DNA of 43,300 nt. Source: Gemmatimonadaceae bacterium. Its GTDB lineage: Bacteria > Gemmatimonadota > Gemmatimonadetes > Gemmatimonadales > Gemmatimonadaceae. Positions 1 to 43,300 of this stretch are shown here, piece after piece. The stretch is taken from contig JACCWE010000140.1 of assembly GCA_013697785.1 (NCBI GenBank), positions 1 through 43,300 on the forward strand. Direction: 5' to 3'. Positions within the stretch are counted from its first letter, which is position 1. Each line of letters begins with the position of its first letter. The notes below the pieces were generated by a model that saw nothing but the letters and a program-made list of their open reading frames with translations, was not told where the DNA came from and ran no database searches. The translations under genes and the position numbers were made by a program.

Positions 1-58
1 GCTTAAACTCGGCACTGAACCGCCGCCGTCCATCCGATCCCCGCTGCTGTGGTGCCAT
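1..58 (-). CDS. IS3-family transposase OrfA, N-terminus only (cut by window edge)
   Basis: On the minus strand an ATG at 58-56 opens a frame that runs off the left edge. It reads MAPQQRGSDGRRRFSAEFK. The RRRFSAEFK part is typical of the start of the small helix-turn-helix OrfA of IS3-family elements, which binds the element's ends and is joined to OrfB by programmed frameshifting. A good ribosome binding site (AGAGGAGG) lies about 7 bases upstream of the ATG. Only 19 codons are visible, so whether the element is intact, and which IS3 subgroup it belongs to, cannot be told. The call rests on the N-terminal motif, the RBS and the short leader. Confidence 0.6.
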   Translation of the reverse strand, partial: MAPQQRGSDGRRRFSAEFK

Positions 59-122
59 TGGAATGTCCTCCTCTGAGAAGTGATACTACTCTTCCCAAAG
101 TGCCTCGTCCAATCGGGGTACA
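1..122 (-). mobile_element. Terminal part of an IS3-like insertion sequence
   Basis: The partial OrfA starts 64 bases inside position 122, a usual distance between an IS3-family terminal repeat and the orfA start. Read on the minus strand, the presumed tip begins TGTACCCCGATTGG, and IS3 ends usually begin with TG. The exact boundary could be 122, 124 or a few bases beyond. The other end and any target duplication lie outside the window. The element sits beyond the terminator of the uvrA-tRNA-Asn unit and should not interrupt it. Confidence 0.45.
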
Positions 123-147
123 CAGCACTCCCGTTTAAGACAATTCT

Positions 148-176
148 AATCTAACGCCCTCACGGAAATTCGTCAA
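148..176 (-). promoter_or_regulatory. Consensus sigma-70 type promoter reading into the IS element
   Basis: On the minus strand TTGACG (176-171) is followed after exactly 17 bases by TAGATT (153-148), a near-consensus pair. The predicted start is near 141, about 20 bases outside the IS end, so transcription would enter the element and its transposase. Either the promoter belonged to a gene now displaced by the insertion, or it belongs to the element and the end was placed too far left. There is no experimental support. Confidence 0.55.
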
Positions 177-343
177 CTAAATCCTTACGGGGCATATACT
201 TACCCCCCACCTGGCCTCCTCGTGACCGTCCGCGCAGGGGTGGCTTTGCAAGGGGCGTGGAGGCCACGTGCACCCGCGAAGATAATGAGCAAGCTCATCA
301 TTCTCTTGGCCATTCTTGGCCAAAATCGGGATATGCGGGCGCG
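177..343. other. Non-coding stretch with short inverted repeats
   Basis: No convincing gene is seen between the IS-proximal promoter and the tRNA terminator. Several small dyads are present: CGTGG-AGG-CCACG near 257-269, ATGAGC-AA-GCTCAT at 285-298 and TGGCCA-ttct-TGGCCA near 307-322. The 64-codon frame crossing this stretch runs through the terminator and the tRNA and is not credible. The dyads could be operators or remnants of older insertions next to the tRNA. Confidence 0.35.
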
Positions 344-375
344 AAAAAGGGTTCGCCCCGAAGGACGAACCCTTT
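344..375 (-). terminator. Rho-independent terminator of the uvrA / tRNA-Asn unit
   Basis: A perfect 10-bp inverted repeat (AAAGGGTTCG at 346-355 and CGAACCCTTT at 366-375) encloses a 10-base loop. On the minus strand the stem runs into five T residues before CGCG. It lies 38 bases downstream of the tRNA 3' end and ends transcription from uvrA and the tRNA. Confidence 0.8.
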
Positions 376-412
376 CCGAATTAGCTATGAAAACCGAGGA
401 AAACCGATCCCA

Positions 413-485
413 CTCCCGAGGAGGGACTCGAACCCCCGACCCGGTGATTAACAGTCACCTGCTCTACCACCTGAGCTACTCGGGA
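413..485 (-). tRNA. tRNA-Asn (anticodon GTT)
   Basis: On the minus strand the 73 bases fold into a full cloverleaf. The acceptor stem is TCCCGAG/CTCGGGA, the D arm GCTC/GAGC, the anticodon stem GGTGA/TCACC with loop CTGTTAA, and the T arm GGGGG/CCCTC with loop TTCGAGT. The discriminator base is G. The anticodon GTT reads AAC and AAT, so the tRNA carries asparagine. The bases after the discriminator are TGG, so CCA is not encoded and must be added by the CCA-adding enzyme. The gene begins 13 bases after the uvrA stop codon and is followed by a strong terminator. Confidence 0.95.
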
Positions 486-498
486 TCAGCACAGCATT

Positions 499-3444
<2,946 letters not shown>

Positions 3445-3449
3445 GAGTA

Positions 3450-3455
3450 AAGCTA
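3450..3455 (-). promoter_or_regulatory. -10-like box just before the uvrA start
   Basis: TAGCTT on the minus strand ends 5 bases before the uvrA ATG, placing a transcript start at or next to the start codon. No good -35 hexamer is seen 16-19 bases upstream. The same hexamer precedes the DUF58 gene start at 27304, and similar boxes precede maeB and typA. Confidence 0.4.
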
Positions 3456-3478
3456 ACGGCTGCGGTGCCTGTTCGGGG

Positions 3479-3751
3479 CTACGCGCGGCGGCGGAAATGC
3501 ACGACGACTCTGCCGACGAGAAGCAGCACGATCGCTCCGAGCGTGGCGAGCGCAATCGAGCGGATGCTGAAGCCCGTCTCGCTCACGTTACCCCAGCCGA
3601 GATGGGAGCCGATCCATCCGCCGAGCAATGCGCCGACGATGCCGAGGGCGACGGTGATGAGGCAGCCGGCGGGATCGCGGCCGGGCATCAGATATTTGGA
3701 AAGCGTGCCGGCGATGAGGCCGAGGACGATCCAGTGAAGCCAGAGGGGCAT
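3479..3751 (-). CDS. GlsB/YeaQ/YmgE-family small membrane protein
   Basis: The 90-residue product starts MPLWLHWIVLGLIAGTLSK and has three hydrophobic segments: about residues 4-20, a glycine-rich one around LITVALGIVGALLGGWIG, and a C-terminal one IALATLGAIVLLLVGRVVV. The pattern GxxAGxLSKxLMPGxDPxG is typical of the GlsB/YeaQ/YmgE family, formerly 'transglycosylase-associated' proteins, often linked to general stress. The molecular role is unknown. The ATG at 3751 was chosen because the longer frame adds a basic, non-conserved leader overlapping a palindrome. The gene ends 34 bases before the uvrA start, on the same strand. Confidence 0.85.
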   Translation of the reverse strand: MPLWLHWIVLGLIAGTLSKYLMPGRDPAGCLITVALGIVGALLGGWIGSHLGWGNVSETGFSIRSIALATLGAIVLLLVGRVVVHFRRRA

Positions 3752-3785
3752 GGTAGAACGTAATGGGCGAGGCAATCCCCGTGCT

Positions 3786-3807
3786 TGCCCGGCCCGAGGG
3801 CCGGGCA
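3786..3807. repeat. Perfect 10-bp inverted repeat between divergent genes
   Basis: TGCCCGGCCC (3786-3795) and GGGCCGGGCA (3798-3807) are perfectly complementary across a GA spacer. The hairpin lies between the divergent GlsB-like and FHA genes, so a terminator role is unlikely. It could be an operator, a REP-like unit, or a structure in the 5' end of either transcript. Confidence 0.5.
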
Positions 3808-3900
3808 TAGTTTCGTGTTACGACGATCTCGACCGGATAATGAGGCAGCTCGTCGAAGACGCACGCTGCCCACGCGACTCTTGCCTGCCTTCCTATCTCA

Positions 3901-5103
3901 ATGCCCTACATTCAGTTCGATGGTCAGCAGTATCCGCTGATCGCGGGTGAGAATGAGGTGGGGGGAAGTGATGGGGCACGGATTCGGCTGAGCGGGAATG
4001 GAAGCGATGGTGTTTTTGCATCGCTGGACGTCGGCGCAGACGGCGCGACAGTCGTGCGACGGTTGGACGGAACGGTGAAGGTCAATGGTGTTGCGCTGGG
4101 CGCGGAACCGGCTCCACTGCTCCATGGCGACAGGATCGACGTCTCCGGCAGGGAGCTTTTTTTCGGCGATGACCTTCGCGCGGGAAACACGCAGTTCGTA
4201 CAGCCCGTACGTCTGCCGGAGAGCGCTGCGCCTGCAGTGGGCGGGAAGCCGACGGCGGCGACCGGCGGGCGAGTGATATCGCTCGTGGACGGTCGCGAAT
4301 ACCCCGTGCCTGCGGCGGGACTGGTGTTCGGACGCGATCCGACGTGCGATGTGGTCGTCGGCTCGACCGAAGTTTCTCGCAGACATGCCTCGCTCTCCCC
4401 GTCACCCGAGGGCTACCTTCTTCGGGACACGAGCACGAACGGCGTGATGGTGAACGGCGAGCCTGCGGTGTCACCGGCGCTGCTGGGCCGTGGCGATGTG
4501 GTGACGATCGGTGACGATGAGTTTCGCTTCTACGCGGACAGTGCACCGCCGCCGCGAGCGCCGCTGGCGACGCTCGAGGTGATGAGCACGGGACTGCTGA
4601 AGGGGACGATCATGGAGGTGCGCTCGCCGCTCGCGCATGTGGGTCGCGGTGCGCACAACGACATTATCGTCTCGGACGAAAGCGTCTCGGATTCGCACGC
4701 GAAGCTGCAACGGCGCGAGGACGGCTGGTACGTTGTGGACATGGGGTCGACGAACGGGACGTACGTGGGCGGACGGCGCATCGAAGGGGAAGCTGCTTTG
4801 ATTGGTGCGCCGGACGTGCGCTTTGGCGGCGTCAAGTTCATCTTTCGTGTGCCCGATGGGGCGAAAGCCGGAAGCGCGAGTCAGACGCGAGCGATTGCGG
4901 CGTTCAAGGTCGATCCGAAGAAGGCGGCAGCGGCGGGCGGGATGAAGACACCGGTGGTATCGCAGCCGGGGCAGCGCGCGGATGCACCACGCCCCGCGGC
5001 GGCTCCGGCGAAGAAGGCGTCGCGTGCGGTGCCGCTGTTGTTGTGGCTCGGAGTGCTGATATTGATAGCAGCGGGAGTACTCATACTGATGACAGGTCAC
5101 TAG
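3901..5103 (+). CDS. Triple FHA-domain protein with C-terminal membrane anchor
   Basis: The 400-residue protein has two clear forkhead-associated domains, which bind phosphothreonine peptides. One lies at about 123-212 (GRDPTCD at 144-150, SRRHA at 159-163, TNG at 179-181) and one at about 225-317 (GRGAHND at 248-254, SDSHA at 263-267, TNGTYVGG at 284-291). Residues 1-100 look like a third, degenerate FHA fold without the Arg-Ser-His set. A Pro/Ala/Lys-rich linker (320-375) leads to one membrane segment at about 377-397, with almost nothing after it, so the FHA domains should face the cytoplasm. The stop overlaps the start of the PP2C gene, pointing to a phospho-signalling pair. No Ser/Thr kinase is in the window. 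No clear RBS precedes the ATG. Confidence 0.88.
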   Translation: MPYIQFDGQQYPLIAGENEVGGSDGARIRLSGNGSDGVFASLDVGADGATVVRRLDGTVKVNGVALGAEPAPLLHGDRIDVSGRELFFGDDLRAGNTQFVQPVRLPESAAPAVGGKPTAATGGRVISLVDGREYPVPAAGLVFGRDPTCDVVVGSTEVSRRHASLSPSPEGYLLRDTSTNGVMVNGEPAVSPALLGRGDVVTIGDDEFRFYADSAPPPRAPLATLEVMSTGLLKGTIMEVRSPLAHVGRGAHNDIIVSDESVSDSHAKLQRREDGWYVVDMGSTNGTYVGGRRIEGEAALIGAPDVRFGGVKFIFRVPDGAKAGSASQTRAIAAFKVDPKKAAAAGGMKTPVVSQPGQRADAPRPAAAPAKKASRAVPLLLWLGVLILIAAGVLILMTGH

Positions 5104-5882
5104 TGCAGCTCGAGGTCGGTCAGGCAACGCATACGGGGATGGTCCGCTCCGGGAACGAGGACAGCTTTTTCGCTGACCCTCCGGCAGGGCTGTTCGTGGT
5201 GGCCGATGGCATGGGCGGACACGCGGCGGGCGAGATCGCGAGCGACATGGCGGTCCGGATCGTGTCCGACGAGCTCAGGGTGATACGCGACATCACGACG
5301 GACGACGTGAGCACCAAGGTGTCGGACGCATTGAAGCGCGCGAATCAGGAGATCTACGAGCGCACGCTGACTGAGGTCGACAAGCAGGGGATGGGAACGA
5401 CGGCGTCGGTTCTCATCGTGGGCCAGGACCGATATCTGATCGGGCAGGTGGGCGACTCGCGGATCTATCTTCTGCGCGACGGGAAGTTGACGCAGCTGAC
5501 GAAAGATCATTCGTACGTGCAGGAGCAGGTCGACGCGGGCTTTCTGACGCCGGAGCAGGCGCGCTACCATCCCTACAGCAACGTGATCACGCGATGCGTT
5601 GGCGCGGGATCAGATGTGGAGCCCGACACGTACACGGGGGAGCTCAAGCGCGGCGATACGTTCCTGGTGGCGAGCGATGGGCTGACGGGGATGGTGGATG
5701 ATCGTCGGCTGCACCATCTGCTCTCCTCGCGCGCGACGGCGCAACGAGTGGTCGAGGCGCTGATCTCGGAAGCGAATGGCCGTGGCGGATTGGACAACAT
5801 CACGGCGATCGTGGTGCGCATCGTGGCAACCGATGCGGATCTGGCGAGTGGAGCGGGGACGGGAGTGGCGGCGGGGAAGTAG
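5103..5882 (+). CDS. PP2C-family protein Ser/Thr phosphatase (Stp/PrpC type)
   Basis: PP2C phosphatases remove phosphate from Ser/Thr using two metal ions held by aspartates. The 259-residue product carries the full motif set: GMVRSGNEDSF, VVADGMGGHAAGE, MGTTASVLIV, VGDSRIYLLRDG, LTKDHS, FLVASDGLTGMVDD and GLDNITAIVV. It is a stand-alone soluble catalytic domain of the bacterial Stp/PrpC size. The GTG at 5103 was chosen because it overlaps the FHA stop (TAGTG) and yields the usual N-terminus QLEVGQATHTGMVRSGNED; the frame is open for 20 more codons upstream, inside the FHA gene. Coupling to a phosphothreonine-binding protein suggests it reverses the phosphorylation the FHA protein reads. Confidence 0.93.
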   Translation: MQLEVGQATHTGMVRSGNEDSFFADPPAGLFVVADGMGGHAAGEIASDMAVRIVSDELRVIRDITTDDVSTKVSDALKRANQEIYERTLTEVDKQGMGTTASVLIVGQDRYLIGQVGDSRIYLLRDGKLTQLTKDHSYVQEQVDAGFLTPEQARYHPYSNVITRCVGAGSDVEPDTYTGELKRGDTFLVASDGLTGMVDDRRLHHLLSSRATAQRVVEALISEANGRGGLDNITAIVVRIVATDADLASGAGTGVAAGK

Positions 5883-5883
5883 C

Positions 5884-6063
5884 GTGAGCGAGGAGACGGT
5901 CGGCAGTATCGCGGAGCTCTACCTCGGGAATTTGCTGTACGCGCTTGAGCTGGCGGCGCTGGCGCTCGAGGAGCAGGGGAAGGGAAGCGACGCGGGTTTT
6001 TATCGGGGGATCGGGCGGAAGCTGGCGGAGGCCCGGGGAAGGGAGGTTGGCGAATCGCGATGA
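5884..6063 (+). CDS. Small hypothetical protein, third gene of the FHA-PP2C unit
   Basis: A GTG one base after the PP2C stop opens a 59-residue frame, preceded by a good RBS (GGGGAAG, about 5 bases upstream). The product has a Leu/Ala-rich helix (about residues 8-29, SIAELYLGNLLYALELAALA) followed by a charged tail. I do not recognise the family. Position and RBS favour a real gene coupled to the phosphatase, but the short length leaves room for chance. Confidence 0.5.
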   Translation: MSEETVGSIAELYLGNLLYALELAALALEEQGKGSDAGFYRGIGRKLAEARGREVGESR

Positions 6064-6088
6064 GCGCGTCGTGGAAAAAACCGCGCTC
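6062..6088. terminator. Weak hairpin between converging genes
   Basis: GAGCGCG (6062-6068) and CGCGCTC (6082-6088) form a perfect 7-bp stem around a 13-base A-rich loop, at the meeting point of the small plus-strand gene and the minus-strand zinc-ribbon gene. There is no T-tract on either side, so intrinsic termination is uncertain. Confidence 0.25.
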
Positions 6089-6109
6089 TCCGAGCCGATG
6101 AGCCGATCG

Positions 6110-6388
6110 CTACCGCGCTGACGGCTCCTGAAGATCACCTTCCGCCCACTTCGGCAGCCCGCAGTGCACGCAGTATCGCGCGAAGATGTTGAGGTTGTGA
6201 GTCCAGCGTCCGCGCTTCACGAAAAATTGCTCGTGGCATCGCGGACAGCGCCAGTACAGGGCGCCGGAGCTGGTGACGAGCGTCGACACGATGGCAGCGA
6301 ACAGCGCGAGCCCAGTCACGGAACGCGTAGCGCCGATTGGCACGTTCGAGAACAGAAGCGCGAAGACGATCGTCGCGACCTGACTCAC
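6110..6388 (-). CDS. Small membrane protein with C-terminal zinc ribbon
   Basis: The 92-residue product has two hydrophobic segments (about 4-20 and 24-45), then CPRCHEQF (C48, C51) and CVHCGLPKW (about C72, C75), a CxxC...CxxC zinc-ribbon pattern. The start is a GTG at 6388 with a weak AGG upstream; the frame continues to a stop at 6455-6457 without another usual start. I do not recognise a named family. Membrane-plus-ribbon proteins of this size are common in soil bacteria and have no established role. The gene lies between the converging phosphatase unit and the HD gene, alone on its transcript as far as can be seen. Confidence 0.75.
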   Translation of the reverse strand: MSQVATIVFALLFSNVPIGATRSVTGLALFAAIVSTLVTSSGALYWRCPRCHEQFFVKRGRWTHNLNIFARYCVHCGLPKWAEGDLQEPSAR

Positions 6389-6488
6389 GCGGTAACGCCT
6401 GCGCTTGATCCGGAATTCGCGCCATGGCTGGGGGGTATGACGGGCGTGCGTGTGTCATCGCGGCAAATGCGGGAGAGGAGTGACCCAG

Positions 6489-7709
6489 CTAATTCGCCAA
6501 CAGCTCCATCACTCGCGCCCTCGGCACCCGCGTTCCCTCAGTCGCGAACACCCGCATCACCCGCGTCGACTCGTAGAGCTCCTGCGACAATAGCGGAAGA
6601 TTGATCGCCGCCGGCCATCCCTTCGCGCCAAGCCGCTTCACCTCTCCGCCTCGCATGCGCACCGGGAGATCGAGGCCCAGCATGCGCGGCTTCTCCGGAT
6701 AGTCGAGCAGCACCGCGCCAGGCTCCACGCCAAGCTCGCTCGCCAGCGCGTCCTCGACCTCGATCACCCGCGCACGGTCGTTCGCGATCCAGTCGCCCTG
6801 TCCCGCATCGAGCTCCGTCGACGAGCACTCGAAGGCGCGCTTGTGCAGGTGGCGGTTGCGCAGCCCGTCGAGCAGCGCCGAGGGCGCGCGCTCATCGAGC
6901 CGATGCAAGAGCCCCTCGTCGGTGAAGCCCGCGAGCTCATGCTCCTCGATGGCGCCGCTTCGGAGCGCATCGTCGACGAGCCGCTTGTACATCGCCGTCG
7001 CGCTCCGCACTGCGTGATGCCAATAGACGTTCCGGTACATCTGATATTTCGCGAACAGCAGCGACTCGAGCGCCGCGAGCCCCTTCTCCACGATTCCGAT
7101 CGCCGGCGCGCCGCTCTTCGGATCCTCGACGATCGTGAGCGAGTGCAACAGCCGCTCGACGTCGATCTCGCCGTACGGCACCCCGCACATCAGCGCGTCG
7201 CGTTTCAGATACTCGATCTTGTCGAGGTCGAGCGAGCCTGAGATGAGGCCCTGCAGCGGACTCGCGCTCTCGCCCGCGATGATCGCGTGCACGCGCATCG
7301 CTGCGTTCGCGCCGATCGTGCTCGCGAGCACAGCCGCAAGCTCACCACCGGTGATGAGCGTTCGCGCTACCGCTTCGTGGTGCAGCGCCCCGATCTCCTC
7401 GAGCGCGTGCGAGAACGGATAATGTCCGACGTCGTGGAGCAGTGCCGCTGCAAGCACTACCGCGCACTCGTCTTCAGGAAGGCGGGCGAGCTCGCCGCGC
7501 TCGCGCAAGAGCGCCAGTGTGCGCCCGGTGAGATGGTGCGTGCCGAGCGCGTGCTCGAAGCGTGAATGCGTTGCGCCAGGATAGACGAGAAAGGCGAGCC
7601 CCAGCTGACGAACATAGCGCAGGCGCTGAAAGACGGCGGTGTCGATGAGCCGCATCGCGTCCGCATCGAGCGGAATGTTGTTCCAGAGCGGATCGCGAAC
7701 GATCGTCAT
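6489..7709 (-). CDS. HD-domain metal-dependent phosphohydrolase (SAMHD1/YdhJ-like)
   Basis: The 406-residue protein starts MTIVRDPLWNNIPLD. It carries the metal-binding residues of the HD superfamily: THSRFEHALG, then LLHDVGHYPFSH with the His-Asp pair, and SLDLDKIEYLKRD with the last Asp. The QRLRYVRQLGLAFLVYPGATHSRFEH stretch, split by its conserved positions, places it in the SAMHD1-like branch, whose members cleave dNTPs or related nucleotides; the substrate here is unknown. The ATG at 7709 was chosen over a start 38 codons further out, because the longer form overlaps pckA with low-complexity sequence. The gene begins 13 bases after the pckA stop and should be the last gene of the maeB-pckA operon. 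Confidence 0.9.
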   Translation of the reverse strand: MTIVRDPLWNNIPLDADAMRLIDTAVFQRLRYVRQLGLAFLVYPGATHSRFEHALGTHHLTGRTLALLRERGELARLPEDECAVVLAAALLHDVGHYPFSHALEEIGALHHEAVARTLITGGELAAVLASTIGANAAMRVHAIIAGESASPLQGLISGSLDLDKIEYLKRDALMCGVPYGEIDVERLLHSLTIVEDPKSGAPAIGIVEKGLAALESLLFAKYQMYRNVYWHHAVRSATAMYKRLVDDALRSGAIEEHELAGFTDEGLLHRLDERAPSALLDGLRNRHLHKRAFECSSTELDAGQGDWIANDRARVIEVEDALASELGVEPGAVLLDYPEKPRMLGLDLPVRMRGGEVKRLGAKGWPAAINLPLLSQELYESTRVMRVFATEGTRVPRARVMELLAN

Positions 7710-7722
7710 CGTCGCGCGCGTC

Positions 7723-9306
7723 TCATACGCGCGGACCCGCGCTCCGCACCGCGGAATTGACTCCTTCCGCGAATTGCTCGAAGTTCTTCGCGAACATTTC
7801 GGCCAGCGTACGCGCCTGCGCATCGTACGCCTTCGGATCCGCCCACGTGGTGCGCGGCGAGAGCAGGTTCACCGGAACGTCGCGGATCGAGTTCGGCACC
7901 GAGAGTCCGAAGACGGGGTCGGTCGTGGTCGCGACTCCGGTGAGCTCGCCCGACAGCGCCGCGCGGATCATCGCGCGCGTGTGACCGAGCTTCATTCGCG
8001 ATCCGACACCGTAGGCGCCGCCCGTCCACCCCGTGTTCACCAGCCACACGCGCGCATCGTGTCGCTCGAGCAGCTTGCCGAGCATCTCGGCGTAGCGCGA
8101 AGGGTGCCACACCAGGAAAACCGCGCCGAAACACGCGCTGAAGGTCGCCTGCGGCTCCTTCACGCCGCGCTCCGTTCCCGCGACCTTCGCTGTGTAGCCG
8201 GACAAAAAATAGTACATTGCCTGCTCGCGAGAGAGCGCCGCGATCGGCGGCAGCACGCCGAACGCGTCGGCCGTCAGAAATATCACGTTCTTCGGATGTC
8301 CAGCTCGCCCGCCGGCCACATGCCGTTTGATGTAGTGCATCGGATAGCTGACGCGCGTGTTCTCCGTGATCGACTGATCGGCGAAATCCACCTGGCGCGT
8401 CTGCGGATTGAGCACGACGTTCTCGAGCACCGTCCCGAACATCTGCGTCGTGCGATAGATCTCCGGCTCCCCATCGGCCGAGAGATTGATCGCCTTCGCG
8501 TAACAGCCGCCCTCGAAATTGAAGATGCCGTCGTCGCTCCAGCCGTGCTCGTCGTCGCCGACGAGAAATCGATGTGGGTCGGCCGACAGCGTCGTCTTCC
8601 CCGTTCCTGACAGTCCGAAGAAGAGCGCCGTGTCGCCCTGCTCGCCGACATTCGCCGAGCAGTGCATGGACAGCACGTTCTGCTTCGGCATCAGGTAGTT
8701 CATCACCGTGAAGATCGATTTCTTGAGCTCGCCCGCGTAGCGCGTGCCGCCGATGAGGATCGTACGCTTTGCGAAGCTCAGCACGATGAAGGTCGACGTG
8801 CGCGTGCCGTGACGCTTCGGATCCGCCTGCATCTCCGGCGCGTGAAGCACCGTGAAGTTCGCCATGAAGCCAGGGAGGTCCGCCGACGTTGGACGCAGGA
8901 ACATGTTCCGCACGAACTGCATGTGCCACGCGTTCGGGCTCACGAAGCGCACACTCAAACGATGCGCCGGATCCGCGCCGGCCCACAAATCCTGCACGAA
9001 CAGGTCGCTGCTCCCGTTCAGGTACGCCTGCACATCAGCAAGTAGCACCCCGAAGTTTTCGGGTGACACCGGCTGATTCACCTTCCCCCACCACACATCC
9101 TGCGCCACATCCGGATCCATCGTGACGAACTTGTCGTTCGGCGATCGACCGGTGTGCGGCGAGGTCACCGCGACGAATGGCCCCATGTCGGCGAGCATTC
9201 CCTCGTCGCGCCGGACTGCCTGCTGTATGAGCTCGGGTGAAACGAGATTCCAGTGAACACACCCGGCGGGCCGGATGCCCTGCGCTGTGAGGCTGCGATT
9301 ATCCAT
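7723..9306 (-). CDS. pckA: Phosphoenolpyruvate carboxykinase (ATP)
   Basis: PckA converts oxaloacetate and ATP to phosphoenolpyruvate, CO2 and ADP, the first committed step of gluconeogenesis. The 527-residue length fits the ATP-dependent family. Visible motifs are TGRSPNDKF (substrate loop), the phosphate-binding loop FFGLSGTGKTTLSAD, the metal-binding stretch FLVGDDEHGWSD followed by FNFEGGCYAK, and the later ENTRVSYP and NTGWTGGAYGVG regions. The start MDNRSLTAQGI lies 8 bases after the malic enzyme stop, so the two are co-transcribed. With malic enzyme upstream, the operon manages carbon flow between C4 acids and C3 precursors during growth on organic acids. Confidence 0.97.
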   Translation of the reverse strand: MDNRSLTAQGIRPAGCVHWNLVSPELIQQAVRRDEGMLADMGPFVAVTSPHTGRSPNDKFVTMDPDVAQDVWWGKVNQPVSPENFGVLLADVQAYLNGSSDLFVQDLWAGADPAHRLSVRFVSPNAWHMQFVRNMFLRPTSADLPGFMANFTVLHAPEMQADPKRHGTRTSTFIVLSFAKRTILIGGTRYAGELKKSIFTVMNYLMPKQNVLSMHCSANVGEQGDTALFFGLSGTGKTTLSADPHRFLVGDDEHGWSDDGIFNFEGGCYAKAINLSADGEPEIYRTTQMFGTVLENVVLNPQTRQVDFADQSITENTRVSYPMHYIKRHVAGGRAGHPKNVIFLTADAFGVLPPIAALSREQAMYYFLSGYTAKVAGTERGVKEPQATFSACFGAVFLVWHPSRYAEMLGKLLERHDARVWLVNTGWTGGAYGVGSRMKLGHTRAMIRAALSGELTGVATTTDPVFGLSVPNSIRDVPVNLLSPRTTWADPKAYDAQARTLAEMFAKNFEQFAEGVNSAVRSAGPRV

Positions 9307-9314
9307 TTGTTCGC

Positions 9315-11594
9315 TCAGGTTAGTAACGTCAACGCGCCGCCGGCTTCATGATGCTGCGCGTCGATGACGGCCACGGCCGCCATATTGATGATGTCCTGCA
9401 CCTCGGCGCCCTCTTCGAGCACGTGCACCGGAAGGCGCATCCCGACGAGAATTGGTCCAATCGCCGTCGCGCCGCCCAGATGGTTGAGCAGCTTGTAGGC
9501 GATGTTGCCCGCGCTCAGGTTGGGAAAGATGAGGACGTTCGCGCGCTCCGTCAGGGTGCTGAACGGATACATCGTCTTGATCTTGCGTTCGTCCACCGCG
9601 GTGTCCGCCTGCATCTCGCCGTCCACCATCAGCGTCGGATTCCGCGCACGCAACAGCTCCACCGCGCGCGCCACTTTCGTCGTCTCGGCGTGCTGCACCG
9701 ATCCGAAGTTCGAGAACGACAGCAGTGCGACGTGCGGCTCGATCCCGAATGTGCGCACGAGCCTCGCCGCGCCCTCGGCGATCTGCGCGAGCTGCTCCGC
9801 AGTCGGATCGATATTCACCGTCGTGTCCCCGCAGAACACGACGTGCCGCTCGAACACGAGCATGTACAGCCCGCTCACGATGCCAACATCGGGCTGAGCG
9901 CCGATCACCTGGAGCGCCGGCCTGATCGTTTCGGGATAGTGCATGTTCACACCGGAGACGAGCGCATCGGCGTGCCCCAGCGCGACCATTACGCTTCCGA
10001 AGTAATTGCCGTTCGAGAGCCGCTGGTGCGCCTCGGCCAGGCTCATGCCTTTCCGCTGCCGTCGCGCGAATAAAAATTCCGCGTACTCATCGCGGCGCGC
10101 CGATGAATACGGATCTTCGATCTCGATGTCCTCCATCGAGATGCGGCTCCCCGCTGCCACTTGCTCGATCGTAGCACGATTGCCGAGCAGGACTGGCTGC
10201 GCGATTCCCTCGTCGAGCAGTATGCGCGCGGCCTCGATGATCTTCGGCTCTTCGCCCTCCGGAAAAACGACACGTTTCGGGCTCTGCATCGCACGGCTCA
10301 TGATACCGCGCATAATTCCGCGTGCGCGGCCGAGCCGGGTCTCGAGCGAGACCCGGTAGTCGTCGAGGTCGATGAAGTGTGTCGCCACGCCGCTCGCAAC
10401 GGCCGCCCACGCCACGGCCGGCGCAACCCAGAGCAGCACGCGTGGATCGAAGGCGTATGGAATGATGTATTCCTTCCCGAACGTCACCGATGAGAGTCCG
10501 TAGAGTCGCGCGACGCTGTCCGGCACCCCTTGCTTCGCGAGAGACGCGAGCGCGCGCGTCGCCGCCATCTTCATCTCCTCGTTGATCTGCGTCGCGCGCA
10601 CGTCGAGGGCGCCGCGGAAGATGAACGGAAAGCCGAGGACGTTGTTGACCTGGTTCGGATAGTCCGAGCGACCCGTCGCGATGATCGCGTCGTCGCGCAC
10701 CGCGCGCACTTCGTCCGGCGTGATCTCCGGATTCGGATTCGCGAGCGCGAAGATGATCGGGCGATCGGCCATCTTCGCGACCATCTCGCCCGTGATCGCA
10801 CCGCCCACGGACAACCCGACGAAGACATCGGCGCCAACCAGAGCCTCGGTGACCGTGCGCATCGCGGTCTCGCGCGCGAAGCGGGCCTTGTACGGATCCA
10901 TCGCTTCGGCGCGCCCTGCGTAAACGACACCGTGCAGGTCGCACATGGTGATGTTCTCTCGCTTCACTCCGAGCCGCACGTAGTGCTCCGCCGTCGAGAG
11001 CGCGGCGGCGCCGGCTCCGGAGAAAACAACTCGCACGTCCGCGATGCTCTTCGTCACCAGCTCGAGCGAATTCAGCAGCGCAGCGCCGGAGATGATCGCC
11101 GTGCCGTGCTGGTCGTCGTGGAAGACCGGGATCTTGAGCGCTTCGCGGAGTGTCTGCTCGATGTAGAAGCAGTCCGGCGCGCGGATGTCCTCGAGGTTGA
11201 TCCCGCCCACCGTCGGCTCGAGCAGCTTGCAGAAAGTGATCAGATCATCGGGCACTTCGGAACCGACCTCGATATCGAAGACATCGAGGTCGGCAAACTG
11301 CTTGAAGAGATTGGCCTTTCCTTCCATCACGGGCTTCGACGCAAGCGCCCCGATATTTCCGAGTCCGAGCACGGCGGTGCCGTTGGTAACGACCGCGACG
11401 AGATTGCCCTTGGCGGTGTACTTGTACGCGTCCTCAGGAGTCTTCCTGATCTCGAGACAGGGTTCGGCGACGCCAGGCGAATACGCCAGCGAGAGATCAC
11501 GCTGATTATCGAGCGGCTTTGTAGGGATGACGGCGATCTTGCCGGGCCGTCCACGAGCATGATAGTCGAGCGCATCCTCCCTGTCGTAACTCAT
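9315..11594 (-). CDS. maeB: NADP-dependent malic enzyme fused to a phosphotransacetylase-like domain
   Basis: The 759-residue protein has the MaeB architecture. The malic enzyme part (about 1-425) decarboxylates malate to pyruvate with NADP; it includes [24 protein letters not shown], the metal site FHDDQHGTA and the nucleotide-binding [10 protein letters not shown]. The C-terminal part (about 430-759) resembles phosphate acetyltransferase ([16 protein letters not shown], later [14 protein letters not shown]). In characterised MaeB proteins this domain senses acetyl-CoA and is not clearly catalytic. It heads the maeB-pckA-HD operon. A CTGACA-18-TACCTT promoter ends 5 bases before the ATG, and no Shine-Dalgarno is visible, suggesting a leaderless mRNA. 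Confidence 0.96.
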
Positions 11595-11599
11595 GCAGG

Positions 11600-11629
11600 A
11601 AGGTAATGACGGGGCTTCTACGATGTCAG
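11600..11629 (-). promoter_or_regulatory. Promoter of the maeB operon, probably leaderless
   Basis: On the minus strand CTGACA (11629-11624) is followed after 18 bases by TACCTT (11605-11600), which ends 5 bases before the maeB ATG. The predicted transcript start falls on or next to the A of ATG. The -35 box matches consensus at five of six positions; the -10 box keeps the TA...T pattern. Confidence 0.5.
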
Positions 11630-11684
11630 CAGCAGGCGTAGGTTAACCGCACCGGCGGTATCCACTACCACAACGCGGAGCCAA

Positions 11685-12311
11685 GTGTCGCCATCGTCCA
11701 GCGCCCCGGCGCGCGCCGTCAGCATCCGAAGTGTGCTCGTCGCGATCGTGCTGATCGGATTGTCGATGCTCGCCGACGGCTGGGTCGCCGACAACGTGCG
11801 CTTCGGTCGCGTCTACGAGACGGACTGGGGCCGGATGCTGCGCAACTTCGGCTACCTCCCCTTCTGGCTGCTGGCGGCGGTAGCGCTTGCGCTCCATGAT
11901 CGCGCGCGAGAGAACAGAGAATGGTGGAGGCGCGGCGCGTTGCTCGCGGGCGCGCCAACCCTCGCGGGGATCGTCGGCGAGCTTCTCAAGATTCTCGTGC
12001 GGCGGATGCGTCCTCCCGATGTCGGCACCGCCTACGAATTTCGCGCCTGGAGCGATCACCCCTTCAGCTCGCGCGGCTTCGGCTTTCCGAGCAGTCACGC
12101 GGTCGTTGCCTTCGCCGCAGCGGTGCTTCTCGCGCGCCTCTTTCCGCGAGCGAGTGTCGTCTGGTACGCGGCGGCGGCGGGATGCGCAGTCAGCAGGCTG
12201 CTCGCGCACGCGCACTATCTCAGCGATGTGGTCGCGGCGGCATGCATCGGGATCGGAGTCGCGGCGCTGCTCTGGCGATATGCCGCGCCGCAGGAGGTCG
12301 CACTCGCCTAG
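11685..12311 (+). CDS. PAP2-family membrane phosphatase
   Basis: The 208-residue protein has several hydrophobic segments and the three active-site motifs of the type 2 phosphatidic acid phosphatase superfamily: KILVRRMRPP, FGFPSSHAVV and SRLLAHAHYLSDV. These supply the nucleophilic histidine and the phosphate-binding residues. Family members dephosphorylate lipid phosphates such as undecaprenyl diphosphate or phosphatidic acid; the substrate here is not predictable. The GTG start at 11685 has GGAG five bases upstream. Its TAG shares the palindrome CTAG with the TAG of the histidine kinase gene on the other strand, so the two genes overlap tail to tail by four bases. Confidence 0.92.
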   Translation: MSPSSSAPARAVSIRSVLVAIVLIGLSMLADGWVADNVRFGRVYETDWGRMLRNFGYLPFWLLAAVALALHDRARENREWWRRGALLAGAPTLAGIVGELLKILVRRMRPPDVGTAYEFRAWSDHPFSSRGFGFPSSHAVVAFAAAVLLARLFPRASVVWYAAAAGCAVSRLLAHAHYLSDVVAAACIGIGVAALLWRYAAPQEVALA

Positions 12312-13549
12312 CTGGAGTGCGCCGGTTGCGGCGCAAAGCCGATGGTGAAAGTCGACCCTGAGCCGAGCTCGCTCGCCACGGTGAGCGTGAAGCCCATTTG
12401 CTCACACAGTGAACGGGAAATCGCCAGCCCAAGCCCGGTTCCTCCAAATCGACGCGCAGTTCCCGACTCTGCTTGCTCGAACGAATTGAAGATCGCGTCG
12501 GCGCGGTCCATTGGGATCCCGATTCCCGAGTCGCGCACGTCCACGCTGAGCGGCGAGCCTGTGCTGTCGCACTGGACACTCACGACAATCTCACCCCTCT
12601 CGGTGAATTTCATGGCATTGGAGAGGAGGTTGAGGATCACCTGATGCAGGCGCACGTCGTCGGCCCTCACGCTCATTGGCCCGGATGGAAAAGTCGTGCG
12701 CATGCGGACACCCGCCTGGAGCTGGCCCTCGCACTGCGCGACGCTCGCGCTGATCAGCTCATCCAGCCGCACGATGCTGAAGGTGAGCTGCATGAGACCC
12801 GCTTCGACCTTTGCAATGTCGAGCACGTCGTTGATCATGCGAAGGAGATGGACGCCATTCGCCTGGATGCGGTCGAGAAAGGTGAGGTCCGTGTCGTTGA
12901 GGCGGCCGTCGCGGTTTTTCCGCAGGACGTTCGCGAATCCAATGACGGCATTGAGCGGTGTGCGCAGCTCGTGACTCATATTCGCGAGAAATTCGCTCTT
13001 CGCGCGATTGGCTCGCTCCGCTTCCTCTTTGGACGCTCGCAAGGCCTCCTGCGCCTCCTTGCGATCGGTAATGTCGGTCGACGTTCCCGCCGCCCTCACG
13101 GGTTTCCCGGTGGCGTCGCGCTCGATGATTCTGCCCTTCGACGAAACCCATCGCCACTCTCCCGCGGCATCGCGCAAACGATACTCGGCCTCGTGGAACT
13201 CGATGCCGCCCTCCATGAACTTCCGAAAGAGCTCGAATGCCAGCTCCTGATCGCCGGGGTGGGCGATCTCGGTCCAGTGCTCGGGTGAGGAGTCGAAAGC
13301 CCCCTCATCGTAGCCGAGCATCGACATCCAGCCGGAGCTTCGGAAAACCACGCCTGTGCGGCAGTCGTACTCCCACACAAAATCGCGTCCTCCGTCGAGG
13401 GCGCCTTGCAGCTGTTTCTCGCCGGCCCTGGCGTCGCGCACGGCCAGCGTGAGCGCGACCTTCTCCTCTTCGAGCTTCGCGAGCGCCTGCTCGAGCTCGT
13501 GCGTGCGCCGGGCGACAGCGGATTCGAGCTCGCTCGCCGAAAGCATCAT
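12308..13549 (-). CDS. PAS-domain sensor histidine kinase (shorter of a tandem pair)
   Basis: The 413-residue protein starts with a coiled coil (about 5-45), then a PAS domain of the PAS_3/PAC type (about 47-165, ending GTSTDITDRKEA). A HisKA domain follows, with the phospho-accepting His193 in FLANMSHELRTPLN, then a HATPase domain (N-box NLLSNAMKFT at 307-316, DSGIG at 340-344, GGTGLG at 369-374). No membrane segment or receiver domain is seen, so it is a soluble kinase whose response regulator must be elsewhere. Its start overlaps the stop of the upstream kinase by four bases (ATGA). The whole protein closely resembles the last 400 residues of that kinase, so the two arose by duplication. 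Confidence 0.93.
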   Translation of the reverse strand: MMLSASELESAVARRTHELEQALAKLEEEKVALTLAVRDARAGEKQLQGALDGGRDFVWEYDCRTGVVFRSSGWMSMLGYDEGAFDSSPEHWTEIAHPGDQELAFELFRKFMEGGIEFHEAEYRLRDAAGEWRWVSSKGRIIERDATGKPVRAAGTSTDITDRKEAQEALRASKEEAERANRAKSEFLANMSHELRTPLNAVIGFANVLRKNRDGRLNDTDLTFLDRIQANGVHLLRMINDVLDIAKVEAGLMQLTFSIVRLDELISASVAQCEGQLQAGVRMRTTFPSGPMSVRADDVRLHQVILNLLSNAMKFTERGEIVVSVQCDSTGSPLSVDVRDSGIGIPMDRADAIFNSFEQAESGTARRFGGTGLGLAISRSLCEQMGFTLTVASELGSGSTFTIGFAPQPAHSS

Positions 13550-15651
13550 CGACTCCCTGCGTCGATCGTGTCGTAGCGTCCCGCCATTGCCGGAATCGAA
13601 ATCACGGGCACGGCGGCGGCACCGCCCAGAGGCGCTACCGGGTGGGCAACGATCTCGGGTACGAGCCCGATGATGAATGTCGAGCCTGTGCCCACCTCAC
13701 TCTTCAACGTGAGCGTGAAGCCCATCTGCTCGCACAGCGCGCGCGAAATCGCGAGCCCGAGCCCGGTGCCGCCGTAGCGCTTCGCAGTACCCGTGTCCGC
13801 CTGCTCGAACGAATTGAAGATCGCAACTGCGCGGTCCGGTGAGATGCCGATTCCGGTGTCGCGTACCTCGATCCGGATGGGCTCGTGCGCGTCGTTGCAC
13901 TCGACGGCTACCGTGATGCTCCCGCGCTCCGTGAACTTGATCGCATTCGAGAGCTGATTGAGCAGCACCTGCCGCAGGCGAAGGCCATCGGCGCAAATGA
14001 AGATGCGATCGCGCGGCAGCTCGGCGCGCAGGAGGACGCCAGGGTGCGTTTGCCCCTCGCACTGCGTGATGAGGTCATGAATCAGCTCATCGAGGCGCAC
14101 CGTGGAAATGTCCATCTCCATGCGTCCCGCCTCGACCTTCGCGAGGTCGAGCACATCGTCGATCAGGCGTAGAAGGTGAACGCCGTTCGCCTGGATGCGA
14201 TCGAGGTATGAGAGCTCCGCCGACGAAAGATTGCCCGCGCGGTTGCGCTTGAGCACGTTCGCGAAGCCGATCACCGAGTTGAGGGGTGTCCGCAGCTCGT
14301 GGCTCATGTTCGCGAGAAATTCGCTCTTCGCGCGACTCGCCCGCTCCGCCTCGTCTTTCGCTGCGCGCAGTGCTTCTTCCGCGTGCTTACGCTCGGTAAT
14401 GTCGGCCGAGGTCCCGGCGGCCTTGAGCGGCGTGCCATCCTCGGCGCGCTCGGTGATCTTTCCCTTCGAAGCTATCCAGAGCCAGGCTCCCGACACGTCG
14501 CGCAGACGATACTCCACCGAATGCGTCTCCACCTTGTCGTCGAGCAGATCCTGAAAGCTCTGTAGCGCCGCAACCTGATCTTCGGGGTGCGCGATCTCGT
14601 GCCAGTGTTCGATCGACGCGTCGAACGGCGCATCCCCGTAGCCGAGCATCGAGCTCCAACCCTTGCTGCGATAGGCTACACCGGTGAGGCAGTCGTAGTC
14701 CCACACGAAATCGCGCGCGCCATCGAGCGCCGACTGCAGCCGTCGCTCGCTTTGCTGCGCCGCCTTCTGTGCTCGCAGCGTCGCGTAGGCCTCCGCTTCG
14801 AGCTCGCCGACGGTGATCTGCAACTCGCGCGTGCGCCGCTCGACGAGCGACTCGAGCTCGTCGCGCTGTGAGGCGAGGGCCGACTGCGCCATCTTCTGAT
14901 CGTGAATGTCGGTGGACGTGCCGAACCAGCGGTGCACCTTGCCGCTGTCGTCGCGAAGGGGAACGGAGCGCGACAGAAACCAGCGATACTCGCCGTCCGC
15001 CCGACGAAGATTACATTCGTGCTCGAACGTTTGCCCGGTCGCGAGGGCGAGCGCCCACTTCTCGATCCACTCCGCGCGTTCGTCGGGATGCAGAATCGGC
15101 CGCTCGGCAATGAGCTCGAGATCTGCTTCCGTCAGACCGAAGTATTCGTACCAGCGCTTGTTGGCGTATTCGATACTCCCCGGAGCATTGGTCAGCCAGA
15201 CGAGCTGAGGGATCGACTCCGCGATCGTCATGTCGTAGTGCGAGAAGCTCACAGCGGGATGGCCAATCGCGGCACTCTCGCTCGTGACGGCAGTGATCGA
15301 CCCGAGCACGCATGTGCCCTCCGACACAACCCACCACCGAAGCGACAGGTCGAAGAGAAAGGTCGTTCCGTCCTTCTTGAGTCCGAGCCAGCGGCGCGGT
15401 CCGCCCGACAGCTCCCTCGGAAGCTTCGAGCCGCGATTCCACATCCCCTGCTCGTGCGCGGGCCGGTACTTCGGCGGCACGAGCACCATGTACGAGCGCC
15501 CGAGAATGTCGTCCGCCGTGTAGCCGAACATCTCGGCGGCCGCGGCATTCCACACTGTGACTCGTCCCTTCCGGTCGCAGCCGATAAGCGCATCGACCGC
15601 GACGGATGGCGCGAATGGAGTTACGGGCGGCGGGAGAGTAGAAAGAGCCAT
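13546..15651 (-). CDS. Multi-PAS sensor histidine kinase (longer of a tandem pair)
   Basis: The 701-residue protein has three PAS domains: about 12-120 (ALIGCDRKGRVTVWN), about 138-252 (WLTNAPGSIEYAN, ending GTSTDIHDQK) and about 303-425 (GTSADITERK). A coiled coil lies at about 255-300. Then come HisKA with His451 in FLANMSHELRTPLN and a HATPase domain (NQLSNAIKFT, DTGIG, GGTGLG). It lacks membrane segments. The ATG at 15651 was chosen because the frame upstream overlaps nfo and is arginine-rich noise. It follows nfo by 50 bases and overlaps the next kinase by ATGA, so both kinases should be made together. The signal and the response regulator are unknown. Confidence 0.93.
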   Translation of the reverse strand: MALSTLPPPVTPFAPSVAVDALIGCDRKGRVTVWNAAAAEMFGYTADDILGRSYMVLVPPKYRPAHEQGMWNRGSKLPRELSGGPRRWLGLKKDGTTFLFDLSLRWWVVSEGTCVLGSITAVTSESAAIGHPAVSFSHYDMTIAESIPQLVWLTNAPGSIEYANKRWYEYFGLTEADLELIAERPILHPDERAEWIEKWALALATGQTFEHECNLRRADGEYRWFLSRSVPLRDDSGKVHRWFGTSTDIHDQKMAQSALASQRDELESLVERRTRELQITVGELEAEAYATLRAQKAAQQSERRLQSALDGARDFVWDYDCLTGVAYRSKGWSSMLGYGDAPFDASIEHWHEIAHPEDQVAALQSFQDLLDDKVETHSVEYRLRDVSGAWLWIASKGKITERAEDGTPLKAAGTSADITERKHAEEALRAAKDEAERASRAKSEFLANMSHELRTPLNSVIGFANVLKRNRAGNLSSAELSYLDRIQANGVHLLRLIDDVLDLAKVEAGRMEMDISTVRLDELIHDLITQCEGQTHPGVLLRAELPRDRIFICADGLRLRQVLLNQLSNAIKFTERGSITVAVECNDAHEPIRIEVRDTGIGISPDRAVAIFNSFEQADTGTAKRYGGTGLGLAISRALCEQMGFTLTLKSEVGTGSTFIIGLVPEIVAHPVAPLGGAAAVPVISIPAMAGRYDTIDAGSR

Positions 15652-15701
15652 CCACTCTAGCGTCGGTGGAGTGACGAAAAACTTGAGCGGCGTGACAGTC
15701 G

Positions 15702-16553
15702 TCAGCCGGCCGCAAACCCTCTCAGCAGGTGGAGCATGCAGCTGTCCGTAAGCATGTCGTTGTCCAGTTTCGGCGTCTCGAGCACCTTCGCCACCCGGGT
15801 AAGCCTCGGGTCGGTCATGATCCGGCGGAACGGCTCCTCGCCCAGCGAGCCGAATCCGATCAGGGCGTGACGGTCGCGGTGCGAGTTGAACGGCGTCTTC
15901 GAGTCGTTGAGGTGCATCACGCCGAGCCGCTCCCACCCGAGCGCGCTGTCGAAGCTCTTCCAGACGTCGTCGTACGAATCGACGAGATCGTAGCCGGCTG
16001 AATAGACGTGACACGTGTCGACGCACACGCCGATTCGCGAGCGATAGGGCTCGGGGACGCGGCCGATGATGTCGGCGAGCTCCTCGAAGGTTGCGCCGAG
16101 TGATGTACCCGAGCCAGCGGTCGTCTCGAGGCAGAGGGTCGTTTCTCCGGGAGCGCGCGCGAGCGCCTCGGTGATCGAGTCCGCGTTGCGCGCGATGCCG
16201 CTCTCACGTTCATCCATATAATTGCCCGGATGCGACACGAGATACGACAGGCCGAGCGATGCGCACCGCTTGAGCTCGCACACGAACGACTCGATCGACT
16301 TGCGTCGCAGCGTGTCGTCTGGGCTCGCCAGGTTAATCAGATACGAGTCGTGCGCGATCGTGACTTCGACGCCCGTGCGCGCAAGCGCCGCGCGGAACTC
16401 ATCGCGCTCGCAATCGTCGCACTCGCGCTCGGCCCAGCGATTCCCCTGTTTGGTGAAGATCTGCATCGCCGTCGCCTTGATCGAGCCAGCGCGCGGCGGC
16501 GCAGCCGGAGTGCCGCCGGCGGCGGAGACGTGCGCACCCAGGAGATCATTCAT
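15702..16553 (-). CDS. nfo: Deoxyribonuclease IV (AP endonuclease)
   Basis: Endonuclease IV is a TIM-barrel enzyme with three zinc ions that cuts DNA 5' of abasic sites and trims damaged 3' ends in base excision repair. The 283-residue product has the expected length and metal-ligand stretches: LGAHVSAAGG at the N-terminus, VSHPGNY, CLETTAGSGTSLG, GVCVDTCHVYSAGYD, VMHLNDSKTPFNSHRDRH and VLETPK. The start MNDLLGAHVS shares one base with the stop of the upstream EnvC-like gene (TGATG). That makes nfo the fourth gene of the ftsEX operon, a division-plus-repair arrangement. Confidence 0.95.
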   Translation of the reverse strand: MNDLLGAHVSAAGGTPAAPPRAGSIKATAMQIFTKQGNRWAERECDDCERDEFRAALARTGVEVTIAHDSYLINLASPDDTLRRKSIESFVCELKRCASLGLSYLVSHPGNYMDERESGIARNADSITEALARAPGETTLCLETTAGSGTSLGATFEELADIIGRVPEPYRSRIGVCVDTCHVYSAGYDLVDSYDDVWKSFDSALGWERLGVMHLNDSKTPFNSHRDRHALIGFGSLGEEPFRRIMTDPRLTRVAKVLETPKLDNDMLTDSCMLHLLRGFAAG

Positions 16554-17749
16554 CAGGGATTCGCGCGGAGGAAGTCCATCGGATCGACGGCGTGACCTTG
16601 CGGGCGGAGCTCGAAGTGCAGATGCGCAGGGAGGTCCGGGTCCGCGGTGCCGACGTAGCCGATCACCTCACCCTTCGCCACCACTGCATCCTTTTGCGTC
16701 GTGATCTTGCTGAGCGAGCCGTACACGGAATAGTCCCCGCCGGGATGCTGCACGATGACGGTGAGCCCGTAGGTCCCGAACTGATCGGCGACGAGCACCT
16801 TCCCCGCCGCGACCGCGTGCACTTCCGCACCCGACGAAGCCTTGATGCCGATCCCGTTCCAGCGGACGGTCGTGTTGTTCGGATTCACGACACGGCCGAA
16901 GCTGTACAGAATCGGCCCCTGCACGGGCCAGTCCATCATGCCGTTGCCCTTCCGGATCGTGCTCGCCGCGCGCGGCGCACTCGGCGACGAGCGCTCGGCG
17001 CGCAGTCGCTTCGATTCGAGCGAGGAGATCACATTCGTGAGGCGCGACTCATCGCGCGAGATCGCCTGGAGTCGCGCGTCGGTGTCCTGCGCGCGGCGCT
17101 TTGCGGTGGCGAGGCTGCGCGTCTGCTCCAGGCGCAGCGTCCTGAGCCGATCTTCTTCCTCTGCCTTCTCGTCGAGGTTGAGCTTGATGCTCTCCTGAAA
17201 GCGCACGAGGTTCGCGCGCTGATGGTTGATCTGGTTGCGCAGATCCTGCACGCGATGCACGAGCGTCTGATCGCGGACGGCGAGCAGGTGCAGATACTTG
17301 TAGCGCGCGAGCAGCTCACCAAAACTTTGCGCGGAGAGCAGTACCTCGAACGAGAAGAGCGGCCCGCGCTTGTCTATATCGACGAGTCGGCGACGCAGCG
17401 TCGATTGCTTGACGGTGATCTCGTCCTGCGCGCGCACGAGGTCGGATGTCGTTGTGCCGACCTCGCTCGAGATCGCTTCGAGCTGCGCGTCCAGCGAGTG
17501 CATCACACGCGCAGTGACGTCGGCCTCGCGGTCGAGCGTCTCGACCTCCTCGGAAAGGTCGTGTACGGTGTTCTGCAGGCTCGTGCGACGGCGCTGCAGC
17601 TCTTCGCGCTCATTCTTGAGCGCCTCGAGCCGGGCCTTCTCGTCTTTCAGCCGTTGCTCCGCACTCTTCTGATCGGCGTTCTGCTGTGCCCCAATTGCGG
17701 GAGCCGCGGACAGCAGAAGCGCGAGAACGAGAGCGACGCGCGCGCTCAG
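16553..17749 (-). CDS. EnvC-like coiled-coil protein with degenerate LytM (M23) domain
   Basis: A signal peptide (hydrophobic VALVLALLLSAAPAIGA) is followed by a long coiled coil (about 20-265 after the CTG start) and a C-terminal M23/LytM fold. Zinc ligands are lost: the usual HxGxD reads NGIGI and the YGHLS His is Ser (YGSLS); only HLHFEL is kept. Such a domain should not cleave peptidoglycan but activate amidases, as E. coli EnvC does under control of FtsEX. The location directly after ftsX fits. The start is uncertain: no ATG, GTG or TTG lies near the signal peptide. A CTG at 17749 overlaps the ftsX stop (CTGA), with GGGAGG about 14 bases upstream. The nearest ATG, at 17893, would add 48 residues read out of frame through ftsX. 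Confidence 0.82.
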   Translation of the reverse strand: MSARVALVLALLLSAAPAIGAQQNADQKSAEQRLKDEKARLEALKNEREELQRRRTSLQNTVHDLSEEVETLDREADVTARVMHSLDAQLEAISSEVGTTTSDLVRAQDEITVKQSTLRRRLVDIDKRGPLFSFEVLLSAQSFGELLARYKYLHLLAVRDQTLVHRVQDLRNQINHQRANLVRFQESIKLNLDEKAEEEDRLRTLRLEQTRSLATAKRRAQDTDARLQAISRDESRLTNVISSLESKRLRAERSSPSAPRAASTIRKGNGMMDWPVQGPILYSFGRVVNPNNTTVRWNGIGIKASSGAEVHAVAAGKVLVADQFGTYGLTVIVQHPGGDYSVYGSLSKITTQKDAVVAKGEVIGYVGTADPDLPAHLHFELRPQGHAVDPMDFLRANP

Positions 17750-18594
17750 ACGCGGCGTAGGTGCCTCCCTACGGAAAGCGCGCTGCCGAGCAGTCCGATG
17801 ATTCCGCCGCCCAGCACACCGAGGAAGGCGATACCGGGGTCGAAGAAGAAGGTCTGGATGAGGTTGTGGCTGATGAGCCAGTTCGCGCCCCATGTGAGCA
17901 GGAGTGCGAGCAGCCCGCCAACGAGCCCCTTGAGGAAGCCGTCGATGAGGAAGGGGAGGCGCACGAAGCCGTCGGTAGCGCCGACGAGGCGCATGATCGA
18001 GATCTCGCGCGAGCGCGCGAGCACCGTCATGCGGATCGTCGTGCCGATGATGATCACGGCCACCGCCGCGAACAACAGTCCGAGTGCTATGCCGGCGGCG
18101 CCCGCGATGTTCCGGATGTCGTAGAGCTTCTTCACCCAGTCCTCGCCGTAGCGCACGTCGTCGACGAATGGATAGGTCTGAATGCGCTGCGTGACGTCCT
18201 TAACCGTTCCCGGGTCGCGATGACCTTCCTTGAGGCGGATCTCGAGCGACGGCGGGAGGAAGCTCGCGTCGAACACATCCTGGAATTCGGGAAGCTCCGC
18301 GCGCGCGCGCGCGAGCGCCTGCTCGGGCGACACCTGATCGACGCGCGCGACCTCGGGGAACGCCGAGATGTCGCCCATCGCCGCGCTGATCGACTCCGGC
18401 AGCGTGCCGTCCGCGAGAAAGGCGACGATCTCGACGTGCTCTTCGACGCCGCGCAGGGCGCGATCGACGTTGAGCACGAGCAGCCCGAACAGCCCGAAGG
18501 CGAACAGGCTGAAGGCGATCGTAACGACGCTCAGGGTGCTGAGCAGCGGCGAGCGTCGCATCCCGAGCATGACTTCGCGAAGGGTGAGTCGCAT
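17746..18594 (-). CDS. ftsX: Cell division protein FtsX
   Basis: FtsX is the membrane partner of FtsE; the complex works at the septum and controls peptidoglycan hydrolases in the periplasm. The 282-residue protein has a membrane segment at about 20-45, an extracytoplasmic domain (about 50-165, with FLADGTLPES and PEVARVDQVSPEQAL) and three more membrane segments at about 170-195, 220-245 and 255-275. The cytoplasmic loop RSREISIMRLVGATDGF is the typical FtsX coupling element. The start overlaps the ftsE stop by one base (TGATG), and the stop overlaps the presumed CTG start of the EnvC-like gene. Confidence 0.95.
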   Translation of the reverse strand: MRLTLREVMLGMRRSPLLSTLSVVTIAFSLFAFGLFGLLVLNVDRALRGVEEHVEIVAFLADGTLPESISAAMGDISAFPEVARVDQVSPEQALARARAELPEFQDVFDASFLPPSLEIRLKEGHRDPGTVKDVTQRIQTYPFVDDVRYGEDWVKKLYDIRNIAGAAGIALGLLFAAVAVIIIGTTIRMTVLARSREISIMRLVGATDGFVRLPFLIDGFLKGLVGGLLALLLTWGANWLISHNLIQTFFFDPGIAFLGVLGGGIIGLLGSALSVGRHLRRV

Positions 18595-19301
18595 CAGGTC
18601 GGGGTCGACGAAGTGACGGTGGCCGCGCCGCCATCGCCCTCCGCGGAATCGAAGACGAGCTGTCCGCGATTGACTTCGATCACTCGATACGTGTTCCGCT
18701 TCACGAGATCGAGATTGTGCGTCGCCATGAGTACGGCCGTTCCTGCGGCGTTGATATCGCGCAGCAGCTGGAAGACGCCGCGCGTCGCGCGATCATCGAG
18801 GTTGCCCGTAGGCTCATCGGCCACGAGCAGCACCGGGTCGTTCACGAGCGCGCGCGCGATCGCGACGCGCTGCTGCTCGCCGCCGGAGAGCTCCTTGGGG
18901 TAGCTCGTTCCCTTGCTCGCGAGCCCGACCTGCGTGAGCAGCCGGCTCACGCGCGCCGGAATTCCCTCACGCGGCGCGCCCGTCACCTCGAGCGCAAACG
19001 CGACGTTCTCCTCGGCGGTGCGATCCTCGAGCAGACGAAAGTCCTGGAAGACGACTCCGATGCGCCGGCGCAGCCGGGGAATCTCCGCGCGCGGGAGGCC
19101 GCTGGTGAGACTGCCACTCACGCGCACCTCGCCGGCCGTCGGCGTCTCCTCCACGATGACGAGCCGCAGAATGGTCGACTTCCCCGCGCCGCTCGGGCCC
19201 GTGAGAAACGCAAACTCACCCTTGTTGACGCGGAAGGTCACGTCGTTCAGGGCGAGGCCGGTGCGCGGATATTCCTTTACGACGTGTGAAAAACGGATCA
19301 T
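18594..19301 (-). CDS. ftsE: Cell division ATP-binding protein FtsE
   Basis: The ABC ATPase of the FtsEX complex. The 235-residue product has Walker A GPSGAGKSTI (about 36-45), the Q-loop VVFQDFRLL, signature LSGGEQQRVAIARAL, Walker B LLVADEPTGNLD and H-loop MATHNLD. The start is MIRFSHVVKEYPR at 19301; the typical first FtsE residues support it. It opens a four-gene operon, ftsE-ftsX-EnvC-like-nfo. The 99-base gap to the upstream PLP gene on the same strand could hold a promoter, but none stands out. The C-terminal tail after about residue 220 is Gly/Ala/Thr-rich and longer than in many FtsE proteins. Confidence 0.95.
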   Translation of the reverse strand: MIRFSHVVKEYPRTGLALNDVTFRVNKGEFAFLTGPSGAGKSTILRLVIVEETPTAGEVRVSGSLTSGLPRAEIPRLRRRIGVVFQDFRLLEDRTAEENVAFALEVTGAPREGIPARVSRLLTQVGLASKGTSYPKELSGGEQQRVAIARALVNDPVLLVADEPTGNLDDRATRGVFQLLRDINAAGTAVLMATHNLDLVKRNTYRVIEVNRGQLVFDSAEGDGGAATVTSSTPT

Positions 19302-19400
19302 CGGCGGATCGCGCTCGGTTCGAGTTCGCGAAAGTTGAGGTGCGGTGCGGCTACGGGAAGATACACGATCGTCCGCGTCGCGTGCCTCGTCGCGCGCGGA

Positions 19401-20582
19401 TCAGCCGCGCAGCGCCTGATCGAGATCGGCGATAATGTCGTCGGGATCCTCGATTCCCACGCTGATGCGAAGGAAGCCGTCGGGGACGCCGAGCTTGGTG
19501 CGCTCGTCGAGGGAGAGATGCTCGTGCGACGAGAAGCGCGGCTCCGACACCAGCGTGTCGAGGCCGCCGAGACTCGGCGCGTGCGTGATGAGCTCGAGCC
19601 TCCGAATCACCTTCGTCATCGCGTCGCCGCCATCGCGGTGCACGATGGCCATCATCGCGCCGAAGCCATCCAGCGTCGCGAGCGCGGTCTCGTGATCGGG
19701 ATGATCGGGCAGTCCGGGGTAGAGCACCGCGGCGAGCTCGGGGCGCGTAGCGCACCAGAGCGCTAAGCGCATCGTGTTGTCGGTCGCGCGCTTCACGCGC
19801 ACGTCGAGCGTCTTGAGTCCGCGCTCGAGGAGCCAGCATGAGAATGGATCGGGTGCCTGACCCCACACGGTCATCTTGCGGCGCACCTCCTCGATGTACG
19901 TCGAGGTGCCGAGCACCGCGCCGGCGATCACATCGTGATGGCCGTTGAGGAATTTCGTGGCCGAGTGGATGACGACGTCGGCGCCGTGCTCGAGGGGGCG
20001 GAAGGCGATTGGCGTCGCGAACGTCGAGTCGACGACGAGCGCGAGCCCCAGCTCCTTCGCGAGTGCGGTGATCGGCTTCAGATCGAGCACGCGGCAGGTC
20101 GGATTGACGGGCGACTCGACGAAGATCGCACGCGTGTTCTTACGCAGATGCTTTCGCCAGCCGCGCGACTCGGTCGGATCGACGAGCGTGCACTGGATCC
20201 CCATTCCCGGGAGCTCCTTCGACACGAAGTCGTGCGACCCACCGTAGATCCAGCTGCTCGCGAGCAGGTGGTCGCCCGAGCGGAGCAGCGCGAGGAGCGC
20301 GCACGCCGTAGCTCCCTGGCCGCTCGCGAGCACCAGTCCCGCTTCCGCGCCCTCGAGCAGCGCGAGGCGCTTCTGCACGATCTCCGCGTTCGGATTGTTC
20401 CCGTAGCGCGGATAGCGCATCCCCGCGCCCGTGCCGACTTCCTGCACGAAGTTGACACTCTGATAGATCGGGGAGCCGACTGGCTCGCCCGTCTCGTGCG
20501 AGTCACGCCCGCCGTGCACGGCGAGCGTCGCCAGCGACGGCACGGCCTGCGTCTTCGAAGGCTTGCTGCTGCTCGTTGTCAC
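19401..20582 (-). CDS. Cys/Met-metabolism PLP-dependent enzyme (cystathionine synthase/lyase type)
   Basis: The 393-residue protein belongs to the cystathionine gamma-synthase-like family of fold-type I PLP enzymes. Visible motifs are the N-terminal TLAVHGGRD, the substrate region PIYQSVNF, MRYPRYGNNPN, the PLP-ring stretch ASGQGATA, DSTFATPIAFRPLEHGAD and the PLP-lysine motif HSATKFLNGHHDVIAG. The C-terminal EPRFSSHEHLSLDERTKLGV ... LRISVGIEDPDD is typical. Sequence alone does not separate cystathionine gamma-synthase, gamma- or beta-lyase, or O-acylhomoserine sulfhydrylase. The GTG start has GGAG seven bases upstream and lies 16 bases after the preceding gene, so it is probably the last gene of the long lepA operon. 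Confidence 0.9.
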   Translation of the reverse strand: MTTSSSKPSKTQAVPSLATLAVHGGRDSHETGEPVGSPIYQSVNFVQEVGTGAGMRYPRYGNNPNAEIVQKRLALLEGAEAGLVLASGQGATACALLALLRSGDHLLASSWIYGGSHDFVSKELPGMGIQCTLVDPTESRGWRKHLRKNTRAIFVESPVNPTCRVLDLKPITALAKELGLALVVDSTFATPIAFRPLEHGADVVIHSATKFLNGHHDVIAGAVLGTSTYIEEVRRKMTVWGQAPDPFSCWLLERGLKTLDVRVKRATDNTMRLALWCATRPELAAVLYPGLPDHPDHETALATLDGFGAMMAIVHRDGGDAMTKVIRRLELITHAPSLGGLDTLVSEPRFSSHEHLSLDERTKLGVPDGFLRISVGIEDPDDIIADLDQALRG

Positions 20583-20598
20583 TGAGTGCTCCGAAAGT

Positions 20599-20901
20599 CT
20601 AGACGAGACCTGGATTGCGCGGGGTGCCGTATGCCGCCTTCACGAGCGTGATGATCTCCGATGGCGACGCGCCGGCGACGTCGCGCAATATGACATCGCC
20701 GCGCGGCAGCGTGTCATCGACGCGCACCGTCGCGAGCTCCTGCCGCCGCGGGCCGTGAACCCAGACGAGCTCTCCGTCCTCGATCAGCCGCATGCGCGCG
20801 TCGTCCGCACGCATCCGCACCTCCGTTCCGCGCTCGGCGTCGCCGGCGCGCGTCGAGATCAGCCGCGCGACGCGGAGCGGGGCGTTGTGCTGGCCACTCA
20901 C
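20599..20901 (-). CDS. 100-residue hypothetical protein, possible molybdopterin-dinucleotide-binding-like barrel
   Basis: The GTG start overlaps the stop of the upstream STAS gene (GTGA) and gives a 100-residue product. It has beta-strand-like stretches: GTEVRMRADDARMRL, GELVWVHGPRRQELATVRVDD and LPRGDVILRDVAGASPSE. The pattern of a GELVWV turn followed by a valine-rich strand and PRGDV recalls the C-terminal dinucleotide-binding barrel of molybdopterin oxidoreductases, but the resemblance is loose and no oxidoreductase is nearby. It may be a stand-alone double-psi barrel. Coding is supported by the overlaps on both sides of the run and by the composition; the function is unknown. Confidence 0.7.
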   Translation of the reverse strand: MSGQHNAPLRVARLISTRAGDAERGTEVRMRADDARMRLIEDGELVWVHGPRRQELATVRVDDTLPRGDVILRDVAGASPSEIITLVKAAYGTPRNPGLV

Positions 20902-21452
20902 GTCACTGCGCCTACAACTACGTAGCCGCCGTCGAGCTCCATGGCGAGCCGGCGCCGGCACAGCGCGCCGAGCACGCGCTCGACCTGCTCCGGCGCGATT
21001 CCCGCCTCGCGCGCGAGATCCACCGCCATCGCGCGGCCGAGTCGCGACATGGCCTCCCACGCGCGGCGCTCGGGATCCTCTATCGTTCCGACGAGCACCA
21101 CCGTGCCATCCTCCGCCTGCGCCACGATCGCGAGGTTGTGCCGCTCGAGCACGGTCTCGATCGCATCGAGATGCGAATCGCTCACGCCGCGGAAGAGGAA
21201 GTACGCATCGCGCGGCGCCGATGCTTCGGCGTAGCGCATGAGCAGCTTCGCGACGATCTCGTCCGCACACGAATAGTCGAGCAACCCGACGTGCGAGAAG
21301 TCGATGACGGTGAGCGAGCGGTCGCCGAGCTCTGAAAGCTGTTTCTCGATTCCGTCGCGAACGGCGGCGCCGGTGGGGCGCGTCACCAGATCGGAATAGA
21401 GATCGCACACGGTGCGGCGAAGCACGGTGCTGAGGTCGATGTGATTGATCAC
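20898..21452 (-). CDS. STAS-like (DUF4325-type) protein with C-terminal winged helix
   Basis: The 184-residue protein has an N-terminal STAS-like fold (about 25-122). The core LTVIDFSHVGLLDYSCADEI at 47-66 resembles anti-sigma-factor-antagonist proteins, with Ser61 where such proteins carry the phosphorylated Ser/Thr. Residues about 128-180 look like a winged helix (AVDLAREAGIAPEQVERVLG, then a basic RRRLAMELDGGYVVVG wing), suggesting DNA binding or protein contact. The start overlaps the stop of the GHKL ATPase by four bases (ATGA). STAS-like/ATPase pairs are known as partner-switching modules; the added winged helix could link the switch directly to DNA. This role is inference. Confidence 0.8.
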   Translation of the reverse strand: MINHIDLSTVLRRTVCDLYSDLVTRPTGAAVRDGIEKQLSELGDRSLTVIDFSHVGLLDYSCADEIVAKLLMRYAEASAPRDAYFLFRGVSDSHLDAIETVLERHNLAIVAQAEDGTVVLVGTIEDPERRAWEAMSRLGRAMAVDLAREAGIAPEQVERVLGALCRRRLAMELDGGYVVVGAVT

Positions 21453-22336
21453 CGGTCGGTAATCCGCTCCGGTATGGTTATCTGCATCTGTGCACCTGGA
21501 AACGGCGGAAGCTTCTCTTCGAGCGGGACATCTTCATCCCAGCTCGGTACGATTGCGATTCGAGCGGTGCCGGAGCGAACGGAGAGCTTGCCGTCCCACC
21601 GGCCGATGTAGCGACGGACGCCGGCGAGTCCCTGCCCGCGTCCCGGATCACGAAAACGGCTCACGCCGCGAATGACGGCCTCTTCGAGCGCCATCCCATC
21701 GTCCCAGCGATCGCTCATGCGCCGGCCCTGCGCGCTCTCGAGCGATTGCCGGAAGCCGACGCCGGCATCGCACACGGCGATGACTACGACGCGGCGGCCC
21801 AGCCGCTTCTGCCAGCGATACGTCTGCACGGCGACCCATCCGCCACGGCCCGCGTGCTCGACGATGTTCTGGCATGCCTCACTCAGCGTCATCGCGAAAC
21901 CCATCGTGGCCTTCGCGTCGATGTTGAGCTCCTTCACGAGAATCGATGCCGACTTCTGCTGGATGCGTCCGACGACCTCGTGCACGTCCTCGCTCTTGGC
22001 GACGGAGGTGATCTCGAGAAGGACGTCGGACTCACCGCTTGCGCGCGCACGATGCACGGCGCCGTGCATCTCGAACAGATCCTCGGCGTGCTTGAAGAAT
22101 CCGGTGCGTGCCCAGTACGAGCCGGTCTCCTCGGACTCCGGAGAGACGAGCGCCGGCTTCTCCGCGCGCGTCTGCGCGACGGTAAGAAGCGCAGTGAGCC
22201 CGTACGGCGACGCCCATCTCGTGTGCCGGCCATCGAGCAGGACCTTCTCGTCGATGGGGATCGGCGCGAGTTGCTCGAGCACGGTTTCGAATGTGCGTTC
22301 GTCGAGCGACGGCGGAAGATTGATGACCGTTGTCAT
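21449..22336 (-). CDS. STAS-like domain fused to GHKL ATPase (anti-sigma-kinase-like)
   Basis: The 295-residue protein has a STAS-like N-terminus (about 1-100; TRWASPYGLTALLTV at 39-53). A GHKL ATPase of the anti-sigma/histidine-kinase-like type follows (about 118-292). Its ATP-site motifs are LSEACQNIVEHAG (N-box, E153/N157/H161), VCDAGVGF (G1, D190) and GRGQGLAGVRRY (G2, 232-243). There is no dimerisation/phospho-His domain, so it is not a classical histidine kinase. Such ATPases phosphorylate or sequester partners in sigma-factor partner switching. The start overlaps the PfkB stop and the stop overlaps the STAS-winged-helix gene, both by ATGA. No sigma factor or SpoIIE-type phosphatase is in the operon. 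Confidence 0.85.
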   Translation of the reverse strand: MTTVINLPPSLDERTFETVLEQLAPIPIDEKVLLDGRHTRWASPYGLTALLTVAQTRAEKPALVSPESEETGSYWARTGFFKHAEDLFEMHGAVHRARASGESDVLLEITSVAKSEDVHEVVGRIQQKSASILVKELNIDAKATMGFAMTLSEACQNIVEHAGRGGWVAVQTYRWQKRLGRRVVVIAVCDAGVGFRQSLESAQGRRMSDRWDDGMALEEAVIRGVSRFRDPGRGQGLAGVRRYIGRWDGKLSVRSGTARIAIVPSWDEDVPLEEKLPPFPGAQMQITIPERITDR

Positions 22337-23304
22337 TGTGTGATCAGCTCCCCGCGTAGATGACGGGTGAGTCCCGATGCTCCGCGAAACATGACGTTGC
22401 GCGCGGCCGCGCCGTGCGCCGCACGCATCGCGACAGTGATGTCCTCACCGGCGAGCAGCCGCGAGAAGAACGTCGCGCCCCAGACGTCGCCGCATCCCGT
22501 AGGATCGCCGCTGTCGAACGAAATGGGCGCGGGCACGAGCGCGGTGCGCAGCGGGCCGACGTCGATGGCGGAGGAGGTCGCGCGCAGATCCGCGAGCGAG
22601 TCGAATCCCGGCGCCGCGAAATAGACCGCGCCGCGCGAGCCGAGCGTGACGGTGAGACAGCGCACGCCGGCCATCATCGCGGTTGCGGCCAGCTCCATCG
22701 GATCGTGCGCGACCGTCGTCACCTCATCCTCGTTCATCTGAAGCAGATCGAAGCAGCGACACCACTGGTCGATGTTCGGTAGCGGCTGCAGCACGCGCCA
22801 TCCATCGGGCTGCACGGCGTGCACTTTCATGTGCAGGTCGCAGTAGATCGGCCCTGAAAAGTTCTGGCGTATCAGCTGACACGTCTCGAGGTCGAGCTCC
22901 CAGCCGCTCATGAAGTTGATGTACAGCGCGTCGAGCTCGCGTAGCAGCGGCTTGAGGCCGAGCCAGCTCCACCCCGGCAGCCCTCCCGTCAGCTTCTCCG
23001 CGCGGCGCTCGCTCGTCTCGTAGCGCAGCTCGACGCGATTGTTCGGATACGGAACTCCGATCAACGCGGCATCGGGCGCGACGTGCGAGAGCGTCGAGAT
23101 GAACTCGCGCGCACGCGGTGCGAGGTCGTCGCCGACCTTCACGAGCGGCACGATCTCCCAGTCATTGGCGAGGCTCGCGTCGAGCGCGCTGAGCGCGTAC
23201 GCGCATCCGCCCCACTCGGTGACGGGCTCGGAGCGCGGATCGCGTCCGTAGATCGTGTCCCACACGAAGGTGCTGATGACGCCGAGTCGCTTGCGCCGCA
23301 TCAT
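22333..23304 (-). CDS. PfkB-family carbohydrate/nucleoside kinase
   Basis: The 323-residue protein belongs to the ribokinase/PfkB fold, which phosphorylates sugars or nucleosides. The C-terminal signature reads SFDSGDPTGCGDVWGATFF, with the catalytic Asp in GCGD and the anion hole around PTGCG. Earlier, WGGCAYALSALDASL is the substrate-side Gly motif. The family norm is DTTGAGD; the Pro, Cys and Trp here are unusual, so the substrate is uncertain. The ATG at 23304 overlaps the ROK stop (TGATGATG; a second ATG follows in frame). The frame continues 30 codons upstream into the ROK gene with arginine-rich sequence and was not used. Two sugar kinases side by side suggest joint use of a sugar, perhaps for cell-surface glycans made by the GT9 gene's pathway. 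Confidence 0.88.
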   Translation of the reverse strand: MMRRKRLGVISTFVWDTIYGRDPRSEPVTEWGGCAYALSALDASLANDWEIVPLVKVGDDLAPRAREFISTLSHVAPDAALIGVPYPNNRVELRYETSERRAEKLTGGLPGWSWLGLKPLLRELDALYINFMSGWELDLETCQLIRQNFSGPIYCDLHMKVHAVQPDGWRVLQPLPNIDQWCRCFDLLQMNEDEVTTVAHDPMELAATAMMAGVRCLTVTLGSRGAVYFAAPGFDSLADLRATSSAIDVGPLRTALVPAPISFDSGDPTGCGDVWGATFFSRLLAGEDITVAMRAAHGAAARNVMFRGASGLTRHLRGELITQ

Positions 23305-24293
23305 CAGACCGCTCCGAGCTTTTGCTGCTTGAACGTCGCGACGGCGCCGACCATGCCGGCGCTCGAACGCAACGTCCCCGCGACGATGCGGCACGCATCC
23401 ACCGCCGGCCGAAAGGCGCGACGCTTCACCTCAGCGCGCAGCGGCTCGAACAGCGGCTCGCCCGCCTCCGTCACGCCACCGGTTATGACGACGACATCCG
23501 GATTCAGGATGTTGAGGAGATTGCCGATGCCGGTGCCCAGAAAGCGCGCGGTGTCGCGCACGACTTCGAGCGCGAGCGCGTCGCCCTCGTTCGCGGCGGC
23601 GTAGATCGTCGCGGCAGTGAGCTCATCCAGGCGGCCGTCGACCATGCGCCGGAGCGTCGACTCCTCGTCGCGCTCGAGCGCCTCGCGCGCGCGAAGCGCA
23701 ATCGCCGGTCCGGACGCATAGGCCTCGAGGCAGCCGTAGTTGCCACAGCGGCAGTATCGCCCTGTTGAATCGATGGTCGTGTGCCCGATTTCGCCCGCGA
23801 CATCCGACGAGCCGTGATAGAGCACACCGTTCATAATGATGCCGCCGCCGATGCCGGTGCCGATCGTGATTCCGACGACGTTCTTCGCACCCTGCGCCGC
23901 GCCCTTCCACCACTCGCCCATCGTCGCGCAATTCGCGTCGTTGTCGAGTGCGACGGGAAGCCCGACTCGCTTCGAGATCGAGTCGCGGAGCGGGAAGTCG
24001 CGCCATCCGAGATTCGGCGCGACGACGACCATGCCGCGCTCGCGATCGAGCGGGCCCGGCGCGCCGACACCGACGCCGAGGAAGTCGCCCTTCTTCGCCT
24101 TCTCACTCGCGGTGACGTCGCCGATGACATCGCCTACCATCGCCGCGATGCGATTGACGACCGCCTCCGCGCCCTGTTCGGCGTGCGTCGATGCCTGGCG
24201 CACGGCGAGCTGGCGGCTCCCGTCCTCGGGCATCGCACCGACGACGATGTTCGTGCCGCCGAGATCGACGCCGACGATAAAGCGTTCACTCAC
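23304..24293 (-). CDS. ROK-family sugar kinase (glucokinase-like)
   Basis: The 329-residue product has the ROK layout: ATP-binding VDLGGTNIVVG at the N-terminus, GVGAPGPLDRERG, catalytic Asp in LDNDANCA, the phosphate loop ITIGTGIGGGII, the HExGH-like GEIGHTTI and the zinc motif CRCGNYGCLEAYASG. ROK enzymes phosphorylate glucose, N-acetylmannosamine and related hexoses. With no N-terminal helix-turn-helix it is a kinase and not a ROK repressor. The GTG at 24293 lies 26 bases after the glycosyltransferase stop and its own stop overlaps the PfkB start. Glucokinase is the most likely activity, but the hexose is not settled by sequence. Confidence 0.93.
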   Translation of the reverse strand: MSERFIVGVDLGGTNIVVGAMPEDGSRQLAVRQASTHAEQGAEAVVNRIAAMVGDVIGDVTASEKAKKGDFLGVGVGAPGPLDRERGMVVVAPNLGWRDFPLRDSISKRVGLPVALDNDANCATMGEWWKGAAQGAKNVVGITIGTGIGGGIIMNGVLYHGSSDVAGEIGHTTIDSTGRYCRCGNYGCLEAYASGPAIALRAREALERDEESTLRRMVDGRLDELTAATIYAAANEGDALALEVVRDTARFLGTGIGNLLNILNPDVVVITGGVTEAGEPLFEPLRAEVKRRAFRPAVDACRIVAGTLRSSAGMVGAVATFKQQKLGAV

Positions 24294-24319
24294 GGTGAAC
24301 CCGTTCGCTCACGCGAGGG

Positions 24320-25390
24320 TTAGCAAGCACTGAGCACCTCGTCCACCGCGAGCGCGACCGCATCAACCCCGAGCTCGCGCATGCAGCGCCAGTGCCCGAG
24401 GGGACAGTGCGGTGGGCCGTGATGATGGCAGGGGCGGCAGGCAAGTGCGTCGATTCCGAGGGAGATGGAGTGAGGAGCCAGCGGACCGAAGCCAAAATCT
24501 TCGACCGTCGGCCCAAAAATAGTGACTGTCGGCGTTCCCATGGCCGAAGCCAGATGCTGCGGTGCGGAGTCGTTAGTAACCATCAACTTCACACGTCCGA
24601 TCAACTCGGCTGAGGCAAGCAACGACAACGAAGCCGTGCCGTCAACCACCCCTTGCGCCCCGGAAAAATTCGCGATAGATGCGGCCTCGGAACGGTCCCC
24701 CAGGCCACCGATGATCGCGATTCTGAAGCGCGTGGCGAGTGCCTTCGCAAGCTCGGCGTAGTAGGGCCAGCGCTTCGTCGCCCACACGCTTCCGGGCGCA
24801 AGCGCGATCAGCTCGCGATCGTCGCGCTCGCCGCCGAGCAGCGCGTCGACGGCGGCTCGCTCCGCATCGCCAGGGTAGAGCCGCGGGGCTGGAACTTCGC
24901 GAGTGTCGAGCGCGTCCACCTTCGCACCGGCGTCGCGATCCGGAAACGCCAGCCGCCACAGTCGTTCCGCATGATGCCTGTCCTCGCGATACGGCACGCG
25001 CTTCGAGTACAGCGTCTGACCGGCCGACCCCTCGAAGCCGACGCGCTCCGTGTAGCCGGCCGCGAGCGCGAGCGCGCCGCTACGCACCGAGCGCTGCGCG
25101 AGATACGCGACGGCGGGCGCTGCACCCTCGCGCGGCTCCGGCGCGCGCAGCTGCTGCGCGAGGCGACGAAAGCCGCGCAGGCCGCCGTCGGCGCCCCGCT
25201 TGTCGTACACGAAGAGCTCGTTGATGTCCGGATTGCGGGCGAGCAGCGGCGCCGATGCCGGAGTCACCACCACATTCACCGGGCCGCGCTTTGCGAGCTC
25301 GGTGATGAGCGGGGTGGTGAGAACGGTGTCGCCGAGGAAGCTGGTCTGCACGACCAGCTGATGTGTGCCCGTCGCAGCAGCGAGGGGCAT
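24320..25390 (-). CDS. Glycosyltransferase family 9 (heptosyltransferase-like)
   Basis: The 356-residue protein starts [29 protein letters not shown], quoted across its conserved positions: the FLGD motif is the family 9 mark for ADP-heptose:LPS transferases. Later motifs are IALAPGSVWATKRWP (the GSxxxxKRWP nucleotide-sugar site), IIGGLGD and VTNDSAPQHLASAMGTPTVTIFGPT. A cysteine/histidine-rich tail (ACRPCHHHGPPHCPLGHWRC) is common in WaaF/RfaF relatives. It is a cytoplasmic or peripheral enzyme for LPS-core-like glycan assembly, which implies an outer membrane. The ATG at 25390 shares one base with the lepA stop (TGATG). The longer frame (44 codons) lies inside lepA and was rejected. Confidence 0.9.
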   Translation of the reverse strand: MPLAAATGTHQLVVQTSFLGDTVLTTPLITELAKRGPVNVVVTPASAPLLARNPDINELFVYDKRGADGGLRGFRRLAQQLRAPEPREGAAPAVAYLAQRSVRSGALALAAGYTERVGFEGSAGQTLYSKRVPYREDRHHAERLWRLAFPDRDAGAKVDALDTREVPAPRLYPGDAERAAVDALLGGERDDRELIALAPGSVWATKRWPYYAELAKALATRFRIAIIGGLGDRSEAASIANFSGAQGVVDGTASLSLLASAELIGRVKLMVTNDSAPQHLASAMGTPTVTIFGPTVEDFGFGPLAPHSISLGIDALACRPCHHHGPPHCPLGHWRCMRELGVDAVALAVDEVLSAC

Positions 25391-27189
25391 CAATCCACCT
25401 GCAGCACGGCGAGAAATGCTTCTTGCGGTATCTCCACGGAGCCGACCTGCTTCATGCGCTTCTTTCCTTCCTTCTGCTTCTCGAGCAGTTTGCGCTTGCG
25501 CGAGATGTCGCCGCCATAGCACTTCGCCAGTACGTCCTTGCGAAGCGCCTTCACCGAGCTGCGCGCGATGATCTTGTTTCCGATCGCCGCCTGGATTGCG
25601 ACCTCGAACAGCTGTCGCGGAATCAGCTCCTTGAGCTTGTCCGCGATCTTGCGCCCCCAGTCGTACGACTTGTCGCGATGGATGATCACGGAGAAGGCGT
25701 CGATAGGATCGCCGTTGATCAACATCTCGAGCTTGACGAGGTCACTCGTGCGATAGTCGAGCATGTCGTAGTCCAGACTCGCATACCCTCGGCTTATCGT
25801 CTTCAGCTTGTCGAAGAAATCGAGGATGATCTCGCCGAGCGGAAACTCGAAGTCGAACTCGACACGCGCCGTGTCGAGGTAGGACATGTTCTTGTAGACG
25901 CCACGGCGCTCGGTCGCGAGCGTCATGATCGGCCCGATGTATTCCGACGGTGCCATGATGCGCGCCTTCACGAATGGCTCCTCGATCTTCGAGATCGTTC
26001 CGGGGTCGGGGAGCTTGGCCGGGCTCTCGAGCAGCTCCATCGTCCCGTCGGTGCGCCAGACGTGATACTCCACACTCGGCACCGTCGTGACGAGATCGAG
26101 ATCGAACTCGCGCTCGAGTCGCTCCTGCACGATCTCCATGTGCAGCAGTCCGAGGAAGCCGCAGCGGAAGCCGAAGCCGAGCGCGGTCGACGTCTCGGGC
26201 TCGTAGTTCAGCGAAGCATCGTTGAGCTGGAGCTTCTCGAGCGCGTCGCGAAGACCCTCGTACTGCGTGGTATCCGTCGGGTACAGCCCCGAGAACACCA
26301 TCGAGTGCACGTCCTTGTAGCCGGGAAGCGGCTCGACGTCGGGCTTCGACGCATCGAACACCGTGTCGCCGGCGCGCGTCTCCTTCACCGTGCGGACGTT
26401 CGCGACGACGAAGCCGACCTCGCCGGGCCCGAGCGACTCGGTCTCGACCTGACGCAACTGGTTGTAGCCGACCTGCGCGACCTCGTACGACAGCCCCGAG
26501 CCGGCGGCGAATCGAATGTGCATCCCGGGCTTGAGCGTGCCATCGATGACGCGCACGCTCGGCACGGCGCCTCTGTACCGGTCGTAATACGAGTCATAGA
26601 TGAGCGCGCGGAGCGGCGCATCGGCGTCGCCGACCGGGGCAGGTACGCGGCGCACGATCGCTTCGAGGAGCTCGGGGATGCCGAATCCCTCCTTGGCGCT
26701 CACGAGAAGAATGTCGTCCTTGTCGGCGCCGATGAGCTCGTGGAGCTCCTCCTTCCGGCGCTCCGGCTCGGCGCCAGGGAGATCGATCTTGTTCAGGATC
26801 GGGATGATCTCGAGCCCCGCATCGAGCGCGAGGAAGAGATTCGAGAGCGTCTGCGCCTGGATTCCCTGCGATGCGTCGACGACGAGGATCGCGCCCTCGC
26901 ACGCGGCGAGCGAGCGCGAGACCTCGTACGTGAAGTCGACGTGCCCCGGCGTGTCGATGAGGTTGAACTCGTACGCCTCGCCGTCCTTCGCGTTGTACGT
27001 CATGCGGACGGCGTTGAGCTTGATCGTGATGCCGCGCTCGCGCTCGAGATCCAGCGTGTCGAGCACCTGCGCCTTCATCTCCCGCTTCTGCAGCATACCC
27101 GTGGCTTCGATCAACCTGTCGGCGAGCGTCGACTTGCCGTGGTCGATGTGCGCGACGATGCAGAAATTGCGGATGTGATCGAGCTTCAA
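25390..27189 (-). CDS. lepA: Elongation factor 4 (LepA/EF4)
   Basis: LepA is a ribosome-associated GTPase that affects elongation and 30S assembly. The 599-residue protein has G1 [10 protein letters not shown], switch [11 protein letters not shown]3 DTPGHVDF, G4 NKIDLP and G5 VSAKEG. The EF4-specific C-terminus includes [14 protein letters not shown] and ends [18 protein letters not shown]. The start is TTG at 27189, giving [19 protein letters not shown]; no Shine-Dalgarno is evident. A TATATT box lies about 34 bases upstream without a good -35. lepA heads the longest gene run of the window. Its overlap with the glycosyltransferase gene means translation of the downstream genes may depend on it. 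Confidence 0.97.
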
Positions 27190-27264
27190 CGGCGATCCGG
27201 GTCGTGGGGGCGGGGAATCGGAAAATATAACGGGCTCGGCACCTTACCGTCGGCTCGATCACAG

Positions 27265-27293
27265 TTGGAAATGACTTAAACGACGCCTAGCTT
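27265..27293 (+). promoter_or_regulatory. Promoter of the DUF58-BatA-mfd unit
   Basis: TTGGAA (27265-27270), 17 bases, then TAGCTT (27288-27293) ending 10 bases before the ATG at 27304. The predicted transcript start is about 27300, so the 5' leader would be 0-4 bases. The bases before the ATG (cctctcctca) contain no Shine-Dalgarno, consistent with a leaderless message. Confidence 0.5.
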
Positions 27294-27303
27294 CCTCTCC
27301 TCA

Positions 27304-28215
27304 ATGGATACGGCACGCGCGACGCGCGCCGATCTGCTCGACCCCGCAACGATCGCGGCGCTCGGACGGATCGAAGTGACTGCTCGGTGGATCGTCGACG
27401 GCTTCCTTTCCGGGCTGCATCGTTCGCCACGGAAGGGATTTTCGGTGGAGTTCGCCGAACACCGTCCGTATCAGGCGGGTGATGAGCCCCGTCACGTCGA
27501 TTGGAAGCTCGCGGCGCGAGCGGATCGCTGGGCCGTGAAGCAGTACGAGGAAGAAACGAATCTGCGGGCGACGATCGTGCTGGATGTGAGCCGGTCGATG
27601 GCCTGGAGCGGTGCAGCGGCCCGCCTCACCAAGCTCGCGTACGCGGAACGACTCTCCGCTGCGATCGCGCTCCTCTTCCTCCGCCAGCGCGATGCCGTGG
27701 GCCTCGTTCGCTTCGATGACGTCGTGCGTTCGTCGGTTCCGCCGCGCGTGCGCACGGGGCAGTGGGTGCGGCTCGTGGCGGCACTCGAGGAGCCGGGATC
27801 GGGGCGCGCGTCGCACGCGGCGAGCGCGCTCGAGGCTGCGGGGCGGCTGATCGCGCGGCGCGGGATGGTCGTGCTCATCTCCGACCTGCTCATGGATCCC
27901 GCGGATGTCGTGCTGACGGTGCGCGGGCTCCGGCACGCGGGGCATCAGGTGGTGGTGATGCACATTCTCGATCCGGCGGAGATCGACCTGCCGCAGTCGA
28001 GCGAAGCGCTCTTCGTCGATCCCGAGAGCGGAGTGGAGGTCGCCGCGACCGTCGCCGATGTGCGCGCGGCGTACCAGGCGACGGTGCAAGAGGCGCTGGT
28101 GGAATGGCGGCGCGCACTCTCCGCGTACGGCGCGTCGTACGAGCCCGTGATTACCGACGCGCCCTTCGGTGTCGCCCTTCGGCGCGCATTCTCTGCACGG
28201 CAGGAAGCGCCCTAG
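27304..28215 (+). CDS. DUF58 protein with von Willebrand A-like fold
   Basis: The 303-residue protein has the DUF58 core: SVEFAEHRPYQAGDEPRHVDWKLAARAD (quoted only as landmarks EHRPYQAGD and HVDWK) followed by TIVLDVSRSM, where DxSxS is a metal-dependent adhesion-site motif. DUF58 proteins accompany MoxR AAA ATPases and Bat proteins; the roles reported for such systems include chaperoning, metal insertion and stress tolerance. No MoxR gene is in the window. The BatA-like gene follows 13 bases later. The protein lacks clear membrane segments. The ATG at 27304 is probably the first transcribed codon. Confidence 0.9.
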   Translation: MDTARATRADLLDPATIAALGRIEVTARWIVDGFLSGLHRSPRKGFSVEFAEHRPYQAGDEPRHVDWKLAARADRWAVKQYEEETNLRATIVLDVSRSMAWSGAAARLTKLAYAERLSAAIALLFLRQRDAVGLVRFDDVVRSSVPPRVRTGQWVRLVAALEEPGSGRASHAASALEAAGRLIARRGMVVLISDLLMDPADVVLTVRGLRHAGHQVVVMHILDPAEIDLPQSSEALFVDPESGVEVAATVADVRAAYQATVQEALVEWRRALSAYGASYEPVITDAPFGVALRRAFSARQEAP

Positions 28216-28228
28216 TGGCCACGCGCTG

Positions 28229-30058
28229 ATGGGATTTCTCGCGCCACTCTGGCTGCTCGCCGGTGCCGCCGCCGCCGTTCCGCTCCTCATCCATCTCATG
28301 CGCCGCCGCGCCGGCCTCCGCATCGACTTCCCCGCGGTTCGCTATCTCGTGCGCGCCGAGCGAGAGCACTCGCGCGATCTGCGCCTGCGCAATCTGCTGC
28401 TCATGATCCTGCGCGTGGCCGCCGTGCTGCTGATCGCGCTCGCCGCGGCGCATCCGATCGTGCGCATGGCCGGCGGCGGACATGCGCGCACAGCGCTCGC
28501 CGTGGTGCTCGACAACTCGCTCAGCACCTCGGCCGTCGTCGGTGGGCGGCCCGTGCTCCAGCAGCTGCAAGCGCGGGCGCGAGAGATCATCAGGCGCGCC
28601 TCGTCATCCGATCGTGTCTGGCTCGTCACCGCCGACGGCGTCGTTCACGGCGGCAGCCGCGATGCGGTGCTGGAGGCCGCCGCGCACACCGAGCCCTTCG
28701 GCGGCGCCGGCGATGTGCGCGCCGCCACCGCGCGCGCCGCACTGCTCGCGCGCTCGGCTGCGCTTCCGGCAAAGGAAGTAGTAGTGCTCACCGATGGGCA
28801 GGCCGCGAGCTGGCGCGACCCACTCTCGCTCGCCGACGTGCCGCTCCACATCTATCTCCTCGCGGCAGCCGCGCCCGCGAATCACGCCGTCGTCGCCGTG
28901 CGCGCGATCCCGACGCGCTGGACTCCGCGCGGCGCCGTGCGCGCGCGGCTCCTCGCATCCGACTCCGCGACGTACCGCATCACGCTCGAAGGACGCACGG
29001 TCGCGCGCGGGATCGCCGCACGCGACGAAGAGATCGTGCTGCGCGCCGAGCCGCCGGAGCGCGGATGGAGCTCGGGGACGGTGGAGCTCGAGCCCGATGA
29101 GCTGCGCGGCGACGACGTGCGCCACTTCGCCGTGTGGATCGGACCCGCCCCCGCCGTCTCGCTCCATCCGCTCGCGGGCCCGTTCGCGCACAGCGCCCTC
29201 GACGCGCTCGTGCAGAGTGGCCGCGCGAGCATCGGCAACGAGATCTCCTTCGCTCCCGCGGATGAGGCGACGAAGCTGCCCGCTCTGTTGATAGCGCCCG
29301 GCGACCCGGTGAAGCTCGGCGCAGCGAATCGCGCGCTCGAGCGACTGGGTGTGCCGTGGCGATTCGGCGCCGTCGCGCACGGCGAATCCGTGGTGCGCGC
29401 TGCGGACAGCACACGCGCGCTCGATGGCGTGAGCGTGTCGACCCGTTACGCGCTGACACGATCCGCGGGCGCTGGGGGCTCCACCGGCGGCGACACCCTC
29501 GCCACCGCCGGCGGCGCGCCATGGATCGTTGCCGGACCGCGCTACGTGCTCGTGGCCTCGCCGCTCGCTCCGCCCGCAACGACCTTCCCGCTCCACGCCA
29601 GCTTCGTCCCGTGGCTCGACGACATGCTCTCCCAGCGACTGAGCGGCGAGGGCGGTACCCCGCACGAAGCGGCGCCAGGCGAACAGCTCGGGCGCCCCGC
29701 CAACGTGGATGCGCTCGAGCTCCCTGAAGGCGGCGAGCTCACGCTGAGCAGCGACTCATTCACGGCGCCCTCGCGCGCGGGCGCCTACTTCTATCTACGC
29801 GGCACCACGCGCGTGGGTGCGCTCGTCGTGAATCCGGAGCCTGGGGAATCCGATCTCGCGCGCCTCACGCCCGAAGCGCTCGCCGTGCGTCTCGGCACCC
29901 GCGCATCGAACGTCTTCACCGACAGCACCGCACTCTCGCGCAGCATTCTCACCGCTGCGCCCCAACGCCCACTCCTCGCTCCGCTCCTTCTCATCGCTGC
30001 TCTCACGCTTCTCGCCGAAACGCTCATCACGGCGCCTGCACGCAGGAGGGCTGCGTAA
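28229..30058 (+). CDS. BatA/VWA-type membrane protein
   Basis: The 609-residue protein opens with the BatA N-terminal domain: membrane segment at about 2-22 (GFLAPLWLLAGAAAAVPLL), then LIHLMRRRAGLRIDFPAVRYL, then a second segment at about 55-77. The following VWA-like domain starts TALAVVLDNSLSTS, keeping DxSxS, and has VVVLTDGQAASW. A long beta-rich extracytoplasmic or cytoplasmic region follows, and a C-terminal membrane segment (LLAPLLLIAALTLLAETLI). The ATG at 28229 was preferred to a start 20 codons earlier, which lies inside the DUF58 gene. It likely works with the DUF58 protein as a Bat/MoxR-type complex in the membrane. Its stop overlaps the mfd start (TAATG). Confidence 0.88.
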   Translation: MGFLAPLWLLAGAAAAVPLLIHLMRRRAGLRIDFPAVRYLVRAEREHSRDLRLRNLLLMILRVAAVLLIALAAAHPIVRMAGGGHARTALAVVLDNSLSTSAVVGGRPVLQQLQARAREIIRRASSSDRVWLVTADGVVHGGSRDAVLEAAAHTEPFGGAGDVRAATARAALLARSAALPAKEVVVLTDGQAASWRDPLSLADVPLHIYLLAAAAPANHAVVAVRAIPTRWTPRGAVRARLLASDSATYRITLEGRTVARGIAARDEEIVLRAEPPERGWSSGTVELEPDELRGDDVRHFAVWIGPAPAVSLHPLAGPFAHSALDALVQSGRASIGNEISFAPADEATKLPALLIAPGDPVKLGAANRALERLGVPWRFGAVAHGESVVRAADSTRALDGVSVSTRYALTRSAGAGGSTGGDTLATAGGAPWIVAGPRYVLVASPLAPPATTFPLHASFVPWLDDMLSQRLSGEGGTPHEAAPGEQLGRPANVDALELPEGGELTLSSDSFTAPSRAGAYFYLRGTTRVGALVVNPEPGESDLARLTPEALAVRLGTRASNVFTDSTALSRSILTAAPQRPLLAPLLLIAALTLLAETLITAPARRRAA

Positions 30059-33000
30059 TGGCACTCCCGCAGCTGCTCGACGCTATCGCCGCGCTCCCGG
30101 CGTACCGCGACCTCATCGCTCGCCTCCCTCAGCTCGGCGACACGATCACGATCGGCGGGCTCCCCGGCTCCAGCGACGCGACGTTGAGCGCCGCGCTCGG
30201 CCGCGAGCTCGCCTCCACACGCTTCCAGGTCATTCTCGCCGAAGCGCTGCCCGAAGCGGAGCGCTGGCTCGCGGATCTCGATGCGCTCGCCGTCGATGGC
30301 GCCGTCGCGCTCTATCCGCCGCGCGAGGGATTCGGCGAGGTCGAGCCGCATCTCGAGGTCGCGGGCGAGCGCGTCGAGACGCTCGAGCGGATTGCGCGCG
30401 GTCAGGTGCGCACGCTCGTAACCACCGCGCGAGCGATACTCGAACGCACGCGACTCCCCGCTGCCGTGCGCAACTCTCGCCTCGAGCTCAAGCCCGGGCA
30501 GACGCAGCGGCTGGACGCGCTCATCGATCATCTCGAGGGCGTCGGCTTCGAGCGCGTCACGCTCGTCGACGATGTCGCACAGTTCAGCGTGCGCGGCGGC
30601 ATCGTCGACATCTACAGCTTCGGGATGGCGAACCCGGTGCGTCTCGAGCTGTGGGGCGACGAGATCGCATCGCTCCGCCACTTCGACCTCGCCACTCAAC
30701 GCTCGACGCGCGACGCCTCGAGCGCCGTGATCCTCCCCGTGGACGGAAAGAAGGGCGACGAGGATGAGACTGCCGCGCGCGGCACCGTTGCCGATCTCTT
30801 CCCTCCCGACACGCTCATCGTGGTGCCCGCGCGCTCGCATCTCGACTCGGAGATGCGCCGCACCTGGGACGAGGCCGCCCACCACATCGACCTAGCCCGC
30901 CGTCGCGGCGAAGACGTTCCGAATCGCGACGAGCTCTTTCAGACGCCCGAGGATGCGCAGCAGCAGCTCGCGCGCTTCGGCCGCATCGCGATCCTCCATC
31001 GCGACGCCGCTACCGAAGGCGGTGCGCGCAGCGCCGACATCGTCTTCCCGATTCGTCCGCCGGATTCGATCGACCGCGACATCAAGCGCCTCCGCCGCCT
31101 CGTGTCCGACGGCACGCCGACCGTCATCCTCTGCGACAACGTCGGCCAGTGCGAGCGCCTCGACGAGATCCTGAACGAGGACGCGCGCTCACCGTCGCCC
31201 GCCGCGCTCACGGTCGGCGTCGTCGATGGCGGTTTCATCGTGCCGGGCGCGCGTGCGTCCGAGCCCGGCCTCCGCATCCTCACCGACCACGAGATCTTCC
31301 GCCGCGAGCGGCGCATCCGCCGCCATCGTCGCTACGGATCGGGATCGTCGCTCGAGAGCATCACCGCGCTCAAGCCCGGCGACTACGTGGTGCATCTCGA
31401 GCACGGCGTCGGCATCTATCGCGGCATCGAGCAGGTCTTCGTTCGCGAGAGCACGATCGAGGTCGCGGTCATCGAATACGAGGGCGGCGATCGTCTCAAC
31501 GTTCCGCTCTACCGCATCGACCAGGTCGAGCGCTATCGCTCGGCCGACGACGTCTCGAGCGACGCGCCGCCACCGCGCCTCCACAAGCTCGGCGGCAAGC
31601 GCTGGGCGCAGCAGCGCGACAAGACGCGCGCCGCGCTGCAGGAGATGACGCTCGAGCTCCTCGACCTCTACGCGCGCCGCCGCGTCGCCGACAAGATCCC
31701 CGCGTTCCCCGACACCACGTGGCAGCGCCAGCTCGAGTCGTCCTTTCTCTTCGAGGACACGCCGGACCAGCGTCGCGCGACGGTCGAGGTGAAGGCGGAC
31801 ATGGAGTCCACGCGCCCGATGGATCGGCTCCTCGTCGGCGACGTCGGCTACGGCAAAACCGAGATCGCCGTTCGCGCCGCCTTCAAGGCCGTCCAATCCG
31901 GTCGCCAGGTGGCGGTGCTCGTGCCGACGACGATTCTCGCCGAGCAGCATGGACGCACCTTCAGCGAGCGTCTCGCGGATTTTCCCGTCACCGTCAGAAC
32001 GCTTTCGCGCTTCCAGAGCGCAAAGGAAACGACCCAGACACTCGTCGACATCGCCGAGAAGAAGGTCGACATCGTGATCGGCACGCACCGGCTTCTGAGC
32101 CCCGACGTCAACTTCGGAAACCTCGGCCTCGTGATCGTCGACGAGGAGCACCGCTTCGGTGTGAAGCACAAGGAGCGGCTGAAGCAGCTGAAGCTCGAGA
32201 CGGATGTGCTTACTCTCACGGCCACGCCCATTCCGCGCACACTGCATCAGTCGCTTGCGGGGCTACGCGACATGACGGTGATTCAGACGCCACCGCTCGA
32301 CCGCTCGCCGGTGCTCACCTTCGTCGAGCCGTGGGATGAGGGACTGATCGAGGAGGGAATCGCGCGCGAGCTCGATCGCGGCGGGCAGGTCTTCTTCGTC
32401 CACAATCGCATCGAGACGATCGTCGCGATCGCCGATCACATCCAGCGTCTCGCGCCGCGCGCGCGGGTAACGGTAGCGCACGGCCAGATGCGCGAGCGCG
32501 AGCTCGAAGAGGCAATGCGCAAGTTCGTGAGTGGCGAGGTCGACGTCCTCGTCTCGACGATGATCGTCGAGTCGGGGCTCGATGTCGCGAACGCGAATAC
32601 GATGTTCGTCAATCGCGCCGACCATTTCGGACTCGCCCAGCTCTACCAGCTGCGCGGCCGCGTCGGCCGCTCGTACCGCCGCGCCTACTGCTACCTTCTC
32701 GTCCCCGATTCCGTCGACATCGACGCCGAGCGCCGCCTGTCCGTTCTCGAGCATCACACCGAGCTCGGCTCTGGCTATCGCATCGCGCTCAAGGATCTCG
32801 AGTTCCGCGGTGCCGGCAACCTCCTCGGCTCAGAGCAGTCGGGGTTCGTGCAGGCGGTTGGCTTCGAGCTTTATCTCCGGATGCTCGACGAGACCGTCAA
32901 CCGGATGATCAAGGGCGACAACGCCCCCAAGCTGCGTCCGGCCGATGTGTCGATGGACATCGCCGCCTTCCTTCCCGATGACTATCTGCCGATTCAGGAG

Positions 33001-33378
33001 GCGAAGCTCGACGTCTATCGCCGGCTGTCGACCTTCACGAAGGCCGACGAGGTCGAGGCGCTCCGCGACGAGCTGCGCGATCGCTTCGGACCGTTGCCGG
33101 CGCCCGCCATGGCCTTCCTCTCGAGCGCGTTGTTGCGCGTGAGTGGCGGCGCGCTGGGCGTAGAGGGAATCCTGGTGCGCGGCGATGAGGCGCGTATTAC
33201 CTTTCGTGACGATGCGGTACCCCGGCTCAAGGGGCTCACATCGGCGTTCCACGAAGTGCAATTCCAGGCGGAGGTGCGTCGCGCGCATCCGCTCTCGCTC
33301 AAGCTCACGCGCCTCGGCGGCGCATCGCTTCTCGACGGGCTCGTACGCGTTCTTCGCGGAGCCACGCGCGATGCGTGA
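30058..33378 (+). CDS. mfd: Transcription-repair coupling factor
   Basis: Mfd removes RNA polymerase stalled at DNA damage and recruits UvrA. The 1106-residue protein has the UvrB-like N-terminal module, the RNA-polymerase-interacting domain (GDYVVHLEHGVGIYRGIE), and the RecG-like translocase with Walker A LLVGDVGYGKTE, VPTTILAEQH, DEEHRFG, LTATPIPRTL, and motif VI QLRGRVGRSYRRAYCY. The C-terminal UvrA-binding-inhibiting domain follows (about 1000-1100). It starts at the ATG overlapping the BatA stop, with AGGAGGG about 8 bases upstream, the clearest RBS in this cluster. It complements uvrA in the same window. Confidence 0.97.
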   Translation: MALPQLLDAIAALPAYRDLIARLPQLGDTITIGGLPGSSDATLSAALGRELASTRFQVILAEALPEAERWLADLDALAVDGAVALYPPREGFGEVEPHLEVAGERVETLERIARGQVRTLVTTARAILERTRLPAAVRNSRLELKPGQTQRLDALIDHLEGVGFERVTLVDDVAQFSVRGGIVDIYSFGMANPVRLELWGDEIASLRHFDLATQRSTRDASSAVILPVDGKKGDEDETAARGTVADLFPPDTLIVVPARSHLDSEMRRTWDEAAHHIDLARRRGEDVPNRDELFQTPEDAQQQLARFGRIAILHRDAATEGGARSADIVFPIRPPDSIDRDIKRLRRLVSDGTPTVILCDNVGQCERLDEILNEDARSPSPAALTVGVVDGGFIVPGARASEPGLRILTDHEIFRRERRIRRHRRYGSGSSLESITALKPGDYVVHLEHGVGIYRGIEQVFVRESTIEVAVIEYEGGDRLNVPLYRIDQVERYRSADDVSSDAPPPRLHKLGGKRWAQQRDKTRAALQEMTLELLDLYARRRVADKIPAFPDTTWQRQLESSFLFEDTPDQRRATVEVKADMESTRPMDRLLVGDVGYGKTEIAVRAAFKAVQSGRQVAVLVPTTILAEQHGRTFSERLADFPVTVRTLSRFQSAKETTQTLVDIAEKKVDIVIGTHRLLSPDVNFGNLGLVIVDEEHRFGVKHKERLKQLKLETDVLTLTATPIPRTLHQSLAGLRDMTVIQTPPLDRSPVLTFVEPWDEGLIEEGIARELDRGGQVFFVHNRIETIVAIADHIQRLAPRARVTVAHGQMRERELEEAMRKFVSGEVDVLVSTMIVESGLDVANANTMFVNRADHFGLAQLYQLRGRVGRSYRRAYCYLLVPDSVDIDAERRLSVLEHHTELGSGYRIALKDLEFRGAGNLLGSEQSGFVQAVGFELYLRMLDETVNRMIKGDNAPKLRPADVSMDIAAFLPDDYLPIQEAKLDVYRRLSTFTKADEVEALRDELRDRFGPLPAPAMAFLSSALLRVSGGALGVEGILVRGDEARITFRDDAVPRLKGLTSAFHEVQFQAEVRRAHPLSLKLTRLGGASLLDGLVRVLRGATRDA

Positions 33379-33379
33379 C

Positions 33380-33402
33380 CGCGCGGGGCTTTCTGCCGCG
33401 CG
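33380..33402 (+). terminator. Possible hairpin after mfd
   Basis: CGCGCGG (33380-33386) and CCGCGCG (33396-33402) make a perfect 7-bp stem with a 9-base loop, one base past the mfd stop codon. No T-tract follows, so it may slow decay or terminate with Rho, but it is not a classic intrinsic terminator. Confidence 0.25.
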
Positions 33403-33438
33403 CAGGCCACCTATCTCTCGCCCACTCAATCTCCGCCA

Positions 33439-34917
33439 ATGAAACGCTCTATTGCCATTTTAATGATCGTCGGCGTCCTCGTCGCCTGTGAAGGATTCAA
33501 GCAGGCCATGGGCGCCCACGCTGACGTCGTTGCGAAGGCCGGCTCACAGGAGCTCACAGTCGGCCGCCTTTCGGCGCTGCTCTCGCAGGCCAAGGTCCCC
33601 GTGACGGGCGAGATTGCGAAAGCGATCACCAACATCTGGGTCGACTACGAGCTGCTCGGCAACGCCGCCGCGCACAACGACTCGCTCAACGATCCGAAGA
33701 TGGTGAACGATGCGCTCTGGCCGATCATCTCGCAGATGCGAGCGGGCAAGTGGCACGATGTCGTGGTAAAGACGTTCCACATCGACACGGCGGGCTCGGA
33801 GGCGAAGTTCAACGCCGGTGAAGTGCTCGCGGCGCGACACATTCTCTTCCTCGTTCCGCAGGGCGCAACGCCCGCGCAGTCCGATTCCGTCCGCAAGGTC
33901 GCCGAGGGCGTTCGCGCGCAGGTGACGCCGGCGAACTTCACGGAGATGGCGACGAAGTACACGCAGGAACCGGGCGGGGCGCAGCGCGGCGGCGATCTCG
34001 GGGTGTTTACGAAGGGCGCGATGGTGCCGCAGTTCGAGCAGGCGGTCGAGGCGATCAAGCCGGGGCAGGTCTCCGCGCTCGTAAAGACGCAGTTCGGCTA
34101 CCATATCATCCGCCGCTCGACCTACTCCGAAGTCGCTCCCGAAGTCGCGTCGCGCCTCAACGGCCCCGCGCTCCAGACCGCCGACAGCGTCTACATCACC
34201 CAGCTCGAGACAGCCGGCAAAATTCAGTTCAAGCCGACGGCCGTCGCGACGATCAAGGAAGCGGCGAAGGATCTCGATGCCCACAAGAACGACAAAACGG
34301 TCATCGCGACATCGAAGGCCGGTGACTTCACCGTCGCCCGGCTGACACGCTGGCTCGAGGCATTCCAGCAGCGCGAAGACCTCGGCAAGAAGCTCCAGAC
34401 CGCGCCCGACAGCGTCGTGCTCAGCTTCGCGAAAAACGTCCTCCGCAACGAGCTCGTGCTGCACCAGGCCGACAGCGCGAAGATCGAGCTGACGCCGGAA
34501 GAGAGCAAGCAGCTCCAGACGCGCTTCACGGAAGTGATCGTGCAGAGCCAGGAGCAACTCGGTATAAGTGCGAAGTCGCTAGCCGACAGCGCGAAGACGG
34601 TCGCCGAGCGCGAAAAGCTCGCGAGCGCGCGCGTGAACACGTACATCGACAAGCTCATGCAGCAGCAGGCGGGCTTCGTGCAGATTCCGCCTCCGCTCGA
34701 AGAGCTGATGAAGAAGAAGTACACGGTGACGATCAATCAGGCGGCAATGGACAAGGCAGTGACCGCGTCCGCCGCGCTCAAGGCCAAGGCCGATTCGACG
34801 CGCGCGAAGAATGCGCCGCCGACGGAAGTGCCGATGGGCGGAATGCAGATGCCGCAGGGTGCGCCCGCACCGGCCGCTCCGGCCCCCGCGCCGAAGTCGA
34901 CCAAGAAGACGCCTTGA
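33439..34917 (+). CDS. Parvulin-type peptidyl-prolyl isomerase lipoprotein (PrsA/SurA-like)
   Basis: The 492-residue protein starts with a lipoprotein signal (MKRSIAILMIVGVLVAC, lipobox LVAC, Cys17), so it should be anchored in the envelope. A SurA_N-like helical region (about 30-130) is followed by a parvulin domain (about 130-230: AARHILFLVPQG, FTEMATKYTQEPGGAQRGGDLGVFTKGAMVPQF at its landmarks GGDLGVF and MVPQFE, then TQFGYHIIR). A long helical region and a Pro/Ala/Met-rich tail follow. It probably folds exported proteins. The second parvulin gene follows after 34 bases. No Shine-Dalgarno is visible before the ATG. Confidence 0.88.
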   Translation: MKRSIAILMIVGVLVACEGFKQAMGAHADVVAKAGSQELTVGRLSALLSQAKVPVTGEIAKAITNIWVDYELLGNAAAHNDSLNDPKMVNDALWPIISQMRAGKWHDVVVKTFHIDTAGSEAKFNAGEVLAARHILFLVPQGATPAQSDSVRKVAEGVRAQVTPANFTEMATKYTQEPGGAQRGGDLGVFTKGAMVPQFEQAVEAIKPGQVSALVKTQFGYHIIRRSTYSEVAPEVASRLNGPALQTADSVYITQLETAGKIQFKPTAVATIKEAAKDLDAHKNDKTVIATSKAGDFTVARLTRWLEAFQQREDLGKKLQTAPDSVVLSFAKNVLRNELVLHQADSAKIELTPEESKQLQTRFTEVIVQSQEQLGISAKSLADSAKTVAEREKLASARVNTYIDKLMQQQAGFVQIPPPLEELMKKKYTVTINQAAMDKAVTASAALKAKADSTRAKNAPPTEVPMGGMQMPQGAPAPAAPAPAPKSTKKTP

Positions 34918-34951
34918 TCGAACCACTGAACGCGTCGAGGGTACGTTGAGA

Positions 34952-36277
34952 ATGCGCACTTCAATGTTGCTCACCGTGGCGGCACTGTCCGTCACGGTAA
35001 CGGCGCTCGCCGCGCCTCTTCGCGCTCAGACGGGTGACAATCCGCAGGTCGACGGCATCGTCGCTGTCGTCGGAACAACCGCGATTCTGCGCTCCGAAGT
35101 CGAGGAGCGCGTCGCGCAGGCACGCGCGTCCGGTCAGAAAATGCCCGCCGACTCCGCGAGCCAGCAGGCGATGATCAGACAGCTTCTCGATGCGATCATC
35201 GACGAGGAGCTCCTGGTTCAGAAGGCCAAGGATTCGAAGGTCGAGGTCACCGACAACGACGTGAATGCCGATGTCGACAAGCGCATGCAGACGATCCGCA
35301 CGCGCTTCACGACCGAGAAGGAGTTCCGCGACGAGCTGCGGAAGTCGGGCTTCGGAACGGTGGACGAGTTCCGTCGCTGGCTCGGCGATCAGTCGCGTCG
35401 CAGCCAGATGCAGCAGAAGCTGTTCGAAAAGCTTCGCGCCGACGGCAAGATCGCTCCGGCTTCGGTGTCACCTGCGGAAGTCGATGAGTTCTTCGCAAAG
35501 AACTCCTCGCAGCTCCAGAAGCTTCCCGCGACCGTGACGCTGAGGCAGATCGTGATCGCACCCAAGGCGAGTCCGAAGCAGGACTCGGCCGCGGTCGCGA
35601 AGGCGGAATCACTGTACGTCGAGATCCAGAAGGGCGGCGACTTCGAGCAGATCGCGAAGCGCGAGTCGATGGACCCGGGCACCAAGGATCTGGGCGGCGA
35701 TCTCGGCTGGCGTCGCCGCGGCGACTTCGTTCCCGAATTCGATCGTGTGTTCTTCGGCATCAAGCCGGGCGTCGTGACGCCGCCGGTGAAGACGGTGTTC
35801 GGCTACCATCTCATCAAGGTCGATCGCGTACAGCCGGCGGAAGTGAAGGGAAGACACATTCTCATTCGCGCCGCTATCGATTCCGCCGACGTAGAGACCG
35901 CGCGCGTCGAAGCGAACGACGTCGCGAAGCAGTGGCGCGCCGGCGTGTCGTTCGACACGCTCCGCGTGAAGCATCACGATCCATCGGAAGAGTCGTCGAT
36001 TCCGCAGCCATTCCCGCAGGCGCAACTGCCGCAGGCGTACCAGACGGCGATCGCGGGCCACAAGGCGAACGACATCCTCGATCCGTTCCTGATCGAGGAT
36101 AAGACGCGCGGCACCCCGAAGTTCTTCGTGGTGCAGATCACGTCGATCGCGGCGGAGCACGAGCCGACGGTCGCGGACTGGCGCGAGAAGATTCGCGATC
36201 AGCTCGCGGAGGAGAAGGCGATCCGCCGCTACCTCGACGGGCTGCGCAAGGAAAGCTACGTCTCGATTCGCATCTGA
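34952..36277 (+). CDS. surA: SurA-type periplasmic chaperone / peptidyl-prolyl isomerase
   Basis: The 441-residue protein has a cleavable signal peptide (MRTSMLLTVAALSVTVTALA, ending APLRAQ) and the SurA N-domain (VDGIVAVVGTTAILRSEVEERV, seen at landmarks VAVVG and ILRSEV). Parvulin domain 1 is at about 195-300 (LRQIVIAPKA, GGDLGWRRRGDFVPEF, VFGYHLIKVD), and a second, degenerate parvulin-like domain starts at GRHILIRAAI. SurA delivers outer-membrane proteins to the Bam machinery. The ATG at 34952 has GAGGG about 11 bases upstream; the longer frame overlaps the preceding gene with arginine-rich noise. The order surA, S4 protein, pdxA resembles the surA-pdxA linkage of enterobacteria. Confidence 0.92.
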   Translation: MRTSMLLTVAALSVTVTALAAPLRAQTGDNPQVDGIVAVVGTTAILRSEVEERVAQARASGQKMPADSASQQAMIRQLLDAIIDEELLVQKAKDSKVEVTDNDVNADVDKRMQTIRTRFTTEKEFRDELRKSGFGTVDEFRRWLGDQSRRSQMQQKLFEKLRADGKIAPASVSPAEVDEFFAKNSSQLQKLPATVTLRQIVIAPKASPKQDSAAVAKAESLYVEIQKGGDFEQIAKRESMDPGTKDLGGDLGWRRRGDFVPEFDRVFFGIKPGVVTPPVKTVFGYHLIKVDRVQPAEVKGRHILIRAAIDSADVETARVEANDVAKQWRAGVSFDTLRVKHHDPSEESSIPQPFPQAQLPQAYQTAIAGHKANDILDPFLIEDKTRGTPKFFVVQITSIAAEHEPTVADWREKIRDQLAEEKAIRRYLDGLRKESYVSIRI

Positions 36278-36280
36278 CCG

Positions 36281-36541
36281 GTGCGCGTCGACCTCGCGCT
36301 CAAGCGGCTCCTCCTCGTGAAGAGCCGCACCGAGGGAAAGGAGGCGTGCGACGTGGGAGCGGTGGCGGTGAACGGAAAGCGCGTGAAGGCCTCGGCTGAA
36401 GTCGGTGCGGGCGACCGCCTCCGTCTCGACTACGCGCACCGCTCGCTCGAGATCGAGCTTTTCGCCGACATCGGGAAGAACGTCAGCCGCGCGGACGCGA
36501 AGACGCTCTATCGCGTGATCAGCGATGAGGAAACGCAGTGA
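36281..36541 (+). CDS. S4-domain RNA-binding protein (HslR/Hsp15-like)
   Basis: The 86-residue protein consists of an S4 RNA-binding domain: MRVDLALKRLLLVKSRTEG with later GAVAVNGKRVKAS and VGAGDRLRLDY. Similar small proteins (Hsp15 and relatives) bind ribosomal or structured RNA, for example stalled 50S subunits. The C-terminus is short. The GTG start lies three bases after the surA stop and the stop overlaps the pdxA start (GTGA), so the gene is translationally tied to both neighbours. The exact RNA partner is unknown. Confidence 0.85.
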   Translation: MRVDLALKRLLLVKSRTEGKEACDVGAVAVNGKRVKASAEVGAGDRLRLDYAHRSLEIELFADIGKNVSRADAKTLYRVISDEETQ

Positions 36542-37437
36542 CGAAGCCTCGTCTCGCGATCACACTCGGCGACCCTCGCGGCATCGGACCCGAGATCGTC
36601 GCGGCAGCGATCGCCGACCCGCGCGTCCGTGCGCGCGCCGATCTGGTCGTCGTCGGCCCCTCCGGCACCGTGGTGCCCGCCTCCGAAGAGATCGGCGAGT
36701 GGGCGAGCGGTGGCAGCGCCGAGCAGGGCGGGCGCCTCGCGGGCCTCGCGATCGAGCGCGCGGTGAAGCTCGCGCTCGCCGGCGAGGTGCAGGGAATCGT
36801 CACCGCACCCATCGACAAGCACGCGCTCTTCGCCGGCGGCTACGACTTCCCCGGCCACACCGAGATGCTCGCCGAGCTCACGGGATCGCATGTCGCGATG
36901 ATGCTGGCGAGTGATCGTCTGCGCGTGGTGCTCGTCACCACGCACATCGCGCTCGCCAACGTGCCGCGTGAGCTCACCCGGGAACGCATCATCGAGTGCT
37001 CGGAGATCACGCGGCGCGGACTGCAGCAGCTGTACGGCATCGCCGAGCCGCGTATCGCACTCTGCGCGCTCAACCCTCACATGGGCGACGGTGGCCGCTT
37101 CGGCGCGGAGGACGACACGCTACTCGCGCCGGCCGCACGCGCAGCGCAGATCCTTGGCCCATTCCCCGCCGACACCGTGTTCGTGCGCGCGATGCGGGGC
37201 GAGTTCGATGCGGTGCTCGCACCATACCACGACGTAGGAATGACCGCGATCAAGGTCGCGTCGTTCGGCAAAGCGGTGAACGTGACGCTCGGCCTCCCGT
37301 TCCCGCGCACCTCCCCCGACCACGGCACCGCTCTCGACATCGCGGGGCAGAACCGCGCCGACCCTTCGAGCATGATTGAGGCGATTCTGGAGTGCGCGCG
37401 ATTTTCTGGACTTCGGGCGGCAGAGCGCTCTGAGTGA
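36538..37437 (+). CDS. pdxA: 4-hydroxythreonine-4-phosphate dehydrogenase
   Basis: PdxA oxidises 4-phosphohydroxy-threonine in the deoxyxylulose-5-phosphate-dependent route to vitamin B6. The 299-residue length is slightly short for the family (about 330). Motifs visible are ITLGDPRGIGPEI, VTAPIDKHAL, FPGHTEMLAEL (metal-binding His), HIALANVP, LNPHMGDGGRFG, APYHDVGMTAIK (second metal His), GLPFPRTSPDHGTA and the terminal DPSSMIEAI. The GTG start overlaps the S4 gene stop by four bases. B6 supply is relevant to PLP enzymes such as that at 19401-20582. Confidence 0.95.
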   Translation: MTKPRLAITLGDPRGIGPEIVAAAIADPRVRARADLVVVGPSGTVVPASEEIGEWASGGSAEQGGRLAGLAIERAVKLALAGEVQGIVTAPIDKHALFAGGYDFPGHTEMLAELTGSHVAMMLASDRLRVVLVTTHIALANVPRELTRERIIECSEITRRGLQQLYGIAEPRIALCALNPHMGDGGRFGAEDDTLLAPAARAAQILGPFPADTVFVRAMRGEFDAVLAPYHDVGMTAIKVASFGKAVNVTLGLPFPRTSPDHGTALDIAGQNRADPSSMIEAILECARFSGLRAAERSE

Positions 37438-37492
37438 CGGCGATTCTCTCCGGCACCTAGCCCCACCCGTTCGCCCGGTGAAGCTTTCACTC

Positions 37493-38434
37493 ATGTCTCA
37501 CTCACACGCGGGCCACAGCCACGCCGGGCACTCGCACGAGCACTCGCACGCGGGCCATTCGCACGGCGCCGGCAGCTCCGTCAGCCGGCTCCGCATCGCC
37601 CTTACGATCACCGCCGTTATTCTGGTGGCCGAGGCTGTCGGCGGGTACATGGCGAATTCGCTCGCGCTGATCGCCGACGCCGGCCACATGCTCACCGACG
37701 TGGCCGCGCTCGCGCTGTCGCTGTTCGTCGCGTGGTTCAGCCAGCGCCCCGAGACCGACAAGCGCACCTACGGCTACCTGCGACTCGAGATTCTCGCCGC
37801 CTTTCTGAACGGCGCCACGCTTCTGCTCATCTCCGTCTGGATCATCTGGGAGGCGATCAACCGCCTGCGCTCTCCGGAGCCGGTGCAGAGCGGGCTCATG
37901 CTCGGCGTCGCCGTCCTCGGCCTCGTCGCCAACGCCGTCTCGGCCTGGGTCCTCCACCCGAGCGGCGAGGACAATCTCAACGTCCGTGGCGCTTACCTCC
38001 ACATCCTCGGCGATCTGCTCGGCTTCGTCGGGACCATCGTCGCCGCGCTCCTCATCAGGCAGCTTGGGTGGCTGGCCGCGGACACGATCGCCTCGGTCGT
38101 GGTGAGCGCGCTCATCCTCCGCGGCGCCTGGACGCTCGTGCGTGACTCGACCGATATCCTGCTGGAGTCGACACCGGCCCACATCTCGGCGGCCGCCGTG
38201 CGCGACCAGCTCACGCAGATCCCCGGAATCGAGAGCGTCCACGATCTCCATGTGTGGACCGTGACCTCCAACGTCATCGCGATGAGCGTTCACGCGATCG
38301 TGCGCGAGCCGGAGCGTCACCAGCACGTCCTCGAGCATGTGCTGGACGCGATGCGACTGTTTGGAATCCAGCACGTCACAGTCCAGCTCGAGCGGCAGGA
38401 GATGTACGAGCGCGAGCTGCACCTGCACGCCTGA
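37493..38434 (+). CDS. Cation diffusion facilitator metal exporter
   Basis: The 313-residue protein has a His-rich N-terminus (four HSHAGH-like repeats in residues 2-24) and six membrane segments. The metal-site motif is ALIADAGHMLTDV (D-x-x-x-D in TM2), with the TM5 counterpart in AYLHILGDLLGFVG. A cytoplasmic C-terminal domain (about 205-313) follows, with VHDLHVWTVTSN. This is the ZitB/CzcD type, exporting Zn2+, Cd2+ or Co2+ using the proton gradient. The His-rich tail probably captures zinc. The ATG at 37493 is preferred; a GTG at 37478 would add five residues. Neither has a good RBS. Confidence 0.93.
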   Translation: MSHSHAGHSHAGHSHEHSHAGHSHGAGSSVSRLRIALTITAVILVAEAVGGYMANSLALIADAGHMLTDVAALALSLFVAWFSQRPETDKRTYGYLRLEILAAFLNGATLLLISVWIIWEAINRLRSPEPVQSGLMLGVAVLGLVANAVSAWVLHPSGEDNLNVRGAYLHILGDLLGFVGTIVAALLIRQLGWLAADTIASVVVSALILRGAWTLVRDSTDILLESTPAHISAAAVRDQLTQIPGIESVHDLHVWTVTSNVIAMSVHAIVREPERHQHVLEHVLDAMRLFGIQHVTVQLERQEMYERELHLHA

Positions 38435-38438
38435 TTCT

Positions 38439-38470
38439 CCCGAAATCGGTCGCCCGGGGGGCATTTCGGG
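38439..38470 (+). terminator. Hairpin downstream of the CDF exporter gene
   Basis: CCCGAAAT (38439-38446) and ATTTCGGG (38463-38470) form a perfect 8-bp stem, with an inner GCCC/GGGC pairing in the 16-base loop. It starts four bases after the exporter stop codon. The following bases (catattg) hold no proper T-tract, so terminator function is plausible but unproven. Confidence 0.4.
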
Positions 38471-38574
38471 CATATTGCCGCTCAGAATGCTTTCATGTGC
38501 GATCAGAGCAGTAAGAGCCGTGACGGTGAGCATGAAAGGCTCGTCTCCCCACAGACAATCGTGAGGAAACTTTC

Positions 38575-39051
38575 GTGGCCCCGTCGCAGATGTGGAACGA
38601 CGTTCGGATCGAGAAGGAGCGCGTCGCAGTCTCGATCACGATGGTGGGCGGCGAGACGCTGAGCGGATCTCTTTTCGCGCCGCAGATCTACCCTCCAGGC
38701 GGTCTCGAAGACCCGCTTCAGCTCCTCAATGAGCTCGAGCCCTTCTTTCCGCTGGGGCTCTCGACCGGCGAAGTGCTGCTCATCGCCAAGGACCGGGTGC
38801 TCGAGATCAGCCTCGACGAAGCCCAGGCCGACGAGGAGCTCCCCGGCAGCGCTCCCACAGCCTTGCTACAGGTCACTCTCGCGGGCGGAACGTCTCACGT
38901 CGGGTCCATGCGGCTCGAGGTGCGTGCGGCGCGTCCCCGCGTGCTCGATTACATGAATCACTGCACGGCGCGCTTCATGGCGCTCCGAACCGATGAGGGT
39001 GTCCGCCTGATCAATCGAAAGATGATCGAGCGCGTACGCCCACTGGACTGA
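38575..39051 (+). CDS. Hypothetical protein encoded just before pilT
   Basis: The 158-residue protein starts at a GTG preceded by TGAGGA eight bases upstream. It looks mostly beta-stranded: RVAVSITMVGGETLSGSLF, EVLLIAKDRVLEISLDEA and ALLQVTLAGGTSHVGSMRL. A terminal helix-strand unit follows (VLDYMNHCTARFMALRTDEG, then VRLINRKMIERV). No signal peptide or membrane segment is seen. I do not recognise the family. It ends two bases before the pilT start, so the two are co-expressed. A role with the PilT ATPase is suggested by position only. Confidence 0.85.
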   Translation: MAPSQMWNDVRIEKERVAVSITMVGGETLSGSLFAPQIYPPGGLEDPLQLLNELEPFFPLGLSTGEVLLIAKDRVLEISLDEAQADEELPGSAPTALLQVTLAGGTSHVGSMRLEVRAARPRVLDYMNHCTARFMALRTDEGVRLINRKMIERVRPLD

Positions 39052-39053
39052 TC

Positions 39054-40676
39054 ATGGCTCAACTGGATCGCTTTCTCGCCGCCCTCGTCTCGCATCGCGC
39101 GAGCGCCCTCATGCTCGGCTCCGATGTGCCTGCGCAGCTCGACATGCACGGCACGCCGCGCGCGATCACGAAGACCGCATTCAACGAGACGCAGCTGCTC
39201 GGATTGCTGCAGGAGCTGGCGCCGGGTAACGCGCGCATGGCTCTCGAGGGCGGGGCCGCGACCGACTTCGCCTACACGTCGGACGATGGCACCTTCGAGA
39301 TTCACGTCACGGCTCGCGCTGAGGGGCTGCGTGCCACGGCACGCGTGCAGGGCGCGTCTCAGAGCGCGGCGCCGGAGAAGTCGGCGCCCGTGACTGAAGC
39401 GGCGCCGCTCGCGCACGATGCAGCGACCGCAGCGCCCACGCGGACGTCGGCGCCCTCGGCCCACGTCGACGAATCGCACACCGAGGTCGGGATGCCGGGC
39501 GCGAGCCCGGAGCGCGATCGGATCGAGGGGATGCTCCGCATGATGGTGCAGCGCGGCTCGTCCGATTTGCATCTCCGCGTGGGCGAGCCGCCGATCGTGC
39601 GCGTCGACGGTGAGATGGTCCGCATTCCGGACACCGCTGTTTTGCAGGCGCGCGAGCTCGAAGCGCTCGTCAAGTCGATCATGCCCGAGCGCAATCGCGG
39701 CGAGTTCGACAACTCGAGCGACACGGACTTCGCGCACGACATCCCGGGCACGGGACGCTTCCGCTGCAACGTGATGCGCGAGCACAAGGGCACCGCCGCG
39801 GTCTTCCGCATCATCCCGGCGAAAGTCGTCAGCGTCGAGCAACTTGGCATCTCGGAAGAGGTCCAGAAGCTCTGCTATCTCACGCGCGGCCTCGTGCTGG
39901 TGACGGGACCGACCGGCTCCGGAAAGTCGACGACGCTTTGCTCGCTCATCGATCTGATCAATCGAAAGCGCAGCGAGCACGTGATCACGATCGAAGATCC
40001 GATCGAGTTCGTGCACGAGAACAAGCAGTGCATCATCACCCAGCGTCAGGTGGGTGTGCACACCGGCTCGTTCAAGACCGCGCTCCGTGCCGCGCTTCGC
40101 GAGGATCCCGACATCGTGCTCGTCGGCGAGCTCCGCGATCTGGAGACGGTATCGATCGCGATCGAGACGGCCGAGACGGGGCACCTCGTCTTTGCGACGC
40201 TGCACACGACGTCGGCGGCCGGTACCATCGATCGCCTCATCGATCAGTTTCCGCCCGACCGGCAGGAGCAGGTTCGCGCGATGCTTTCGGAATCACTGCG
40301 CGGCGTGATTTCGCAGACGCTGTGTAAAAAGGTGGGCGGCGGACGAGTGGCTGCGCGCGAGGTGCTGCTCTCCATTCCCTCGATCGCGAACCTGATCCGC
40401 GAGGGGAAGACCTTCCAGATCGCATCCGTCATTCAGACGTCGAAGCGCCTCGGTATGGTCACGTTGAACGACGCGTTGATCGACCTCGTGGATGCAGGGC
40501 AGGTCGAGGCGAAGGAGGCCTATATGAAGGCGAACGACAAGACCGGCTTCGCGCACATGCTGCGCAATCGCGGCATGGAAGTGAGCTTCCTCGACCCCAC
40601 GGCGGAGCCACCGGCAGTTGCGGCTCCTCCGGGCAAGCCCGATCTCGCGGGAAAGGCGAAGGTCGGCGCGCGGTAA
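39054..40676 (+). CDS. pilT: PilT-like twitching-motility ATPase with duplicated N-terminal domain
   Basis: PilT is the hexameric ATPase that retracts type IV pili. Residues about 150-520 are a complete PilT: N-domain SSDLHLRVGEPPIVRVDGEM, Walker A GPTGSGKST (285-293), Asp box ITIEDPIEF, Walker B VLVGELRD, His box GHLVFATLHT, and the PilT-specific IANLIREGK. In front lies a second, degenerate N-domain (about 1-100) and an Ala/Pro-rich linker (100-150). The product is 540 residues against about 350 for the usual PilT. The ATG follows the previous stop by two bases. No pilin or pilus assembly genes are in the window. Confidence 0.92.
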   Translation: MAQLDRFLAALVSHRASALMLGSDVPAQLDMHGTPRAITKTAFNETQLLGLLQELAPGNARMALEGGAATDFAYTSDDGTFEIHVTARAEGLRATARVQGASQSAAPEKSAPVTEAAPLAHDAATAAPTRTSAPSAHVDESHTEVGMPGASPERDRIEGMLRMMVQRGSSDLHLRVGEPPIVRVDGEMVRIPDTAVLQARELEALVKSIMPERNRGEFDNSSDTDFAHDIPGTGRFRCNVMREHKGTAAVFRIIPAKVVSVEQLGISEEVQKLCYLTRGLVLVTGPTGSGKSTTLCSLIDLINRKRSEHVITIEDPIEFVHENKQCIITQRQVGVHTGSFKTALRAALREDPDIVLVGELRDLETVSIAIETAETGHLVFATLHTTSAAGTIDRLIDQFPPDRQEQVRAMLSESLRGVISQTLCKKVGGGRVAAREVLLSIPSIANLIREGKTFQIASVIQTSKRLGMVTLNDALIDLVDAGQVEAKEAYMKANDKTGFAHMLRNRGMEVSFLDPTAEPPAVAAPPGKPDLAGKAKVGAR

Positions 40677-40722
40677 CGCTCGCGAGACAGCAGTGATGCG
40701 ATCGACTACGAGGTAGCCTCGA

Positions 40723-40753
40723 ATAGCCGTGAGTAGCTATATTTGACGGCTAT
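40723..40753 (+). promoter_or_regulatory. Inverted repeat and -10-like box overlapping the typA start
   Basis: ATAGCCGT (40723-40730) and ACGGCTAT (40746-40753) form a perfect 8-bp inverted repeat; the right arm includes the first two bases of the typA ATG. Inside the loop a TATATT box (40738-40743) ends eight bases before the ATG. The bases before the ATG lack a Shine-Dalgarno. Either typA is leaderless, with TATATT as its -10, or a longer mRNA hides the start codon in a stem. Confidence 0.45.
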
Positions 40754-42587
40754 GGAAATTCGCAACGTCGCTATCATCGCCCACGTCGATCACGGCAAGA
40801 CCACGCTCGTCGACAAGATGCTCCGCCAGTCCGGTTCCTTCCGTGAGAACCAGGTCGTGGCCGAGCGCGTGATGGATTCGAATCCGCTCGAGCGTGAGCG
40901 CGGGATCACGATTCTCGCGAAGAATACGTCCATCCGCTGGAAGGGCGTGAAGATCAACGTTGTCGACACCCCGGGACACTCGGATTTCGGCGGTGAGGTC
41001 GAGCGGATTCTGCGCATGGTCGACGGCGTGTTGCTCGTCGTCGATGCGTTCGACGGCCCGATGCCGCAGACGCGCTTCGTGCTTCGGAAGGCGCTCGCGC
41101 TGGGGCGTACGCCGCTCATCGTCATCAATAAGATCGATCGCCCGGGCGCGGATCCGATGCGCGTGCACGACGAGGTGCTCGATCTCTTCATCGAGCTCGA
41201 GGCAACGCCCGAGCAGCTCGATGCGCCGGTGGTGTACGCCTCTGCGCGGAACGGCACATCGACGATGGACCTCGACGGCCCGCTGGGCGACCTCTCGACG
41301 CTGTTCGACGCGATCGTGGAGCACGTACCACCGGCAGTAGGCGACGTCAATGGCTCGTTCCAGATGCTCATCTCGACGATCGACCACTCGCCGTATCTCG
41401 GACGTCTGGGAATCGGCAAGATCGAGCGCGGCACGGTGAAGGTCGGCGATCAGGTGGCGCTGCTGCCGGTCGAGACGACGCGAACTGCGGCGATCGCAAA
41501 AGTCACTCGGCTGTTCGGCTACGAGGGGCTCGAGCGCATCGAGATCCAGGAAGCGTCCTCGGGCGAGATCGTCGCCATGGCGGGGCTCGATGGCGTCGAG
41601 ATCGGCCTCACGGTGACGGACGTGGAACATCAGGAGCGGCTCGAGGGAATCGCCGTGGAGGAGCCCACGATCTCGGTCGACTTCATGGTGAACAATTCCC
41701 CGTTCGCGGGTAAAGAGGGGAAATTCGTCACGTCGCGGCAGGTGCGTGAGCGGCTGTTCAAGGAGCTCGAGCGCAATGTCGCGCTGCGTGTGGCCGATAC
41801 GGAAACCACGGAGACGTGGACGGTGTCCGGGCGGGGCGAGCTCCATCTGTCGATTCTGATGGAGACGATGCGTCGCGAGGGCTTCGAGTTTCAGGTGTCG
41901 CGCCCGCGCGTGATCACGCGCGAGGGGCCGAATGGCGAGCGGCTCGAGCCGTACGAGGAGCTGTCGATCGACGTGCCCGAGGAGTTCCTCGGGGCGGTGA
42001 TCGAGAAGCTGGGGCCACGTAAGGCAGAGATGATCGAGATGAAGAATCCGGGGCAGGGGCTCGTACGGCTTCTGTATCGGATTCCGGCGCGCGGATTGTT
42101 CGGGTACCGGTCGGAGTTCTTGACTGATACGCGGGGAACAGGGATCATCCACCATCGCTTCCTGGAATACGGCACGTGGGCGGGCCCGCTGGCGGGACGG
42201 AAGCGCGGAACGCTGGTTTCCATGGAGCTCGGCAACGCTGTTGCCTTCGGCTTGGCTAACCTTTCAGAACGGTCGACGCTGTTCGTGGCGCCGGGCACAG
42301 CGGTGTACGAGGGGATGATCATCGGAGAGAGTGCGCGTCCGGGGGACATGGACGTGAATCCGACGAAGGAGAAGAAGTTGACGAACATGCGGACGACGTC
42401 GACGGACGAGAACATCCAGTTGGAGCCGCCCCGGGAGTTGACATTGGAAGGCGCGCTCGAGTACATCGAGGAAGATGAATTGATTGAGGTGACACCTCAG
42501 TCGATCCGTTTGCGTAAGAGGTTCCTGAACGCGAACGATCGGAAGAAGTTGTCACGTGAGGCGAAGCGCGAGCGGGCCTCGTTGTAG
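40752..42587 (+). CDS. typA: Translational GTPase TypA/BipA
   Basis: TypA/BipA is a ribosome-binding GTPase of the EF-G class that helps 50S assembly and growth under stress or cold. The 611-residue protein has G1 [12 protein letters not shown], switch ERERGITI, G3 [13 protein letters not shown]4 NKIDRPGAD and G5-like SARNG. Family-specific C-terminal motifs are [13 protein letters not shown] and [18 protein letters not shown], ending [12 protein letters not shown]. The ATG at 40752 ([16 protein letters not shown]) was chosen over an in-frame TTG nine bases earlier because it fits the family and a -10-like box sits just upstream. It follows pilT by 75 bases and is probably a separate transcript. 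Confidence 0.96.
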
Positions 42588-42634
42588 GAAGCAGCTCGCA
42601 GAGGCAGCCCCCTACCGTCAGGAGAAGTACGGTC

Positions 42635-42898
42635 ATGCTGGAGGAGCTCGAGTCGCTGCGCCTGGCCCCACGGTCGCGCAACGAAGATGATGTCGACGAT
42701 GAAGCGCTCGACGACGAGCTGGACGACGAGGATCTGGACGATGATGAGCTCGATGACGAAGACGACGAGGATGATGATGACCTCGACGACGACGACCTCG
42801 ATGCTGATCTGGACCTCGTGGACTTGGACGATGAGTACGACGACACGGACGAGATTCGTCCGAAGCCGCCGGGACATCCGCATCGCTACGACGACTGA
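42635..42898 (+). CDS. Small highly acidic protein
   Basis: An 87-residue frame follows typA by 47 bases. Of its residues 47 are Asp or Glu, mostly in one run broken by Leu every 4-6 residues; a short basic-neutral head (MLEELESLRLAPRSRN) and a Pro/His tail (RPKPPGHPHRYDD) flank it. An AGGAG lies ten bases before the ATG, in the loop of a 5-bp hairpin (ACCGT 42614-42618, ACGGT 42629-42633). I do not recognise a family; it could be an acidic binding partner for basic proteins or a metal-binding peptide. The low-complexity DNA (GAC/GAT/GAG codons) also allows a chance frame, but RBS, start and composition of the ends favour a gene. Confidence 0.55.
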   Translation: MLEELESLRLAPRSRNEDDVDDEALDDELDDEDLDDDELDDEDDEDDDDLDDDDLDADLDLVDLDDEYDDTDEIRPKPPGHPHRYDD

Positions 42899-42952
42899 GC
42901 GGTGGGTGTCATCCTGAGTTGTGCTGTGGTGTGAATACGGCGCTATTTGGGG

Positions 42953-42981
42953 TTGACTCGTGTGTCTTTAGCCACTAGAAT
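42953..42981 (+). promoter_or_regulatory. Strong promoter of the rRNA operon
   Basis: TTGACT (42953-42958), exactly 17 bases, then TAGAAT (42976-42981). Both hexamers match consensus at five of six positions. The predicted start is near 42988, about 195 bases before the 16S gene. It is the best promoter for the rRNA operon in the window. Confidence 0.75.
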
Positions 42982-42988
42982 GACTGCT

Positions 42989-43018
42989 CCCCGCGAACTT
43001 CGTTCGTGGGGATTTTAT
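42989..43018 (+). terminator. Terminator-like hairpin at the start of the rRNA leader
   Basis: CCCCGCGAAC (42989-42998) pairs with GTTCGTGGGG (43002-43011) across a TTC loop, ten pairs with one G-T wobble, followed by ATTTTAT. It has the form of an intrinsic terminator. It could end transcripts from typA and the acidic gene. It also lies right where the rRNA promoter transcript begins, so it may act as an early attenuator or 5' cap hairpin. Confidence 0.6.
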
Positions 43019-43182
43019 ACGACGCTGTTTGACAATCGAGAGTGACAATTTTGTGTGATGGCTCTTGTTGATCTGTTGCGCTCGTGCGCGACAGGGAGAG
43101 AACAAATTCACGAGATTGATTCCGGACGCTGTCTTTTAGACAAGCGTCTGAAGGACGGCGTTCGGAGAGCTGTTCAAACTAC
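43019..43182 (+). other. rRNA leader region
   Basis: No gene is seen. A TTGACA (43029-43034) has no clear -10 at 16-18 bases; TGTGAT at 19 bases is weak. GGCTCTTGTTG (43060-43070) partly resembles the boxA antitermination element. GACGCTGTCT (43125-43134) and AGACAAGCGTC (43138-43148) form a hairpin with one bulge, perhaps a processing stem. These are features expected in an rRNA leader, but each single match is modest. Confidence 0.4.
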
Positions 43183-43300
43183 CTATTGGAGAGTTTGATC
43201 CTGGCTCAGGACGAACGCTGGCGGCGTGCTTAACACATGCAAGTCGAGGGCACTTATGCAGCAATGTGTGAGTGACCGGCGAACGGGTGCGTAACACGTG
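43183..43300 (+). rRNA. 16S ribosomal RNA, 5' end (cut by window edge)
   Basis: The universal 16S start is unmistakable: GAGTTTGATCCTGGCTCAG at 43191-43209, then ACGAACGCTGGCGGCGTGC, AACACATGCAAGTCGAG and GGGTGCGTAACACGTG. Alignment by eye with E. coli numbering puts position 1 near 43183. Only about the first 118 bases are present; the V1 region is short (GGCACTTATGCAGCAATGTGTGAG, split here as GGCACTTATGCAG and CAATGTGTGAG). The sequence is compatible with Gemmatimonadota, an impression that a database search would settle. Confidence 0.97.

Follow-up and report, generated by a model that had tools for sequence, protein, structure and literature searches.

Two adjacent genes in a Gemmatimonadaceae genome encode a kinase, with a STAS-like and a GHKL ATPase domain, and a STAS-winged-helix protein, and both are remote homologues of the phage-defence regulators CapK and CapS. 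We consider it reasonably probable (about 0.6) that they form a CapKS-like kinase-repressor switch that has turned into a vertically inherited, single-copy core part of the class Gemmatimonadetes. The observations behind this reading are the folds of both proteins, the ATPase motifs of the kinase, a serine (Ser61) at the position of the CapS phosphosite, near-obligate pairing of the two genes, their position in a conserved operon, and the remote homology to CapK and CapS. The window referred to below is the whole stretch of DNA that was analysed, 43,300 nucleotides in length.

Operon context and distribution across the phylum

Both reading frames were found at the coordinates of the original prediction, on the minus strand (Table 1), and the run is indeed led by lepA, with the GT9, ROK and PfkB genes preceding the pair. 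The kinase and STAS genes overlap as predicted, although the shared letters are GTGA rather than ATGA; the ATGA overlap is that of the PfkB and kinase genes (22333–22336), and another GTGA joins the STAS gene to the small gene that follows. The pair had been described as lying between a PfkB kinase and an unknown of 100 residues. The former is correct, but the latter matches the molybdopterin-dinucleotide-binding domain PF01568 in Pfam (E = 2.7e-7), and it is found between the pair and the Cys/Met-metabolism enzyme only in loci of family f1. Beyond that enzyme, the same run continues in the window with FtsE, FtsX and an M23 peptidase. The window also contains a PP2C-type Ser/Thr phosphatase gene (PF13672; 5043–5882(+)) some 15 kb from the pair.

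Table 1. Coordinates of the pair and its neighbouring genes within the window
Feature	Position	Strand	Remarks
lepA (EF4)	25390..27189	(-)	First gene of the run
Glycosyltransferase family 9 (GT9) protein	24320..25522	(-)	Frequent neighbour; start codon uncertain
ROK-family glucokinase-type kinase	23304..24293	(-)	TIGR00744 above cut-off; conserved neighbour
PfkB-family sugar kinase	22333..23304	(-)	Upstream neighbour kept through the class; shares ATGA with the kinase gene
CapK-like kinase gene	21449..22336	(-)	295 aa; STAS-like domain aa 1 to about 95, GHKL ATPase aa about 105–290
Kinase/STAS stop/start overlap	21449..21452	(-)	GTGA, coupling both genes
CapS-like gene	20898..21452	(-)	184 aa; DUF4325-type STAS aa about 12–124, winged helix aa about 125–180
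Ser61 codon	21270..21272	(-)	Aligns with the CapS phosphosite Ser54; position counted from the 21452 start
Protein of ~100 aa	20599..20901	(-)	Molydop_binding (PF01568) match; GTGA overlap with the STAS gene
Cys/Met-metabolism PLP enzyme	19401..20582	(-)	Downstream neighbour kept through most of the class

In 34 regions drawn from eight families, the two genes keep one order and share a strand, and they are adjacent except where a few regions have inserts. Nearly all of these regions have lepA, ROK and PfkB genes upstream, and most have the Cys/Met enzyme downstream. The order and orientation of the pair recur in 79 of 80 GTDB loci (the best 80 of 330 relatives). A search for the pair and its neighbours in relatives had been put forward as a check on the original prediction, and both are kept in these two sets of loci. 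The pair is fixed in a lepA-(GT9)-ROK-PfkB-pair-Cys/Met-lyase operon, and its presence and adjacency across the class are far beyond chance. Local variants include family f6, where a cyclophilin-type prolyl isomerase gene sits between the kinase and STAS genes (e.g., L113, 10346–10819(+)), and families f7 and f9, where a NifU-like gene lies downstream of the pair.

Our survey sampled 295 genomes of the phylum, of which 283 carry the kinase and 284 the STAS protein. Both genes are present in 282 genomes and neither in 10; two of the three discordant cases fall at contig ends, the kinase gene running off the contig in G229 and the STAS gene standing at a contig start in G256. Nearly all relatives have one copy of the STAS gene, and the genome of the window has a single kinase copy. 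The pair was absent in four genomes of family f10 (the one other class sampled), and it is missing from a reduced genome (G245) that keeps lepA-PfkB. We infer that the class carrying the pair is Gemmatimonadetes, of which the pair is a single-copy, near-universal, vertically inherited core part. Mirror-tree correlations of 0.58 between the GHKL and STAS proteins, 0.65 between GHKL and LepA, and 0.61 between STAS and LepA show shared descent rather than specific co-evolution. One genome (G069) has a second, diverged STAS-GHKL-like paralogue on contig C35 (L122, 8932–9756(-)), convergent to an HTH-ROK transcriptional repressor gene.

When a wider collection was scanned with an alignment restricted to the class, the best 80 of 330 relatives all came from Gemmatimonadota or from unnamed or misnamed metagenome-assembled genomes (MAGs). 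A contig labelled Gammaproteobacteria (L200; JAHEKL010000018.1) carries a class-type pair with 59% kinase identity, and is probably a mislabelled or contaminated MAG. An alignment that mixed kinases from plasmids and from the class offered no stretch of sufficient conservation for such a scan, and the breadth of the pair beyond the class is judged from plasmid records only.

Family f8, represented by two genomes, runs from lepA-(GT9)-ROK-PfkB directly into the Cys/Met enzyme, with the pair cleanly missing. A lepA tree rooted with the other class places f8 outside a group formed by all remaining families (support 99/97). As f8 keeps the operon without the pair, the two genes came in or dropped out together. 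Most simply, the operon predates the pair, whose two genes were either acquired jointly in a single event or jointly lost in f8. This bears on the predicted input. The original prediction had the switch respond to sugar phosphorylation, which would be sensed via the adjacent ROK and PfkB kinases or their products. What speaks for this is gene position: the pair is linked to both genes through the class, and shares a four-base overlap with PfkB in the window. We now regard this input as improbable, as the ROK-PfkB operon stands without the switch in f8, lepA and the Cys/Met lyase are equally linked to the pair, and no sugar-binding domain was seen in either protein in Pfam searches or predicted structures.

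Domain architecture and predicted folds

The kinase matches HATPase_c above the Pfam cut-off (E = 1.3e-6), while no histidine-kinase dimerisation or phosphoacceptor domain was found in the same search. Its AlphaFold model, computed from an alignment of class orthologues (pLDDT 91.9, pTM 0.90), consists of an N-terminal STAS-like domain and a GHKL domain. The GHKL part resembles CheA P4 and SiaB in the PDB, and the N-terminus resembles the STAS antagonists 1vc1 and RsbV (6m36). The ATPase motifs are intact (Asn157; G1 box DAGVG, 190–194; G2 box GRGQGL, 232–237), and the catalytic Asn157 is invariant in 110/110 class kinases. A PADLOC match of the kinase to DrmA was taken as generic GHKL similarity and discarded.

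In Pfam, the partner protein reaches no cut-off (DUF4325, E = 0.25, and weak HTH matches); its architecture is read from its AlphaFold model, likewise built on class orthologues (pLDDT 92.2, pTM 0.86), in which a STAS fold is followed by a winged helix. The STAS part matches RsbS (6jhk; TM-score 0.62 by target) and the C-terminus matches MarR and Zalpha domains at an rmsd of about 1 Å. Foldseek searches gave no full-length match for either protein, and fold assignments were made from TM-scores, probabilities and single-domain topology, with no PDB match below E = 0.001. Both domain architectures of the original prediction, which had proposed structure modelling as a check, are thereby recovered: an N-terminal STAS-like part with a GHKL ATPase that lacks a phospho-His domain, and a STAS-like part with a winged helix. 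A predicted helix of the STAS protein starts at residue 60, beside Ser61, and Ser61 is invariant in 113/113 class STAS proteins.

The general GHKL and STAS architecture, together with very weak RsbW-like matches, also recalls the SpoIIAB-SpoIIAA and RsbW-RsbV partner switches, in which a GHKL serine kinase acts on a STAS domain and both parts share the folds described here. If the class pair worked likewise, the GHKL protein would sequester a sigma factor. We consider this very improbable. Those systems have a sigma factor target, a single-domain STAS protein and a PP2C phosphatase (SpoIIE/RsbU), none of which is found at this locus, where the partner bears a winged helix. Neither a sigma factor nor a SpoIIE/PP2C phosphatase was found in the conserved neighbourhood of the 34 regions and 80 GTDB loci. 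Separate SpoIIE-like and RsbW-like genes lie near each other elsewhere in the genome, on contig C124, and the closest relatives of the pair are CapK and CapS. The kinase model also fits the SiaB-SiaC complex of Pseudomonas (6kko), one of its best fold matches, which likewise has a GHKL-type kinase. The substrate in that complex is not known to carry a winged helix, nor its kinase a STAS domain, and the operon differs from that of the class pair.

Relationship to CapK and CapS

Chambers et al. (2026; PMC13373217) described CapK and CapS as a switch that controls phage-defence genes in response to DNA damage. When ssDNA activates CapK, whose domain order is HTH-STAS-GHKL, this kinase phosphorylates CapS at Ser54, a strictly conserved residue where the second STAS helix begins. 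CapS, a STAS-winged-helix repressor, then dissociates and leaves its promoters, so that Bub, CBASS and other immune operons are derepressed (PMC13373217). Gemmatimonadota are not mentioned in the main text of that paper. As reference we used the published pair from an Enterobacter roggenkampii plasmid (WP_001567866.1/WP_001567865.1), the latter protein being named there as CapS (PMC13373217). In profile-profile comparisons, the CapK family matched the class kinases with E = 7e-23 (global) and 6e-19 (local), and the CapS family matched the class STAS-winged-helix proteins over both domains with E = 1.4e-13, against 0.62 for a reversed control. The class-only profile did not find the CapS structures by sequence (9z71, 9z72 and 9z73, which, from their sequences, are probably CapS), and the link therefore rests on profile-profile comparison and intermediates. 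In both systems a STAS-GHKL kinase gene is followed at once by a STAS-winged-helix gene, with remote homology that spans the two domains of either protein, a shared catalytic asparagine and an invariant phospho-serine: CapK Asn218 aligns with Asn157 (110/110 class and 8/8 outside sequences) and CapS Ser54 with Ser61 (113/113 and 7/7). The original prediction of Ser61 as the phosphorylation site thus falls exactly on the CapS phosphosite, and its proposal that a winged helix, not a sigma factor, forms the output of a two-protein switch agrees with the mechanism demonstrated experimentally for these distant homologues (PMC13373217).

Could the class pair simply be a plain CapK and CapS, sensing ssDNA or DNA damage and derepressing a defence or stress regulon? 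The homology and the phosphosite favour this. The class kinase lacks an N-terminal HTH and starts directly with a STAS strand, but CapK stays active without its HTH (PMC13373217), so the missing domain is not decisive. Also in favour, the class kinases have a longer basic loop with invariant Trp175 and Arg181 where CapK has its loop of ssDNA-contacting lysines. The aromatic residue Trp68 of CapK, which stacks on and senses ssDNA (PMC13373217), aligns in an HTH-trimmed profile alignment to a gap beside Ser10-Leu11, where there is no aromatic residue. A match of Trp68 to Trp41 in a joint MAFFT alignment, which placed the CapK HTH on the STAS domain, was judged an artefact and dropped after the trimmed alignment. 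Nor is the class pair found beside an immune operon: no immune genes occur among the conserved neighbours, and the metabolic lepA, ROK, PfkB and lyase genes recur throughout. Immune modules are patchy, whereas this pair is near-universal in the class and vertically inherited, with genes that often overlap. We therefore think a plain CapK and CapS rather unlikely, and the class pair is best called CapKS-like, not CapK and CapS in the strict sense. The kinase-STAS gene order was also observed on Nostoc, Sphingobium and Cytobacillus plasmids, beside ubiquitin-like conjugation genes (E2/ThiF/JAB, multiubiquitin and ThiF-DUF6527; L126, 5004–10038; L128, 3755–7747; L129, 3899–7732), and all three kinases are without an evident N-terminal HTH as annotated.

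DNA binding by the class winged helix is plausible only, because the tested DNA-contact residues of CapS (Asn145, Lys151 and the wing GlyGly; PMC13373217) are not conserved in the class, where the Lys151 column is mostly Asp or Glu and the wing is shorter, which makes the GlyGly columns less certain. Across the class, conservation of the protein is lowest in the winged helix (1.84 bits vs. 2.67 for the STAS part), which is slightly acidic on average and has a variable recognition helix. The winged helix is nevertheless under strong purifying selection within the genus (dN/dS 0.035–0.106; kinase 0.009–0.042). The operators of CapS are palindromes, located in the kinase-STAS junction and downstream of the STAS gene (PMC13373217). 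Among 73 GTDB pairs, the gap is at most 60 nt in 64 (median 28 nt) and the two genes overlap in 16, which leaves little intergenic room for an operator within the pair. Four proper CapKS loci have similarly short gaps (4–43 nt), and gap length alone is therefore weak evidence. A scan upstream of lepA yielded no convincing palindrome that could serve as an operator; a 6-base GC repeat there, in the window and a relative (G001), was not accepted as one.

These features could reflect operators that drift along with the recognition helix, or a protein target. The latter has a precedent in VapKSC, where an HTH-less STAS-GHKL kinase is followed by a STAS protein with a conserved Ser/Thr, and VapS, a CapS-like STAS protein, binds and inhibits the protein VapC (PMC13373217). 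The class pair shares this arrangement of a kinase without HTH and a STAS protein with a conserved Ser/Thr, but VapS has a short C-terminal region where the class protein has its winged helix, and the third gene, vapC (a PIN nuclease), was not found in the conserved neighbourhood, which has Molydop_binding-like, Cys/Met lyase, FtsE or NifU genes instead. On such a model, Ser61 would still be phosphorylated, the winged helix would no longer bind DNA, and the protein would bind and inhibit a partner such as either of the two adjacent sugar kinases or the lyase, enzymes conserved through the class. We judge this unlikely. The clear winged-helix fold matching MarR and Zalpha is kept under purifying selection, an Arg167-Arg168 pair within it is common (93/113 each), and f8 has the sugar-kinase operon but not the pair.

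A proposed domesticated switch and its significance

The best reading is a domesticated CapKS-like phospho-switch with a changed input. By analogy with CapKS, some signal would activate the GHKL kinase, which would bind the STAS domain of its partner and phosphorylate Ser61; the STAS-winged-helix dimer would then fall apart and leave the DNA, and its targets would be derepressed. From the differences to CapKS, the input is probably not the ssDNA signal of CapK in the same form, and the targets may span the whole operon or lie in other parts of the genome, in place of a neighbouring immune operon. As to history, we tentatively suggest, at rather less than even odds, that the class captured a mobile immune-type switch once and early, or keeps the housekeeping ancestor of the immune form, and that the switch was turned into a core regulator which responds to a new input other than ssDNA and controls a regulon shared by the class.

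The original prediction had presented the pair as a candidate for an undescribed system. That no longer applies, as the CapK and CapS kind and its mechanism were described in 2026 (PMC13373217); what is new is a class-wide core version of the kinase-repressor pair in a metabolic operon. CapK and CapS have been described as an accessory controller of phage-defence operons, and a near-universal relative in a whole class would extend such switches to core physiology. The pair offers a tractable way into the domestication of a defence regulator, or the reverse, and into the range of signals that such kinases sense, and it offers a function for two conserved genes of a little-studied phylum.
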